From an uncultured Alphaproteobacteria bacterium (lineage in GTDB: Bacteria; Pseudomonadota; Alphaproteobacteria; Geminicoccales; Geminicoccaceae): a stretch of DNA of 64,000 bases. The stretch spans positions 62,001-126,000 of the forward strand of contig CALKJU010000054.1 in the NCBI GenBank assembly GCA_937995535.1, read 5' to 3'. Below, piece after piece: positions 1 through 64,000 of the stretch; position 1 is the first letter of the stretch, and the number at the start of each line of letters is the position of its first letter. Both the position numbers and the translations under genes were made by a program. The notes beneath the pieces are model-generated. The model was given only the letters and a program-made list of their open reading frames with translations, was not told where the DNA came from and did no database searches.

Positions 1-600
1 GGCGTAACGGTCCCGGGCCGGGTCCGTGAGCTTCGGCCCGTAGACCTCCTTGAGTTCCTGCCAGGTCGCCGGCGGCGCGGTGAAGCCGGCCTCCTCGAGC
101 TGGCACTTGTTGTAGAACAGCAGCCCCGAATAGTTGTCGAAGGGCAGGCCGTAGACCTGCTCGTCCCAGGTGCCGAAGGACTCCAGCAGGATCGGGAAGA
201 AGCCGTCCAGCTTGAGGTCCGGGTCGACCAGCGCCGGATCATCGATGAACCGCGACATCGGCGCGACCCAGCCCGACTCCGCGAACTCGCCGATCCACAC
301 CACGTCGATCAGGGCGATGTCGAACTCCTGCGTCCCACCGGTGAAATCGAGCACCTGGCGCTCGCGGCTGTTCTCGTAGGGCAGCGTCTCCCAGGTCACC
401 TTGATCCCGGTCGCGGCCTCGAACTCCGGGATCAGCTTGATCGCCGCCGCGTAGCCCGGCCGGTCGAGGAACAGGGCCTTGATCGTGGTGCCCTTGTAGG
501 GCGCCGCCGCTTCCTCGACGGTCCACGCCCGCGCCAGCGGGCTGCTGCCCAGCAAGGCGGCCGTCAAGGCGGCGAGCGTCGCGCCGCGTGCGATGCGCAT
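1..600 (-). CDS. ABC transporter solute-binding protein, family 1 (sugar type), 5' part
   Basis: The first 200 residues of a periplasmic binding protein; the rest lies beyond the left edge. The ATG at 598-600 opens a signal peptide (Met-Arg-Ile-Ala-Arg, then an Ala/Leu-rich core and an Ala-Arg-Ala cleavage region near residue 25). The mature part reads like the UgpB/MalE-like family 1 proteins: a beta strand with [12 protein letters not shown], an [20 protein letters not shown] segment, [20 protein letters not shown], then [16 protein letters not shown]. These proteins capture sugars or related polyols for an ABC importer whose permeases would be expected further left. It is divergent from the cobalamin-riboswitch operon, so the two share the upstream region 601-742. 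The substrate cannot be read from this fragment. Confidence 0.85.
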
Positions 601-742
601 GTCGGGTGTCCTCCCCTGCAGCGGCGGCCTGCCCGCCGCGTCATTCTGCGAATGCGGCGAGGATGATGCCGACGGGCGAGAAATCAAGCCGGACGACGGG
701 CCGGTCTTGACGGCATGGTTGGACCGCCGCATGGTCGACCGT
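601..742. other. Divergent promoter region between the sugar-type binding protein and the riboswitch operon
   Basis: This 142-base stretch must carry promoters for both the leftward binding-protein gene and the rightward riboswitch transcript. I see no convincing -35/-10 pair and no clear operator. It is GC-rich and holds no supportable gene. Confidence 0.4.
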
Positions 743-906
743 GCCGATGCCCGCAAGGGCCTAACAGGGAACACGGTGAGACCGCTCGCGGTCGAGTCCG
801 TGGCTGCCCCCGCAACTGTAAGCGGCGAGCCCGCGTCACACGAAGCCACTGGGCAACCGGGAAGGCGTGACGAGGCGAGGACCCGCGAGCCAGGAGACCT
901 GTCGGC
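743..906 (+). promoter_or_regulatory. Cobalamin (adenosylcobalamin-type) riboswitch
   Basis: The conserved B12-box elements appear in order on the + strand: AACAGGGAA...GGTG near 763-778, the core CCCCCGCAACTGTAAGCGG at 806-824, GCCACTGGG at 845-853, GGGAAGGC at 859-866, and the 3' element GAGCCAGGAGACC at 887-899. The ends GCCGA (743-747) and TCGGC (902-906) can pair as the closing stem. This class senses coenzyme B12 and usually represses B12 synthesis or cobalt/corrinoid uptake genes. No intrinsic terminator follows, so control of translation is more likely. The downstream genes are a leader ORF, a DUF1636 protein and an ABC importer. Confidence 0.93.
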
Positions 907-923
907 GCCGTCAATGTCTCGAG

Positions 924-940
924 TCCGTCGGGTGGACGGA
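924..940 (+). promoter_or_regulatory. Hairpin just upstream of the leader ribosome-binding site
   Basis: TCCGTC (924-929) pairs perfectly with GACGGA (935-940) around a five-base loop. It ends immediately before the AGGGAGGG ribosome-binding sequence. Its position after the riboswitch 3' element suggests that it belongs to the expression platform. That role is inferred from position only. Confidence 0.4.
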
Positions 941-952
941 AGGGAGGGACCG

Positions 953-1027
953 ATGAGCCGACATCTCGGCATCCACTTGATCGAGCGACGATTGACGTCC
1001 CCGGTGCCGGTCGAAGTCGGCACCTGA
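953..1027 (+). CDS. Possible 24-residue leader peptide between riboswitch and DUF1636 gene
   Basis: A short frame ([13 protein letters not shown]..., 24 residues) with an unusually strong ribosome-binding sequence, GAAGGGAGGG at about 939-948, placed five to nine bases before its ATG. It stops at 1027, three bases before the GTG of the DUF1636 gene, which lacks a good ribosome-binding site of its own. Translation of the two may therefore be coupled. A hairpin (924-940) abuts the ribosome-binding sequence and another (1003-1024) covers the 3' end of the frame. I do not recognise the peptide. It could instead be an accident of the riboswitch expression platform. Confidence 0.4.
1003..1024 (+). 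promoter_or_regulatory. Hairpin in front of the DUF1636 start
   Basis: GGTGCCG (1003-1009) and CGGCACC (1018-1024) form a perfect 7-bp stem with an 8-base loop. The stem spans the last codons of the leader frame and ends seven bases before the GTG at 1031. It could hold initiation of the next gene closed unless a ribosome translates the leader. No T-run follows, so it is not a terminator. Confidence 0.45.
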
Positions 1028-1030
1028 GTC

Positions 1031-1480
1031 GTGCCCCGCGCGGCGCTGTCGGTTTGCGTGCGTTGTCGCGGCGATGACGGCGGCGATGACCACGAGCCGC
1101 GTCCCGGGGCGCGATTCGCCGATGCGATCGAGGCCGAGCTCACCGCCGGAGCGTGGTCCGGCGGGGCGTTCGACCTTCGACGCATCCGCTGCATGAGCCA
1201 GTGTCGCCGGCCCTGTGTCGTCGCCTCCAGCCATCCGCGACGCTTCACCTACCTGTTCGGCGACCTCGCGCCAGCCACCGACGCCGGCGCGGTCGCCGCC
1301 GCCTTCAGCCTCTGGCTGAGCAGACCGGACGGCTACGTGACGCGAGACGAACGACCAGCGCCGCTGCGCGCCGGCATCCTCGCCCGGATTCCGCCACTCG
1401 GTCGCAGGCATGAGCTCGTCACCGCGATGCGCCGGCTGCCCGACCGGTCGCGCTGCCAGGACCAGGAGGACCGACGATGA
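1031..1480 (+). CDS. DUF1636 family predicted metal-binding protein
   Basis: 149 residues, GTG start. It has the pattern of the DUF1636 (COG5469) family: an N-terminal CVRC pair (Cys9, Cys12), a CMSQCRRPC cluster (Cys54, Cys58, Cys62), the FTYLFGDL segment, and a C-terminal ILARIPPL segment after a conserved DGY and ERPAPLR. The cysteines suggest a bound metal or an iron-sulfur cluster in a thioredoxin-like fold. The biochemical role is unknown, but family members often sit beside cobalamin-riboswitch-controlled cobalt or corrinoid genes. Here the stop overlaps the ATG of the binding-protein gene (ATGA at 1477-1480), so the two are translationally coupled. Confidence 0.82.
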
Positions 1481-2976
1481 AGGGACTGTCGCGTCGACGG
1501 GCGTTGCTCGTCGTCATCGGCTCGCTTTTGCCGCTGGTCGGAGGGGCGGCCGTGCACGCGCAGGAGACGCGCGTCACCGTGGGCCAGACCTTCATCGCCG
1601 AGAGCCTCGATCCGACCGAGGGCAGTGCCGGCTGGGCGCTGACCTCGCACGGCGTCGCCGAGACCTTGTTCACCGTGGATCGGCATGGCGAGATCGTCCC
1701 GCGCTTGGCCGAGAGCATCGAGCCGCGCGACGACGGAAGCTGGGTGCTCACCCTGCGTGCGGATCGTCGGTTCTCCGACGGGACACCGGTCACGGCGGCT
1801 GAGGTCGCCGCGGCCCTGACCCGCGTCACCGATCTCAACCCGGCGGCGCGCGCCTCCGCCGGCCGCCTGCACGCCACCGCGCTGAGCGACCATGAACTGC
1901 TGATCACGTCGGAACGCCCGACGCCCGTGATGGCGTCGGTCCTGGCCGAGTGGCCGCTGGCCATTGCCCGACTGACGGAGCGCGGCCCGGTCTTCACCGG
2001 ACCGTTCGCCGTCGCCGAGTTCGAGCCGGGCATCCGCCTCCTGCTCGTGCCCAACCCCTACTTCCCCGATGCGGTGCGGCGTCCGGCCGTCGACCTGCGG
2101 CGGATCGCGGACGGGCAGGCCCTGGCACTCGGCCTGAAGGCGGGCGAGTTCGACCTCGCCTTCAACCTGCCCTCGGAGGCGCTGGGCCTGCTGCGTGCCG
2201 ATCCGGCCCTGATCGTGAAGTCGTTCCCGGTCGGCTATCAGTACATGATGTGGCTCAACACACGCGGGGAGCCCCTCGCGGACGTCCGGGTCCGCCGGGC
2301 GCTGGCGTTGGCGATCGATCGCGATGAGCTGGTCAAGGCGATCCGTGCCGGCCGGCCGAGCCGCAGCGCCTATGCCGACTACTTTGCCTTCGCCGGCGAG
2401 GCGTCGCCGCCGCATGACCCGGCGGCGGCCGCACGACTCCTCGACGAGGCGGGCTGGCGCGTCGGGCCCGACGGTCGGCGCGCCCGCGACGGAGCGCCGC
2501 TGACCTTGTCCCTGTGGGCCTATCCCCAGCGCCCGGACCTCGTGACCATGCAACCGGTCCTGAAGGCCCAGCTCGCGGCCCTCGGCATCGCCGTCGAGAC
2601 GCGCCTCACCGAGGAGCCGACATCGACGGCTCGTGCCGCAGCGTTCGACCTTATGCTGTGGGCGCAGCACACCGCGCCGGCCGGCGATCCGGCTTTCTTC
2701 CTCCGCCTCTTCCTGAGCCCGGACGCAGCCAACAACTTCGCCGGGATCGACGAGCCACGCCTGAGCAAGGTCCTGGACCGTTTGGGCGAGGCCGGCGAGC
2801 CTGCGGCACGGGTCGCGCTCGCCAAGGAAGCGCAGGCCGTGATCGCCGAGACCGTGCCGGTCGTGTTCCTGGTCACACCCGAGTGGCATGTAGGCCTGTC
2901 ACGGCGTCTCGCCGGCTACGAGCCATGGGGTTCGGACTACTACGTCATCCGCGAGGATCTGACGGTCACCCGGTGA
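1477..2976 (+). CDS. ABC transporter substrate-binding protein, peptide/nickel family (SBP_bac_5)
   Basis: 499 residues, normal for the OppA/DppA/NikA family. Residues 1-29 form a signal peptide ending at AVHA-Q. The family landmarks follow: SLDPTEGS near the N-terminus, GVAETLFTVDRHGEIVPRLAES, SDGTPVTAAEVAAAL, then VRRALALAIDRDEL in the middle. The protein binds a substrate in the periplasm for the two permeases that follow. Because the operon lies behind a B12 riboswitch, a cobalt, nickel-chelate or corrinoid-related substrate is more likely than a peptide; this is inference from context. Its start overlaps the stop of the DUF1636 gene. Confidence 0.9.
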   Translation: MKGLSRRRALLVVIGSLLPLVGGAAVHAQETRVTVGQTFIAESLDPTEGSAGWALTSHGVAETLFTVDRHGEIVPRLAESIEPRDDGSWVLTLRADRRFSDGTPVTAAEVAAALTRVTDLNPAARASAGRLHATALSDHELLITSERPTPVMASVLAEWPLAIARLTERGPVFTGPFAVAEFEPGIRLLLVPNPYFPDAVRRPAVDLRRIADGQALALGLKAGEFDLAFNLPSEALGLLRADPALIVKSFPVGYQYMMWLNTRGEPLADVRVRRALALAIDRDELVKAIRAGRPSRSAYADYFAFAGEASPPHDPAAAARLLDEAGWRVGPDGRRARDGAPLTLSLWAYPQRPDLVTMQPVLKAQLAALGIAVETRLTEEPTSTARAAAFDLMLWAQHTAPAGDPAFFLRLFLSPDAANNFAGIDEPRLSKVLDRLGEAGEPAARVALAKEAQAVIAETVPVVFLVTPEWHVGLSRRLAGYEPWGSDYYVIREDLTVTR

Positions 2977-2997
2977 GGCGTCAGAGGAGCGCCGGCG

Positions 2998-3909
2998 ATG
3001 TTCCGGGCCGTCGTGGCGGGCGTCGGCCTTGCGGCTTTCCTCCTCGCAGCCTTCCTCCTGCTGCGCATCATGCCGGGTGATCCGGCCGAGCTGCGCCTCC
3101 AGCGCCAGGATCTCGGCGGCGCGCAGCTGCGCGTGGAGATGCAACAGCGGCTCGGCACCGACCAGGCCCTCGCGGAGCAGCTCTCGGTCTGGATCAAGGG
3201 ATTGCTGCGCGGCGATCTGGGCCGGTCGTTTGCCAGCGACCGGCCCCTCGCAGCGGAGCTGACGCGACGCCTGCCTTGGTCCTTCGCCGTCGGCATGGGC
3301 GGCCTCGCCTTGGGAGCGATGATCGGCATCGTCCTCGGCTTTGCCAGCGCGGCCCGCGGCGGCACCGCGGCGCTGGCCGGCCGGGCCTTCGCCGTGGCCG
3401 GGCAGATCCTGCCGTCCTTCGGGGTGGCCGTTGTGCTCCTCTGGCTGCTCGCCGGACATTGGCAGCTCGTCCGGCCGCTGACCGGGCCGCCGGCGGAGCG
3501 CCTGCTGCTACCGGTCCTCGTCGTCGCTTTCTTCGCCGTCGGTGGCTTCGCCCGGGTCGTGACCCGGACGCTGCAGCAAGTCGAGCAGGCGCCGTTCTTC
3601 ACCGCCGCGCTGACCAAGGGGCTCGGGCGCAGCCAGGCGCTGCGCCGGCACGGCGGTGGTCACGCGATGCTGGCCGTGCTCGCGGTGCTCACGCCACAAC
3701 TGGGCTGGGCGATCGGCGGGACCGCCGTCGTCGAGCTGGTGTTCGGTCTCCCGGGCCTCTCCGTGTTCGTCGTCGAGGGCCTGCGCAACCGTGACTACCC
3801 GCTGCTGCAGGCGTTCCTGCTGATTGCCGGACTGTGGATCCTGCTCGCCCGCGGCTTCGTCAGCATGCTTGTCGCGTGGCTCGATCCGCGGCCTCGTCCT
3901 TTCGAGTGA
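2998..3909 (+). CDS. ABC transporter permease, DppB/NikB type
   Basis: 303 residues with about six membrane segments. The N-terminal LLRIMPGDPAELRLQRQDLGG and the following GDLGRSFASDRPLAAELTRRLPWS are characteristic of the DppB/OppB half of peptide/nickel importers. The C-terminal half carries the usual AVVELVFGLPGLSVFVVEGLRNRDYPLLQA coupling region. A good ribosome-binding sequence (AGAGGAG at about 2983-2989) precedes the ATG. It follows the binding-protein gene by 21 bases and forms a pair with the next permease. Confidence 0.9.
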   Translation: MFRAVVAGVGLAAFLLAAFLLLRIMPGDPAELRLQRQDLGGAQLRVEMQQRLGTDQALAEQLSVWIKGLLRGDLGRSFASDRPLAAELTRRLPWSFAVGMGGLALGAMIGIVLGFASAARGGTAALAGRAFAVAGQILPSFGVAVVLLWLLAGHWQLVRPLTGPPAERLLLPVLVVAFFAVGGFARVVTRTLQQVEQAPFFTAALTKGLGRSQALRRHGGGHAMLAVLAVLTPQLGWAIGGTAVVELVFGLPGLSVFVVEGLRNRDYPLLQAFLLIAGLWILLARGFVSMLVAWLDPRPRPFE

Positions 3910-3916
3910 GCGAGCC

Positions 3917-4697
3917 TTGCCGACGCGTGGATGTCTGGCCGCCTTCGTCGTCCTGCTGGCCGGACTCGCGACCTGCTGGCAGCCGCATGATCCGCACGCG
4001 ATCGACCTTGAGCGCGCGCTCGCCGGTCCGAGCCTGCTCCACCCGCTGGGCACCGACCACCTTGGCCGCGATCTCGCGAGCCGGCTTGCGGTCGGAGCCG
4101 GCCGCACCTTGCTGGTCGCCGGCACCGCCCTGGGCCTGGGCGCCCTCCTGGGGCTCGCGCTCGGCCTCGCCGCGCCCGTGCTGGGGGGCGGCGCACGGCG
4201 GCTACTGCTCGATCTCGCGAGCCTGCTCCTGGTCCTGCCGCGGCTGCTGCTGGCGCTGGCTCTCACGGCGCTGTTCGGTCTTGCGCCGATCACGGCGGGC
4301 CTCTCCCTGGGCCTCGCCACGACCGCCCACCACACCCTGCTCACCGCAGCGCTGGCCGATGCGGTGCTCCGCGAGCCCTACTGGCTCGCGGCCCGCAGCC
4401 TCGGGAGTGGACGGTTGGCCTGCGCCCGACGCCATCTCCTGCCGGCCGTGAGGCCGGCCTTCCTGACCCACCTCGGGACCGAGGCGGCGCGGATCGTCGT
4501 CGCCTACAGCGAGCTCACCTTCATCGGCCTCGGCGCTGACAGCTCGGCACCGGATTGGGGCACGATGATCTGGGACTATCGCCTGTATCTGCTGGAAAGT
4601 CCGCGCCTGACGCTGGCGCCACTGATGGCCATCGCGGTGTTGGCCCTCGCCTTGCACCTGGCGTTCGACCCGGTCGAACCGCGCGGCCGGCGCCCTG

Positions 4698-4720
<23 letters not shown>
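3917..4720 (+). CDS. ABC transporter permease, DppC/NikC type
   Basis: About 267 residues from the TTG at 3917; an ATG at 3824 in the same frame would make 298 residues but would overlap the previous gene by 86 bases. Family marks are [24 protein letters not shown] near the N-terminus and the [21 protein letters not shown] coupling segment. The start is uncertain. It completes a heterodimeric membrane channel with the preceding permease. No ATP-binding subunit follows; uvrA lies immediately after on the other strand, with a 23-base tail-to-tail overlap. The importer must borrow an ATPase encoded elsewhere. Confidence 0.85.
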
Positions 4721-7547
<2,827 letters not shown>

Positions 7548-7693
7548 CGAGCCCGCCGGCGGCAGAAACGCTGGCGCGTTAGATGCGTCGTGGCGAGCCT
7601 TGCGGCAAGTCGGCATTGCCGGTAGCGCAAGCGGTCTGTTGCCGGCACACTGGCAGCAGCGGGCGGCCGGTCGGTGCGCGGGCGAGGTGGGCG

Positions 7694-8221
7694 ATGGCGG
7701 GCAGCGTCAACAAGGTGATCCTGATCGGCAACCTCGGGCGCGATCCGGAGGTGCGCTACACGCAGGCCAACCAGAAGGTGGTCAACCTGCGCATCGCCAC
7801 GAGCGAGCGCTGGCGCGACCGGCAGTCGGGCGAGACCCGCGAACGCACCGAGTGGCACAGCGTCGTGATCTTCAACGAGAACCTCGCCGACGTCGCGGAG
7901 AAGTACCTGAGCAAGGGCCGGACCGTCTACATCGAGGGGCAGCTGCAGACGCGCAAGTGGACCGACCAGCAGGGCCAGGAGCGCTACACCACCGAGATCG
8001 TGCTGCAGCGCTTCCGCGGCGAGCTGGTGCTGCTCGGTGGGCGCGGCGAGGATGCCGGCGGCGGGCGCGACCTCGCCGGGCCGGGCCCCGACGAGTTCGC
8101 CGACGAGCCGCCGCGCGGCAGCGCCGCGGCTGGCCGCGCCGCGCCGGCGCCGCGTGGCGGAGCTGGTGGCCGCGGCCCCGCCCGTCCGGCCGACGACCTC
8201 GACGACGATATCCCGTTCTGA
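7694..8221 (+). CDS. ssb: Single-stranded DNA-binding protein
   Basis: 175 residues. An OB-fold domain ([22 protein letters not shown]... to about residue 110, with [14 protein letters not shown]) is followed by a Gly/Ala/Pro-rich linker and the acidic C-terminal tail DDLDDDIPF, which docks repair and replication partners. It coats single-stranded DNA. The ATG at 7694 is preceded by GAGGTGG, a good ribosome-binding sequence, and gives the canonical N-terminus. It is divergent from uvrA; a shared control region lies in 7548-7693. Confidence 0.97.
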
Positions 8222-8249
8222 CCACCTGACCCGACCCGGATCGCACCTC

Positions 8250-9425
8250 GTGCCCCTGCCTCGGGCGACCCGCGCCCGCGCCGCGCTCGCGGCCGTGTTC
8301 TTCGTCAACGGTTGCGGCCTCGGCCTGTGGGCCGGGCACATCCCGCTGGTCCGCCGCGGCCTCGGGCTGACCGAGTCAGAACTCGGCCTGGCGCTGCTGG
8401 CCATGGCCGCCGGTGCGATTGCGCTGATGCCGGCGATGGGCTGGCTCGCGCATCGTTTCGGCTCGGACCGCTGCGTCCGCCTCGCCGGTGTGCTGTTCGC
8501 GTTGGGCCTCGGCCTGCCCGTGCTCGCGCCGAGTTGGGGCCTGCTGGTCCTGGCCACGTTCCTCCTCGGCGCGGCCAACGGAGCGCTCGACGTCGCCCAG
8601 AGCACCAACGGGACCGCTCTCGAGCGGGCGCTCGGCCGGCCGGTGATGTCGTCGCTCAACGGTTTCTTCAGCCTTGGCGGTGTCGTCGGCGCGGGCCTCG
8701 CCAGCGTGCTGCTCGTCTCGGGCATCGCACCCGTCCCCGGCCTGCTCCTGGTGAGCCTCGCGCTCGCCGCGATGATCGCCGTGGCGGGGCCGGCGCTCCA
8801 CCTCGACCGCGCCGCGCCGGGCGAGGACGGTGGCCATCACCTGCGGCTGCCGTCCGGCGCTGCGCTCGGTCTGGGCCTCCTCGCCCTGCTTGGCGTGCTC
8901 AGCGAGTGGGCGATGCTCGACTGGAGCGGGGTCTACCTCGCCGATGTCCTGGACGCTTCGAGCAGCGTCGCGCCGCTCGGGTTCGGCGCGTTCGCGGCGG
9001 CGATGACCATCGGTCGCTTCACCGGCGACGCCGCGGTCCGGCGCTGCGGTGCGCAGCGCCTGTTCCTGCTCTCCAACCTGCTTGCGGCTCTGGGCGTCGT
9101 CCTGGTCGTGATGGCGCCGACGGCGCCGGCGGCGTTGCCAGGCTTCGCCGTCGCCGGGCTCGGCATCGCCAACATCTTCCCGCTGGTCATCTCCGGTGCC
9201 GCGCGGCTGCCGGGAACCGTGCCCAGCGTGGCGGTGGCCGCCGTCGCCACCTTGGCCTATGCTGGTGGCTTGGTCGGTCCGGTGCTGATCGGCTTCGCGG
9301 CGGAGGCGTTCGGGCTGCGCCTCGCGCTGGCCGGTCTGCTCGCCGCACCACTGGCGATCTTCGTTGCCGCCGTCGGTGGCGGGGTCCGGCTCACTGCGGT
9401 GCCGGCCCGCGCCGGGACCGCCTAG
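8250..9425 (+). CDS. MFS transporter
   Basis: About 391 residues from the GTG at 8250, with twelve predicted membrane segments in two halves separated by a polar stretch near HLDRAAPGEDGGHH. The loop GWLAHRFGSDRCVRLAG resembles the MFS motif A between helices 2 and 3, and ANGALDVAQSTNGTALERALGRPVMSSLNGFFSLGG resembles FucP/YbjJ-type members. This suggests a sugar or drug/metabolite permease of that subgroup; the substrate is not predictable. It starts 28 bases after ssb and is followed 18 bases later by an EamA transporter, so the two exporters are probably co-transcribed. Confidence 0.85.
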   Translation: MPLPRATRARAALAAVFFVNGCGLGLWAGHIPLVRRGLGLTESELGLALLAMAAGAIALMPAMGWLAHRFGSDRCVRLAGVLFALGLGLPVLAPSWGLLVLATFLLGAANGALDVAQSTNGTALERALGRPVMSSLNGFFSLGGVVGAGLASVLLVSGIAPVPGLLLVSLALAAMIAVAGPALHLDRAAPGEDGGHHLRLPSGAALGLGLLALLGVLSEWAMLDWSGVYLADVLDASSSVAPLGFGAFAAAMTIGRFTGDAAVRRCGAQRLFLLSNLLAALGVVLVVMAPTAPAALPGFAVAGLGIANIFPLVISGAARLPGTVPSVAVAAVATLAYAGGLVGPVLIGFAAEAFGLRLALAGLLAAPLAIFVAAVGGGVRLTAVPARAGTA

Positions 9426-9443
9426 CCACCAACGGTACGCCCC

Positions 9444-10355
9444 ATGCCCCCGGAGCAGGCGCCACCGGTCGCAGCGCGAGCCGCCGCCGACGCCTACTGG
9501 GCGAGTGTGCTGCGCTTGCTCGCGACAACCGTGCTGTGGAGCACAGCGGGTCTCGTCGTTCGGCTCGTGCACAGCGCCGATCCGTTCGAGCTGAACGCGA
9601 TCCGCGCCGGTGCCATGGCCGTCGTTCTGGTCGGCTGGCTGCGCTGGCGCTACGGCCGCGCTTGGCTCACCGTGTTCCGCGCCCTCGATCGGCCGACCCT
9701 GCTCGTCGTCCCGGCGTTCTTCGCGATCGGCTCGACCCTGTGGATCGTCGCGCTGTCGTGGACGACGGTGGCCCGCGCCGTGGTCCTCGGCTCGACCACC
9801 CCGGTCTTCGCCGCCATCCTGGCGCCGCTGCTCGCCCGCGAGCCGACCCGGCCGATGATCTGGGCGGCGGCCCTGGTCGGCGTCGGCGGTGTGTTCCTCA
9901 TCGCCGCCGGTCCGGCGACGCCCGGCGTGGCCCTCAACCTCGGTGACCTGGCGGCGCTTCTCAACGCCGCCCTGTTCGCCTGTCAGGTGACGATGCTGCG
10001 GCGCAGCCGGCATGTGGACATGGTCCCGGCCTTCGTGCTCGGCGGGCTGCTCGCGGCGGTCCTCGACCTGGCACTGGCCGGCGGCCTGTCCGTCGCCGCC
10101 GGCGACGTGGCGCTGATCGTGCTCCTCGGCGGCATGCAGCTGGCACTCCCGGTGATCCTGCTGGCGCGCGGTGCGCGCGATGTGCCGGCGGTGCAGATCA
10201 CGCTGATCGCGCTGCTCGAGATGGTCCTCGCGCCACTCTGGGTCTGGCTCGCGGTCGGCGAGGCGCCGGCGCTCGCGACCGCGTTGGGCGGCCTCGTCAT
10301 CGTCGCCGCCGTGGTCCTGGCGACCGCAGCGCGCGAGCCTACGCCCCGAGCCTAG
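9444..10355 (+). CDS. EamA/DMT family transporter
   Basis: 303 residues with ten predicted membrane segments in two homologous halves, the layout of EamA (DUF6) drug/metabolite transporters. The first half contains TVLWSTAGLVVRLVHSADPFELNAIRAG and SWTTVARAVVLGSTTPVFAAIL, the second LIALLEMVLAPLWVWLAVGEAPALAT, all typical. Such proteins usually export small metabolites or amino acids. It lies directly after the MFS gene; its stop overlaps the stop of zapA by four bases (convergent). Confidence 0.87.
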   Translation: MPPEQAPPVAARAAADAYWASVLRLLATTVLWSTAGLVVRLVHSADPFELNAIRAGAMAVVLVGWLRWRYGRAWLTVFRALDRPTLLVVPAFFAIGSTLWIVALSWTTVARAVVLGSTTPVFAAILAPLLAREPTRPMIWAAALVGVGGVFLIAAGPATPGVALNLGDLAALLNAALFACQVTMLRRSRHVDMVPAFVLGGLLAAVLDLALAGGLSVAAGDVALIVLLGGMQLALPVILLARGARDVPAVQITLIALLEMVLAPLWVWLAVGEAPALATALGGLVIVAAVVLATAAREPTPRA

Positions 10356-10684
10356 GCGACCTGCGAGATCCGCTCGGCGAGCTCGGAGAGCCGGCTGGCC
10401 GCGGTCTCGATCCGCGCCACCGTCGCCTCGTGCGCCGCGCTCACGGCGTCGTCCGCGGCCGCGCGCTGCCGGTCCGCCTCGCCACGGGCCTGATCCAGTT
10501 CGTCGGCGAGGGTGAGGCAGGTCAGCACCAGCAGCATCGACTCCTCGAGATGGCCGAGCCGGCCGCTCAGGCCGGCGGCGCGCGCGTCGACCGCCCGGGC
10601 CAGCTCGGTGACGCGCGCCACCTCGCCCGGGCCGCACTGGATGCGGTAACGCCGCCCGCCGACCGCGATCGAGACGATCTCCAC
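10352..10684 (-). CDS. zapA: Cell division protein ZapA
   Basis: 110 residues from a GTG at 10682-10684. The N-terminal VEIVSIAVGGRRYRIQCGPGEVARVTELARAVDARAAGL is the ZapA dimerisation domain, followed by a helical coiled-coil tail. ZapA binds FtsZ and bundles protofilaments at the division ring. A frame extending upstream from an ATG at 10756 exists, but it would run into the coiled-coil gene, so the GTG is preferred. The coiled-coil gene ends four bases upstream, so the two are probably one transcript. Confidence 0.85.
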   Translation of the reverse strand: MEIVSIAVGGRRYRIQCGPGEVARVTELARAVDARAAGLSGRLGHLEESMLLVLTCLTLADELDQARGEADRQRAAADDAVSAAHEATVARIETAASRLSELAERISQVA

Positions 10685-10688
10685 GCGC

Positions 10689-11351
10689 TCAGGCCCGCGC
10701 GTCGCCGGGCTGCAGCGCGCGGCTGAGCGATTCCGTTGCGGAGCGCGCGGCCCCACTCAGCCGCTCGGCCAGCGCCACGGCCCGTGTCAGCTCGCCGGCG
10801 AGCCGCTCCTTCTCACCACGTGCGGCGGCGAGCTCGCGCTCGAGGGTCTGGCGCGCGCCGGCGAGCTGGCTCACCTGCGCCTCGAGCCGCTCCTTGGCCT
10901 GGGTCAGCACCGCCAGCTCCTTGCGCAGCCGCTCGGTCATGGTGCCACTCTCGCGCAGCCGGCCCTCCAGTTCGTCGGTGCGTCGCGCCGCCTCGGCACC
11001 CTGCTGCTCCAGCTCGGCGCGCGTCGCCGTCAGGTCCTGCAGCAGGCGCTCGCGCTCCGCGCGCAGCGCGTCGCGCTCCTGGGCGAGCTCGTCCCGCTCG
11101 GCCGCGAGCTGCGCCGCCGCTGCGCTGGCCGCGGCGACCTCTCGCTCGGCGCGGGCGCGTGCCTCCGCCGCGGCGGCCTCCGCCGCCGCGACCCCGGCCG
11201 CGACGCGCCGCTCCACCGCAGCCTCGGCCGCCGCGATCCGCCGCTCCGCCTCGGCCTCGATCTCGCGCCAGCGGGCCAGCCGGTCGACCAGCGTCTCCAG
11301 CCGCGCGAACGCCTCGTCGAGTTTGGCCTGCGCGGCATCGAGCATCTGCAT
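10689..11351 (-). CDS. Coiled-coil protein upstream of zapA
   Basis: 220 residues, almost entirely alpha-helical coiled coil rich in Ala, Glu and Arg (heptads run from LDEAFARLETLVDRL near residue 10 to about residue 205). No catalytic motif or signal peptide is visible. Its place directly before zapA on the same strand is where alphaproteobacteria often carry a DUF4164-type coiled-coil protein, so a role with ZapA in division is a reasonable inference. The start is the ATG at 11349-11351; the frame stays open further upstream, but only as a shadow of the divergent aminotransferase gene. Confidence 0.7.
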   Translation of the reverse strand: MQMLDAAQAKLDEAFARLETLVDRLARWREIEAEAERRIAAAEAAVERRVAAGVAAAEAAAAEARARAEREVAAASAAAAQLAAERDELAQERDALRAERERLLQDLTATRAELEQQGAEAARRTDELEGRLRESGTMTERLRKELAVLTQAKERLEAQVSQLAGARQTLERELAAARGEKERLAGELTRAVALAERLSGAARSATESLSRALQPGDARA

Positions 11352-11495
11352 CGCCCGGCGTCTCCCGGCCGCGGAAACGAACGTGGTGGCCGTGCCACGC
11401 ACGCGCCGGCCCGTCAACGTCGGTGGCGGACGTGTGACGATGCCAGCGCTGCCCCCGTCGACGACGTGCGGCGCTTCTGGTTTGCTCGCGCCGCC

Positions 11496-12559
11496 ATGGG
11501 CGACCGTCCGAACCCCTACATCCCGCAGATCGGCGTCAGCGTCGTGCGGCCGACGCCGCCGGGCCCGCCGGTGCGGATCGATCTCTCGCTCAACGAGTCG
11601 AGCTTCGGTGCGAGCCCGCGGGCGGTCCAGGCGGCGCAGGCACGGGCGCGCACCCTCGAACGTTACCCGGACCCGGCGAGCCGGGCGCTGCGCGCTGCGA
11701 TCGGGCGCGCCTACGACCTCGATCCGGCGCGCATCGCCTGCGGCAACGGCTCGGAGGAGCTGCTCGACGTCATCGGCCGGCTGTTCGCCCGGGCCGGCGA
11801 CGAGATCCTGTTCACGCGCTACGGCTTCGCGCAGTTTCCGATCGTCGCGATGCGGGTCGGCGCCGCCGCCGTGACCGCGCCGGAGCGCGAGCTCACCGCC
11901 GACGTCGACGCGCTGCTCGCCGCGGTGACCGCGCGCACGCGCGTCCTGTTCCTCGCCAACCCGAACAATCCGACCGGCACGTGGCTGCCCCGCGCGGAGC
12001 TGATCCGCCTCCGCGACGGCCTGCCCGGCTCGGTCGTGCTGGTGATCGACGCGGCCTACGCCGAGTTCGTCGACGACCCGGCGTTCGACGACGGCCTGGC
12101 AGTGGTCGGCGAGCGGGACAACGTCGTCGTCACCCGGACCTTCTCCAAGGCCTTCGGCCTCGCCGCGCTGCGTGTCGGCTGGATCTACGGCAGCGCGGCG
12201 ATGATCGCGCTGGTCGACCGGATGCGTGGCATCGGCAACGTCAACGCCCTCGCCCAGGCGGCCGCCGTCGCGGCGCTGGACGATCGAGGCTTCGTCGCGG
12301 ACGCGGTGGCGCGGGCGATCGAGAGCCGGGCACGTCTCGCCGCGGGGCTGCGGCAACTCGGCCTCGAGGTGCCCGAGTCCGGGACCAACTTCGTCCTGCC
12401 GCGCTTCGCCGACGCGGCTGCGGCCCAGGCGCATCTGCGCGCCGACGGCATTCTCGTCCGCCGGGTCGAGGACTATGGCCTCCCCGACCGGCTCAGGATC
12501 GGCGTCGGCACGGCCGAGGAGGTGGATGCCGTGCTCGCCTCGCTGCATCGCCTCCTCGG

Positions 12560-12563
<4 letters not shown>
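11496..12563 (+). CDS. Histidinol-phosphate aminotransferase-like PLP enzyme
   Basis: 355 residues from the ATG at 11496. It is a fold-type I aminotransferase of the HisC group: NESSFGASPRAV at the N-terminus, the NPNNPTGT substrate loop, DAAYAEF, and the PLP lysine in TFSKAFGLAALRVG (Lys218). It ends with the usual LRIGVGTAEEVDAVL. It may make histidine precursors or transaminate aromatic or branched-chain amino acids. Its stop overlaps the start of livG (ATGA at 12560-12563), so it heads an amino-acid ABC transporter operon. That placement favours a catabolic or substrate-linked role over histidine biosynthesis, but this is inference. Confidence 0.85.
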
Positions 12564-13341
<778 letters not shown>

Positions 13342-13342
<1 letters not shown>

Positions 13343-14043
13343 TGCTGCTCGAAGCCTCCGACCTGGTCGGCGGCTATGGCGGCAACGATGTGCTCCAGGG
13401 CGTGTCGCTCGCTGTCGATGCGGGCGAGATCGCGGTCGTGGTCGGCCCCAACGGGGCCGGCAAGTCGACCGCGCTCAAGGCGCTGTTCGGCCTCGTCGGC
13501 CTGCGTGCCGGGTGCGTTCTCCTCGACGGCCACGAGGTGACCGGCTGGGCGCCGGAGCGCCTGGTGGCGGCCGGCATGGGCTTCGTCCCACAGGAGCGCA
13601 ACGTCTTCCCGACGCTCACCGTCGAAGAGAACCTCGAGATGGGCGCGTATCTGCGTCGCGACGGGATCGCCCGTGCCAAGGAGGCCGTCTGGGCACTCTT
13701 CCCCGACCTCGTGGCGAAGCGCCGCCAGGCCGCCGGCGAGCTATCCGGCGGGCAGCGGCAGATGGTGGCGATCGGCCGCGCGCTGATGATGGCGCCGCGT
13801 CTGCTCCTCCTCGACGAGCCGACCGCCGGCCTGTCGCCGAAGGTCATGGACGAGATCCTCGAGCGGGTGCAGGCGATCAACGCCACCGGCGTCGGCATCC
13901 TGATGGTCGAGCAGAACGCCCGCGCGGCGCTCGCCGTGGCCCACCGCGGCTACGTCCTGCAGACCGGCCGCAACCGCTTCACCGGCACCGGCCCCGAACT
14001 CCTCGCCGACCGCGAGGTCGCGCTGGCGTTCCTCGGCGGGTGA
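13342..14043 (+). CDS. livF: Branched-chain amino acid-type ABC transporter ATPase, LivF
   Basis: 233 residues. Walker A GPNGAGKST at 35-43, the LivF-typical PQERNVFPTLTVEENLEMG, signature LSGGQRQMVAIGRALM, Walker B LLLLDEPTAGLSP and MVEQNARAAL. It is the second ATPase of the Liv importer. The ATG at 13342 overlaps the livG stop (TGATG); a GTG one codon earlier would serve as well. The membrane genes livH and livM come later, after an inserted lipase gene. Confidence 0.93.
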
Positions 14044-14095
14044 GGCTGCCGGCACTTCCTGCTATCCTGGCGCGATAAGCGCCGGGGAGGGTGCC

Positions 14096-15214
14096 ATGCC
14101 GTTCGGTTCCGAGGGGCTCGAGGACGGGGTCGGGCTGGCCCTTTCCGGGGGTGGCTATCGCGCGGCACTGTTTCATCTCGGCGCGCTCCAGCGCCTCAAC
14201 GAGGTCGGCCTGCTCGGCCGGCTCGACCGGATCTCCAGCGTCTCGGGCGGGTCGATCGTCGCCGGCGTGCTGGCCCAGCGCTGGAGCGAGCTGGCCTTCG
14301 ACGGCACCGGGCGCAGCGCGCGGCTCGGCGAGCTGGTCGTCGCCCCGGTCCGTGCGCTCTGCGCCCGGACGATCGACGTCATGGCCGGGCTCGCCGGCGT
14401 GCTGCCCTGGGGCGATGGCAACCGGTCGCTCGCCAAGGCCTACGACAAGCATCTCTTTGGCGGGATCAAGCTGGCCCAGCTTCCCGACCGGCCGCGCTTC
14501 GTGCTCAACGCGACCAACATGCAGACCGGGCGCAGCTTCCGCTTCTCGAAGCCCTACATGGGCGACTACCTGATCGGCCTGGTCGAGCGGCCGGACGTGC
14601 CGTTGGCCGAGGCGGTCGCCGCCTCGAGCGGCTTTCCACCGGTCCTCTCGCCACAGCTCCGGCGGCTGCCGCCGGGCGCGCTGCGGCGCACCGACGGCGC
14701 CACGCTGCACGACGATCCGCGCTGCAACCGCGACCTCGTGCTCTGCGACGGCGGTGCCTACGACAATCTCGGCCTCGAGACGGTGTGGGGCCGCTACCGC
14801 ACCCTGCTCGTCAGCGATGGCGGCGCGCCGTTCGCGGTCGAGGAGGCGCCGGCCAGCCACCGTTTCGAGCAGGTCCTGCGGGTCCTCGACATCGCCACCG
14901 ACCAGGCGCGCGGGATGCGCAAGCGCCTGCTCGTCGACCTGTTCAAGCGCGGCGAGCGCAAAGGAGCCTACTGGGGCATCGACACCGACCCGGCGGGCTA
15001 CCCGCTGGCCGACGCCATGCCCTGTCCACCGGCGACACGCCAGCGCCTCGCCGCCATGCGCACCCGGCTCAACGCCTTCTCCGCCCAGGAGCAGGGTGAG
15101 CTGATCAACTGGGGCTACGCCATCTGCGATGCGGCCCTGCGCGCCAACGTCCTGTCCGGTGTGCACCGGCCGCGCGCCTGGCCCTGTCCCCCCCAGGCCC
15201 TGGGGCCGCTCTAG
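14096..15214 (+). CDS. Patatin-like phospholipase
   Basis: 372 residues. The patatin fold marks are the oxyanion loop LSGGGYRAALFHLGAL (from residue 16), the nucleophile elbow SSVSGGS with Ser50, and the catalytic Asp218 in DGGAYDNLG. The first position of the usual GxSxG is Ser here, as in several bacterial members. Such enzymes hydrolyse acyl chains from phospholipids. No signal peptide is visible, so it is probably cytoplasmic or membrane-associated. It sits between livF and livH on the same strand (52 bases after livF, 79 before livH), so it is likely co-transcribed with the transporter; why is unclear. Confidence 0.87.
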   Translation: MPFGSEGLEDGVGLALSGGGYRAALFHLGALQRLNEVGLLGRLDRISSVSGGSIVAGVLAQRWSELAFDGTGRSARLGELVVAPVRALCARTIDVMAGLAGVLPWGDGNRSLAKAYDKHLFGGIKLAQLPDRPRFVLNATNMQTGRSFRFSKPYMGDYLIGLVERPDVPLAEAVAASSGFPPVLSPQLRRLPPGALRRTDGATLHDDPRCNRDLVLCDGGAYDNLGLETVWGRYRTLLVSDGGAPFAVEEAPASHRFEQVLRVLDIATDQARGMRKRLLVDLFKRGERKGAYWGIDTDPAGYPLADAMPCPPATRQRLAAMRTRLNAFSAQEQGELINWGYAICDAALRANVLSGVHRPRAWPCPPQALGPL

Positions 15215-15293
15215 CGGCGCCGTGGCGCGCGGTCGGGCGAGCCGCTAGACCGGGACCGGGCCGGGCGCGCAGGGCGCCCACGGATCGCCGCCG

Positions 15294-16190
15294 GTGCTGC
15301 TCGATTTCGTCAACTTCTACCTGATCCCCGGCCTCGTCCTCGGCTGCATCTACGCGCTGGGCGCAATCGGCGTCTCGCTGCTGTTCGGGATCCTGCGCTT
15401 CGCCCATTTCGCGCACGGCGACCTGATGACCGTCGGTGCGTACCTCGCCTTGCTGCTGGTCCGTGTCGCCGGCCTCGCGCCGATCGTCGCGCTCCCGGCC
15501 GCCGCCGTCGGCACGGCGCTGCTCGCCGTGCTGATCGACCGTGCCGCCTACCGGCCGTTCCGCGAGAAGCAGACCATCGTCCTGGTGATCGCCTCGTTCG
15601 GCGTGGCACTGATGCTGCGCTCGCTGGTCCAGCTCCTCGGCGGCGTCGGCAGCGTCGCCTACGTTCCCGGGATCCAGCGCCCGCTCGTCCTGTTCGACAG
15701 CCTGCGGATCGCCGAGCGCCATCTCTGGATCATCGGCGTGAGCGCGCTCCTGGTCGTCGTGTTGCACCTCTTCCTGTCCCGCTCGCGGACCGGCAAGGCG
15801 ATGCGGGCGATGAGCGACGAGCGCGACCTCGCGCGGATCGCCGGCATCGACACCGAGCGGGTCGTCGTCTGGACGTGGCTGATCGGCGGTGGGCTCGCCG
15901 CCGCCGCCGGCGTGTTCCTCGGCATGGACACCCAGCTCAACCCCTATATGGGCTGGGACCTGCTGCTGCCGGTGTTCGCCGCGGCGATCCTCGGCGGGAT
16001 CGGCCGGCCCTACGGCGCGATCCTCGGCGGCTTGGTCATCGGGCTGGCCGAAGAGCTCGCCACCTATCCCTGGATCGGCACGACGCCGCTCGTCTCGCCC
16101 GACTACAAGACCGCGGTCGCCTTCGCGATCATGGTGGCGATGCTGATCTGGCGCCCGACCGGGCTGCTACGCGGCCGGCAGTTCGGCTGA
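15294..16190 (+). CDS. livH: Branched-chain amino acid-type ABC permease, LivH
   Basis: 298 residues, GTG start. About eight membrane segments with LivH marks: IPGLVLGCIYALGAIGVSLLFGILRFAHFAHGDLMTVGAY at the N-terminus and the coupling region SRTGKAMRAMSDERDLARIAGID, then AAILGGIGRPYGAILGG. With LivM it forms the channel through the inner membrane. Its stop overlaps the livM start (TGATG at 16188-16192). No binding-protein gene is present in this operon. Confidence 0.92.
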   Translation: MLLDFVNFYLIPGLVLGCIYALGAIGVSLLFGILRFAHFAHGDLMTVGAYLALLLVRVAGLAPIVALPAAAVGTALLAVLIDRAAYRPFREKQTIVLVIASFGVALMLRSLVQLLGGVGSVAYVPGIQRPLVLFDSLRIAERHLWIIGVSALLVVVLHLFLSRSRTGKAMRAMSDERDLARIAGIDTERVVVWTWLIGGGLAAAAGVFLGMDTQLNPYMGWDLLLPVFAAAILGGIGRPYGAILGGLVIGLAEELATYPWIGTTPLVSPDYKTAVAFAIMVAMLIWRPTGLLRGRQFG

Positions 16191-17125
16191 TGGGCCTCAC
16201 CCTCTACGCCACCGCGCTCCTCACCATGGGCGGCATCTACGCCGTGCTGACGCTCGGGCTCAACCTGCACTGGGGGGTCACCGGCCTGTTCAACGCCGGC
16301 ATCGCCGGGTTCTTCGCCGTCGGCGCCTACGCAACCGCGCTGCTCACCGCACCGCCGGGTGCCACGCCCTCGGGCGGCCTCGGCCTGCCTGTCGCCACGG
16401 GCTGGGCCGCCGCCATGCTGCTGTCCGGCGCGCTGGCCTGGGCCATCGGCAAGATCTGCCTGCGCCTGCGCAGCGACTATCTCGCCATGGCGACCATCGG
16501 CATCGCCGAGATCCTGCGCCTGATCGTCAAGAACGAGCTGTGGCTGACCAACGGCTCGCGCGGCATCGCCGGAGTGCCACGACCGTTCGAGCAGCTCGCC
16601 CAGCCCTGGGCCGAGCTGGCCTTCCTCCTGCTCGTGCTGGCGGTGCTGGCGATCGCCTACCTGCTGCTCGAGACGGCGGTACGCAGCCCGTGGGGACGGG
16701 TCATGCGGGCGATCCGCGACGACGAGGCGGCGGCCGCCGCCGCCGGCAAGGACGTCGCGGCCTTCCGCCTCCAGGCGTTCGTCCTCGGCTCGATGCTGAT
16801 GGGTCTCGGCGGCGCGCTCAGCGCTCACTATTTCAAATATATCGGCCCCGAGGCGACCCAGCCGCTGCTCGCCACCTTCCTCGTCTGGGTGATGCTGATC
16901 GTCGGTGGCAGCGGGCGCAACGCCGGGGCCGTGGCCGGCGCGTTCCTCGTCTGGGCGTTGTGGTCGGCAACGGAGCTACTGACCAACCGCTTGCCACCCG
17001 ACTGGCTGACCCGCGCCGCCTATCTGCGGGTCTTCCTGATCGGCTTCATCCTCCAGGTCGTCCTGCAGCGGCATGCCGGCGGAGTGCTGCCGGAGCGGAC
17101 TGCGGTGCGCCGTCCTGGTCCCTGA
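16190..17125 (+). CDS. livM: Branched-chain amino acid-type ABC permease, LivM
   Basis: 311 residues, multi-pass. LivM marks include GLNLHWGVTGLFNAGIAGFFAVGAYATALLT near the N-terminus, RLRSDYLAMATIGIAEILRLI, and the coupling segment SPWGRVMRAIRDDEAAAAAAGKDVAAFRLQAFVLGSML. It pairs with LivH. The last 80 bases overlap tail-to-tail with the convergent membrane-protein gene that follows; both C-termini are polar, variable tails in this stretch. Confidence 0.92.
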   Translation: MGLTLYATALLTMGGIYAVLTLGLNLHWGVTGLFNAGIAGFFAVGAYATALLTAPPGATPSGGLGLPVATGWAAAMLLSGALAWAIGKICLRLRSDYLAMATIGIAEILRLIVKNELWLTNGSRGIAGVPRPFEQLAQPWAELAFLLLVLAVLAIAYLLLETAVRSPWGRVMRAIRDDEAAAAAAGKDVAAFRLQAFVLGSMLMGLGGALSAHYFKYIGPEATQPLLATFLVWVMLIVGGSGRNAGAVAGAFLVWALWSATELLTNRLPPDWLTRAAYLRVFLIGFILQVVLQRHAGGVLPERTAVRRPGP

Positions 17126-18623
17126 CCGGCCGGGCGTTGCGGACCAGCAGCGGCACGAGGGTCGTCAGGATCAGCAGGGCGGCGAGCAGGAACGAGGTCC
17201 GTGCGCCGAGCGCCTGGGCGGTCACCATGCCGGTCGTCAGTCGCCCGTTCAGCAGGTCGGGCAAAAGGATGGTCGTGATCGGCGCGACATTGTCGTCCGG
17301 GACGGTGACGTGGCGGGTCGCCAGCGCACCGACGATCACGACGGCCCCGAGAACCAGCGGCACCGCGAGAAGAACAGCGCCCCGCCGCCCCCAGAGCGCA
17401 GGGATCGCCGCGATCGTGAGCATCATGAACGGCAGTAGCGGCGTCAGGTGGCGCGGCCCGAGTGAGGAACCACCCTCCCAATAGTAGTAGCCACCGTTCA
17501 GAGCTAGGTAATAGAGCACGATCGCGAGCGACAGGAGGACTACGCCGCGCAGGTCGGGGCGACGCGCGAGGACGAGCACGAGGGCGACGGGGTAGAGCAG
17601 GGCGACCGGCGCCACCCAGAGCAGGCCGCGATATTGCGGGACGAGAAGCTGCCAGAGCACCGCCGGATCGGGCAGCGTGATCCCGAACAGCCCGCGCTGC
17701 ATGCCCTCGAAGCCGACCACGCTGCCGTAGCTGATCCGCAGCGGGCCGCCGAACGCCGCCATGTTGTAGGCCATGAGCGGGATGGCGATGAGCGCGCCGA
17801 CAGCCAGCGCCGTGCCCGCCGCCTGGGTCAGCCACCGGCCGCCCGCGTCGCGCGCTCCCCACAGCGCGTAGAGCGCGATCATCGTCCCGGCTCCCGCTGC
17901 CGGGTAGCTCATCGGCACCACCAGTGCCAGGGGCAGGGCGACGAGCAGGCCGGCGAGCCAGCCCGGCGGGCGGGGTACGGCGAGGCGCGTGGTCGCGTGC
18001 GCCGCGACCAGCGCCATCGCCAGCAACGCTGCCGACAGCGTGTGCTCGTAGAAGGTCGCGGCCCACATCCCGAACGGAGTCGCCAGCACGAGGCCCACCG
18101 CGGCCAGCGTCGCGGCGCGGCGGTCGTCGTAGAGGACGACCAGCAGCGCGCGGAACAGCACCACGGCCAGCATGATCAGCGGCGCCACGCTGAGGATCGC
18201 CGCGTGCTGGAGCAGGACGTAGTTGCGCAGCGGGCTGAAGCCCTGTGCCGAGTCGTCGGCGACGAACCAGCAGTCGCGGCCGGCGCAGGGCGTGCCGTCG
18301 GGCTGCCGGGCGAGGCGGTCGTGGAGCAGGGCCACGGTCGGTAGCGCCAGCATCCCCATGCCGGGCGCCTTGTCGCTGTAGGCGATGCCGTCGCGCATCG
18401 CCCGGTCGACGGTCACCGGCGCGTAGTCCCCGATCGACAGGCTGCCCCGCTCGACGATCGACAGGGTCAGGACAAGGCGCGACTTCGCGTTCGGATTGCC
18501 GATCTCGTTGGGAAAGGCGGCGACCAGCAGGAGGGCCAGGAGCGCGACGAGCGCGCCATCGAGGCTCCAGCTCTCCGACCACAGGCGCCGCAGCGGCGCC
18601 GCGCGTGGCGTCAGCGACGACAT
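17046..18623 (-). CDS. Polytopic membrane protein, possible GT-C-type glycosyltransferase
   Basis: 525 residues with about eleven hydrophobic segments. Between the first two lies a soluble loop with SLSIGDYAPVTVDRAMRDGIAYSDKAPGMGMLALP; an Asp in such a first periplasmic loop and the SDKAPG motif are reminiscent of GT-C-fold lipid-carrier-dependent glycosyltransferases and of unnamed membrane proteins related to them. YYYWEGGSSLGPRHLTPLLPF in the C-terminal half is also conserved-looking. I cannot name a substrate. The C-terminal 25 residues are polar and overlap the livM 3' end on the other strand. A cyclic-nucleotide/FHA gene lies 23 bases upstream on the same strand. Confidence 0.6.
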   Translation of the reverse strand: MSSLTPRAAPLRRLWSESWSLDGALVALLALLLVAAFPNEIGNPNAKSRLVLTLSIVERGSLSIGDYAPVTVDRAMRDGIAYSDKAPGMGMLALPTVALLHDRLARQPDGTPCAGRDCWFVADDSAQGFSPLRNYVLLQHAAILSVAPLIMLAVVLFRALLVVLYDDRRAATLAAVGLVLATPFGMWAATFYEHTLSAALLAMALVAAHATTRLAVPRPPGWLAGLLVALPLALVVPMSYPAAGAGTMIALYALWGARDAGGRWLTQAAGTALAVGALIAIPLMAYNMAAFGGPLRISYGSVVGFEGMQRGLFGITLPDPAVLWQLLVPQYRGLLWVAPVALLYPVALVLVLARRPDLRGVVLLSLAIVLYYLALNGGYYYWEGGSSLGPRHLTPLLPFMMLTIAAIPALWGRRGAVLLAVPLVLGAVVIVGALATRHVTVPDDNVAPITTILLPDLLNGRLTTGMVTAQALGARTSFLLAALLILTTLVPLLVRNARPVRDQDGAPQSAPAALRRHAAAGRPGG

Positions 18624-18646
18624 GCGCTCTCTCCTGCCGGGAAGGG

Positions 18647-19405
18647 TCAGCCGACGACGATCCGGAAGGCGAAGGGGCTGTCGACGCCGCCCGCGATGAC
18701 GCGGTTGTCGCCGTGGCGCAGCGCCGCCCGTCCCTTGGCGAAGCTCTCGCCCAGATACTCGCCGTTGACCTCGGTGCCGAGGGTGCTGGTGAGATCGCTC
18801 ACCGCGAACCCGTCGTCGGTGCGGATGATCGAGAAGTGCAGGCGCGACAGACGGTAGGGCCGGTGGTCGTCGATCTGCAGGGCGACCGGTTGCCCGGCCG
18901 GTGCCTCCTGCTCGCCCGGCCGGCGGCCGACATGGAACGGGAAGCTGGCGATGCGGATTCCCTCGCGCGGCACCGCGCCGGCGAGCAGGTCCGAGGCGGC
19001 GTAGAGGGTCACGGGCAGCTCGTTGGGCCGCGGCTGGTCGGCCGCCTCCGCCCCCGGGTGCGCCGCCGCGACACGCTCGTCCATCGCGTGCAGCCGCTCG
19101 CTGAGGCGCAGCAGCGCGCTCAGCGCGAGCTCGCGGTCGCCGGCGATCCGCTCGAGGAACACCTCGCGGGGCAGCATGTGGACGATGACCTCGGTCAGCG
19201 CGCGGACGGTGGCGGCGCGCCGGCGCCCCTCGATCACGCCCATCTCGCCGACGAACTCGCCGGCGCCGGCCCGGCCGAGCACGATCGCGGTCTGGCCGAC
19301 GGTGCGCACCACCTCGACCTCGCCCGAGGTGATCTGCGCCACGCCGGTGCTCTCGTCGCCCTCGCGGAAGATCACCTCGCCGGCTCGGAACCTCAGCTCG
19401 GTCAT
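18647..19405 (-). CDS. Cyclic nucleotide-binding domain / FHA domain fusion protein
   Basis: 252 residues from the ATG at 19403-19405. Residues 1 to about 110 form a cNMP-binding (CAP-type) barrel: FRAGEVIFREGDESTGVAQITSGEVEVV and the phosphate-binding cassette-like FVGEMGVIEGRRRAATVRAL. Residues from about 155 form an FHA domain with FHVGRRPG, LSRLHFSI and DLTSTLGTEVNGEYL, the usual phosphothreonine-binding loops. There is no DNA-binding helix-turn-helix, so it is not a CRP regulator. It may link a nucleotide signal to a phosphoprotein partner; no kinase gene is adjacent. It precedes the membrane protein on the same strand. Confidence 0.82.
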   Translation of the reverse strand: MTELRFRAGEVIFREGDESTGVAQITSGEVEVVRTVGQTAIVLGRAGAGEFVGEMGVIEGRRRAATVRALTEVIVHMLPREVFLERIAGDRELALSALLRLSERLHAMDERVAAAHPGAEAADQPRPNELPVTLYAASDLLAGAVPREGIRIASFPFHVGRRPGEQEAPAGQPVALQIDDHRPYRLSRLHFSIIRTDDGFAVSDLTSTLGTEVNGEYLGESFAKGRAALRHGDNRVIAGGVDSPFAFRIVVG

Positions 19406-19425
19406 GCGGGCTTTCGATCGTGGGC

Positions 19426-19500
19426 TGGAGCGGGCGATGGGGATCGAACCCACGACATTCAGCTTGGGAAGCTGACGTTCTACCACTGAACTACGCCCGC
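19426..19500 (-). tRNA. tRNA-Gly (anticodon CCC)
   Basis: A full cloverleaf on the minus strand. The acceptor stem GCGGGCG pairs with CGCCCGC, the D-arm contains AGTTCAGTGGTAGAAC, the anticodon stem TCAGC/GCTGA encloses the loop TTCCCAA (anticodon CCC), and the T-arm has GGGTTCGATCCCC. The CCA end is encoded (19426-19428). It reads GGG glycine codons. Confidence 0.95.
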
Positions 19501-19591
19501 CTGCCGTTCTGATAGGCAAAAACCGGCCGGGCTGCAACGCCGGCGGTGTTGTTGACGCTCGCCGGCGGCACGCCTACATGGAGCCCGGGCC

Positions 19592-19667
<76 letters not shown>

Positions 19668-19690
19668 ATGCTTTCCGGCCGACCTGCAGC

Positions 19691-20395
19691 TCACCCCGGA
19701 TAGAGATAGCCGGCGCCGCGGATCGTCCGGATCAGCTCGGGGTGGGCCGGGTCGCGCTCGAGCTTGCGGCGCAGTCGGGTGATGCGGTTGTCGATGCTGC
19801 GATCGAACGTTTCCTCGCCGCGCGGCGGGGCCAGGTCGAGCAGCCGGTCACGGCTCAACGCCTTGCCGGCATGGCCAGCGAACGCGGCCACCAGGTCCAG
19901 CTCCATCCCGCTCAGCCCGACGTCGCGGCCGTGCTCGTCGAGCAGCCGACGCGGCTCCGACTCGAGCGTATAGCGGCCGAAGCGCAGCGTTCCGGACGGT
20001 GCCGCCGCGGCAGCCCGCCGCGGCCGCCGCCGGCGCAGCACCGCGGCGATCCGCGCGGCCAGCTCGCGCGGCGCGAACGGCTTGCCGACATAGTCGTCGG
20101 CGCCGACCTCGAGTCCGAGGACCCGGTCGAGCATGCTGTCCGCCCCGGTCAGCATGACGATCCCGAGATCGTGGTGTTCGCGGAGCCAGCGCGCCAGCGA
20201 CAGGCCGTCCTCGCCCGGCAGGCCCAGATCCAGCACGACGAGATCGCCGCCGCCCTGCGCCATCAGCCGCCGCAGGCCGGCACCGTCGCCGGTGGTCGTG
20301 ACGTCGTAGCCGGCCGCGGGCAGGTACTCGGCCAAAAGCGCACGCAGGTCTGGATCGTCGTCGACCACGACGATCCTGGGCCGCGGATCCGCCAC
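19691..20395 (-). CDS. OmpR/PhoB-family response regulator
   Basis: 234 residues from a GTG at 20393-20395. The receiver domain (about residues 5-120) has the acidic pair in VVVDDDPDLR, the phosphorylated Asp in LVVLDLGLPGEDG, Thr in VMLTGAD and Lys in YVGKPF. The C-terminal winged helix (about 135-234) ends LIRTIRGAGYLYPG and has RSIDNRITRLRRKLERDP, the recognition helix pattern. It is a DNA-binding transcription regulator. It is divergent from the large hybrid kinase with 112 bases between them, so they may be partners, although the kinase carries its own receiver domain. Confidence 0.92.
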   Translation of the reverse strand: MADPRPRIVVVDDDPDLRALLAEYLPAAGYDVTTTGDGAGLRRLMAQGGGDLVVLDLGLPGEDGLSLARWLREHHDLGIVMLTGADSMLDRVLGLEVGADDYVGKPFAPRELAARIAAVLRRRRPRRAAAAAPSGTLRFGRYTLESEPRRLLDEHGRDVGLSGMELDLVAAFAGHAGKALSRDRLLDLAPPRGEETFDRSIDNRITRLRRKLERDPAHPELIRTIRGAGYLYPG

Positions 20396-20507
20396 GCCTG
20401 TCGCTCCTCCTTCCAGCGGCCGGGTCGGCCGTACTGGCGCCGAAGACGGCGCGATTGTTACACGGCCGGGCGGGAATGACACGGTTCTGAAACATCGCGG
20501 CGGCTCC
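20396..20507. promoter_or_regulatory. Divergent control region of response regulator and hybrid kinase
   Basis: This 112-base region must hold both promoters. A less GC-rich patch (about 20452-20496) has ACACGG twice (in TTACACGG and TGACACGG) about 20 bases apart, close to the spacing of direct repeats bound by OmpR-type dimers. This is a weak candidate for autoregulation. Confidence 0.3.
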
Positions 20508-23500
20508 GTGAGGGCAGACCTCAGCCAACGGATGCGCCGCCTTGACCCGAGCAACGGCGCCATGAGCGTTGACCTGAATGCCGCGACGCGCGCGGGCGAG
20601 GTACGTCCGGGCGACAGCCAGCCCGCCACCGGGCCCGCTGTCGCACGAGCGCGCGCGTTGGCACGCGGAGCGGCGCGAACGTTCATGCTCGTCGCGCTCC
20701 TGCTCGGCGGGGTCGTCCTCGCGCTCGGTACTCTGCACCTTCGCGACCTACGCGAGGCAGAACTCGACCGGCTCGCGTTGGCGGCCGAGCTCCTCGCGGC
20801 CCGGCTGGCTCCGACCGTGGCGACGGCAGCCGGCGAGGAGCCGCGGCTCGACCGGCATGCGCTGGGCGCCCTCGTCTCGCGACCGGGCGTGACGCTGGAG
20901 CTGATCGATCCGGCGGCGGTCGCGCCCACCGACGCTCGTGGCAGCACCCATCTGGCGACGATAGCCGGGAGCCCGTGGAGCCTGCGCGCCACGCTCGCCA
21001 CCAGCGCGCTCGCCGCGACCCTGCTCGACCAGATGTTGCCGTTCATCGCCGTGGCCGGATTGCTTCTGGCCGGGCTCGGCTTCGGTTACCGGCAGCTGCG
21101 CCGGACGATGATCGCGCCGGCGCTGGATTTCGCCGCGCACGTCGCCGCCGCGCGGTCGGGCCAGCCGCGGCCGGTGGCCGGTCTGCCGCCGTTGTGGCGG
21201 GCCTGGGTCGACGCGGTCGACGAGGCCTTCACCGCGCGCCGCGAGCTTGCCGCGGAAAACGCCCGCTTCCGCACCGCCGCCGAGAGCCTCCTCGACGGCT
21301 TGGCCATCTGGGACAGCGACGACCGGCTGGTCTACTGCAACAGCCGCTATCCCGAGCACCTGACGCCGGCGCTGCGCGCGGGCCTGGCGCTCGGCCGGCG
21401 CTTCGAGGAGTGGATTCGCGAGGGCGTCGCCGCCGAGGGCGTCTACCATGAGGGGATGGGCGGCGAGTTCGTCGAGCGGCGGCTGGCCCTGCGCCGCCAG
21501 CCCTCCTCCGACCACGAGCATCAGCTCGTCGACGGCCGCTGGATGCGCATCCGCGAGAGCAAGATGCCGGACGGCGGCACAGTGCTGCTGACCAGCGACA
21601 TCACCCAGCGCCGCCTGCAGCGCGAGGCGCTCGCCGAGCAGACCCGCAAGCTCGAGGCGGTGCTCGCCAACATGGCCGACGGCGTCACCCTGCTCGACCC
21701 CGACGGGACCTGCGTTCTCGCCAATGACGGCTTCCTCAGGATGTACGGGTTCGGTCCCGACTTCGCGCGGCCGGGCGTGCCGGTGGCGGAGTTCACCCGC
21801 GAGCGTCTGCGTCGTGGTGACCTGCGGCGCGGCGAGGACCCGGCGGCGGTCGCGCGCGACGCAGAGGCGGTCGTCCAGGCGCGGGCCGAGGTGCTCAAGC
21901 GGACGCCCTCGGTCGAGTTCGAGGAGACCCGGCCCGACGGCCGGATCGTCCGGGTCCGCCGCCAGCGCCTGCCCGACGGGCTGCTGGTCTCGACCTACAG
22001 CGACGTCACCGAGGCCCACCGGCACGAGCGACAACTCGCCGTGCTCGCCACCGCGGTCGAGCAGGCCGGCGACGCGATCGAGATCGCCGACGCCGGGCTG
22101 CGGCTGGTCTACGTCAATCCCGCCTTCGAACAGCTTACTGGATGGACGGCAGCCGAGGCGGTCGGCCGGACACCCCTCGATCTGCTTGGTGGCGACGAGG
22201 ACCCGGCGCGGCAGGCCGAGCTCGAGGCGGCCCTGCGCTCCGGCTCGAGCTGGGCCGGGCGACTGGTCGGCCGGCATCGCGACGGGCGCCGGCTCGTGCA
22301 GGACGTCACCATCTCGCCGCTGCGCGACGCCTCGGGCGCGCTGACGCACTTCGTCGCGGTCAAGCGCGATGTCGGCGAGAAGGAGCGCGCCGAGGCGGCC
22401 CTGCGAGCGAGCGAGCGCGCCAAGCAGATCGTGCTCGAGGCGGCGCTCGACTGTGTGATCGGCATGGACGATGAGGGCCGGATCGTCGAGTTCAATCCGG
22501 CGGCGGAGCGGACCTTCGGCCACCGGCGCGATGCCGTGATCGGCCGCGACCTGGCCGAGCTGATCATCCCCGAGCGCCACCGCGCCGGACATCGCGCCGG
22601 ACTTGCGCGCCATCGCGCGACGGGCAAGCCACGCGTCCTCGGCCGGCGGATCGAGATGCCGGCGCTGCACGCTTCGGGTCACGAGCTGCCCGTGGAGCTC
22701 GTCGTCGTCGCCGCGCCCGAAGCCGACCGTGGCGGTTATCTCGCCTATCTGCGCGACATCAGCGAGCAGAAGCGCGCCGAGCAGGCGCTGCGCGAGAGCG
22801 AGGCCCGCTATCGCGGCGTGGTCGAGGCGCAGACCGAGTTCATCCTGCGTCAGCGGCCCGACGGAACCCTGACCTTCGTCAACGATGCCTACTGCCGGCA
22901 GGTCGGGCGCACCCGCGACGAGATCCTCGATCCGTCCTGGAACGACCTCGCCCTGCTGGTCCCGGCCGAGCGCGAGGCGCTGCTCGCGCTCTGGGCGACG
23001 CTCACGCCGGACGCGCCGACCGCGAGCATTGAGCTGCACCCGCGCCTGCCAGATGGTCGCGCTCCGGTCGAGCTGTGGATCGAGCGCGCCCTGTTCGACG
23101 ACCAGGGCAACATCGTCGAGATCCAGTCGGTCGGGCGGGACATCACCGAGCAGCGCGCGGCGGAGCACGCGCTGCGTGCGAGCGAGGAGCGGTTCCGCAC
23201 GATCGTCGAGGACCAGCTCGAGTTCATCACCCGGATCGATCCCGACCACCGCTTGACCTTCGTCAACCAGGCCTATGCCCGCCACCTCGGCCGCGCGCGC
23301 GACAGCCTGATCGGGACCAGCGTCCTCGACCTCATGACCCCCGAGCAGCAGGCGCGGTTCAAGGCCCAGCTCGCGGTCCTGACCCCCGAGGCGCCGACCT
23401 TCACCTACGAGATGTCGGGAACCGCCGCCGACGGCAGCAAGCGGATCGAGCAGTGGACCGACCGCGCGCTGTTCGATGCCGCAGGGCGGCTCCTCGAGTA

Positions 23501-26207
23501 CCAGTCGGTCGGCCGCGACATCACCGACCAGAAGATCGCCGAGCAGGAGCTGCGCGCGCGCCAGCAGCAGTACCAAGCGGTGATCCAGGACCAGACGGAG
23601 GTGATCGGCCGCTTCGACGCCGACCTCAAGCTGACCTTCGCCAACGCGGCGCATTGCCGGATGCTCGGGAGGCCGATCGAGGAGCTGATCGGCCAGGACT
23701 ACTTCGCCAGCGTCCCGGCCGAGCTCGAGCCCGACCTGCGCCGCCGCCTCGCCGCGCTCACGCCCGAGAGCCCGGTCGACTACGGGGAGAACGAGAAGGT
23801 TCTCCCCGACGGGCGGGCGCGCTGGTTCGCCTGGACGAACCGCGCCCTGTTCGACGGGCGCGGGGTCCTCGTCGGCTATCAGTCGGTCGGCCGAGACATC
23901 ACCGAGCAGAAGCAGGCCGAGGACGCGCTGCGCGAGAGCGAGGCGGCGATGCGCGCCATCGCCGAGGGCGTGCCGGTGCCGCTCGCCATCGCGCGGCTCG
24001 ACCGGCCGGAGATCCTGTTCCTCAACGAACGCGCGATCGAGGTGTTCGCGCTCGGCCTGGGCTGGCAGAAGGCCGCGATCGAGCGTGTCTGGTGCGATCT
24101 CGCGGACCGCGAGCGGATGCTCGCATTGGTCGCCGAGCGGGGTCGCGTCGACGGGCTCGAGACGCGTCTGCGCCGCGTCGACGGCAGCGAGGCCTGGATC
24201 CTGTTCTCCGCCCGCCTGATCACCTACGCCGGCGACCGGGCCTTCCTCGCCGTGATGACCGACATCACCGAGCGGCGGACGATGGAGCAGGCGCTCCGTT
24301 CGAGCGAGGCGCGCCTTGCCGCGTTCCTCGCCAACGCCCCGGTCGGGATGTACCTCAAGGACCTCGGCGGCCGCTACGTGCTGGCCAATCCGGAGATGAG
24401 CAAGATCTTCGGCCGCCCGGCTGCGGAGATGATCGGGCGCAGCGCCGACGACACTGCCGGCGGCCACGACCTCCAGGCGGTGAGCCGGGCCGACGCCGAG
24501 GTTCTGCGGACGGGCGCGCCGGTCATCGTCGAGGAGCACGCGCCGCAGCTCGAGGCCTACCGGTGGAGCCTCGTGTTCCGCTTCCCGCTGCGCCAGCCGG
24601 ACGGTCGCATCACGCATATCGGTGGCTTCCACGTCGACACGACCGAGGCCAAGCGTGCCGAGCAGGCGCTCCGCGACAGCGAGCAGCGCTTCCGCCGCTT
24701 CGCCGAGGACCACCCCGTGCCGCTGGTCGTGCTGCGCCTGCCCGACACGCGGGTGCTGTTCGTCAGCCCGGCCTATGTCGCGCTGTTCCAGCACAGCGCC
24801 GCCGAGCTAGACAGGCTCGACAAGCATGCGCTGTGGGCGAACCCGGACGACCGCGCGCCCTACCTCGAGCAGCTCGTCCGCGACGGCGAGGTCCGCGAGC
24901 GGGAGGTGATGCTGCGGCGCAAGGACGGCTCGACCTTCCCCGCCCTGATGAGCTCGCGGCTGATGGAGTATGGCGGCGCCCCGGCGGTGGTGACGAGCGT
25001 GCTCGACCTCAGCCGACAGAAGGCCGCCGAGGCGGAGATCGAGCGGCAGCGGGAGATCCTGCACCAGTCCGAGAAGCTGGCGGCGCTGGGCGGGCTGCTC
25101 GCGGGCGTCGCGCACGAGCTGAACAACCCGCTCTCCGTCGTCGTCGGCTATTCGAGCATGCTCGAGGAGCTGTCCCAGGACGAGGGCACCAGGCGCCGCG
25201 CGCAGCGGGTCCATGCCGCCGCCGAGCGCTGCGCGCGGATCGTCAAGTCGTTCCTGGCGATGGCGCGGCAGCGACCGCCACAGTTCGCGGCGGTCGACAT
25301 GAACGCGGTGATCGAGGCGGCGCTCGAGCTCGCCGCCTACGGCCTGCGGACCGCCGACATCGAGGTGCTGCGCTCGCTCGACCCGAGCCTGCCGGAGGTC
25401 TGGGGCGACGCCGACCAGCTCCACCAAGTGTTGACCAACCTGATCGTCAACGCGCAGCAGGCGCTGCAGGAGCGGAGCACGGGTCCGCGCCGGATCCTCG
25501 TCCGCACCCGAGTGCGCCGCGGCGCGGTCGAGGTCACGGTCGGCGATAACGGGCCAGGAATGCCGCCCGAGGTCCGCGCACGGATCTTCGAGCCGTTCTA
25601 CTCGACCAAGCCGACCGGGGTCGGCACCGGGGTGGGGCTGTCCTTGTGCCACGCCCTCGTCGCCGCGCACGGCGGGCATATCGAGGTGTTCACCAGCCAG
25701 GGCAAGGGCAGCCGGTTCAAGATCACGCTGCCGACGATGCCGAACGGCACCCGGCCGGCGCCGAGCGCGCCGGCCCCGATGCCGACGGCCTCGCGCGGCC
25801 GGGTGCTGGTCGTCGACGACGAGGCCGAGATCGCCGACCTCGTCAAGGAGGTGCTCGGCCGCGAGGGCTACCAGGTGACGGTCGCGCGGAGCGGCCGCGA
25901 GGCGCTCGAGCGGATCCGCGCCGAGGCCATCGACGTGGTGGTCAGCGACCTGCGCATGCCCGACCTCGACGGACCAAGCCTGTGGCGGGAGCTGAGCGCG
26001 ACCCGGCCCGATCTCGCGGCGCGGATGCTGTTCCTCACCGGCGACACGCTGAGCGGCACGGCCCGCGCGTTCCTCCACGAGGCCGACGCGCCGGTCCTCG
26101 ACAAGCCGCTCGACCTCGACGAGCTCCGCCGCCGCGTCGCCGACCTCGCCGGGTCAGGGACGGGAGCGGATCAGTCGCGCGCCTGCACCGGCTCGCCGAG
26201 GATGTAG
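20508..26207 (+). CDS. Hybrid sensor histidine kinase with ten PAS domains and a C-terminal receiver
   Basis: 1899 residues from a GTG. Two membrane segments (about 59-77 and 176-193) flank a small periplasmic region. Ten PAS modules then run from about residue 254 to 1510, each ending in a D-(I/V/T/L)-(T/S/G) plus ...E..L linker (for example SDITQRRLQREAL, RDITEQKQAEDAL). The kinase core follows: His1536 in GVAHELNNPLSVV, then an ATPase with NLIVNAQQAL, DNGPGMPPEV and GTGVGLSLCHALV. The receiver (about 1765-1890) has DDEAEI, phospho-acceptor Asp1814 in VVSDLRMP, and LDKPLD. PAS 5, 6 and 7 resemble each other strongly, suggesting duplication. The signal is unknown. The last 37 bases overlap the convergent guanine deaminase gene. 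Confidence 0.93.
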   Translation: MRADLSQRMRRLDPSNGAMSVDLNAATRAGEVRPGDSQPATGPAVARARALARGAARTFMLVALLLGGVVLALGTLHLRDLREAELDRLALAAELLAARLAPTVATAAGEEPRLDRHALGALVSRPGVTLELIDPAAVAPTDARGSTHLATIAGSPWSLRATLATSALAATLLDQMLPFIAVAGLLLAGLGFGYRQLRRTMIAPALDFAAHVAAARSGQPRPVAGLPPLWRAWVDAVDEAFTARRELAAENARFRTAAESLLDGLAIWDSDDRLVYCNSRYPEHLTPALRAGLALGRRFEEWIREGVAAEGVYHEGMGGEFVERRLALRRQPSSDHEHQLVDGRWMRIRESKMPDGGTVLLTSDITQRRLQREALAEQTRKLEAVLANMADGVTLLDPDGTCVLANDGFLRMYGFGPDFARPGVPVAEFTRERLRRGDLRRGEDPAAVARDAEAVVQARAEVLKRTPSVEFEETRPDGRIVRVRRQRLPDGLLVSTYSDVTEAHRHERQLAVLATAVEQAGDAIEIADAGLRLVYVNPAFEQLTGWTAAEAVGRTPLDLLGGDEDPARQAELEAALRSGSSWAGRLVGRHRDGRRLVQDVTISPLRDASGALTHFVAVKRDVGEKERAEAALRASERAKQIVLEAALDCVIGMDDEGRIVEFNPAAERTFGHRRDAVIGRDLAELIIPERHRAGHRAGLARHRATGKPRVLGRRIEMPALHASGHELPVELVVVAAPEADRGGYLAYLRDISEQKRAEQALRESEARYRGVVEAQTEFILRQRPDGTLTFVNDAYCRQVGRTRDEILDPSWNDLALLVPAEREALLALWATLTPDAPTASIELHPRLPDGRAPVELWIERALFDDQGNIVEIQSVGRDITEQRAAEHALRASEERFRTIVEDQLEFITRIDPDHRLTFVNQAYARHLGRARDSLIGTSVLDLMTPEQQARFKAQLAVLTPEAPTFTYEMSGTAADGSKRIEQWTDRALFDAAGRLLEYQSVGRDITDQKIAEQELRARQQQYQAVIQDQTEVIGRFDADLKLTFANAAHCRMLGRPIEELIGQDYFASVPAELEPDLRRRLAALTPESPVDYGENEKVLPDGRARWFAWTNRALFDGRGVLVGYQSVGRDITEQKQAEDALRESEAAMRAIAEGVPVPLAIARLDRPEILFLNERAIEVFALGLGWQKAAIERVWCDLADRERMLALVAERGRVDGLETRLRRVDGSEAWILFSARLITYAGDRAFLAVMTDITERRTMEQALRSSEARLAAFLANAPVGMYLKDLGGRYVLANPEMSKIFGRPAAEMIGRSADDTAGGHDLQAVSRADAEVLRTGAPVIVEEHAPQLEAYRWSLVFRFPLRQPDGRITHIGGFHVDTTEAKRAEQALRDSEQRFRRFAEDHPVPLVVLRLPDTRVLFVSPAYVALFQHSAAELDRLDKHALWANPDDRAPYLEQLVRDGEVREREVMLRRKDGSTFPALMSSRLMEYGGAPAVVTSVLDLSRQKAAEAEIERQREILHQSEKLAALGGLLAGVAHELNNPLSVVVGYSSMLEELSQDEGTRRRAQRVHAAAERCARIVKSFLAMARQRPPQFAAVDMNAVIEAALELAAYGLRTADIEVLRSLDPSLPEVWGDADQLHQVLTNLIVNAQQALQERSTGPRRILVRTRVRRGAVEVTVGDNGPGMPPEVRARIFEPFYSTKPTGVGTGVGLSLCHALVAAHGGHIEVFTSQGKGSRFKITLPTMPNGTRPAPSAPAPMPTASRGRVLVVDDEAEIADLVKEVLGREGYQVTVARSGREALERIRAEAIDVVVSDLRMPDLDGPSLWRELSATRPDLAARMLFLTGDTLSGTARAFLHEADAPVLDKPLDLDELRRRVADLAGSGTGADQSRACTGSPRM

Positions 26208-27484
26208 GTGGCGCGCACGGCGCGGTCGTCGCCGAGCGTCATCAGGACGAACAGCGTCTCGGCGAGGTCGCCCGGGATGGTGGCCATGCGGTGGGCCATG
26301 GCCGGGGTCGCCTCGGGATCGAGGACGACGAGGTCGGCCTCGAGGCCAGGGGCCAGCCGGCCGATCGAATGGTCGAGGCCGAGTGCCCGCGCATTGCCCA
26401 GCGTCTTCATGTAAAAGCCCTGCAGCGCCGGCAGGTTCTGCCCCTGAAGCTGGAGGACCTTGTAGGCCTCGGCGGCGGTCTCGAGCATCGAATAGCTGGT
26501 CCCGCCGCCGACGTCGGTGGCGAGTCCGACGCGCACCGGGCGGCGCGGGTCGCGCAGCCGCGCGAGGTCGAACAGGCCGCTGCCGATGAACAGGTTCGAG
26601 GTCGGGCACAGGGCCGCGATGGAGCCGCTCTCGGACAGCCGCGCCATCTCCCGCTCGCTCAGGTGGATGCAGTGCCCGAACAGGGAGCGGGGCCCGAGCA
26701 GGCCGAAGCGGTCGTAGACGTCGGTGTAGTCCCGCGCCCAGGGGAACAGCCCCAGCGTGGTCGCGATCTCGTCGCGATTCTCGGAGAGATGGGTCTGCAT
26801 CCAGCAGGTCGGATGCTCGCGCAGCAGGGTTCCGGCCGCCTCGAGCTGGGCATCCGAGCAGGTGATCGCGAAGCGCGGGGTGACCACGTAGCCGAGCCGG
26901 TCCCGCCCGTGCCAGCGCTCGATCAGCGCCTTGCTGTCGCGATAGCCGGTCTCGGGGGTGTCGGTGAGTGCTGCGGGCGCGTTGCGGTCCATCAGCACCT
27001 TGCCGGCCAGCATGCGCAGCCGGCGGGACTGTGCCTCGGCGAAGAAGGCGTCGACCGACTGCGGGTGGACGGTGCAGTAGACCACCGCCGTCGTGGTCCC
27101 GTTGCGCATCAGCTCGTCGAGGAAGAACCGGGCGTGCGTCGCCGCGTGGGACGGATCGGCGAATTTCTGCTCCTCGACGAAGGTGTAGCGGTTCAGCCAG
27201 TCGAGGAGCTGCGCGCCGTAGGAGGCGATGACCTGGACCTGCGGATAGTGGATGTGGGTGTCGATCAGGCCGGGCATGACGAGGCAGCCGGAATGCTCGT
27301 CGACCGGCGTCGCCGGGTCGAGCGAGCGACCCAGCTCGTCCCACGCACCGACCGCCGTGATCCGGCCGTCGGCGACCAGGACCAGCCCGTCCGGGATGTC
27401 GCGGACGGCGGCGTCGCCGACACTCGCCGGGTCGTCCTCGAACCACACGAGCCGGCCGCGGATGGCGCGGTGGGTGCTGGTCAT
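26171..27484 (-). CDS. guaD: Guanine deaminase
   Basis: 437 residues from the ATG at 27482-27484. It is an amidohydrolase-superfamily enzyme that converts guanine to xanthine and ammonia. Zinc ligands and active-site motifs are visible: PGLIDTHIHYPQVQVIASYG, the guanine deaminase-typical CTVHPQSVDAFFAEA, TPRFAITCSD, MQTHLSEN, FGHCIHLSE and ATDVGGGTSYSML. It is the last gene of the purine operon, 65 bases after the importer's binding protein, and its xanthine product is the substrate of the Xdh enzyme encoded upstream. Confidence 0.93.
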   Translation of the reverse strand: MTSTHRAIRGRLVWFEDDPASVGDAAVRDIPDGLVLVADGRITAVGAWDELGRSLDPATPVDEHSGCLVMPGLIDTHIHYPQVQVIASYGAQLLDWLNRYTFVEEQKFADPSHAATHARFFLDELMRNGTTTAVVYCTVHPQSVDAFFAEAQSRRLRMLAGKVLMDRNAPAALTDTPETGYRDSKALIERWHGRDRLGYVVTPRFAITCSDAQLEAAGTLLREHPTCWMQTHLSENRDEIATTLGLFPWARDYTDVYDRFGLLGPRSLFGHCIHLSEREMARLSESGSIAALCPTSNLFIGSGLFDLARLRDPRRPVRVGLATDVGGGTSYSMLETAAEAYKVLQLQGQNLPALQGFYMKTLGNARALGLDHSIGRLAPGLEADLVVLDPEATPAMAHRMATIPGDLAETLFVLMTLGDDRAVRATYILGEPVQARD

Positions 27485-27511
27485 GGCGCAGGCTCCGTGG
27501 GTTGGCTCGGC

Positions 27512-27540
27512 GCCGCCCCGCGGGTCGCCCGCGGGGCGGC
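27512..27540. repeat. Strong inverted repeat between the binding-protein gene and guaD
   Basis: GCCGCCCCGCGGG (27512-27524) and CCCGCGGGGCGGC (27528-27540) are perfect complements, 13 bp with a TCG loop. There is no T-run after it on the minus strand, so termination is doubtful. In transcripts read leftwards it would sit just after the binding-protein stop codon, a position where hairpins often protect the binding-protein message from decay and lower expression of the next gene. Confidence 0.8.
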
Positions 27541-27549
27541 CTTGCCCGC

Positions 27550-28638
27550 CTAACCGAGCTGGCCCTCGACGCCGGGCACCCACCAGTTCATCTGCGCCAT
27601 CTGCTCGTCGGTGGCGACGGCACCGGCGGCGATCTGCTCGACGCCCTTCTGGTCGACGATCGGGCCGGTGAACGGGTGCAGCGTCCCGTCGATGATCCCT
27701 TGCTTGACGGCGTCGGCGGCGGCCGCCGCCTCGGGCGTCACCCGCGGCCCGTAGGGCGCCATCTCGACCTCGCCGTGGGCGAGGCCGTTCCAGGTGTCCT
27801 GGCTCGCCCAGGTGCCGTCGAGCACGGCCTTGGCCCGTTCGATGTAATGCGGGCCCCAATTGTCGATAATCGCGGTGAGCTGGGCGTTGGGGCCGAAAGC
27901 GCTCTGATCGGCCGCCTGGCCGAACGCCATGAGTCCGCGCTGCTCGGCCTGCTGCATCGGTGCCGCGCTGTCGGTGTGCTGGCACATGATGTCACAGCCC
28001 TGGTCGAACAGCGCCTTGGCGGCATCCGCCTCCTTGCCCGGGTCGTTCCACGAGTTGACCCAGACCAGCTTGATCCGCGCGTCGGGACGGATCTTCTGCA
28101 TGGCCAGCGTGAAGGCGTTGACGCCCATCACCACCTCGGGGATCGGGAACGAGCCGATATAGCCCACGAGCCCGCTCTTCGAGAGATGCCCGGCGAGCGT
28201 CCCGCACACCGCGCGACCCTCGTAGAAGCGGGCATTGTAGGTGGCGACGTTGGGCGCGCGCTTGTAGCCGGTGGCGTGCTCGAACTTGACGTTCGGGAAC
28301 TGCCGCGCGACCCGCAAGGTCGCCTCCATGAAGCCGAACGAGGTGGTGAAGATCAGCCCGTGGCCGCTCTGCGCGAGCTGCCGCAGGACGCGCTCGCAGT
28401 CGGGTCCCTCGGGCACGTTCTCGACGTAGCTCGTCTGCACCCGGTCGCCGAGCGCCGCCTCCAGGTCGCGGCGGCCGACATCGTGCCGATAGGTCCAGCC
28501 ATTGTCGGTGATCGGCCCGACATAGACGAAGCCGACCTTGAGCGGATCGGCCGCGGACACGCGCCGGGCCAGCGGGGCGGCGGCGAGGCCGAGCCCGGCT
28601 CCAAGCAGTAGGCGGCGGGGAAGGCGGACCTGTCGCAT
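27550..28638 (-). CDS. BMP-family ABC transporter substrate-binding protein (nucleoside/purine type)
   Basis: 362 residues with a signal peptide (RRLLLGAGLGLAAAPLARRVSAA). The basic membrane protein (BMP/PnrA/Med) family marks are present: VGFVYVGPITDNGWTYRHDVGR, LIFTTSFGFMEATLRVARQFPNV, GYIGSFPIPEVVMGVNAFTLAM and the WNDPGKEADAAKALFDQGCDIMCQHTDS stretch. Family members bind nucleosides or purine-type ligands. Being flanked by guanine deaminase and xanthine dehydrogenase genes, it probably binds a purine base or urate-like compound. It follows the permease genes by 37 bases. Confidence 0.9.
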   Translation of the reverse strand: MRQVRLPRRLLLGAGLGLAAAPLARRVSAADPLKVGFVYVGPITDNGWTYRHDVGRRDLEAALGDRVQTSYVENVPEGPDCERVLRQLAQSGHGLIFTTSFGFMEATLRVARQFPNVKFEHATGYKRAPNVATYNARFYEGRAVCGTLAGHLSKSGLVGYIGSFPIPEVVMGVNAFTLAMQKIRPDARIKLVWVNSWNDPGKEADAAKALFDQGCDIMCQHTDSAAPMQQAEQRGLMAFGQAADQSAFGPNAQLTAIIDNWGPHYIERAKAVLDGTWASQDTWNGLAHGEVEMAPYGPRVTPEAAAAADAVKQGIIDGTLHPFTGPIVDQKGVEQIAAGAVATDEQMAQMNWWVPGVEGQLG

Positions 28639-28675
28639 GTGGTTCTCCTTGGTGCGGTGCGACGAGTGAAGCGGA

Positions 28676-29605
28676 TCAGGTGGCGGGACGGAAGGGCACG
28701 CCGAGGCAGGCCGGGGCGTTCAGCCGGCCCCGCCACGGGCCGGCCGAGATCGCCACGAGTACGGCGATGGTCGCGAGGTAGGGCAGCATCGACATGACCT
28801 GGGCCGGGACGTTGATGATCCCCGAGGTCTGGGCATGGAGCTGGATGATCGTGACGCCGCCGAACAGGTAGGCCCCGATCAGCGCCCGCCACGGCCGCCA
28901 GGCGGCGAAGACGACCAGCGCCAGCGCGATCCAGCCGCGCCCGGCGCTCATGTCCTCGACCCACATCGGGGTGTAGGAGAGCGACAGGAAGGCGCCGGCC
29001 AGCCCGGCCATCAGGCCGCCGAACAGCACCGCGAGATAGCGGATGCGGATCACCGGATAGCCGATCGCATGCGCAGCCTCGTGGCTCTCGCCGACGGCGC
29101 GCAGGATCATGCCGGGCCGGGTGCGGGTCAGGAACCAGGCCACAGCCGCGGTCATCGCCCAGGACAGATAGACGAGGAAGTCCTGGCCAAACAGAACGGG
29201 ACCGACGATCGGCAGCTGGCTCAGCCCCGGCAGCGCGAGCTTCGGCAGCGGCGCCACCGGCGAGCCGACGAACCCGGAGCCGACCAGTGCCGAGAGGCCG
29301 ACACCGAAGATCGTGAGCGCCAAGCCCGTCGCGACCTGGTTGGAGAGGAGCGAGAGCGTCAGGACCCCGAACAGGAGCGCCATGGCCATCCCCGCCACGG
29401 CCGCGGCGATCACGCCGACGGTCCCGCTGCCGGTCAGCATGGTCGCGGCGAAGCCGGTCACCGCGCCGGCCAGCATCATGCCTTCGACGCCGAGGTTGAG
29501 GACGCCCGAGCGCTCGGCCACGAGTTCCCCCAGTGCGGCGAGCAGCAGCGGTGTGGCGGCGCCGATGATGGTCAAGAGCGAGGCCACGAGGATCGTCGTG
29601 CTCAT
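28676..29605 (-). CDS. ABC transporter permease (nucleoside/purine importer), second subunit
   Basis: 309 residues from the ATG at 29603-29605, about eight to nine membrane segments. The segment LVAERSGVLNLGVEGMMLAGAVTGF and the later RTRPGMILRAVGESHEAAHAIGYPVIRIRYLAVLFGGLMAGLAGAFLSL are typical of the YufQ/NupC-like permeases that partner BMP proteins. Its start overlaps the stop of the preceding permease (ATGA), so both subunits are made in a coupled way. Confidence 0.9.
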   Translation of the reverse strand: MSTTILVASLLTIIGAATPLLLAALGELVAERSGVLNLGVEGMMLAGAVTGFAATMLTGSGTVGVIAAAVAGMAMALLFGVLTLSLLSNQVATGLALTIFGVGLSALVGSGFVGSPVAPLPKLALPGLSQLPIVGPVLFGQDFLVYLSWAMTAAVAWFLTRTRPGMILRAVGESHEAAHAIGYPVIRIRYLAVLFGGLMAGLAGAFLSLSYTPMWVEDMSAGRGWIALALVVFAAWRPWRALIGAYLFGGVTIIQLHAQTSGIINVPAQVMSMLPYLATIAVLVAISAGPWRGRLNAPACLGVPFRPAT

Positions 29606-30690
29606 GGGACGGCCCTCCCGACGGCAGGCTGGGCGAGGCGAATGCGGTAGCGGGCGAGGAAGTCGCAGGCCAACACCCAGAACAGCAGCAGTCCCTGGAA
29701 CACCCCGGTGGTGGCCTGGGGCAGCGACGCCTCGACCTGAGCGTTCTCGCCACCGATGAAGGACAGCGCCATGAGGAACCCGGCCGCGACCAGGCCCAAC
29801 GGATGCAGGCGGCCGAGGAAGGCCACGATGATCGCGGTGAAGCCGTAGCCCGGAGAGATCGTGGGCACGATCTGGCCGATCGGACCGGCGACCTCGAGCA
29901 GCCCGGCGAGCCCGGCGAGGCCGCCGGACAGGAGCATCGTCAGCCAGATGATTCGCGTCCGGGAGAAGCCGGCGAAGGCCGCCGCGTCCGGGGCGAGGCC
30001 GATGACGCGCACCTGGAAGCCGACCAGCGAGCGGGTCACGAACAGCCAGGCCCCGGCCACGATCAGCAGGGTGAGCGCGAAGCCCCAGTGCAGCCGGGTC
30101 TCGGGCAGGAGCAGCGGGATCTCGGTCCAGGGCGAGATGTCGGTGAAGAACTGGGTCTGCGGGAAGCCGTAGCCCTGGGGATCCTTCCACGGCCCGTAGA
30201 CCAGCGTGCTCAACACCAGGACCGCGACGTAGGTGAGCATGAGGCTCGTCAGGATCTCGTTGACGCCCAGACGGGTCTTGAGGAAGGCCGGGATCGCCGC
30301 CCACAGCATGCCGCCGAGGACGCCGAACAGGCACATCACCGGGAGCGCCAGCGGCCCCAGCGCGGGCGACCAGAACAAGCCGATTCCGCCGCCGAAGATG
30401 GCGCCGAGGATGAGCTGACCCTCGGCGCCGATGTTCCACACGCCGGCGCGAAAGCCGATCGCCAGGCCGGTGGCGCAAAGGATCAGCGGCGTCGCCTTGA
30501 GGCACAGCTCGCTGAGCCCGTAGACGCTCGCCAGCGGCGAGACGAACATCGCATAGAGCGCCGCCAGCGGGTCCACGCCGAGCAGCAGGAACAGGAAGAA
30601 CCCGGTGACGATGGTGAGGACGACCGCGAGGACCGGTGTCGCCCATGTCAGCGCCGGGGAGGCCTCGCGGCGCGGCTCGACCCTAAGCAA
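29602..30690 (-). CDS. ABC transporter permease (nucleoside/purine importer), first subunit
   Basis: About 362 residues. Membrane segments with GFRAGVWNIGAEGQLILGAIFGGGIGL, the hallmark of the YufP-type permease, then LKTRLGVNEILTSLMLTYVA and FQVRVIGLAPDAAAFAGFSRTRI. No ATG or GTG fits the N-terminus; the best start is a TTG at 30688-30690 that overlaps the ATPase stop (TTGCTTAG), giving a coupled junction. A longer frame continues upstream, but only as a shadow of the ATPase gene. Confidence 0.88.
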   Translation of the reverse strand: MLRVEPRREASPALTWATPVLAVVLTIVTGFFLFLLLGVDPLAALYAMFVSPLASVYGLSELCLKATPLILCATGLAIGFRAGVWNIGAEGQLILGAIFGGGIGLFWSPALGPLALPVMCLFGVLGGMLWAAIPAFLKTRLGVNEILTSLMLTYVAVLVLSTLVYGPWKDPQGYGFPQTQFFTDISPWTEIPLLLPETRLHWGFALTLLIVAGAWLFVTRSLVGFQVRVIGLAPDAAAFAGFSRTRIIWLTMLLSGGLAGLAGLLEVAGPIGQIVPTISPGYGFTAIIVAFLGRLHPLGLVAAGFLMALSFIGGENAQVEASLPQATTGVFQGLLLFWVLACDFLARYRIRLAQPAVGRAVP

Positions 30691-32236
30691 GGGCGGTCTC
30701 CAGGGGCTGGTGCTCGGGCGTGTCGTGGAGGCCGCCCATGAGCAGCCCGATCTGCTCGATGGTGGCCTCGGCGGTGCGCAGCGCGCGCGACAGCCGGCCG
30801 GCGTTGATGACCGCGAGGCGGTCGGTGATCGCGAGCAGCTCGTCGAGGTCCTGGCTGACCACCAGCACGGCCGCGCCACGCGCCGCGAGATCGAGCAGCG
30901 CCTGATGGATCAGGGCCGCGGCGCCGGCGTCCACACCCCAGGTCGGCTGGGCCACCACGAGGACCAGCGGTTCCTGCAGCACCTCACGGCCGACGATGAA
31001 CTTCTGCAGGTTGCCGCCCGACAGGCTGCGGGCGAGATTGGCGATGCCGGGGGTCCGGACGTCGAACCGCTCGACGATCTCGCGTGCGAACGCAGCCACG
31101 CGGTCGGTACGGATCAGCCCGCCCGCGAGCAGCCTGCGGCGCCGATAGCCGGACAGGAAGGCGTTCTCGGCGAGGCTCATGTCCGGCACGGCCCCGTGCC
31201 CGTTGCGCTCCTCGGGGACGAAACAGAGGCCCGCGTTACGCCGCGCCGCAGCGTCAAGGCGGCCGACCGGACGCCCCTCGAGGCGCACCGCTTCGGGTCG
31301 CTCGGCCAGCATCTCGCCCGACAGGGCGGCGAGCAGCTCGGCCTGGCCGTTGCCGGCGACGCCGGCGATGCCGAGCACCTCGCCGGCGCATACTTCGAGT
31401 CGGATGTCGTGCAAATTGATGCCGTGCGCCCGTGGCGAGGGCAGGGAGAGTCCGTCCACGGTCAGGCGCGGCGCGCCGACGGTGGCCCCCGCCGCCTTGG
31501 TCGGCGGCTTGATCTGTGTGCCGACCATCAGCGCCGCCATGCTGCGCGCCGTCTCCTGGCGCGGGTCGCAGGCGGCGACCTGCCTGCCGCCACGCAGGAT
31601 CGTGGCGCCGTGACACAGCACCCGGATCTCGTCGAGCTTGTGGCTGATGTAGAGGATCGAGCGGCCTTCCGCGGCGAGCCGGCGCAGCGTTTCGAACAGC
31701 CGCTCGACCTCCTGCGGGGTCAGCACCGAGGTCGGCTCGTCCATGATCAGCAGCTTGGGATCCTGGAGCAGGGCGCGGACGATCTCGATCCGCTGCCGCT
31801 CGCCGACCGAAAGCGAGTAGACGTCGCGGCTCGGGTCGAGCGGCAGGCCGTACTGCTCGCTGACCTCGCGGACGCGGCGGGCGAGCGCCCCCAGGTCGTG
31901 CACCCCGTCGACGCCCAGCGCCACGTTCTCCAGCACGCTCATCGCCTCGAACAGCGAGAAGTGCTGAAAGACCATGCCGATGCCGAGCGCCCGGGCGGCG
32001 TGGGGGTCGGCGATCGTGACCGGCTGGCCGTTCCAGCGGATCTCGCCGGCGTCGGGGTGCAGGACGCCGTAGATCTGCTTGACGAGCGTGCTCTTGCCGG
32101 CGCCGTTCTCGCCGAGCAGCGCGTGGATCTCGCCCGGCATGACCTTGAGGTCGACCCGGTCGTTGGCGAGCACGCCGGGGAACTGCTTGGTGATGCCGCG
32201 CAGCTCCAGGAGCGGCGGGCCGGTCGGTCTGTCCAT
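30683..32236 (-). CDS. ABC transporter ATP-binding protein with two ATPase domains (nucleoside/purine importer)
   Basis: 517 residues. Two fused ABC domains as in YufO/RbsA-type proteins: domain 1 has GENGAGKSTLVKQIYG, LSVGERQRIEIVRAL and LLIMDEPTSVLTP; domain 2 has the degenerate GVAGNGQAELLAALSG and LSGGNLQKFIVGRE. The start is the ATG at 32234-32236, which has GGGGGAG just before it; a GTG four codons upstream lacks such a site. It lies 29 bases after xdhC and links transport to purine oxidation in one transcript. Confidence 0.9.
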   Translation of the reverse strand: MDRPTGPPLLELRGITKQFPGVLANDRVDLKVMPGEIHALLGENGAGKSTLVKQIYGVLHPDAGEIRWNGQPVTIADPHAARALGIGMVFQHFSLFEAMSVLENVALGVDGVHDLGALARRVREVSEQYGLPLDPSRDVYSLSVGERQRIEIVRALLQDPKLLIMDEPTSVLTPQEVERLFETLRRLAAEGRSILYISHKLDEIRVLCHGATILRGGRQVAACDPRQETARSMAALMVGTQIKPPTKAAGATVGAPRLTVDGLSLPSPRAHGINLHDIRLEVCAGEVLGIAGVAGNGQAELLAALSGEMLAERPEAVRLEGRPVGRLDAAARRNAGLCFVPEERNGHGAVPDMSLAENAFLSGYRRRRLLAGGLIRTDRVAAFAREIVERFDVRTPGIANLARSLSGGNLQKFIVGREVLQEPLVLVVAQPTWGVDAGAAALIHQALLDLAARGAAVLVVSQDLDELLAITDRLAVINAGRLSRALRTAEATIEQIGLLMGGLHDTPEHQPLETALA

Positions 32237-32265
32237 GCTCTCCCCCACCTCGGCTGTCGCGGCGC

Positions 32266-33117
32266 CTAACCGGTCACGGCCAGCACGGGCCCGCCGCCGG
32301 CCAGCTCGCGCCGGGCAAGCACGGTGATCAGCTCCGCGGCGACCAGCGCCGCGATGACCGCCGGCCGCTTGTCACGCACCTCGCTGCCGCCGATCGGGCA
32401 GACCAGACGAGCGATCCGCTCGCGCGGCAGGCCCAGCTCGCGAAGGCCACGCTCGAAGCGCGCCCGCTTGGTCGCCGAGCCGATCACGCCGAGATAGGCG
32501 AGGTCGTCGCGTCCGAGCGCCGCCGCGCAGACCTCGAAGTCGAGCGCGTGGCTGTGGGTGAGGACGAGGCAGGCGGCACCGGTTGGCGCCAGGTGCACCT
32601 CCTCGACGAGGCGATCGGTGGCCACGACCTCGATGGCGCCCGGCAGCGCGGCGGGGAACTGATCCGGGCGCGGGTCGATCCAGCGGACCCGGAGGGGCAG
32701 AGGTGCCAGCGCTCGGGCGAGCGCCCGGCCGACATGACCCGCACCGAACAGCAGCACGGTCGGTCGGCCGGCCGCCTCGGCGCGCTCGGCGGCCGCGAGC
32801 GCGGCAAGCGTCGCGCGGTCGGCGCGGCGGATCGTCAGCCGGACGCGCCCGCCGCAGCACTGACCCACCTCCGGCCCGAGCGGCATGTCCAGCGCCGCCT
32901 CGACTTCACTGCCGGCGAGCAGCCGGCGGGCGTGCTCGATCGCCGCCCACTCCAGCCGACCACCGCCGATCGTGCCGTGGATCGCGTCCGCGGTGACCAA
33001 CATCCGCGCTCCCGCCTCGCGCGGCGTCGAGCCGCGCGCTGCCGCCACCACCACCTCCGCCGCCGGCACGTCGGCGGCGAGCAGGGACGCGAGCGCGGGT
33101 GCAAGCGCGTCCGTCAC
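32266..33117 (-). CDS. xdhC: Xanthine dehydrogenase accessory protein XdhC
   Basis: 283 residues, GTG start. An N-terminal XdhC/CoxI domain (VVVAAARGSTPREAGARMLVTADAIHGTIGGGRLEWAAIEHA, with GQCCGGRV) is followed by a Rossmann-like domain with VLLFGAGHVGRALARALAPL and THSHALDFEVCAAAL. XdhC binds and sulfurates the molybdenum cofactor and delivers it to the XdhB subunit. The start overlaps the xdhB stop (GTGA), the usual A-B-C order. Confidence 0.93.
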   Translation of the reverse strand: MTDALAPALASLLAADVPAAEVVVAAARGSTPREAGARMLVTADAIHGTIGGGRLEWAAIEHARRLLAGSEVEAALDMPLGPEVGQCCGGRVRLTIRRADRATLAALAAAERAEAAGRPTVLLFGAGHVGRALARALAPLPLRVRWIDPRPDQFPAALPGAIEVVATDRLVEEVHLAPTGAACLVLTHSHALDFEVCAAALGRDDLAYLGVIGSATKRARFERGLRELGLPRERIARLVCPIGGSEVRDKRPAVIAALVAAELITVLARRELAGGGPVLAVTG

Positions 33118-35438
33118 GGCGCGCCTCCACTGTCGCTCGCCCGCAGCCGTTCGATCGCCGCCAGGACTTTCTCCGGCGTGGCCGGGGGATCGAGGCGGGG
33201 TGGCAGCTTGTGGTCGGCGATGCTCGCCACCGCGTCGGAGATGGCGTGCAGCACCGAGATCGCGAGCATCAAGGGCGGCTCACCCACGGCCTTCGAACGA
33301 TGGATGGTGGGCTCCCGGTTGGCCACGCCTTCCATCAGACGGACGTTGAACACGGGCGGCCTGTCGGAGGCGCAGGGGATCTTGTAGGTGCTGGGCGCGT
33401 GGGTGCGCAGGCGGCCGTCGGCGTCCCACCACAGCTCCTCCATCGTCAGCCAGCCCATGCCCTGGATGAAGCCGCCCTCGACCTGGCCGAGATCGATCGC
33501 CGGGTTCAGCGAGCGGCCGACGTCGTGCAGGATGTCGACCCGGTCGACCCGGTGCTCGCCGGTCAGCGTGTCGACGGTCACCTCGCTGCAGGCGGCGCCG
33601 TAGGCGTAATAGTAGAAGGGCCGGCCGCGGCCCTCCTCGCGGCTCCAGTGGATCTTGGGGGTCGCGTAGAAGCCGGTGGCGGAGAGCTGGATCCGCGCGA
33701 AGTAGGCGTCGTGGACCAGCTTGTCGAACAGGATCTCCTCGCCCTTGACGCGGATGCGGCCGGGGAGCCAGACGACCTCTTCGGCGCTCGCCTGAGCGCG
33801 TGCGGCGGCGAAGGCGGTGAGCCGCTCCTTGATCGTCCGCGCCGCCGCCTGCGCGGCCATGCCGTTGAGATCCGAGCCGGACGAGGCGGCGGTGGCGGAG
33901 GTGTTCGGCACCTTGCTGGTGTTGGTCGCCGTGAGGCGGATCCGGTCGATGTCGACCTGCAGCTCCTCGGCCACGACCTGCGCCACCTTGACGTAGAGGC
34001 CCTGGCCCATCTCGGTGCCGCCATGGTTCAGCTGGATGCTGCCGTCGCGGTAGACGTGGAGGAGCGCGCCGGCCTGGTTGTAGGCGGTCATGGTGAACGA
34101 GATGCCGAACTTGACCGGGGTCAGGGCGAGGCCGCGCCTCTGCCAGCGGCTCGTCCGGTTCCAGGCGCGGATCTCGTCGCGGCGTGCCCGGTAGTTGCTC
34201 GTCCGTTCCAGCTCCTCGACGAGCTCGTGGATGATGTTGTCCTCGATCGCCTGGTGGTAGGGCGTGAGGTTCCGCTCCGCTCGGCCGTAGAAGTTGCGCT
34301 TGCGGACGTCGAGCGGATCCAGGCCCAGCGCGAAGGCGACCTCCTCGATGACGCGCTCGGCCGCGACCACGCCCTGCGGCCCGCCGAAGCCGCGGAACGC
34401 CGTGGCCGAGACCATGTTGGTCCGGCACGGGAAACAGGCCAGGCGGACGTTCTCGTAGAAGTAGCAGTTGTCGGCGTGGAACAGGGCGCGGTCGTTGACC
34501 GGTCCGGACAGGTCGGCGCTCCAGCCGCAGCGCGACGCGAAGTCCATCGCCACGGCCTTGATGACGCCGGTCTCGTCGAAGCCGACCTCGTAGTCGATCG
34601 TGAAGTCGTGACGCTTGCCGGTCATGATCATGTCGTCGTCGCGGTCGAGCCGGCATTTGGCCGGACGGCCCGTGGCCCGCGCGACGAGCGCCGCCACCGC
34701 GGCGAACAGGTTGGCGTGCGTCTCCTTGCCGCCGAACGCGCCGCCCATGCGCCGGCACTCGACGGTCACGGCATGGCTCGGGACGCCCAGGACCTGGGCA
34801 ATGAGCAGCTGGCCCTCGCTCGGATGCTGCGTCGAGCAGTGGACCAGGACGTCGCCATCCTCGCCGGGGACGGCCAGGGCCACCATTCCCTCGAGATAGA
34901 AGTGCTCCTGGCCGCCGATCGTCATCCGGCCCTGCAGCCGACGTGGCGCCCGGGCCAGCGCGGCCGGCGCGTCGCCGCGCTGCATCCGCCCGATCGGCCA
35001 GACCAGATCGCCCGCGGCCCGCGCGGTGTCGGTGTCGAGGACCGGGGGCAGATCCGCATACTCGACGACGGCCAGCGCCGCCGCGCGGCGGGCCTGCAGC
35101 CGGGTCTCGGCGGCGACCGCGAACAGCGCCTGACCCGCGAACATCACCTTGTCCACGGCGAACACCGGCTCGTCGTGGGCGTGGACCGCGCTGAGGTCGT
35201 TCACCCCCGGGATGTCGGCCGCGGTGAGCACCGCGACCACGCCCGGTGCCCGGCGCACCGCGTCGAGATCCATCCGCACCAGCCGCGCATGGGCTCGCGC
35301 GCTCTGCCCGATGTGGACCTGCACCGTCCGCGCCGGCTCGGGGATGTCGTCGACATAGACGGCGGCCCCGGTGACATGCTTGTGGGCGCTGTCGTGCACG
35401 CGCGCCTCGTGGACGCCGCCGACGATCCGCTCAGACAT
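33114..35438 (-). CDS. xdhB: Xanthine dehydrogenase, molybdopterin-binding subunit
   Basis: 774 residues, the normal length of bacterial XdhB. The start is the ATG at 35436-35438 ([35 protein letters not shown]). Molybdenum-site motifs are present: [35 protein letters not shown], the [22 protein letters not shown] loop, and a C-terminal GVGEPPL-like [17 protein letters not shown]. It hydroxylates hypoxanthine and xanthine to urate with XdhA. Its start overlaps the xdhA stop by eight bases. Confidence 0.95.
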
Positions 35439-36903
35439 GGGCGAGACTCCGATCGCCGACGAGCCGGGTTTCGGCGCTGTGGCCACTTGTCTCCAGCCAC
35501 GCCTTGAGAAGCAGGTTGCGGGCCACCTGGAGGCGGTAGCCGGCCGAGGCGCGCATGTCGGTGATCGGCGAGAAGTCCTGGGCGAGCGCCGCCATCGCCG
35601 CGCGCACCGTCGGCTCGGCCCAGGCCCGGCCGCGCAGCGACGCCTCGGCGGCCGCGGCCCGTTTCGGCGTCGCCGCCATGCCGCCATAGGCGATCCGTGC
35701 CTCGCGGACCGTGCCACCGTCGAGGGTGATCGTGAAGGCGCCCAGCACGGCGGAGATGTCCTGGTCGAAGCGCTTGCTGATCTTGTAGGCGCGGAACCGC
35801 TGCTCGGGGCGGCGGCGCGGGACGATCACCGCCTCGACCAGCTCGTCGGGTCGCCGGTCCTGCTTGCCATAGGCGAGGAAGAAGTCCTCGAGCGGCAGCC
35901 GCCGCCGCTGCCTGCCGCGGCGCAGCACGAGGGTCGCGCCGGCGGCGATCAGCAACGGCGCGCTGTCACCGATCGGCGAGCCATTGGCGATGTTGCCGCC
36001 GATCGTCGCCGTGTTGCGGATCGGCGGCGAGGCATAGCGACGGTAGACCTCGCCCATGTCCGGCCACTCGGCGGCGAGCGCCGCCATGCCGTCGGCGCAG
36101 GTCACCCCGGCGCCGATCTCGATCGCTTCGGCGCTCGCGCGGATTTCGCGCAGCTCCGCCACCCGGCCGAGCCAGATGATCGTCTCGAGCCGGCGATCCT
36201 GCTTGGTGACCCATAAGCCGACATCGGTCGAGCCCGCGAGTACGGTCGCTCCCGGATGGGCGAGCAGCAGATCGGCCAGCGCCTCGAGCGTGGCGGGGGC
36301 GAGGAACCGGCGGTCGCCGTCCTCGATCAGCAGCGTGCTGCGGTCGTCGGCAAGTGCCTCGAGCTGCGCCAGGACCTCGACCTCGCGCCCGAGCAGGTGC
36401 GCGGTGGCGCCCGGTGTTTCGGCGAGGCGCTCGGCCGCGGCGAGGATCGGCCCGTAGCCGGTGCAGCGGCAGAGATTGCCGGCCAGCCGGTCGGCGATCT
36501 CGGCCCGGGTCGCGCCGCCGCCCGCGCGCCACAGCGGGAACAGCGACATGACGAAACCGGGGGTGCAGAAGCCGCATTGCGAGCCGTGCGCCTCGACCAG
36601 CGCGCGCTGCACCGGATGCAGCTCGCCGTCCGGTCCCTGCAGGTCCTCGACGGTCAGGAGCTGGCAGCCGTCGAGCGTCGGGACGAACTGGATGCAGGCA
36701 TTGACGGCGCGGTAGTCGAGGCGGCCGCCGGCGGGACGGGCGAGGACCACGGTGCAGGCGCCGCAGTCGCCCTCCGCACAGCCCTCCTTGGTTCCCTTGC
36801 GGTGCTCGTGGCTGCGCAGATAGTCCAGCACGGTGAGCGTCGGGTCGACCCCGCGCAGGCTGCGCCGCTCGTGACCGAGCAGGAACTCGATGCTGTCGCG
36901 CAC
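35431..36903 (-). CDS. xdhA: Xanthine dehydrogenase, FAD and [2Fe-2S] subunit
   Basis: About 490 residues from the GTG at 36901-36903 (VRDSIEFLLGHERRSL); a start eleven codons upstream is possible. The N-terminal part binds two [2Fe-2S] clusters (KEGCAEGDCGACTVVL with a further NACI Cys; then QCGFCTPGFVMSLF and NLCRCTGYGPI). From about residue 185 follows the FAD domain with GSTDVGLWVTKQ and IGGNIANGSPIGDSAP. It passes electrons from the molybdenum subunit to NAD. It lies directly after uraH. Confidence 0.95.
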   Translation of the reverse strand: MRDSIEFLLGHERRSLRGVDPTLTVLDYLRSHEHRKGTKEGCAEGDCGACTVVLARPAGGRLDYRAVNACIQFVPTLDGCQLLTVEDLQGPDGELHPVQRALVEAHGSQCGFCTPGFVMSLFPLWRAGGGATRAEIADRLAGNLCRCTGYGPILAAAERLAETPGATAHLLGREVEVLAQLEALADDRSTLLIEDGDRRFLAPATLEALADLLLAHPGATVLAGSTDVGLWVTKQDRRLETIIWLGRVAELREIRASAEAIEIGAGVTCADGMAALAAEWPDMGEVYRRYASPPIRNTATIGGNIANGSPIGDSAPLLIAAGATLVLRRGRQRRRLPLEDFFLAYGKQDRRPDELVEAVIVPRRRPEQRFRAYKISKRFDQDISAVLGAFTITLDGGTVREARIAYGGMAATPKRAAAAEASLRGRAWAEPTVRAAMAALAQDFSPITDMRASAGYRLQVARNLLLKAWLETSGHSAETRLVGDRSLAHV

Positions 36904-36943
36904 GCTCGGCTCCTTTCCTGCCGCCGCCCTGGTCAATGTCGCC

Positions 36944-37312
36944 TCAGCTCCCGCGGTAGGTCGAGTAGGACCACGGCGAGATCAGCAGCGGGACATGGTA
37001 GTGCTGGGCCGGGTCGGCGATCCCGAAGCGGATTGGGACAATGTCGAGGAATGGCAGCGCGGGCAGGGTGATGCCCTGCCCACGGAAATAGTCGGCGACG
37101 TGGAAGACCAGTTCGTAGGTGCCGGCGAGCAGCGCATCACCGGCGAGCAGTGGCGTGTCGACCCGGCCGTCGGCGTTGGTGCGCACCGACTTGAGCGCGA
37201 GCCTGCCGTCCGGCGTGCAACGCAGGAGATCGATCGCCACGCCGCCCCCCGGCCGGCCATGTACGGTATCGAGCACGTGGGTGGTGAGCCGTCCGCCGCC
37301 CGCTCCTGCCAT
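36944..37312 (-). CDS. uraH: 5-hydroxyisourate hydrolase
   Basis: 122 residues, full length for a transthyretin-related HIU hydrolase. Family marks are [20 protein letters not shown] at the N-terminus, [25 protein letters not shown], and the diagnostic C-terminal tetrapeptide YRGS. It hydrolyses 5-hydroxyisourate to OHCU, two steps after xanthine oxidation. It is the first gene of the purine operon. GGAGG precedes the ATG. No uricase gene is in the window. Confidence 0.95.
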
Positions 37313-37323
37313 GCCAGCGCCTC

Positions 37324-37355
37324 CGTTCGTGGTGCATGGCTGTCATGCACGAACG
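37324..37355. promoter_or_regulatory. Palindrome upstream of uraH, candidate operator
   Basis: GTGCATG (37332-37338) and CATGCAC (37344-37350) form a perfect 7-bp inverted repeat with a five-base centre. Outside it, CGTTC (37324-37328) and GAACG (37351-37355) also match after a three-base bulge. It lies 12-43 bases upstream of the uraH start, next to its ribosome-binding sequence. It fits an operator for a dimeric repressor of the purine operon, or an mRNA hairpin in the leader. No regulator gene is adjacent. Confidence 0.55.
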
Positions 37356-37517
37356 CCGAGCGCAGCGGAACGCGCCGGCGCGGGAATCAGCTTCAAGCGA
37401 TTCCGAAAGGCGCGCGGTCGGGCAGGCCGCGCGCGCTCGATTGTGGTTGACAGCCGGTTCCGTGTGATGCAGCCTACCCTGTGATGCGACGGAGCCATGT
37501 AGCGATGCAATGGAAGG
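37356..37517. other. Gene-free stretch before the structured region
   Basis: This contains the presumptive promoter of the purine operon (leftward) and perhaps one for a rightward transcript: TTGACA at 37447-37452 is a perfect -35 box, but I find no matching -10 box at the usual distance. No supportable coding frame is present. Confidence 0.35.
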
Positions 37518-37822
37518 GCTGGCAAAGGTAAGTCCAGCTCAGGCTCTGGGTCGTGTCGGGGCGGGCCGAGGTCTCGCCCGCAACTCCCACCGGGGAGGGT
37601 CGGTCACGATGAATCCACCGGGTCACCCTCGCGGTCTCTGCGACTGACAGGGACCGCCAAGGCCGAGACGAAAGCGAGAGCTGGGCGCTCGGCGCCGGTT
37701 GCAAAACGCGATTGCAAGACACGCCGCGACGGCTGCGGTCGCGCGGCAGCAGGACCGACTGATCTCAGGTCCGATCAACCGACGAAAAGGCGGCCCCGCC
37801 GGTGAGACATACGGCGGGGCCG
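37518..37822 (+). ncRNA. Unassigned structured RNA-like region (strand tentative)
   Basis: A series of hairpins with short spacers fills this gene-free region: GCTGG/CCAGC (37518-37538), CGGG...CCCG with CGA/TCG inside (37562-37580), GAGGGT/ACCCTC enclosing CGGT/ACCG (37595-37630), GCGGTCTCTG/CAGGGACCGC (37631-37657, one G-U pair), GGCCGAG/CTCGG-GCC (about 37661-37695) around ACGAAAGCGAGAG, TTGCAA/TTGCAA (37699-37717), a GCCGCGAC stem (about 37723-37750), GGACC/GGTCC (37752-37772) and a 10-bp stem (37791-37822). No coding frame is convincing. A group II intron 5' domain, a HEARO/omega-type RNA, or a new RNA are possible; none is established. Orientation is guessed from the G-U pair and GAAA-type loop. 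Confidence 0.4.
37791..37822. repeat. Perfect 10-bp inverted repeat, possible terminator
   Basis: CGGCCCCGCC (37791-37800) and GGCGGGGCCG (37813-37822) with a 12-base loop. Read leftwards it is followed by CCTTTTCG, a short T-run, so it could be a weak terminator for a minus-strand transcript; read rightwards no T-run follows. It forms the right boundary of the hairpin cluster and lies 79 bases before the cupin start. Confidence 0.6.
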
Positions 37823-37900
37823 TCGGCGTCTGCCGCCCCTTTCCCGCCCGCCGGGCGCCGCCTAGACACGCCGCGACAGCAGCCAGCGACGAGGTATGCG

Positions 37901-38266
37901 ATGGGCGAGGTCACCTACCGCCGCGGCGACAGCGACGAGCGGCCCTGGGGCCGATGGGAGGTGCTCGACACCGGCGCGGGCTTCGCGGTCAAGCGGATCA
38001 CGGTCAAGCCGGGGGCGATCCTGTCGCTGCAGCTGCACCATCACCGCGCCGAGCATTGGGTGATCGCCTGCGGCCGGGCGCGTGTGACGCGCGGCGACGC
38101 GATCCTCGAGCTCGGGCCCGGCGAGCATGTCCACATCCCGGTGGAGACCCCGCACCGGATCGAGAACCCGGGCGCCGAGATCATGGAGTTCGTCGAGATC
38201 CAGTATGGTGAGCGGCTCGACGAGGGCGACATCGTCCGGCTCGAGGACCGCTATGGCCGTGCCTGA
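37901..38266 (+). CDS. Cupin-domain phosphomannose isomerase type II-like protein
   Basis: 121 residues from the ATG at 37901. A single cupin domain with metal-ligand histidines in LSLQLHHHRAEHWVIACGRARVT and in GEHVHIPVETPHRIENPG, and the WGRWEVLDTGAGFAVKRITVKPGA entry that resembles the C-terminal isomerase domain of ManC-type mannose-1-phosphate guanylyltransferases. As a stand-alone protein it probably isomerises or binds a sugar phosphate. Its stop overlaps the start of the SDR gene by 14 bases, so the two are coupled and likely act on related compounds. Confidence 0.8.
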   Translation: MGEVTYRRGDSDERPWGRWEVLDTGAGFAVKRITVKPGAILSLQLHHHRAEHWVIACGRARVTRGDAILELGPGEHVHIPVETPHRIENPGAEIMEFVEIQYGERLDEGDIVRLEDRYGRA

Positions 38267-39017
38267 CCGGGCGCGCCGCAACCTGCTCGTCACCGGCGGC
38301 AGCCGCGGCATCGGCGCCGCCGTCTGCCGCATGGCGGCGCGACGCGGCTGGGACGTGGCGCTCACCTATGCCGGTCGGGCCGACGCGGCCGAGGCGGTCG
38401 CCGCCGACTGCCGGGCCGCCGGGGCGCGGACCGTGGTGATCGCCGCCGACATCGCGATCGACGTGCAGATCACGGCGATGTTCGACCGGGCGATCGAGGC
38501 GCTGGGCCCGCTCGACGGCTTCGTCAGCAACGCCGGGATCATCAACCGCGCCGCGCCGCTGGCCGAGATCCCGGTCGAGGTGGTGCGGCGCATCATCGAG
38601 GTCGACCTGACCGCGCACATCCTGTGCAACCGCGAGGCGGCGCGGCGCATGGGCCGCTCCTACGGTGGCCGCGGCGGGGCGATCGTCAACATCAGCTCGA
38701 TGGCCGCCAAGCTGTTCGGCGCCGGTGGCTTCATCCCCTACGGTGCGGCCAAGGGCGGGATCGACGTGCTGACCCAGGGGCTCGGCCGCGAGGCCGCCGG
38801 CGACGGGATCCGCGTCAACGGGCTGCGGCCGGGCCTGATCGACACCGAGATCCAGGACGATACCGGCATCGAGCGGCGGGTCGAGCGGTTCGGTCCGACC
38901 GTGCCGATCGGTCGCGGCGGCACGCCCGAGGAGGTCGCCGAGGCCGTCTTGTGGCTGCTCTCCGACGCGGCCAGCTACGTCACCGGCACGCTGTTCGACG
39001 TCAGCGGCGGCCGCTAG
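38253..39017 (+). CDS. SDR family oxidoreductase
   Basis: 254 residues from the ATG at 38253. Classical short-chain dehydrogenase: cofactor motif TGGSRGIG near residue 14, NNAG equivalent SNAGIINRAAPL, catalytic Ser in INISSM (IVNISSMAAK), and the YxxxK motif as YGAAKGGID, with the C-terminal GTLFDVSGG. It resembles glucose/3-oxoacyl-type reductases (YGK/FabG group). The substrate is unknown; coupling to the cupin gene suggests sugar metabolism. The convergent unknown gene ends 12 bases downstream. Confidence 0.88.
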   Translation: MAVPDRARRNLLVTGGSRGIGAAVCRMAARRGWDVALTYAGRADAAEAVAADCRAAGARTVVIAADIAIDVQITAMFDRAIEALGPLDGFVSNAGIINRAAPLAEIPVEVVRRIIEVDLTAHILCNREAARRMGRSYGGRGGAIVNISSMAAKLFGAGGFIPYGAAKGGIDVLTQGLGREAAGDGIRVNGLRPGLIDTEIQDDTGIERRVERFGPTVPIGRGGTPEEVAEAVLWLLSDAASYVTGTLFDVSGGR

Positions 39018-39029
39018 CGCGCCCCCCCC

Positions 39030-39878
39030 TCACGGCCCCTGGGGCTGGGCCGGGCCGGGGTGGGTGGGGGTGAGCAGCAGCCGGCGGGCGAGGCGTTCGA
39101 GGGCGGCATCGTCCAGCCGCTCGAGGGCGAGGCGCTCCGCCGGGCCGGCCTGGGCGAAGGCGTGCATGAGCCGGGCGGTGAGCGCGTCGCGCTGCTTCTC
39201 CCGGATCGGCTCGGGCGTCCGCGCGGGCGGCGGCGGCGGGCAGCGGCCCGCGGCGGCGGCGCGGTGCAGGGCGTGGACGGCGGCGCCCAGCGGGTCGGCC
39301 TGCGGATCGGGGCCCGCGGCGGCGGCGGTCCAGCGGCCCTGCTCGACGACGATCGCCGCCTGCAGCCCGGCCGCGGTGCGGTGGCAGAGCGTGGCGAGCG
39401 GGTCGGGCCGCGGGCGCGGGTCGGGCGGCGCAGGCGGGCTGCCCTGCGGATCGCGGCTCGCGGGCGCGGCGGCGGCCGGGGCCGCGGCGACGCCTTCGGC
39501 GGCGTGCTCGGCGGCGTGCTCGGCGGCGGCGCGCGCCAGCCCGCGCTCGAGCCCGTCGACCAGCGTGCGGACCGGGTCCCGGCCGCGCCGGGCCTGCGCC
39601 AGGGTGAACAGGGCGGCTGGCAGCGAGCGGCGCTCGAGCGCCTCCTCGAGGACCAGCTGGGCGAGCTTGGTGAGCCGCTCGGTGCGCGCTTCCGGGGCGA
39701 GCGCCAGCAGCTCGCGCCAGCCCTGGACGATCTCCAGGAACGCGGCCTCGCCCATGAGCTGCTCGAGGAGCTCCGCGGGGCAGCGGGCGGCCTGGGCGGC
39801 ACGGGCCGGGTCGAGCCCGGCGGCGAGGCGGCGGGCGAGCTGGACGCGGCGGACGAGGCGCGGGCGGCGGGGCGGCAT
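39030..39878 (-). CDS. Hypothetical Ala/Arg/Pro-rich protein
   Basis: 282 residues, not recognised. The N-terminal 110 residues look folded and helical (RVQLARRLAAGLDPARAAQAARCPAELLEQLMGEAAF resembles a small helix-turn-helix). A low-complexity middle (AAEHAAEHAAEG, then Pro/Ala-rich) follows, and a helical C-terminal end (REKQRDALTARLMHAFAQAGPAERLALERLDDAALERLARRLL). No signal peptide, cysteines or catalytic motif stand out. It could be a DNA-binding or small-terminase-like protein, but nothing around it supports phage origin. The third-position GC content matches its neighbours. A competing frame on the same strand is less protein-like. Confidence 0.55.
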   Translation of the reverse strand: MPPRRPRLVRRVQLARRLAAGLDPARAAQAARCPAELLEQLMGEAAFLEIVQGWRELLALAPEARTERLTKLAQLVLEEALERRSLPAALFTLAQARRGRDPVRTLVDGLERGLARAAAEHAAEHAAEGVAAAPAAAAPASRDPQGSPPAPPDPRPRPDPLATLCHRTAAGLQAAIVVEQGRWTAAAAGPDPQADPLGAAVHALHRAAAAGRCPPPPPARTPEPIREKQRDALTARLMHAFAQAGPAERLALERLDDAALERLARRLLLTPTHPGPAQPQGP

Positions 39879-40038
39879 CGCCGCGATGCTATCGCCGAAG
39901 CTAGGACCAAAGTCAAGAGAGAAGGACTGCGGGCCTGTGCGGGGCCGCTTTGCGTCGTCGGCCCGGCGGATCTATACCGGCAGGGTCCGCGCCGGCGCGA
40001 CGTCCCGGCCCGGTCGCCCGCCAGCCAAGGAGCCTCGC

Positions 40039-40581
40039 GTGCTGCACCGGTGCTTGACTCTCGCCGCGATCCTGGTGCTGGGCCCAGCTCTGGGCGCGCC
40101 GGCGTTCTCCCAGGCGCCGCAGCAGGGTGCCGCGAAGCCGGGACGTGGCAACGAGCCCGCCTGGGCGACGCGCTGTCTGGCCGCCGAGCGCGGTGCCGCG
40201 CTGACCTGCGTCATGGAGCAGCGCCTGCTCAACCAGGGCGGGCAGCTCGTCGCCGCGGTGATCGTTCGGGTCAGTGGGGCCGATCCGGAGCCCGAGCTGG
40301 CGATGCAGCTGCCGCTCGGCATCGACCTCGCCCAGGGCGTGCGGATGCGGATCGACCAGGGCGCGGAGCAGCAGCTCGCCGTGCGCACCTGCGAATCCTC
40401 CGGCTGCTATCTGGAGATCCCGCTGCCGGAGGAGCTCCTGGGCAAGCTCAAGGCCGGGCAAACTTTGACGCTCCAGCTCAAGCCGATGGAGGGCGAGGCC
40501 GTGAGCCTGCCCTTCACGCTCGCCGGCTTCACCGCGGCTTACAACAAGATCGCGGCACCGGCACCCGCCGCCGGCGGCTGA
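40039..40581 (+). CDS. Invasion-associated locus B (IalB) family protein
   Basis: 180 residues, GTG start with AAGGAG at 40027-40032. A signal peptide (LTLAAILVLGPALGAPAFSQA) precedes the mature IalB domain: WATRCLAAERGAALTCVMEQRLLNQGGQLVAAVIVRV, then LPLGIDLAQGVRMRIDQGAEQQLAVRTCESSGCYLEIPLPEELLGKLKAGQTLTLQ. The paired cysteines (about residues 46 and 56, and in the CESSGC element) are typical. Family members are periplasmic proteins of unclear function, common in alphaproteobacteria and named from a Bartonella invasion locus; no virulence role is implied here. Confidence 0.85.
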   Translation: MLHRCLTLAAILVLGPALGAPAFSQAPQQGAAKPGRGNEPAWATRCLAAERGAALTCVMEQRLLNQGGQLVAAVIVRVSGADPEPELAMQLPLGIDLAQGVRMRIDQGAEQQLAVRTCESSGCYLEIPLPEELLGKLKAGQTLTLQLKPMEGEAVSLPFTLAGFTAAYNKIAAPAPAAGG

Positions 40582-40676
40582 GGCGCGCTCCGGCCCGCTG
40601 CGCTTGACGGCGCACCGTGCCGTGGCATCTGCAGCGACGGCGAGGCGAGCCAGAACGAGCCAGGGAGGCCCAGCGT

Positions 40677-41450
40677 ATGGCCGAGTTCATCGAGCGGTTC
40701 TCGCTCACCGGAAAGATCGCCGTCGTCACCGGGGCGTCGAAGGGCATCGGAACGGCGATCTGCGCCGTCTTGGCGGACGCCGGCGCCGACATCGCCGCGG
40801 TGGCGCGGGATGCCGCGGGTCTGGCTGCGGTCAAGGCCATGGTCGAGGGCAAGGGGCGGCGTTGCCTCGTGATCGCGGCCGATCTCGCCCGCGTCGACGC
40901 GGCGCGCGCGATCGCCGACGCCGTGCTCGGGGAATGGGGACGGGCCGACATCCTGGTCAACAATGCCGGGATCGCGCGCAACGCACCGCTGGTCGAGGCG
41001 ACGCTCGAGGACTGGGAGTTGACCCAGGCGGTCAACCTACGGGCGCCGTTCCTCCTCGCCCAGGCGCTGGCGCCACAGATGATCGCGCGCAAGGCCGGCA
41101 AGATCATCAACATCAGCTCGCAGACCAGCAGCATCGTGGCACTGGTCGACCACGGCGCCTACGCCGCGTCCAAGGGTGGCCTCAACGCCCTGACCAAGGT
41201 GATGTGCGCCGAGTGGGCGCAGCACAACATCCAGTGCAACGCGATCAATCCGACGGTCATCCTGACGCCGATGGGCGAGCAGGTCTGGGGTCCGCCGGAG
41301 AAGGGCGGGCCGATGCTCGCCAAGATCCCCGCCGGCCGGTTCGGCAAGCCGGTCGAGGTCGCCGACCTCTGCCTGTTCCTCGCCTCCGCGGCCTCGGACA
41401 TGATCAACGGCGAGACGATCCTGATCGACGGCGGCTACTGCGCGCTGTGA
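40677..41450 (+). CDS. SDR family oxidoreductase
   Basis: 257 residues from the ATG at 40677, with GGGAGG upstream. Motifs are TGASKGIGTAI (cofactor), NNAGIARNAPL, IINISSQTSS with the catalytic Ser, YAASKGGLNAL (YxxxK) and the C-terminal GETILIDGGY. The overall form, including LTKVMCAEWAQHNIQCNAINPT and RFGKPVEVADLCLFLAS, resembles gluconate 5-dehydrogenase and D-threitol/sugar dehydrogenase groups. It converts a polyol or sugar acid using NAD(P), precise substrate unknown. It stands alone between the IalB gene and the convergent NtrC-type regulator. Confidence 0.88.
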   Translation: MAEFIERFSLTGKIAVVTGASKGIGTAICAVLADAGADIAAVARDAAGLAAVKAMVEGKGRRCLVIAADLARVDAARAIADAVLGEWGRADILVNNAGIARNAPLVEATLEDWELTQAVNLRAPFLLAQALAPQMIARKAGKIINISSQTSSIVALVDHGAYAASKGGLNALTKVMCAEWAQHNIQCNAINPTVILTPMGEQVWGPPEKGGPMLAKIPAGRFGKPVEVADLCLFLASAASDMINGETILIDGGYCAL

Positions 41451-41465
41451 CGGCGGCGGCGCGGC

Positions 41466-42826
<1,361 letters not shown>

Positions 42827-42830
<4 letters not shown>

Positions 42831-44224
42831 CCTTCGCCTCCCGCTACCGGCAGGCGCAGCTCGACGACCGTGCCGCGGCCGGGCCGGCTGTCGATGCTCA
42901 GGCTACCGCCGTGCCGCGACAGGATCTCGCGGGCCAGCGGCAGGCCCAGACCGAGCCCGCCCGGCTTGGAGGTGACGAAGGGTTGCAGGGCACCCGCCTG
43001 CTGGCCGGGGGTCATGCCCGGTCCGTCGTCGCTGACGCGGACCAGCACGATGTCCGGGGCTGTACGTTCCGCGGCGAGCAGCACCGTACCGCCCGGTGGC
43101 AGCGCCTCCAGGGCGTTGGCGACCAGCCCGTTGACGATCTGGCGGAGCACGAGCGCGTGCAGGGCGACATCGGGCAGGTCCGCGGCGGCCTCGATCCGGG
43201 CCTTGATGCCCTTGCGCTCGAGCTGCGCTGCGACGTCGGCGACGGCGGTGTGGAGGATCGGCCGGACCGCGGTCGGCGGCTCGTCGGCCGCGCTGGGGCG
43301 CACCGACACCAGATATTGCCGGATCCAGCCCTCGAGCCGATCCACATCGTTGACGATCTCGGCCAGCGGCGCCGCGACGTCGGCGGATGGCTCGGCGGTC
43401 AGGGCGAGCTCGGCCGAGGAGCGGATCGAGGCCAGCGGGTTACGCAGCCCGTGCGCGATGGCCGAGGCCATCTCGCCGGCCGTGGCGAGCTTCTCGGCGG
43501 CGACGAGGCGGGCTTCCTGCGCCTGCACCAGGCGTGTGCCGCGCCAGACGATCGCGAACAGCGAGGCGTAGAGCAGGAACCCGGCCGCACCGGTGCCCCA
43601 GACGACGTGCGACACGGCAGCGTCGATCGAGTCGAACAGGCCAGGGGGCACGCGGTAGATCTCGATGACGCCCACCGGCAGCGGGTCCGCGGCGCCGATC
43701 ACCGGCAGATAGTTCTCGACGAAGCGGGCGCCGGCGGTGGTCATGGCGACCTGCTCGGCCTTCGGCACGCCCACCCCGGCGCGGTCGATCGCCGCCACCG
43801 GCTGGCCGCGGAACGCCGCCTCGAGTTCGTCATTGTCGGCGAAGCGCTGGCCGACGAGCGCGGGATCGCTCGACCAGACGATCCGCCGCTCGCGGTCGAA
43901 GGCGTTGGCGCGCAGCACGCCGGGCAGGCGGCTCAGATGGGTGAAGAATTCCTCGATGTCGCCCGGACCCGCCGGCGAGTCCGCGCGGAAGAAGCCCTCG
44001 CCCTCCTCGACCAGGAACAGGTTGTTGACGAACTGCGTGACCACCGCGGCATCGCGGGTGAGGCTCGCGCGCTCGACGAAGCGGGCGAGGAACAGGGCCG
44101 CGCCGATCGCGATCAGGGCGACCGTGAGGGCGCTCAGGATCGCGAACCAGCGCAGCAGGTCGAAGGGCGCCACGGCGGCGCCGCCATTCGTGCCGCCGCG
44201 GCCATGCGTCGAGCGGTAGAGCAT
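42827..44224 (-). CDS. Sensor histidine kinase, partner of the NtrC-type regulator
   Basis: 465 residues. Membrane segments near 28-50 and 213-235 enclose a periplasmic sensor domain of about 165 residues (PAS/dCache-like: LFLVEEGEGFFRADS..., VWSSDPALVGQRFADNDEL). The kinase core has the phospho-His in MASAIAHGLRNPLASIRSS, NALEALPPGG, DDGPGMTPGQQ and SKPGGLGLGLPLAREI. The sensed signal is unknown. It lies 188 bases after trkH, on the same strand, and its stop overlaps the regulator start. Confidence 0.92.
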
Positions 44225-44410
44225 CGGCCTCCCCCGCGGGCGTCGCCATCCGCTGCGACAACGTATAGGGCGGTGGCCTTATTCCGCAGGAGGTGGAGCG
44301 GGGAGCCGGCGCCTCCGCCCGGTCGGGCGCAGTGCACCGGCGGGGCCCGCCGGCCGCTGCGCGGCAATCTCGCCAAGGACCGCGAGGTGCCGTTCCGCCT
44401 GAAGAGCTGC

Positions 44411-44502
44411 GCTCAGCGCCGCCAGAAGGCCGGGTGGAAGAGCACGAGCACCGTGAAGAACTCGAGCCGGCCGAGGAGCATGGCGAAGATCAGGAGCCAC
44501 TT
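44411..44502. repeat. Near-identical trkH 3'-end repeat, copy 1
   Basis: This segment matches 45898-45989 with about four mismatches in 92 bases, while the rest of the two trkH genes differ far more. It covers the codons for the last 30 residues plus the stop. This points to gene conversion or strong recent homogenisation between the tandem copies. Confidence 0.85.
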
Positions 44503-45888
44503 GGCGACATCCGGCAGGCTGGCGAAGTTGCCCACCGGGCCGATGGTCTCGCCGAGCCCGGGGCCGACATTGGCGAGTGCGGTGGCGGCGCCCGAGACCG
44601 CGGTGACGAGGTCGAGGCCGGTGGCGCCGAGGGCGACCGTCAGTAGGCCCCAGCTGCCGATGAAGAAGAAGACGAAGCTGAGGACGGCGATGATGATCTC
44701 GTTGTCGAGTGGCTTGCCGGCATAGCGTGGCCGCGCGACGCGGTTGGGCAGGAACAGGCCGCTCAGATAGAGCTGCGCCGCGGTCCACAGGATCTCGAAG
44801 CGGAACATCTTGATGCCGCCGGCGGTCGAGCCGGTGCAGCCGCCGACGATGGTCAGCGCCAGGAACAGCGCCACCGCGGGCTCGCCCCAGCGGATGTAGT
44901 CCTCCGTCGCGAAGCCGGTCGTGGTCATGACCGAGACGGCGTTGAAGGCGGCGGCGCGGAGCGCCGCGTGCCCGTCGCGCTGGCCGTCGATCATCAGCCA
45001 CAGGGTGAGCAGGCTGGTGGCGGCCAGCGCGACCAGCACATAGAGGCGGATCTGGCTGTCGCGGAGGAACAGGTGCGGCCGACCCTGGAGCAGCGCGATC
45101 AGGCGCAGGAACGGCAGGCCGCCCATGAGCATGAACAGGACGATCACCCACTCCGCGGACGGGTTGGCGAAGGCGGCGACCGAGCTGTCACGCGTCGAGA
45201 AGCCGCCGGTCGAGATCGTGGCGAAGGCGTGGGTGACGGAGTCGAACAGCGACAGGCCGCACAGCCGCAGCGCGATCGCGCAGGCGATCACGAGCAGGAG
45301 GTAGACGGCGAGGATGCGGCGCACCATCGCCGCCGTGCTCGGGAACAGCTTCTCCGAGCGGTCGGAGGATTCGGTGCGAAAGAGCTGCATCCCGCCGACC
45401 CGCAGGAACGGCAGGAAGACGATCGCCATGACGATGATGCCGACGCCGCCCATGGCCTGGAGCAGGGCGCGCCAGAGCAGCAGGCCGGTGGGTGCCGTGT
45501 CCAGGCCGATCAGCACGGTCGAGCCCGTCGTGGTGATGCCGGACATGGTCTCGAACACGGCATCGGTCAGGCCCAGCTCGGCGACGCCGAGCTGCAGGGG
45601 CAGGGCGGCGAACAGCGCGATCGCGACCCAGCTCATCGAGGTCAGGACGAACACCGAGCGGAGCTGCAGCGCGAAGGCCGGCCGCCGGTTGGTCAGTATC
45701 AGCAGCACGCCGAAGAACAGGGTCGCCGCGGCGCCGGCGAAGAAGCCACGCCAGTCGCGATTGCCCTCGACGAGATCGGCGACGAGCGGCACGAGCATGG
45801 CGAGGCCGAGCAGCACGAGCTCCCAGCCGATCACGAACAGGACCGTGGCCAGCCCCCAGCCGCGCGGCTCGCTCGCCCCGGCGCTCAT
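44413..45888 (-). CDS. trkH: TrkH family potassium uptake protein, downstream copy
   Basis: 491 residues from the ATG at 45886-45888. Four repeated M1-P-M2 units with the filter motifs MSGITTTGSTV, FATISTGGFSTRD, MTTTGFATEDY and ANVGPGLGET; GGCTGSTAGGIKMFR is the well-known TrkH segment. It forms the K+ channel pore used with the cytoplasmic gating protein TrkA, which is not in this window. It is a tandem paralogue of the next gene (start 45888, that gene's stop 45900), and the 3' ends of both genes are nearly identical in DNA. Confidence 0.94.
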   Translation of the reverse strand: MSAGASEPRGWGLATVLFVIGWELVLLGLAMLVPLVADLVEGNRDWRGFFAGAAATLFFGVLLILTNRRPAFALQLRSVFVLTSMSWVAIALFAALPLQLGVAELGLTDAVFETMSGITTTGSTVLIGLDTAPTGLLLWRALLQAMGGVGIIVMAIVFLPFLRVGGMQLFRTESSDRSEKLFPSTAAMVRRILAVYLLLVIACAIALRLCGLSLFDSVTHAFATISTGGFSTRDSSVAAFANPSAEWVIVLFMLMGGLPFLRLIALLQGRPHLFLRDSQIRLYVLVALAATSLLTLWLMIDGQRDGHAALRAAAFNAVSVMTTTGFATEDYIRWGEPAVALFLALTIVGGCTGSTAGGIKMFRFEILWTAAQLYLSGLFLPNRVARPRYAGKPLDNEIIIAVLSFVFFFIGSWGLLTVALGATGLDLVTAVSGAATALANVGPGLGETIGPVGNFASLPDVAKWLLIFAMLLGRLEFFTVLVLFHPAFWRR

Positions 45889-45897
45889 CTGACCGTC

Positions 45898-45989
45898 GCT
45901 CAGCGCCGCCAGAAGGCCGGGTGGAAGAGCACGAGGACGGTGAAGAACTCGAGCCGGCCGAGGAGCATGGCGAAGGTCAGCAGCCACTT
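45898..45989. repeat. Near-identical trkH 3'-end repeat, copy 2
   Basis: Second copy of the segment at 44411-44502 (direct repeat, offset 1487 bases). Recombination between the copies would delete the downstream trkH and leave one intact hybrid gene. Confidence 0.85.
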
Positions 45990-47357
45990 CGCCGGGTCGT
46001 CGAGCTCCTTGAACGAGCCGGCCGGGCCGATGATGTGGCCGAGGCCGGGGCCGACATTGGCCAGCGCCGAGGCCGCTGCCGACACGGCGGTGACGAGATC
46101 GAGGCCGAGGAGCGCCAGCAGGACCGTGACCACGCCCCACGAGCCGATGAACAGGAACACGAAGGCCAACACCGCGAAAACGATCTCCGGGTCGACCGGT
46201 CGGTCGTTGAAGCGCAGCCGGTGCACGCGGCTGGGCAGGAAGAGTTGTTGCGTGTAGTGCAGCGTCGCCCGCCACAGGATCAGGATGCGGAACATCTTGA
46301 TCCCGCCGGTGGTCGAGCCGGTGCAGCCGCCGAGCACCATGATCCCGAGGGCCACGCCGACCGCTGGTGCCCCCCACAGCATGTAGTCCTCGGTGGCGAA
46401 GCCGGTGCCGGTGAGCAGCGCCACGGCATGGAACGCCCCGGAGCGCAGGGCGTGCAGGGGCGCCCGGTCCTGGAGGAGCAGGATCACGGTGAACACCAGC
46501 GTGGTGGCGGCGCACAGCGCGACGAACAGCCGGATCTGCGCGTCGCGCAGGAACAGACCCGGCCGGCCCTGCAGCAGCGCGATGATCCGCAACATCGGCA
46601 GGCCACCGATCAGCATGAACAGGACGATGACCCACTCCGCGGCCGGATTGCGCAGGCCGCCGACCGAGGCGTCCTTGGTCGAGAACCCACCGGTGGCGAC
46701 CGCCGTCAGGCTGTGCACCGCGGCGTCGAACAGATCCACCCCTACGGCCAGCAGGGCCACCAGGCAGAGGATGAGGAGCATCAGGTAGACGAGGACGATC
46801 CGGGTGACGGTCGCACCGGTGGTCGGCAGAAGCTTTTCCGAGCGGTCCGAGGATTCGGTGCGAAAGAGCTGCATCCCGCCAACGCGCAGGAAGGGCAGCA
46901 GCACGATGCCCATGAGGATGATGCCGACGCCGCCGAGGCCCTGGAGCAGCGCCCGCCACAGCAGCAGTCCCGGCGGCGCGCTGTCGAGGCCGACGATGAC
47001 CGTGGCCCCCGTGGTCGTCAGGCCCGACACCACCTCGAACAGCGCGTCGGTGAAGGACAGCCGGTAGAAGCCGAGCTGGAGCGGCAGCGTCGCCACCAGC
47101 GCCACCGTGACCCAGCTCAGGCTGGTCAGCAGGAACACCGAGCGCAGGCCGAGGTCGATCCCGAGCCGGCGATTGCCGAGGACGAGCAGGCCGCCGCAGA
47201 ACAACGCGATCGCCGCGGCCCAGGCGAACGCCGCCCAGTTGCGGTTGTCCGCGGCGAGGTCGGCCGCCATCGGCACGAGCATGGTGAGGCCGACGAGGAT
47301 GATCAGCCAGCCGATGATGAACAGCAGCCCGGTGACGTTCCAGGCTCCACCCTGCAT
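45900..47357 (-). CDS. trkH: TrkH family potassium uptake protein, upstream copy
   Basis: 485 residues from the ATG at 47355-47357 (MQGGAWNVTGLLFIIGW). It has the same architecture as its neighbour: VSGLTTTGATV, TAVATGGFSTKD, LTGTGFATEDY (the third filter has Gly-Thr-Gly in place of Thr-Thr-Gly), ANVGPGLGHI and GGCTGSTTGGIKMFR. The two proteins share the C-terminal LEFFTVLVLFHPAFWRR. Two copies may give different K+ affinity or ion preference. Gene order and spacing (11 bases) indicate a single transcript. Confidence 0.94.
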   Translation of the reverse strand: MQGGAWNVTGLLFIIGWLIILVGLTMLVPMAADLAADNRNWAAFAWAAAIALFCGGLLVLGNRRLGIDLGLRSVFLLTSLSWVTVALVATLPLQLGFYRLSFTDALFEVVSGLTTTGATVIVGLDSAPPGLLLWRALLQGLGGVGIILMGIVLLPFLRVGGMQLFRTESSDRSEKLLPTTGATVTRIVLVYLMLLILCLVALLAVGVDLFDAAVHSLTAVATGGFSTKDASVGGLRNPAAEWVIVLFMLIGGLPMLRIIALLQGRPGLFLRDAQIRLFVALCAATTLVFTVILLLQDRAPLHALRSGAFHAVALLTGTGFATEDYMLWGAPAVGVALGIMVLGGCTGSTTGGIKMFRILILWRATLHYTQQLFLPSRVHRLRFNDRPVDPEIVFAVLAFVFLFIGSWGVVTVLLALLGLDLVTAVSAAASALANVGPGLGHIIGPAGSFKELDDPAKWLLTFAMLLGRLEFFTVLVLFHPAFWRR

Positions 47358-47671
47358 GCGGTGCTCCTGTCGAGGCCGACGCAGCCTAGGGCGGATCCGG
47401 GCGTCCCGCGACCGCAACGCCCGGCATATCGGAAGACACCGCACGCGAATTCGTTGCTGACAGCTCGCCTACAGCGTGCATAACTGCCGAGTGAGTTGTG
47501 GCCGAGGCTCTCAACCGGGCGCGGCTGGGGCGAGGCGTCCTCCGAGAAATGCGCCGCCTCGTGCCACGGGTTCGGCCGCCGGTCGAGCGGCGCGCGGGGG
47601 AGCTCGGTCCGCTCGACTGGGTCGCGTGACGGTACCGGCCGGCGCGGCTCGCTTCGCCAAGGAGCGCAGCG
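47358..47671. other. Divergent intergenic region, trkH / RTX-repeat gene
   Basis: 314 bases without a supportable gene. It should hold the promoters for both flanking genes. A relatively AT-rich patch (about 47436-47485) contains GCATAACT, a possible -10-like element for the rightward gene, and a TTGCTGACA upstream; the match is weak. No repeats or terminators are seen. Confidence 0.35.
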
Positions 47672-48826
47672 ATGGTGGTGCTGATCGGCACGTCGGCGTC
47701 CGAGACCCTGGTCGGCACGGATCTCGCCGACACGCTCTTCGGCGGCAGCGGCGACGACGTCCTCCTCGGCCGCGGCGGCGACGACCTCCTGTTCGGCGGC
47801 AGCGGCAACGACACCCTCGATGGCGGCGACGGCGACGACCAGCTCGTCGGCGGGAGCGGCGACGACTGGCTGATTGGGGGCAATGGCGGTGACGAGCTGT
47901 TCGGCAGCTCTGGACTTGACTCGCTCAAGGGCGGTGCCGGCAACGACGCGATCTATGCCGGCCTCGACGACGACCGCGCCGCCGGCGGCGACGGCGACGA
48001 CTTCGTCATCGGTCACGACGGTGACGACCAGCTCTTCGGCGACGCCGGCGACGACGCTCTCTATGGCGGCAACGGCAACGACCGGCTGAACGGTGGCGCC
48101 GACGCCGACGCGCTCTATGGCGGCGACGGCGACGACACGCTGGCCGGCGCGGCCGGTGACGACATGATCCGCGGCGACGCCGGCGACGACGTCGTCACCG
48201 GCGCCGAGGGCGACGACCTGCTGCTGGAGGGCGCCGGCAACGGGCGCCTCTACGGCGGGTCCGGCGACGACGTCATGCTCGGCGGCGACGGCGCGGATCT
48301 GCTCGACGGCGGCGACGGGGCCGACGTCCTCTATGGTGGCGGGATCGCCGGACAGCCGGGCGATACGCTCTTCGGCGGCGCCGGGAATGACTTCATCGAA
48401 GGCGGTGCCGGCAACGACACGATGCATGGCGGCACCGGGGCCGACCAGTTCGCCTTCCTGTGGGACCCGCAGGGCGCACTGACCGGCACGCCGACCTCCG
48501 CCGGCAGCGACTCGATCCTCGACTTCGGCGCCGGCGACACCTTGATCTTCGATCTCTACGGGCGGCTGTCGGACGGTCGCCTCGCCTATGTCGACGCGGC
48601 GCTGTGGCTCGCGACCGGGCGTTACACCGCGTCCACGCCGGGTGGCTTCGTCCTGCGCATCTCGCGCATCGTCGAGGACGCGTTCGGCGTGTCGTTCGAC
48701 CGCATGGAGCGGGTCCGTCTCGACGGGGTCGCCCATGTCGACATCGACACCGTCGTGCCCGACCTGGTCGAGCGCGGCATCACCCTCGGCATCCCGCAGA
48801 TCCTGCCCGACGGCACGATCGTCTAG
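47672..48826 (+). CDS. RTX/hemolysin-type calcium-binding repeat protein
   Basis: 384 residues, ATG preceded by AAGGAG. Residues 5 to about 265 are roughly two dozen nonapeptide repeats of the GGxGxDxLx type (GGSGDDVLLGRGGDDLLFG...), which fold into a calcium-loaded beta roll. The section ending DQFAFLWDPQG...DSILDFGAGDTLIFDL is the usual transition in serralysin-type C-termini, followed by about 85 unrepeated residues. There is no N-terminal signal peptide, so secretion through a type I system via the C-terminus is expected. No such exporter, protease or lipase domain is present here. The biological role (adhesin, surface protein) is open. Confidence 0.88.
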   Translation: MVVLIGTSASETLVGTDLADTLFGGSGDDVLLGRGGDDLLFGGSGNDTLDGGDGDDQLVGGSGDDWLIGGNGGDELFGSSGLDSLKGGAGNDAIYAGLDDDRAAGGDGDDFVIGHDGDDQLFGDAGDDALYGGNGNDRLNGGADADALYGGDGDDTLAGAAGDDMIRGDAGDDVVTGAEGDDLLLEGAGNGRLYGGSGDDVMLGGDGADLLDGGDGADVLYGGGIAGQPGDTLFGGAGNDFIEGGAGNDTMHGGTGADQFAFLWDPQGALTGTPTSAGSDSILDFGAGDTLIFDLYGRLSDGRLAYVDAALWLATGRYTASTPGGFVLRISRIVEDAFGVSFDRMERVRLDGVAHVDIDTVVPDLVERGITLGIPQILPDGTIV

Positions 48827-48828
48827 CC

Positions 48829-49308
48829 TCAGCGCACCTGGAAAACCTTCTTACCCCAGATGCCGACTTCCTGGCTCTCGGCGATTCGCTGCAGGGCGTG
48901 GTACTCGGCGGGCGCATCGGAGCGGGCCACGGCCCAGCCCTCGGCCACCAGCATGGCACCGAGATCCTCGCGCGGCTCGAACAGCCGCCGCGCGCGCATG
49001 CCGCAATAGGCCTCGACGGTGCCGTCGTCGCGCGCGCGCACCACCTCGCAGATCAGGAAGCCGCGCACCCGCTCGTGGAGAAAGACCACGGAAGCTGGTG
49101 CGCAGAAGGTCGGGCTGAGCAGCGTGCTGCAAGTCCGCCCGGTGCGCGGCAGCCAGATGCCGAACAGACGGATGATGTCGCCATGGATGCGGATCGTGCC
49201 GTCGCTTCGGACCGTCGCCGGTCCTTCGATGGTGCGTGCGATGGCAGCGCCGGACGCGACCGCAACCAGCGACGCGAGGAGGCCGAGCACGGCCATCGGA
49301 CGGGCCAT
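48829..49308 (-). CDS. Degenerate SNase-like secreted protein
   Basis: 159 residues from the ATG at 49306-49308. A signal peptide (VLGLLASLVAVASGAAIA) precedes a thermonuclease-type OB-fold: GTIRIHGDIIRLFGIWLP, then CEVVRARDDGTVEAYCGMRARRLFEPREDLGAMLVAEGWAVARSDAPAEYHALQRIAESQEVGIWG. The active-site motif that is normally RLxGIDAPE is RLFGIWLPR, so the usual acidic residues are missing and nuclease activity is doubtful. Four cysteines (in TCSTLLSPTFC, LICEV and AYCGM) may form disulfides. It lies two bases from the RTX stop (convergent). Confidence 0.75.
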   Translation of the reverse strand: MARPMAVLGLLASLVAVASGAAIARTIEGPATVRSDGTIRIHGDIIRLFGIWLPRTGRTCSTLLSPTFCAPASVVFLHERVRGFLICEVVRARDDGTVEAYCGMRARRLFEPREDLGAMLVAEGWAVARSDAPAEYHALQRIAESQEVGIWGKKVFQVR

Positions 49309-49328
49309 CGCGGTCCCGCGACGCTCGC

Positions 49329-50633
49329 TCAGGGGTAGACCGGGAAGCGGGCGCAGAGCCGAGCGACCTCGTCGCGGACCCGCGCCGTCGCGGTCTCGAC
49401 CGTGCCGGCGGCGAGGCCGTCCAGCACGTCGCTGATGAGGTGGCCGATGGTCTGGAACTCGGCGACGCCGAAGCCGCGCGTCGTGCCGGCGGGCGTGCCG
49501 AGGCGGATCCCCGAGGTCACCGTCGGTTTCTCCGTGTCGAACGGGATCCCGTTCTTGTTGCAGGTGATCCGCGCCTCGCCGAGCGTCACCTCGGCGGCGT
49601 TGCCCTTCACCCCCTTGGGACGAAGATCGACCAGCATGAGGTGGTTGTCGGTTCCGCCGGTGACCACGGCGCAGCCGCGCTCGACCATCACCGCGGCGAG
49701 CGCCTTGGCGTTCGCCACGACCTGGCGGCAATAGGCACGGAACTCCGGGCGCAGCGCCTCGCCGAACGCCGCCGCCTTGGCGGCGATCACGTGCATGAGC
49801 GGTCCACCCTGCAGGCCGGGAAACACCGCGGCGTTGATCTTCTTGGCGATCTCCGCGTCGTCGGTGAGCACGATGCCGCCGCGCGGGCCGCGCAGCGTCT
49901 TGTGCGTGGTCGACGTCACCACATGCGCGTGCGGCAGCGGCGAGGGATGCAGGCCCGCGGCCACGAGCCCGGCGATGTGCGCCATGTCGACGAGCAGGAA
50001 GGAGCCGGCCGCGTCGGCGATCCGGCGGAAGCGCTCGAAGTCGATCACGCGCGAATAGGCCGAGGCGCCGGCGATGATCAGGCGCGGCCGATGCTCGAGC
50101 GCGAGGCGCTCGACCTCGTCATAGTCGATGCGGTGATCCTCGCGCCGTACGCCATAGTGCACGGCCTTGAACCACTTTCCCGACTGCGCCGGCCGCGCGC
50201 CGTGCGTGAGATGACCGCCGGCGGCGAGGTCCATGCCGAGGATCACGTCGCCCGGCTGGCAGAGCGCCAGCATCACCGCGCCGTTGGCCTGGGCACCGGA
50301 GTGCGGCTGGACGTTGGCGAAGGCGCAGCCGAACAGGCGCTTGGCCCGCTCGATCGCCAAGGTCTCGGCGACGTCGACCCACTCGCAGCCGCCATAATAG
50401 CGCCTGCCGGGATAGCCTTCGGCGTATTTGTTGGTCAGAACCGAGCCCTGTGCCTCGAGCACCGCACGGCTGACGATGTTCTCGGATGCGATCAGCTCGA
50501 TCTTGTCGCGCTGCCGGGCCAGTTCGCCGGCGATCGCTGCGGCCAGCTCGGGATCGGTGTCGCGCAACGGTGCGGCGAAGAAGCGCGCGAAGCTGTCGGG
50601 CTGGAGCGCGGGCGCGGGCTCTGGCGTGCTCAA
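49329..50633 (-). CDS. glyA: Serine hydroxymethyltransferase
   Basis: 434 residues, normal length. Motifs: [89 protein letters not shown], and the PLP lysine in [14 protein letters not shown]. It interconverts serine and glycine with transfer of a one-carbon unit to tetrahydrofolate. It is divergent from the cold-shock gene and separated by 20 bases from the SNase-like gene downstream. Confidence 0.97.
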
Positions 50634-50927
50634 GGTCGACCTCTCGATGTCGGCGGGCGCGCGGCCGGCGCCTCGGTCCGCCCCGCCCTATGGTCGGCCT
50701 GCCGCGGCAGTGCAAGTGCGACGCACGCGATGCCCGGACGACAGTCCCAGGGACGGCAAGTGAAGAAGCATTGCAAGAGCGTCCAGGAGACTGTAACCTA
50801 CTGGTGGGTTGATCTATGGGTTCCTCGACCCGCCGGCGCTGCCGGCGTTTCTCCCGAACGCATCGGAGCCGACCTCACGCGATGGCACGTTGCCACCGCG
50901 TGCACCTAACTACCGTGAGATCACGCT

Positions 50928-51137
50928 TTGCAGACCGGTACCGTCAAGTGGTTCAGCACCGTCAAGGGCTACGGCTTCATCCAGCCGGAGAGTGGCGGCC
51001 CTGACGCCTTCGTCCACATCAGCGCCGTGGAGCGCGCTGGCCTCGACTCGCTGCGCGAGGGCGAGAGGGTCGAGTACGAGCTCGTCCGTGGCAAGAACGG
51101 CAAGAGCTCGGCCGAGAACCTGAAGCGCGTCGCCTGA
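50928..51137 (+). CDS. Cold-shock protein, CspA family
   Basis: 69 residues. A complete cold-shock domain: TGTVKWFSTVKGYGFIQPESGGPDAFVHIS, with RNP1 (KGYGFI) and RNP2 (FVHIS), and ERVEYELVRGKNGKSSAENLKRV at the end. It binds single-stranded nucleic acid as an RNA chaperone. The only start that fits the family is a TTG at 50928-50930, with GTGAGA upstream as a modest ribosome-binding sequence; an upstream ATG is not in frame. The 294-base region to glyA can hold a long 5' leader, as is usual for csp genes. A strong terminator follows. Confidence 0.93.
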   Translation: MQTGTVKWFSTVKGYGFIQPESGGPDAFVHISAVERAGLDSLREGERVEYELVRGKNGKSSAENLKRVA

Positions 51138-51160
51138 CATCGGGCGACAAGCCACGAGCG

Positions 51161-51194
51161 CGCCCTCCGGGCTTCCCGGAGGGCGTTTTCTTTT
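51161..51194 (+). terminator. Intrinsic terminator of the cold-shock gene
   Basis: CGCCCTCCGGG (51161-51171) and CCCGGAGGGCG (51175-51185) form a perfect 11-bp stem with a CTT loop, followed by TTTTCTTTT (51186-51194). It also ends immediately before the prfB stop on the other strand. Confidence 0.95.
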
Positions 51195-51197
51195 CCG

Positions 51198-52320
51198 TCA
51201 CTCCGCGGTCGCGACGCGGCGGTTGCTCACCCCCTGGGCCAAGCTCGCCTCGAGGAAGCGGTCGAGGTCGCCGTCGAGCACCGCCTGCGGATTGCCGCTC
51301 TCCACGCCGGTGCGGAGATCCTTGACCATCTTGTAGGGGTGGAGGACGTAGCTGCGGATCTGGTGGCCCCAGCCGATGTCGGTCTTGTTGGCCTCGATCG
51401 CGTCCGATTCGGCCTGCCGCTTCTTCAGCTCCAGCTCGTAGAGGCGGGCACGGAGCATGTCCATGGCGATCGTCCGGTTGCGGTGCTGCGAGCGGTCCTG
51501 CTGCGAGGCGACCACGATCCCGGTCGGCAGATGGGTGATGCGCACCGCCGAGTCGGTGCGGTTGACGTGCTGGCCACCGGCGCCGCTGGCGCGGTAGGTG
51601 TCGATCTTCAGGTCCTTGTCGAGCACCTCGACCTCGATGGTGTCGTCGATGACCGGGTAGACCCAGACGCTGGCGAAGCTGGTGTGGCGCCGGGCGGCAC
51701 TGTCGAAGGGCGAGATGCGCACCAGCCGGTGGATTCCCGACTCGGTCTTCAGCCAGCCGTAGGCGTTGGGTCCGATCAGCTTGATCGTCGCCGACTTGAT
51801 TCCCGCCTCCTCGCCGGCGCTCTCCTCGACCCACTCGACCTTGTAGCCATGCTGCTCCGCCCAGCGCAGATACATGCGCAGCAGCATCTCGGCCCAGTCC
51901 TGGGACTCGGTGCCGCCGGCGCCGGCATTGACCTCGAGGAAGCAGTCGTTGTGGTCGGCCTCACCCGACAGCATCGATTCGAGCTGCAGGCGCTGGACGC
52001 GGTCGCGCAACGCCGTGAGGTCGGCGGTGATCGCGGCGACCGTCGCCGCGTCGTCCTCGGCTTCGGCCAGCTCGGCCAGCTCGCAGCTGTCGGCGAGGGT
52101 CCGCTCCAGCTCCTGCTGCCGCGCGGTCGCCTCGAGGAGCTGCTGGCGCTCGCGCATGATCGCCTGGGCCCGCGCGGCGTCGTTCCAGAGCTGCGGATCG
52201 GCGGCGAGCGCGTTCAGCTCGTCGAGCCGGTAGAGCGCGCGATCCCAGTCAAAGATGCCTCCGCAGCAGGGTCAGACCCTGCCTGATCTCGTCGGCGAGG
52301 TTGGCGAGCTCGGCGCGCAT
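51198..52320 (-). CDS. prfB: Peptide chain release factor 2, with programmed +1 frameshift
   Basis: 373 residues if frameshifting is used. The first frame starts at the ATG 52318-52320 ([23 protein letters not shown]) and meets TGA at 52249-52251. The sequence there is GGAGG-CAT-CTT-TGA-C, the classic RF2 recoding site with an internal Shine-Dalgarno-like GGAGG and slippery CTT; a +1 shift reads on as Asp-Trp-Asp-Arg from 52250. The main frame has the RF2 tripeptide SPF ([15 protein letters not shown]) and GGQ ([15 protein letters not shown]), and ends RRVATAE. It releases peptides at UGA and UAA. Low RF2 increases frameshifting, an autoregulatory loop. Confidence 0.96.
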
Positions 52321-52381
52321 CGAGGGCTCCGCGGGGCAAGGGTCCGTCGGTCGGCGGGTGTAGGCGAGACCAGCCCGGCCT

Positions 52382-54823
52382 TCAATAAAGTCCGCTGCCG
52401 CCCGGCAAGGCGGCGCCACCGCCGGCGGCCGTCGCGGCGGGTGCGGTGCGGCCGTCGCGCGGCCCCGGCGCGCCGCCGGCCGTCTCGCGCCGCGGCTCCG
52501 TTCCGGGGATGAACGCCTCGGCGATCACCGCAGAGCCGTCGGTCGGCAGGGCGCCGGTCTTGGCGTCGACGCGAACGATGGTGACGCCCGGCGGGGTGCG
52601 GAACGGCACCCGCGGCTGACCGGCCAGAGCCTGCTCCATGACCTCGATCCAGATCGGCAGGGCGACACTGCCGCCGGTCTCGCGCTCGCCAAGGCTGCGC
52701 GGCTGGTCGTAGCCGACCCACACGCCGACCACGAGGTCGGGCGAGAAGCCGATGAACCAGGCGTCCTTGGCGTCGTTCGTCGTCCCGGTCTTGCCGGCCA
52801 GGGGGCGGCCGAGCTTCGCCGCCTGGGCGGCGGTGCCGCGCTCGACCACACCGGTGAGCATGTTGACGATCTGGTAGGCGTAGCGTGGGTCCTCGATCTC
52901 CGGGCGCGTGTCCGGCAGCACCGGTGCGGCCTGCGCCGCCCAATGCGCCGCCGCACAGTCCGCGCACGCCCGGTCGTCGCGACGCAACACGGTACGGCCG
53001 TTGCGGTCCTGGATCCGCTCGACGAAGGCCGGCTCGATCCAGCGCCCGCCGTTGACCAGCATGGCATAGGCCCGGGTCAGGCTGAGCAGGTCGACCTCGC
53101 TGGCACCCAACGCCCCGGCGAGATAAGGCTGCAGGCCGCGGTCGATGCCGAACCGGCGCGCGACGTCGACGACGTTGCCCATACCGACCTCCTGGGCCAG
53201 GCGGATCGTCATGAGGTTGCGCGATTTCTCGAGACCCAGGCGCAGCGTGCTCGGACCGTAGTAGCGATCGCTGTAGTTCTTGGGCCGCCAGACACCGACC
53301 CCCGGGCCGAGGTCGATCTCGATCGGCCCGTCGACGACGATGCTCGCCGGCGTGTAGCCATGCTCCATCGCGGCGAGGTAGACGAACGGCTTGAAGGCGG
53401 AGCCGGGCTGGCGCAGGGCCTGGGTGGCGCGGTCGAACTGGCTCTGCCGGTAGCTGAAGCCGCCGCTCAGCGCGAGCACCCGGCCGGTGTGCGGGTCGAG
53501 TACCACGACGGCCCCCTCGACCTCGGGGCGCTGGCGCAGCGTCCACCGGCCTACCCGGCCCTCCGCCCCGGCCAACCACTCGACCGCCACCACGTCGCCT
53601 GTCGCAACGACGTCGTCGGCCCGCTTCACGGCCGGGCCGAGGCGGCCGTCCGGACCGACGCGCCGCGCCCAGGCGAGCTCGTCGAGAACCAGTTCGCCGC
53701 GGGTGCCGTCGGCGAAGCCAAGCTCGGCGACGCGACCGCCCACCTCGAGCACCACGGCGAGGCGCCAGTCCATGAGCTCGAAGCCTGGATCGAAGCCGGC
53801 AAGCGCCGCCTGCCAATCGCTCCCGGCGCCGGCGGCCTCGATGCGGCCCAGCGGACCGCGCCAGCCCCGGCGCTGATCGTAGGCCGCGAGACCGTGGCGG
53901 AGCGCGCGGTCGGCGATCTGCTGCAGGCGCGGCTGGACGGTGGTCCGCACCGACAGGCCGCCCTCGTAGAAGCCGTCCTCGCCGAACTTCGCGACGAGCT
54001 GCCGGCGGACCGTCTCGGTGAAGAAGTCGGCCTGGGCGAGTTCGGTCGGCGGCCGGGAGCGCAAGGTCAGCGGTTCGGCGCGCGCTTCGGCCAGCGCGGC
54101 GTCGTCGAGGTAGCCGTCCTCGTGCATCCGGCCGAGGACGTAGTTGCGCCGGCCGATCGCCGCCGCGGCGTCGCGCGACGGATCGTAGCGACTCGGCGCC
54201 TTCGGCAGCGCGGCCAGGAACGCGGCCTCGCCCACGCTCAGCTCGTCGAGCGACTTGTCGAAGTAGTTGAGCGCCGCCGCGGCCACGCCGTAGGACCGGT
54301 TGCCGAGGAAGATCTCGTTCAGATAGAGTTCGAGGATGTGATCCTTGGAGAAGGCCCGCTCCATGCGCAGCGCGAGCAGCGCCTCGCGCACCTTGCGGGT
54401 CAGCGACAGCTCGTTGCCGACGAGGAAGTTCTTCGCCACCTGCTGGGTGATCGTCGAGGCGCCTTGCGGCCGCTGCCCGGTCCCCCACTGCTCGAAATTG
54501 GTGACCGCGGCACGCGCGATGCTGGTCAGGTCGATGCCGGGATGCCGATAGAAGTTCTTGTCCTCCGCCGAGATGAAGGCGTGCTTGACCCGGTCGGGGA
54601 TCGCGTCGATCGGGACGAAGACCCGCTTCTCGCGCGCATACTCCGCGAGCAGGCGTCCGTCCCCGGCATGGATGCGCGTCACCGTCGGCGGCTCGTAATC
54701 GGCCAACGCCGCGTAGTCGGGCAGCTCGCCAGCCCAGCGCTGCAGCAGCCACACGCCCGCAAGTCCGCCGACGACGACCACCACCAAGGCGCCGAGCGTC
54801 AAACGCCCCAGCACACCGATCAT
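52382..54823 (-). CDS. mrcA: Penicillin-binding protein 1A
   Basis: About 813 residues from the ATG at 54821-54823; a GTG at 54830-54832 or TTG further up is possible. A membrane anchor (about residues 8-27) is followed by the glycosyltransferase domain (Glu87 in FISAEDKNFYRHPGID; GASTITQQVAKN), an OB-like insert, and the transpeptidase with SAFK (GSAFKPFVYLAAMEHG), SRN (EKSRNLMTIRL) and KTG (AGKTGTTNDAKDAWF). It polymerises and crosslinks peptidoglycan. It lies 61 bases upstream of prfB and 60 downstream of the amidase, all on one strand, the standard alphaproteobacterial order. Confidence 0.96.
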   Translation of the reverse strand: MIGVLGRLTLGALVVVVVGGLAGVWLLQRWAGELPDYAALADYEPPTVTRIHAGDGRLLAEYAREKRVFVPIDAIPDRVKHAFISAEDKNFYRHPGIDLTSIARAAVTNFEQWGTGQRPQGASTITQQVAKNFLVGNELSLTRKVREALLALRMERAFSKDHILELYLNEIFLGNRSYGVAAAALNYFDKSLDELSVGEAAFLAALPKAPSRYDPSRDAAAAIGRRNYVLGRMHEDGYLDDAALAEARAEPLTLRSRPPTELAQADFFTETVRRQLVAKFGEDGFYEGGLSVRTTVQPRLQQIADRALRHGLAAYDQRRGWRGPLGRIEAAGAGSDWQAALAGFDPGFELMDWRLAVVLEVGGRVAELGFADGTRGELVLDELAWARRVGPDGRLGPAVKRADDVVATGDVVAVEWLAGAEGRVGRWTLRQRPEVEGAVVVLDPHTGRVLALSGGFSYRQSQFDRATQALRQPGSAFKPFVYLAAMEHGYTPASIVVDGPIEIDLGPGVGVWRPKNYSDRYYGPSTLRLGLEKSRNLMTIRLAQEVGMGNVVDVARRFGIDRGLQPYLAGALGASEVDLLSLTRAYAMLVNGGRWIEPAFVERIQDRNGRTVLRRDDRACADCAAAHWAAQAAPVLPDTRPEIEDPRYAYQIVNMLTGVVERGTAAQAAKLGRPLAGKTGTTNDAKDAWFIGFSPDLVVGVWVGYDQPRSLGERETGGSVALPIWIEVMEQALAGQPRVPFRTPPGVTIVRVDAKTGALPTDGSAVIAEAFIPGTEPRRETAGGAPGPRDGRTAPAATAAGGGAALPGGSGLY

Positions 54824-54883
54824 GCGGCGCACGATTCCGTTCCCCGCCCCACGTGACACGATCCGACCCTGCCGCAACTTAGT

Positions 54884-55876
54884 TCATGAACCGGACAGGG
54901 AAAAGTAGCGGTCGACGGCACGGGCGATGGCGCGCACCATCTGCTGCTGGTGCGCCGCGCTGGCGAGCTTGCGGGCGTCGGTCGCGTTGGACAGGTAGCC
55001 CAGCTCGATCAGGACCGACGGAATGTCGGGCGCCTTCAGTACGGCGAACCCGGCGAAGCGCCGGTGGCGGCGCAGCAGCGGCGTCACCGCGCCGATCTCC
55101 TCGGCGACAAGGTCGGCGAAGCCGACGGCCTTGTTCTTGGTGCCGCGCTGCGCGAGATCGATCAGGATGGTGGCCACCACCGCGTCGTGCTCGCCGAGAT
55201 CGGCGCCGGCGATGATGTCGGCCTTGTTCTCCTTGGTGGCGAGCCGCTCGGCCTCGGCGTCCGAGGCACGCTCCGAGAGCGTGTAGACGGAGGCCCCGCG
55301 GGTGTGCGGGCGGCCGACCGAATCGGCGTGCAAGGACAGGAACAGGTCACCCCGTGCGGCGCGGGCGCGCGCGATCCGCTCGCGCAGGCCGACATACTCG
55401 TCGTCGCTCCGGGTCAGCGCCACGCGATAGCGACCGGTGCTCTCGAGCAGGCGCCGCAGCTCGAGCGCGACCGCGAGGGTCAGCGTCTTCTCCATCACTC
55501 CGTTGACGCCGATGGCGCCGGGGTCGGCCCCGCCATGGCCCGGGTCGATCACGACGACGGGCGGTGCCCGGGCCGCCTCGCCAGTGGTGTCGGAGCCCGG
55601 TGCGGTACCGGGTCGGGGCAGCGGGATCGGAATCACCGCGCCCGGCCGGGCCGGAAGGGCGGCCGCGCCGTCGAGCGCCCGGTGCAGGCCGCTCGCGGCC
55701 GCGGTCGTCAGGCGGCCGTCGGGTTGGCCGGCAGCGACCGGGATCGCCGAGGCGAGCAGCGCGAGCCCTGTCGCCAAGGCCCCGAGTGCGCGCCATCCCT
55801 CGCGCGAAAAGCGAGCCAGCAGGGATAATCTAACCGCAAAGATAGCAAACCGCATCGACTGCGCGAACACCCGCAC
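54884..55876 (-). CDS. N-acetylmuramoyl-L-alanine amidase (amidase_3)
   Basis: 330 residues from a GTG at 55874-55876; an in-frame ATG eight codons in (55853-55855) is an alternative. An N-terminal hydrophobic segment (signal or anchor) and a Pro-rich linker come first. The zinc amidase domain from about residue 100 has VVIDPGHGGADPGAIG, the ERIARARAARGDLFLSLHADS stretch and the catalytic Glu in PSVLIELGYLSN. It cleaves the amide bond between MurNAc and L-Ala in peptidoglycan, usually in cell separation. It is divergent from rne. Confidence 0.93.
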   Translation of the reverse strand: MRVFAQSMRFAIFAVRLSLLARFSREGWRALGALATGLALLASAIPVAAGQPDGRLTTAAASGLHRALDGAAALPARPGAVIPIPLPRPGTAPGSDTTGEAARAPPVVVIDPGHGGADPGAIGVNGVMEKTLTLAVALELRRLLESTGRYRVALTRSDDEYVGLRERIARARAARGDLFLSLHADSVGRPHTRGASVYTLSERASDAEAERLATKENKADIIAGADLGEHDAVVATILIDLAQRGTKNKAVGFADLVAEEIGAVTPLLRRHRRFAGFAVLKAPDIPSVLIELGYLSNATDARKLASAAHQQQMVRAIARAVDRYFSLSGS

Positions 55877-56245
55877 CTAAGGTAGCGAAGAAAAGGCATT
55901 AACGCATTGGCGTGGTCGCACGCCAGCGGTAAGCTGTTGCCGAGATGATCCGATCACGGCAAAAAATCGCCAGCGGGGCGGTGCGTGTCGCCCCGGCCGG
56001 GGGTGAGAACGTGGCCGATCCGTCGCGTCCGATCGCGCCCCGATCGCCGGCCGGCTTCGACCGTCCCGCATCCCGGCTGCGATCGGCGACCCGCGACAAT
56101 CCTGCCGTGCCCCGCGATCGCGCTTCGGCGCCGCGGTCCGGACACCCTCGACGGGTCGACCGCCCCATGCCGACGGTTTCAACAACTCGCCTCGTGGCGC
56201 CGCCAGTACCGGCTGGGTGTCGCGGGGCTCCGGAGATCCCCCACG
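55877..56245. other. Divergent region and rne leader
   Basis: 369 bases with no supportable gene. The left 100 bases are less GC-rich and probably carry the promoters for the amidase and rne. The remainder would be a long rne 5' leader; RNase E messages are commonly autoregulated through the leader. I see several possible GC stems (for example CCGGCCGG and its complement near 55995 and 56049) but no assignable element. Confidence 0.4.
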
Positions 56246-58765
56246 ATGACCAAACGGATGCTGATCGACGCCACCCACCCCGAAGAGACCCGGGTGGTCG
56301 TCCTGGACGAGCAGCAGCTCGTGGATTTCGATTTCGAAAGCTCGACCAAGAAGCAGATCAAGGGTAACATCTATCTGGCCAAGGTGACGCGCGTCGAGCC
56401 GTCGCTGCAGGCCGCGTTCGTCGAATATGGCGGCAACCGCCACGGGTTCCTCGCCTTCAGCGAGATCCATCCGGACTATTACCAGATCCCCCAGGCCGAC
56501 CGCGAGTATTTGGCACAGCTCGAGAACGAGGCACAGGCGAAGGCGGTCGTCGACCAGGACCGCGAGGACGCCGCCGCGGCGGCGTCGACGAGCCCGGGAG
56601 GCGAGGGCGGTGAGACCGAGCGGCCGGTCGAGGTCTCGACCGATGCCGAGGAGGAGACCGCCGACATGGTCGACGAGGCGGCCCGCCGGCGGGCTCGCCT
56701 GCTGCGCAGCTACAAGATCCAGGAGGTCATCAAGCGCCGGCAGATCATGCTGGTGCAGGTGGTCAAGGAGGAGCGCGGGACCAAGGGGGCGGCGCTGACC
56801 ACCTACCTGTCGCTCGCTGGGCGCTATTGCGTGCTGATGCCGAACACGCCGCGTGGCGGTGGGATCAGCCGCAAGATCGCGAGCGTCAGCGACCGCCGCC
56901 GGCTCAAGGACATCGCCGCCGAGCTCGAGGTGCCGCCGGGGATGGGCCTGATCATCCGCACCGCCGGCCAGGAGCGGACCAAGGCGGAGATCCGCCGCGA
57001 CTACGAGTACCTGCTGCGCCTGTGGAACGAGATCCGCGAGAACACGCTCAAGAGCATCGCGCCGACGCTGATCTACGAGGAGGGTGACCTCGTCAAGCGG
57101 GCGATGCGCGACATCTACACCCGCGACATCGAGGAAGTCCTGGTCGAGGGCGAGGAGGGCTACAAGTCGGCCAAGCGGCTGATGACGATGCTGATGCCGA
57201 GCAAGGCGCGCATCGTCAAGCTGTACAAGGACGACCTGCCGCTGTTCTTCCGCTACCAGGTCGAGGATCAGCTCGACGCGATGTACAGCCCGGTCGTGCA
57301 TCTGCCCTCGGGCGGCTCGATCGTGCTGCACACCACGGAGGCGCTGACCGCGATCGACGTCAACTCCGGGCGCTCGACCCGCGAGCGGCACATCGACGAG
57401 ACGGCGGTCAAGACCAACCTTGAGGCGGCGGACGAGATCGCCCGCCAGCTCCGCCTGCGCGACGTCGCCGGCCTCGTCGTGATCGACTTCATCGACATGA
57501 GCGAGCAGCGCCACCAGCGCGCGGTCGAGCGCCGCCTGCGCGAGGCGTTGAAAAACGATCGGGCGCGCCTGCAGATCGGCAAGATCAGCATGTTCGGGCT
57601 GCTCGAACTGTCCCGGCAGCGGCTCCGTCCGAGCCTGCTCGAGCTGTCGAGCCAGACCTGCCCGACCTGCCATGGGCTGGGCGTGATCCGCTCGACCGAG
57701 TCGAGCGCGCTGCACGCCCTGCGGCGGATCCAGGAGGAGGGCATCCGCGGCGAGGCGGCGCGGCTGAGCCTGCGCGTGCCGCCCGACGTCGCGCTCTACG
57801 TGCTCAACAACAAGCGCGACGCCCTGATCCGGCTCGAGCAGCGTTACGCGATGAGCGTCTACGTCGATGCCGACAGCACCCTGACCGCACCGGCGATGCA
57901 TCTCGAGGTGCTGGAGCGGCGCGAGGTCGCGGAGCCCGAGCCGGCGGCAGGCGACGAAGGCCCCGAGCGCGCGGAACGCGGGCCGCGGGGCGAACGGCCG
58001 GTCCGTGCTGAGCGCGTCGAAGCCGGCAGCGGCGAGCCGGCAGCCGAGCGCAGCGGCGAGGCACGTGGCGGCGCGGCTGCGGAGAACGGAGACGAGGCGA
58101 GCCGGCGAAGGCGTCGGCGGCGGCGTCGCCGGCGGCGCGGCGGCGAGGCGGGTCTGGCCGTGCCGGGCGCGGAGTTGACCGCCGCCGGTGCGACGCCCGA
58201 GGGCGACGACGTCGAGGGGCTGACGGAGGCGACGGACGAGGAGCCTGCCGAGGAGGGCGAGGTTGCCGCGGCCGTCGAGCCGATCGTCGAGCCGCCAGCC
58301 GCGATCCCGAGCGAGGAGCAGGGCGAGGCGGTGCCGGTGCGCGCGCGCCGCCGGCGCCGTCCGCGGGCGGTGGCGGTCGTGGAGGAGCCGCCGTCGGTCG
58401 CGGTCGACGGGGTGACGGCCGAGGACGGCACCGGCGACGCTGTGACCGCGCCGCACATCCCGGAGATCGTCGCCCAGATGCCGCAGCTCGGTCTCCCAGA
58501 ACCGGAGCCAGAACGAGCACTGGAGCCGGAGCCAGAACGAGCACTGGAGCCGGAGCCAGAACGAGCACTGGAGCCGCTGTCGGAGCCCGCACTCGAACCT
58601 GAAGGCGCGGCGGGCCCATCGCCGGACACGCCGATCGTGGCGACGGTCGGCGGCGATGCCGTCCTGCCCGAGCCACGCGAGCCGGAGATGGCCGAGGCGG
58701 CGGAGCCGGACGCGCCGAAGGCGCCGCCCCGCCAGGGGTGGTGGAGTCGATTCCGCAGTCGCTGA
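56246..58765 (+). CDS. rne: Ribonuclease E
   Basis: 839 residues from the ATG at 56246 (MTKRMLIDATHPEETRVVVLDEQQLVDFDFE). An S1 domain (GNIYLAKVTRVEPSLQAAFVEYGGNRHGFL) is split by an acidic insertion (about residues 100-145), as in alphaproteobacterial RNase E. Then come the RNase H-like and DNase I-like regions with catalytic Asp in TAIDVNSGRST and VVIDFIDM, and the zinc-link CPTCHGLG. The C-terminal 250 residues are disordered, with Arg-rich RRRRRRRRRRRG-type and acidic stretches, likely the scaffold for degradosome partners and RNA. It processes rRNA and tRNA and decays mRNA. Three exact tandem 24-base repeats lie near the C-terminus. Confidence 0.96.
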   Translation: MTKRMLIDATHPEETRVVVLDEQQLVDFDFESSTKKQIKGNIYLAKVTRVEPSLQAAFVEYGGNRHGFLAFSEIHPDYYQIPQADREYLAQLENEAQAKAVVDQDREDAAAAASTSPGGEGGETERPVEVSTDAEEETADMVDEAARRRARLLRSYKIQEVIKRRQIMLVQVVKEERGTKGAALTTYLSLAGRYCVLMPNTPRGGGISRKIASVSDRRRLKDIAAELEVPPGMGLIIRTAGQERTKAEIRRDYEYLLRLWNEIRENTLKSIAPTLIYEEGDLVKRAMRDIYTRDIEEVLVEGEEGYKSAKRLMTMLMPSKARIVKLYKDDLPLFFRYQVEDQLDAMYSPVVHLPSGGSIVLHTTEALTAIDVNSGRSTRERHIDETAVKTNLEAADEIARQLRLRDVAGLVVIDFIDMSEQRHQRAVERRLREALKNDRARLQIGKISMFGLLELSRQRLRPSLLELSSQTCPTCHGLGVIRSTESSALHALRRIQEEGIRGEAARLSLRVPPDVALYVLNNKRDALIRLEQRYAMSVYVDADSTLTAPAMHLEVLERREVAEPEPAAGDEGPERAERGPRGERPVRAERVEAGSGEPAAERSGEARGGAAAENGDEASRRRRRRRRRRRRGGEAGLAVPGAELTAAGATPEGDDVEGLTEATDEEPAEEGEVAAAVEPIVEPPAAIPSEEQGEAVPVRARRRRRPRAVAVVEEPPSVAVDGVTAEDGTGDAVTAPHIPEIVAQMPQLGLPEPEPERALEPEPERALEPEPERALEPLSEPALEPEGAAGPSPDTPIVATVGGDAVLPEPREPEMAEAAEPDAPKAPPRQGWWSRFRSR
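58502..58573 (+). repeat. Three exact 24-base tandem repeats within rne
   Basis: The unit at 58502-58525 is repeated without change at 58526-58549 and 58550-58573. In frame it codes for an 8-residue unit, Glu-Pro-Glu-Arg-Ala-Leu-Glu-Pro, in the disordered C-terminal region. Identity at all third positions indicates recent expansion, probably by replication slippage, and copy number may vary among strains. Confidence 0.95.
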
Positions 58766-58865
58766 CAGCACGGTTCGTGCTATCGGTGATCGATCTGCCC
58801 GCTGTGGCACGCGGCCTGTCGCGTCGCCACATGCGGTGCGAAGACGACGATCGTGGAGAGGTTCC

Positions 58866-60209
58866 GTGCGCGACCTGATGGTCCGCGCCCTGGCGATTGT
58901 CCTGGCCGTGCTGCTCGCGGCGTTGCCGGCGACGGCGGCGACGGTGATTCGTGACGCGGAGATCGAGGACACGATCCGCAAGTTGGCCGATCCGGTGTTC
59001 GCCAGTGCCGGGCTCGATGCCGAGTCGATCGACGTCTATCTGCTCAACGACCCGGTGCTGAACGCGTTCGTCGCCGGTGGGCAGAATCTGTTCATCAATA
59101 CGGGTCTGATCGCCCGCACGGAGCGGCCCGAGGAACTCCGCGGGGTGATCGCGCACGAGACCGGACACATCGCCGGTGGGCACCTTGCGCGCCGCCTCGA
59201 CGAGGCGCGCAATGCCCACTCCAAGGCACTGATCGGCGCGGCGCTGGGCCTGCTCGCCGCGCTGGCCGGCGCGCCCGAGGCGGCGACCGCCGGCTTCGCG
59301 CTCGGCGCCACGGTCGCGCAGCGGAGCTTCCTGGCCTTCAGCCGGACCCAGGAGCAGGCCGCCGACCAGGCGGCCGTGACCTATCTCGCGCGGCTCCAGG
59401 AATCGCCGGAGGGCCTGCGCGACTTCTTTGTCACCCTGGAGACGCAGAACCTGCGGATCTCGGGCGGTGGCGGCAGTGTCTATCTGCGCACCCATCCGCT
59501 CACCGAGGACCGCCGCCGGTTCCTCGACGACCAGGTCGAACGCTCGCCCTATCGCGGCCAGGGTCTGCCGCCCGAGCTGGTCCGGGCGCATGGGCGGATG
59601 GTGGCGAAGCTCGAAGGCTTTCTCGACAAGCCGGACGCCGTGCTGCGAAAGCGTACCGGAACCAGCATCGAGGACCGCTACGCCCGCGCGATCGCGTTCT
59701 ACCGGGTGCCCGATCTCGGCGCCGCGCTGACCGAGATCGACGCCCTGATCGCGCTCGAGCCGGCCAACCCCTACTTCCACGAGCTCAAGGGACAGATGCT
59801 GTTCGAGAACGGCCGGGTCGCCGAGGCCGAGCAGCCCTACCGCGCGGCGCTGCGGGCGCGGCCCGATTCGGCACTCCTGCGCCTCGGCCTCGCCCGCACC
59901 CTGCTCGAGCAGGGCGGCACCGAGCGCGCCCAGGAGGCGGTCGCGCTGCTGCGCGAGGCGACCCGACTCGAGCCGCGCACGCCGAGCATGTGGCGGTTCC
60001 TCGGCGTCGCCTACGGCACGGTCGGCATGGAGGGTGAGGCGTCGCTGGCGCTGGCCGAGCAGGCGATCCTCACCGGCGACAAGGACAACGCCCAATACCA
60101 CGTGCGTCGCGCGCAGAGCATGATCCGTCCCGGTGACGCCGAGTGGGTCCGCCTTCAGGACCAGCTCCGCGCGGTCAGCGAGATGCCCAATCCACGCCGG
60201 CGCAGTTGA
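58866..60209 (+). CDS. M48 family metalloprotease with TPR-like C-terminal region (BepA-like)
   Basis: 447 residues from a GTG with GAGAGG five bases upstream; an ATG four codons later is an alternative. A signal peptide (ALAIVLAVLLAALPATAATV) precedes the M48 domain with zinc motif HETGH (residues 97-101) and a second ligand region FSRTQEQAADQAAV. From about residue 275 the sequence is helical tetratricopeptide-like (PYFHELKGQMLFENGRVAEAEQPYRAALRARPDSALLRLGLARTLLEQ). This matches BepA/YfgC-type periplasmic proteases that check outer-membrane protein assembly. It is followed by a DsbA-type gene that could act on the same clients. Confidence 0.92.
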   Translation: MRDLMVRALAIVLAVLLAALPATAATVIRDAEIEDTIRKLADPVFASAGLDAESIDVYLLNDPVLNAFVAGGQNLFINTGLIARTERPEELRGVIAHETGHIAGGHLARRLDEARNAHSKALIGAALGLLAALAGAPEAATAGFALGATVAQRSFLAFSRTQEQAADQAAVTYLARLQESPEGLRDFFVTLETQNLRISGGGGSVYLRTHPLTEDRRRFLDDQVERSPYRGQGLPPELVRAHGRMVAKLEGFLDKPDAVLRKRTGTSIEDRYARAIAFYRVPDLGAALTEIDALIALEPANPYFHELKGQMLFENGRVAEAEQPYRAALRARPDSALLRLGLARTLLEQGGTERAQEAVALLREATRLEPRTPSMWRFLGVAYGTVGMEGEASLALAEQAILTGDKDNAQYHVRRAQSMIRPGDAEWVRLQDQLRAVSEMPNPRRRS

Positions 60210-60291
60210 TCGCGACAACCGTCGCCGCGATCGGGCTGGCGATGCCCGGGCGGATCGGCTAGCCAACCTCGGATGCACGCCCTGCTGAGAG

Positions 60292-61056
60292 ATGGACTGT
60301 CCGATGCTTCGTCCGCTGACCGTGCTCGCCCTGCTTGCGCCGGGCTTGCTCTCGACACCACCCGCGTGGGCCGAGGAGGCCGGTGCCCTACCGCGAGAGG
60401 AGATCGAGAAGATCGTCCGCGAGTATCTGCTGCGCGAGCCGGAGGTGATCTACGACGCGATCCAGGTCCTGCAGGAACGGCGCGAGGTCGCCGAGCGCGA
60501 GCGGCAGCGGTCGATGATCGTGGCGCGCGCGCCGGCGCTGTTCGACAATGAAGCCGACCCGGTCGCGGGCAATCCGGACGGCGACGTGACGTTGGTCGAG
60601 TTCTTCGACTACCGATGCGGGTACTGCCGAAGCATGGTGCCCGGATTGCGCGACCTCCTCGCGACCGACGGCAGGCTTCGCTTCGTTTTCAAGGAGCTGC
60701 CGGTGCTCGGGCCGGAGTCGGAGGTGGCGGCGCGGGCCGCCCTGGCCGCCGCGCTGCAGGACAGCGAGAAGTACACCAAGCTGCATTTCGCGCTGATGGG
60801 CTCGAAGGACCTTTCGCTCGATGCGGTCAAGGCGCTGGCCGGTCAGGCCGGACTCGATGTGCCCCGGCTGCTCGACGACATGGCCGGCGACGCGGTGAAG
60901 CGCACTCTCGCCGCCAATCACGCTCTGGCCCAGGAACTGGGGATCAACGGCACGCCGAGCTTCGTGATCGGCGACCGGCTGATCCCGGGCGCCGTCGACG
61001 TCGCGCAGCTCACGGCGCTGATCGAAGAGCAGCGGCGCGCGGCGTCGGGGGGCTGA
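60292..61056 (+). CDS. DsbA family protein (thiol:disulfide oxidoreductase)
   Basis: 254 residues; the ATG at 60292 or the one at 60304 could be used. A signal peptide ends near residue 27 (PAWAEEA). A helical segment (about 35-75, EEIEKIVREYLLREPEVIYDAIQVLQERREV) resembles the N-terminal trimerisation stalk of ScsC/BdbD-like proteins. The thioredoxin-fold domain follows, with CGYC (Cys109, Cys112) in VEFFDYRCGYCRSMVP and the cis-Pro loop GTPSFVIGD. It forms or shuffles disulfide bonds in periplasmic proteins. It is downstream of the M48 protease gene in the same direction. Confidence 0.92.
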   Translation: MDCPMLRPLTVLALLAPGLLSTPPAWAEEAGALPREEIEKIVREYLLREPEVIYDAIQVLQERREVAERERQRSMIVARAPALFDNEADPVAGNPDGDVTLVEFFDYRCGYCRSMVPGLRDLLATDGRLRFVFKELPVLGPESEVAARAALAAALQDSEKYTKLHFALMGSKDLSLDAVKALAGQAGLDVPRLLDDMAGDAVKRTLAANHALAQELGINGTPSFVIGDRLIPGAVDVAQLTALIEEQRRAASGG

Positions 61057-61174
61057 ATCCCGGCCTTGCGCCGGTCAGGCGCCGACCTACATCCAGATTG
61101 CGCTTCGTTTGCAGACGTTTAGCCCTGGGCGAACCAAGCCCAGGGACGGAGCATCGGCGAAAGGAGGGCAAGCG

Positions 61175-61540
61175 ATGAGGAACGTCACGGAGACCCTGTC
61201 GCATCGTTGGCAGGACGTGGTGAACCTGCTCGTCGGCGTCTGGCTGATCGCAGCTCCCTGGGTTCTGGGCTTCACCGGGGAGAGCATGGCGGCCTGGAAC
61301 GCCTGGATCCTCGGCGCGATTGTCGCCGTGGCCGCCGCCGCGGCGCTCCTCGCCTTCCACGAGTGGGAGGAGTGGGTCAGTGCGGTGGTTGGTCTGTGGC
61401 TGATCGTGTCGCCCTGGGTCCTGGGCTTCACGGCGCTGGCGGCGGCGACCTGGAACGCCGTCGTCGCGGGTGTCGTGATCGGCGGCCTGGCCGTCTGGGC
61501 GATCTACGACGCGCGGCGGCAACCCGCCACCGCCCGGTGA
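61175..61540 (+). CDS. SPW-repeat membrane protein
   Basis: 121 residues, ATG with AAGGAGG upstream. Four hydrophobic segments in two matching halves: WQDVVNLLVGVWLIAAPWVLGFTGESMAAWNAWILGAIV and WEEWVSAVVGLWLIVSPWVLGFTALAAATWNAVVAG. The (S/A)PWVLGF motif marks the SPW-repeat family of small integral membrane proteins of unknown function. It stands alone, with its own ribosome-binding site and a terminator directly after it. Confidence 0.87.
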   Translation: MRNVTETLSHRWQDVVNLLVGVWLIAAPWVLGFTGESMAAWNAWILGAIVAVAAAAALLAFHEWEEWVSAVVGLWLIVSPWVLGFTALAAATWNAVVAGVVIGGLAVWAIYDARRQPATAR

Positions 61541-61565
61541 GCCAGCCGGGGCGGTGACACCCGAT

Positions 61566-61590
61566 GGGGCGGCATCGGCCGCCCCTTTTT
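61566..61590 (+). terminator. Intrinsic terminator after the SPW-repeat gene
   Basis: GGGGCGGC (61566-61573) pairs with GCCGCCCC (61578-61585) around an ATCG loop, followed by TTTTT (61586-61590). Confidence 0.92.
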
Positions 61591-61632
61591 CGTTCGCACC
61601 ACCGGCCGCCGCGCCCGTGCTGACGGATGGAT

Positions 61633-62295
61633 CTAACGCTTGCGTGCGAGGAGCAGCCCGTCGCCGATGGGGAGCAGGCACATGCTGACCCGGGGATCGG
61701 CGTGCACCGCGGCGGTGAGATCGCGCAGGGTGCGGGTTTGCCGCGACTGGTCGGCAGCGTCGGCGACCGCGCCGTGCCAGAGCATGTTGTCGAGCGCCAC
61801 CAGCCCGCCTGGACGGAGCAGCGCGAGCGCCCGCTCGTAATAGGTCGGGTAGCCCTTCTTGTCAGCGTCGACGTAGGCGAGGTCGAAGCTTTGCGCGGCG
61901 CCCTCCGCGAGCAGCGCATCGAGGCTCGCGAGCGCTGGACCCTCGCGGAACACAATCCGCTCCTCGACCCCGGCCGCCCGCCACCATCGCCGGCCGATCT
62001 CGGCCCAGTCGCGATTGACGTCGAGCGTCGTCACCCGCCCGTCCGGTGGCAGCGCCAAGGCCATCGCCAGCGTGCCGTAACCGGTGAAGCAGCCGATCTC
62101 GAGCACGCGGCTCGCGCCGATCAGCTCGATCAGCAGGCCGAGCAGCTGGACCTGCTCGAGCGAGCTGCGCATCTGGCCGTCGGCCAGTCGGTCGGTCTCC
62201 AGCCGCAGCGCCCGCTGCGCCGGATGCTCGCGAACGCCGACCCGCGCGAGATAGGCGTGAAGCTGCTCGTCCAGCGTCAGCGAGCGGGGTGACAC
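61633..62295 (-). CDS. O-methyltransferase family 3
   Basis: About 220 residues from the GTG at 62293-62295 (VSPRSLTLDEQLHAYLARVGVREHP), four bases after the bcp stop; upstream extensions would overlap bcp. SAM-binding motifs are RVLEIGCFTGYGTLAMALALP, VTTLDVNRDWAEIGRRWW and the metal-site LAYVDADKKGYPTYYERAL with DNMLWHG. This matches caffeoyl-CoA/catechol-type cation-dependent O-methyltransferases. The substrate is not known. It is transcribed with bcp. Confidence 0.9.
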   Translation of the reverse strand: MSPRSLTLDEQLHAYLARVGVREHPAQRALRLETDRLADGQMRSSLEQVQLLGLLIELIGASRVLEIGCFTGYGTLAMALALPPDGRVTTLDVNRDWAEIGRRWWRAAGVEERIVFREGPALASLDALLAEGAAQSFDLAYVDADKKGYPTYYERALALLRPGGLVALDNMLWHGAVADAADQSRQTRTLRDLTAAVHADPRVSMCLLPIGDGLLLARKR

Positions 62296-62299
62296 GAGC

Positions 62300-62776
62300 T
62301 CAGGCTGCGGCGGCGACGGTCCGCGCGGCGGCCAGGACCTCCTCGACATGGCCCGGCACCTTCACCCCCCGCCACGCCTTGGCGATCCGGCCGTCCGCGC
62401 CGATCAGGAAGGTCGACCGGTCGATGCCCATGTATTTCTTGCCGTACATGCTCTTCTCGACCCACGCTCCGAACGCCTCGACGACACCCGAGCCTTCGTC
62501 CGAGCCGAGCGGGAAGCACAGGCCATGTTTCTTCGCGAACTTCTCGTGGCTCTGGACGCTGTCCTTCGACACGCCGATCACCTCGACGCCGAGCTTGCGG
62601 AACTCGTCGTAGTGCTGGGTGAAGCCGATCGCCTCCTTGGTGCAGCCAGGAGTATCGTCCTTGGGGTAGAAATAGATCACATAGGGCCGGCCCGTGAGCG
62701 CGGCCGAGCTGATCCGCTCGCCACCGGGGACGGCCAGATCGAAAGCCGGGACGGGATCGCCCTCGCTGACGGTCAT
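62300..62776 (-). CDS. bcp: Thiol peroxidase of the Bcp/PrxQ family
   Basis: 158 residues from the ATG at 62774-62776 (MTVSEGDPVPAFDLAVPGG). The peroxidatic Cys45 is in FYPKDDTPGCTKEAIGF, with the usual Thr three residues before it. The nearby Cys for a typical Bcp intramolecular disulfide (five residues later) is absent, so it may work as a 1-Cys form or use Cys in HGLCFPL. Later motifs include VIGVSKDS and RSTFLIGADG. It reduces hydroperoxides. It follows glnE by 22 bases. Confidence 0.93.
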   Translation of the reverse strand: MTVSEGDPVPAFDLAVPGGERISSAALTGRPYVIYFYPKDDTPGCTKEAIGFTQHYDEFRKLGVEVIGVSKDSVQSHEKFAKKHGLCFPLGSDEGSGVVEAFGAWVEKSMYGKKYMGIDRSTFLIGADGRIAKAWRGVKVPGHVEEVLAAARTVAAAA

Positions 62777-62798
62777 CGCGTTGCTCCTCCTGGTGTGA

Positions 62799-64000
62799 TC
62801 ATCCCGCCGCCGGCGGGCATAGGCGGTCGAAGATCTGGCGCACCGCCGCTTGGCTTTCAACGAGACGCCGCTCCAGCTCGACGAAGTCGGCCGCGGTCAC
62901 GGGGAGGGCGGGATCCTCGCGCGCCGCGCGGGCGAGCGCCGTGCGCAGGCCCTCGGGTGCCGCGGCCGGATTGAAGCGGTCGTCGAGCGACAGCCGTAAC
63001 ACGGCGAGCAGCGCGTGGTGCAGCTCGAGCGCCCCGCCCAGCGCCCGCGCCGCGGAGGCGTCGAGCAGCCCTAGCCGACCAGCGGCGGCAATGACCGCCG
63101 CTGTACCCGGCCGACGCAGCTCCGGATGCGCGTGGGCATGGGCGAGCTGCAGGTACTGGGCGCAGAACTCCTGCTCGACGAGGCCGCCGCGCGCATGCTT
63201 GAGGTTCCACGGGTCCTCGCTGCCATGCTCGCGGAAGATGCGGTCGCGCATGGCCCGCACCTCACGTGCGAGCAGCGCGTGGTCGCGCGGTTGGCGGATC
63301 GCCTTGTCGATCACGGCCGCCGTGCGGGCGGCGAGGATCTCGTCCCCGGCGATCACCCGCGCCCGGGTCAAGGCTTGCCGCTCCCAGGTCTGCGCCGTCT
63401 CCATCTGGTAGCGCGCGAAGCTCTCGATGCTGCAGGCGATCGGCCCGGCATTGCCCGACGGCCGCAGTCGCATGTCGATCTCGAACAGCTGCCCCTCGGC
63501 GGTCTTGGCCGAGATCGCAGCGATCAGACGTTGCGCGAGCCGCCCGTACCAGCTCGCCGCGGCGAGCGGGCGCGCCCCGATCGAGCGGGCCTCGGCATCG
63601 GCGTCATAGACGAACACGAGGTCGAGGTCGGAGCCGGTGGTCAGCTCGCGCGAGCCGAGCTTGCCCAGCCCGAGGACGACGAACCGGCCGCCGGGTACGG
63701 GCCCGTGCGCCTCGACCAGCGCTGCCGAGGCGCGCTCCAGCAGGGCGGCGATCACCACCTCGGCGATCGCGGTCAGCGTCGCGGCCTCGCGCTCGGCGCG
63801 GGTCATGCCGAGCAGGACCTGGAGGCCGGCCTGGAACTGGCGTCCGTGCGCCCAGCGCCGACAGATGTCGAGGACGTCCTGGAAGTCGCGCGCGTCGGGC
63901 AGCCGGCTCACCAGCTCGGCACGCAGCCGGTGGCCGACCGGCAGCGGCTCGAAGAAGTCCGGCGTCAGCATGGCATCGAACAGATCGACGTTGCCGCTCA
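62799..64000 (-). CDS. glnE: Glutamine-synthetase adenylyltransferase/deadenylase, C-terminal part
   Basis: The last 399 residues; the N-terminal half lies beyond the right edge. The second nucleotidyltransferase domain is present with FVVLGLGKLGSRELTTGSDLDLVFVYD (GSDLD metal ligands) and EIDMRLRPSGNAGPIA. The C-terminal helical bundle is typical (RDRIFREHGSEDPWNLKHARGGLVEQEFCAQYLQLAH). The enzyme adds or removes AMP on glutamine synthetase in response to PII proteins. It is followed by bcp, a frequent alphaproteobacterial pairing. Confidence 0.95.
   Translation of the reverse strand, partial: SGNVDLFDAMLTPDFFEPLPVGHRLRAELVSRLPDARDFQDVLDICRRWAHGRQFQAGLQVLLGMTRAEREAATLTAIAEVVIAALLERASAALVEAHGPVPGGRFVVLGLGKLGSRELTTGSDLDLVFVYDADAEARSIGARPLAAASWYGRLAQRLIAAISAKTAEGQLFEIDMRLRPSGNAGPIACSIESFARYQMETAQTWERQALTRARVIAGDEILAARTAAVIDKAIRQPRDHALLAREVRAMRDRIFREHGSEDPWNLKHARGGLVEQEFCAQYLQLAHAHAHPELRRPGTAAVIAAAGRLGLLDASAARALGGALELHHALLAVLRLSLDDRFNPAAAPEGLRTALARAAREDPALPVTAADFVELERRLVESQAAVRQIFDRLCPPAAG

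Follow-up and report, generated by a model that had tools for sequence, protein, structure and literature searches.

A candidate small RNA class with a Met-x-Pro-Pro reading frame in Geminicoccaceae and other Alphaproteobacteria

RESULTS

A multi-hairpin element lies upstream of a cupin gene

The window, by which we mean the whole 64-kb stretch of Geminicoccaceae DNA analysed here, has a GC content of 72%. The element under study lies on its plus strand, between a divergent purine-catabolism block (28676-37312, minus strand) and a cupin gene that Pfam assigns to the stand-alone mannose-6-phosphate isomerase C-terminal domain. Within the purine block, an HIUase and a molybdopterin dehydrogenase subunit were identified with Pfam, and an XdhC-like protein and a nucleoside-type ABC transporter by reading of the translations only. 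Elsewhere the window carries a complete cobalamin riboswitch (RF00174; 728-920, plus strand, 116 bits), two divergent tRNA genes about 90 bases apart (19429-19500, minus strand, and 19592-19664, plus strand), and an Ala/Arg-rich frame of 282 aa with AAEHAAEHAAEG repeats (39030-39878, minus strand), which has no Pfam match and no relative in viral contigs.

An earlier note on this DNA had described positions 37518-37822 as a dense array of hairpins with no credible coding frame. Its 10-bp stem is present as P3 and its GACGAAAGCGAGAG-containing stem as P4 (Table 1), and its perfect closing repeat pairs 37791-37801 with 37812-37822. The element extends further in the 5' direction than the note had it, to a predicted promoter and a transcription start that we infer at ~37482. 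As for coding, a credible long open reading frame is indeed lacking, but a 12-codon frame (sORF) with its own Shine-Dalgarno (SD) sequence and stop codon was overlooked. A CTCCC at 37584-37588 could pair with that SD sequence. Hairpin P8 has no T run on the plus strand; the AAAA upstream of it reads as a run of T on the opposite strand. In the window copy, the palindromic TTGCAA..TTGCAA hairpin takes the place of the CCGACAAT motif of most relatives, and the GACAAT motif is absent.

Table 1. Parts of the candidate RNA gene and its downstream neighbour (window coordinates)
Feature	Position	Strand	Basis and remarks
Promoter (predicted)	37447-37475	+	-35 TTGACA (37447-37452), 17-nt spacer, -10 CAGCCT (37470-37475)
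Long 5' hairpin P1	37477-37560	+	MFE and centroid fold of the window element
Shine-Dalgarno GGAGG of sORF	37594-37598	+	Sequence comparison, pattern search
12-codon sORF, MNPPGHPRGLCD and stop	37609-37647	+	ATG AAT CCA CCG GGT CAC CCT CGC GGT CTC TGC GAC TGA
Hairpin P3 (GCGGTC.CTG / CAG.GACCGC)	37631-37657	+	Fold; sORF stop codon in loop
Hairpin P4 (GGCCGAG / CTCGG.GCC)	37661-37696	+	Fold; holds GACGAAAGCGAGAG
Small hairpin TTGCAA-AACGCGA-TTGCAA	37699-37717	+	Sequence
Hairpin P6 (GCCGCGAC / GTCGCGCGGC)	37723-37747	+	Fold; helix 3 of the covariation alignments
Hairpin P7 (GGACC / GGTCC)	37752-37772	+	Fold
Terminator-like hairpin P8, 13 bp, GC-rich	37789-37824	+	Fold
Cupin gene (neighbour, outside the RNA)	37901-38266	+	Pfam PF01050, E = 1e-35

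For 37518-37822, the folding energy of the plus strand is -152 kcal/mol (z = -2.8, matched by 1 of 100 shuffles), and z is -2.2 for the minus strand. Ranked against all 305-nt stretches of the window with correction for GC, the plus-strand fold is at the 5.6th percentile, so that in a window this rich in GC folding alone is insufficient to prove an RNA gene. The stems behind the claim of unusual order are there, the rank of the fold is less striking, and the folding is notable, not decisive.

A comparison with Rfam release 15 (4227 models) yielded no match at the gathering threshold in the 37518-37822 region, and none of the relatives described below exceeded that threshold either. At E ≤ 10, the best match was the Caulobacter small RNA CrfA (RF01527), which scored 22.2 bits (cut-off 38; E = 0.096) and aligned weakly over its full length to 37694-37833, mainly through the GC-rich terminator; as it was absent from every relative, we judged it to be chance. 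Covariance models of group II introns (D1-D4, domain V) and HEARO had no match up to E = 10 in 37300-37950, so the suggestion that the stretch is an intron remnant or a HEARO RNA finds no support. Neither ARAGORN nor Rfam placed a tRNA or tmRNA at the element, nor was 6S RNA (RF00013) found there; the 6S RNA of the same genome is at G000:C13:55438-55597 (61.4 bits).

Relatives in Geminicoccaceae share the helices with compensatory changes

As a DNA query, the window element matched only itself in the family genomes, and blastn with the whole element turned up no true homologue, either in the family or among plasmids. A 37-nt blastn match in G039 was rejected as chance, as it consists of P-loop codons of an unrelated CobO-like ATP-binding gene, and matches of the L013 element in G019 and G024 were dismissed as chance terminator or coding matches. 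The cupin gene, which almost every one of the 31 family genomes carries, was used as an anchor for homologues. In three genomes of one genus (G015, G022, and G001) and one of another (G012), a multi-hairpin element sits a short distance ahead of this cupin gene, with its parts in the order seen in the window. A promoter of the TTGAC-N17 type comes first, then a long hairpin on the 5' side, the conserved block TGACTCCACCGGG, a series of further hairpins, and lastly a terminator, here CCCCGCCG..CGGCGGGG. Promoters of the form TTGAC-N17-CATCAT/CATGAT/TAGCCA align at the matching place in L013, L014, L016, and L022, as does the long 5' hairpin in L013, L014, and L022, and the position of hairpin P8 is kept in all Geminicoccaceae members.

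From these four elements only, with the window left out, we built a covariance model, R1. Its best match in the 64-kb window is 37608-37825 on the plus strand (E = 9.6e-5; the next match has E = 1.6), although at 21.9 bits the match in the window itself is weak. Among the family genomes, R1 recovered G021 (50.5 bits), where the cupin follows 170 nt downstream, and G017 (29.6 bits), where no cupin adjoins, adding two further genera beyond the window. The promoter, the sORF, and the helices are conserved in five Geminicoccaceae genera. Over 385 genomes of the class, R1 matched only G012; since the prefilter misses even the window's own genome, absence in this search says little.

Both-side pair changes numbered 7 in alignment A1, compared with 2.4 in shuffles. 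Alignment A2, which takes in the window, G021, G017, and one partial reverse match, and which was fitted to the model, has 25 such changes against 11.0 in shuffles, and 91% of its cells are paired against 37-50% with the partners slid. Compensatory changes occur in every helix. The P3 helix is kept with changed pairs, the helix corresponding to P4, to which the window was aligned by hand, covaries in the relatives, and a CCCGGT..ACCGGG type hairpin occupies the P7 position. The window copy is among the most divergent members of the RNA class. The earlier note had named a lack of homologues with compensatory changes, along with a lack of transcripts on either strand, as grounds for giving up the RNA; such homologues were found, and with no Rfam family to receive them, its suggestion of a new RNA class is supported.

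The most conserved block is a Met-x-Pro-Pro reading frame

The reading frame, comprising the SD sequence and the short ORF, is the most conserved block of the element. In the window it encodes MNPPGHPRGLCD, which starts with Met-Asn-Pro-Pro-Gly; the peptides of the Geminicoccaceae relatives are MTPPGQVDGASV, MTPPGQQDGASLA, MTPPGQPDGASV, MTPPGSPVGVTA (GTG start), and MNPPGSMGGARS, and that of G017 is METLPPNHPIRS, behind GAGGTGAAG, each followed by a stop codon. An SD-start-Pro-Pro-Gly-stop pattern run over the 31 Geminicoccaceae genomes hit exactly the six expected RNA loci, with 0 matches in the reversed control, and a less strict pattern (SD, start, Pro-Pro) occurred once in the 64-kb window where 0.1 was expected.

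All 24 members of the class-wide set have an ATG or GTG start, a peptide beginning Met-(Thr/Asn/Ser)-Pro-Pro-x, and a stop after 6-16 codons, and in 23 of them GGAGG precedes the start codon by 8-15 nt. Pro-Pro falls at codons 3-4, except in G017, where it is at codons 5-6. The two Pro codons vary synonymously (CCA/CCG/CCT and CCG/CCT/CCC); because the search patterns partly fixed first and second codon positions, including the first two bases of the Pro codons, this variety is a partial coding test only, and the case for coding selection draws on third-position variety and a few members found without patterns. The residue after Pro-Pro was fixed in the family-wide and two class-wide patterns and left free in another; most of the 24 members have G, D, E, or N there, and six have A or T. 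Pro-Pro followed by P, D, E, G, N, or W is a strong context for an EF-P-dependent stall, and A or T a weaker one, so the six rows make the stall reading a tentative one.

Beyond residues 1-5, the peptides have no similarity across families, and their lengths range from 6 to 16 residues. Even near relatives may differ in the tail (MTPPDWKI vs. MTPPDSEF), and others keep the peptide (MSPPALT/MTPPALT/MTPPTLT; MTPPAI..DNLATTAD). A stop codon within a hairpin was not significant as a class-wide feature (mean z -0.87). The spacer between SD and start may form a hairpin, with a summed stem of 54 bp against 39.5 ± 3.4 in shuffles, an excess that is only suggestive because the members are related. MTPPG was not found in the literature as a bacterial peptide.

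The RNA recurs in other alphaproteobacterial families

Pattern searches of 385 genomes of the class gave 24 matches against 2 in the reversed control, and 12 against 0 when residue 5 was left free; the reversed control of a third pattern gave 3 matches. Inspection by eye showed about half of the raw class-wide matches to be ordinary coding sequence, and these were discarded; long-frame matches and a few short ones inside genes were left out as coding or chance. What remained places the MxPP-sORF RNA in about eleven alphaproteobacterial families besides Geminicoccaceae, with peptides including MTPPGQQAPT, MTPPGYRRQS, MTPPGQLRRSLGFA, MTPPDSLHS, MTPPDWKI, MTPPDSEF, MTPPEEVVRS, MTPPDHLIGPR, MTPPEES, MTPPTLT, MTPPAINSDNLATTAD, and MTPPAIRPDNLATTAD. 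Seven pattern matches in viral contigs, none with the anatomy of the RNA, were judged to be chance.

The recurring unit consists of a TTGAC promoter (in most), the SD sequence, the MxPP ORF, a GC-rich hairpin or terminator, and in several the GACAAT motif. In 20 of the 24 members, TTGAC precedes the sORF by 63-162 nt; GC-rich hairpins, most of them resembling terminators, come after it in all 24, the automatic call being weak in a few; and a strict motif search found GACAA plus T or A after the stop codon in about half, the CCGACAAT/GACAAT motif standing outside the sORF in many members. The window shares this make-up, having an SD sequence, ATG, (Thr/Asn/Ser)-Pro-Pro, a stop within 16 codons, its own predicted promoter, and a downstream GC-rich hairpin. 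Azospirillum plasmids carry an MSPPALT sORF in an unannotated spacer; on p4 of Azospirillum argentinense Az39 (NZ_CP007797, about 215,130-215,390; L206, 3031-3054) the unannotated member sits between a hypothetical gene and the convergent phbB. The main text of an Azospirillum sRNA paper does not mention the phbB locus, and our literature search found nothing on small RNAs of Geminicoccaceae.

Some genomes hold more than one frame or copy. At L178 (G065:C89, 1501-1640), two frames, MTPPGH and MTPPDQIARGA, each with its own SD sequence, share one RNA with a single terminator. L194 (G081:C1, minus strand) has two tandem RNA copies (MTPPTLT and MTPPALT), each with a promoter and a terminator. L163 and L175 are near-identical copies on two contigs of G260 with nearly identical downstream sequence, which reflects either a duplication or an assembly artefact. 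A query with the RNA of L163 had no match.

Neighbouring genes differ between members

Four Geminicoccaceae genera (g1, g2, g13, and g15) have the RNA ahead of the same cupin, at a distance of 60-170 nt and with both in one orientation; besides the window, the loci where the cupin adjoins it are L013, L014, L016, L022, and L034. Genus g2 has a conserved TTGCNN-N17-CTCAAT-like putative promoter between terminator and cupin. In G017, the RNA is found between polA and a convergent gene, pointing away from polA; in Azospirillum it is followed by the convergent phbB (p4) or other genes; and in other families the genes after it are unrelated, with several copies facing a convergent gene. An attenuator should precede the same gene in all members, and the downstream gene in G017, Azospirillum, and other families is a different one. 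The idea of a leader of the cupin operon thus agrees with the four Geminicoccaceae genera and fails elsewhere, where the RNA is free-standing or adjoins unrelated genes. Convergent and differing downstream genes point to a free-standing transcript rather than the leader of one operon, and we take the RNA to be an independent transcript whose place beside the cupin was kept in part of Geminicoccaceae.

DISCUSSION

Our comparisons demonstrate homology across families, with the start codon, Pro-Pro, the early stop, and the predicted helices all conserved. Relatives in a dozen alphaproteobacterial families, together with the absence from Rfam, make this look like an undescribed RNA class, and on sequence evidence the class is well supported; its function is not. 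The reading we prefer, at a probability of roughly 0.55, is a small RNA gene that stands alone, measures about 340 nt (~37482-37824, plus strand), and belongs to such a class; its SD sequence and 6-16-codon Met-(Thr/Asn/Ser)-Pro-Pro ORF would make ribosomes pause at Pro-Pro, and the RNA would act in trans.

Transcription would run along the plus strand from the sigma-70-type promoter (start ~37482) to the GC-rich terminator hairpin (~37824). Ribosomes would load strongly at the sORF start site and pause at Pro-Pro, codons 3-4, in the manner that EF-P relieves; in E. coli, ribosomes stall on PPG placed early in an ORF, a stall that EF-P relieves (PMC5021804). A paused or terminating ribosome may then mask the start-site hairpin and P3, and this masking could decide how the 3' part folds, how long it lasts, or which targets it has. 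On this view the RNA would work in trans, as a small RNA whose action depends on the state of translation, and would not serve as the source of a working peptide; conservation of only the first four or five residues argues for a pause over a peptide product. A more tentative extension, possible rather than probable, is that the whole class serves as a ribosome trap or sensor, in which ribosomes pausing on Met-x-Pro-Pro would let the RNA report or tune EF-P or prolyl-tRNA capacity in trans, some genomes having two ORFs or tandem copies.

Among the alternatives, we take most seriously, doubtful as it is, a base-pairing small RNA whose 3' half (the GACAAT region and hairpins) acts on target mRNAs and in which sORF translation is incidental or RNA-stabilising. 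The free-standing gene with its terminator, the CCGACAAT/GACAAT motif conserved outside the sORF in many members, and the divergent tails of MTPPDWKI and MTPPDSEF would all suit it, whereas the most widely kept features are the SD sequence, the start, Pro-Pro, and the early stop, and the window copy lacks GACAAT. If, on the other hand, a leader peptide and terminator controlled the cupin gene as a cis-acting attenuator, the RNA's constant position ahead of that gene in g1, g2, g13, and g15 would follow naturally; we regard this as unlikely in view of the putative promoter between terminator and cupin in g2 and of the convergent or unrelated next gene in G017, Azospirillum, and several other families.

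A tiny gene with a functional peptide product seems still less probable: the peptides have nothing in common past residues 1-5 across families and vary from 6 to 16 residues in length, despite the strong SD and start and the retention of MSPPALT/MTPPALT/MTPPTLT and of MTPPAI..DNLATTAD between near relatives. Chance folding of GC-rich spacer DNA, with no RNA gene at all, would fit the 5.6th-percentile fold and the lack of true homologues among whole-element blastn matches from the family and from plasmids; the independent R1 match to the window and the promoter, sORF, and helices conserved in five Geminicoccaceae genera make it very improbable.

The proposed pausing small RNA has partial parallels among known systems. 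SgrS/SgrT is a dual-function small RNA that combines a regulatory RNA with a small ORF. SgrS/SgrT-type RNAs are likewise small and free-standing, with an ORF and structured parts; the present RNA differs in its 6-16-codon ORF, of which only MxPP is kept, in having no known target, and in showing no sequence relation to them. With his/trp-type attenuators, whose leader peptides pause ribosomes, it shares a short SD-led ORF in a structured RNA ending in a terminator hairpin. Pro-Pro serves as a pause site in an engineered HisL Pro-Pro reporter (PMC8129111) and in PPG inserts (PMC5021804), as predicted here; in contrast to these pausing leader peptides, in which the site is near the end, Pro-Pro here occupies codons 3-4, and the RNA is free-standing or adjoins unrelated genes rather than a single downstream operon. 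RAPP-type arrest peptides, which arrest at a C-terminal RAPP-like sequence upstream of protein-localisation genes (PMC10987492, PMC12992588), resemble it in the predicted Pro-Pro-based arrest and differ in the C-terminal position of the arrest site and in the genes beside it.

Structured small RNAs that are spread through a class and absent from Rfam are rare. A ribosome start site with an immediate Pro-Pro pause motif as the top conserved feature would tie small RNAs to EF-P and to the capacity for translation, and the unannotated presence of the RNA in Azospirillum plasmids opens it to direct testing now.
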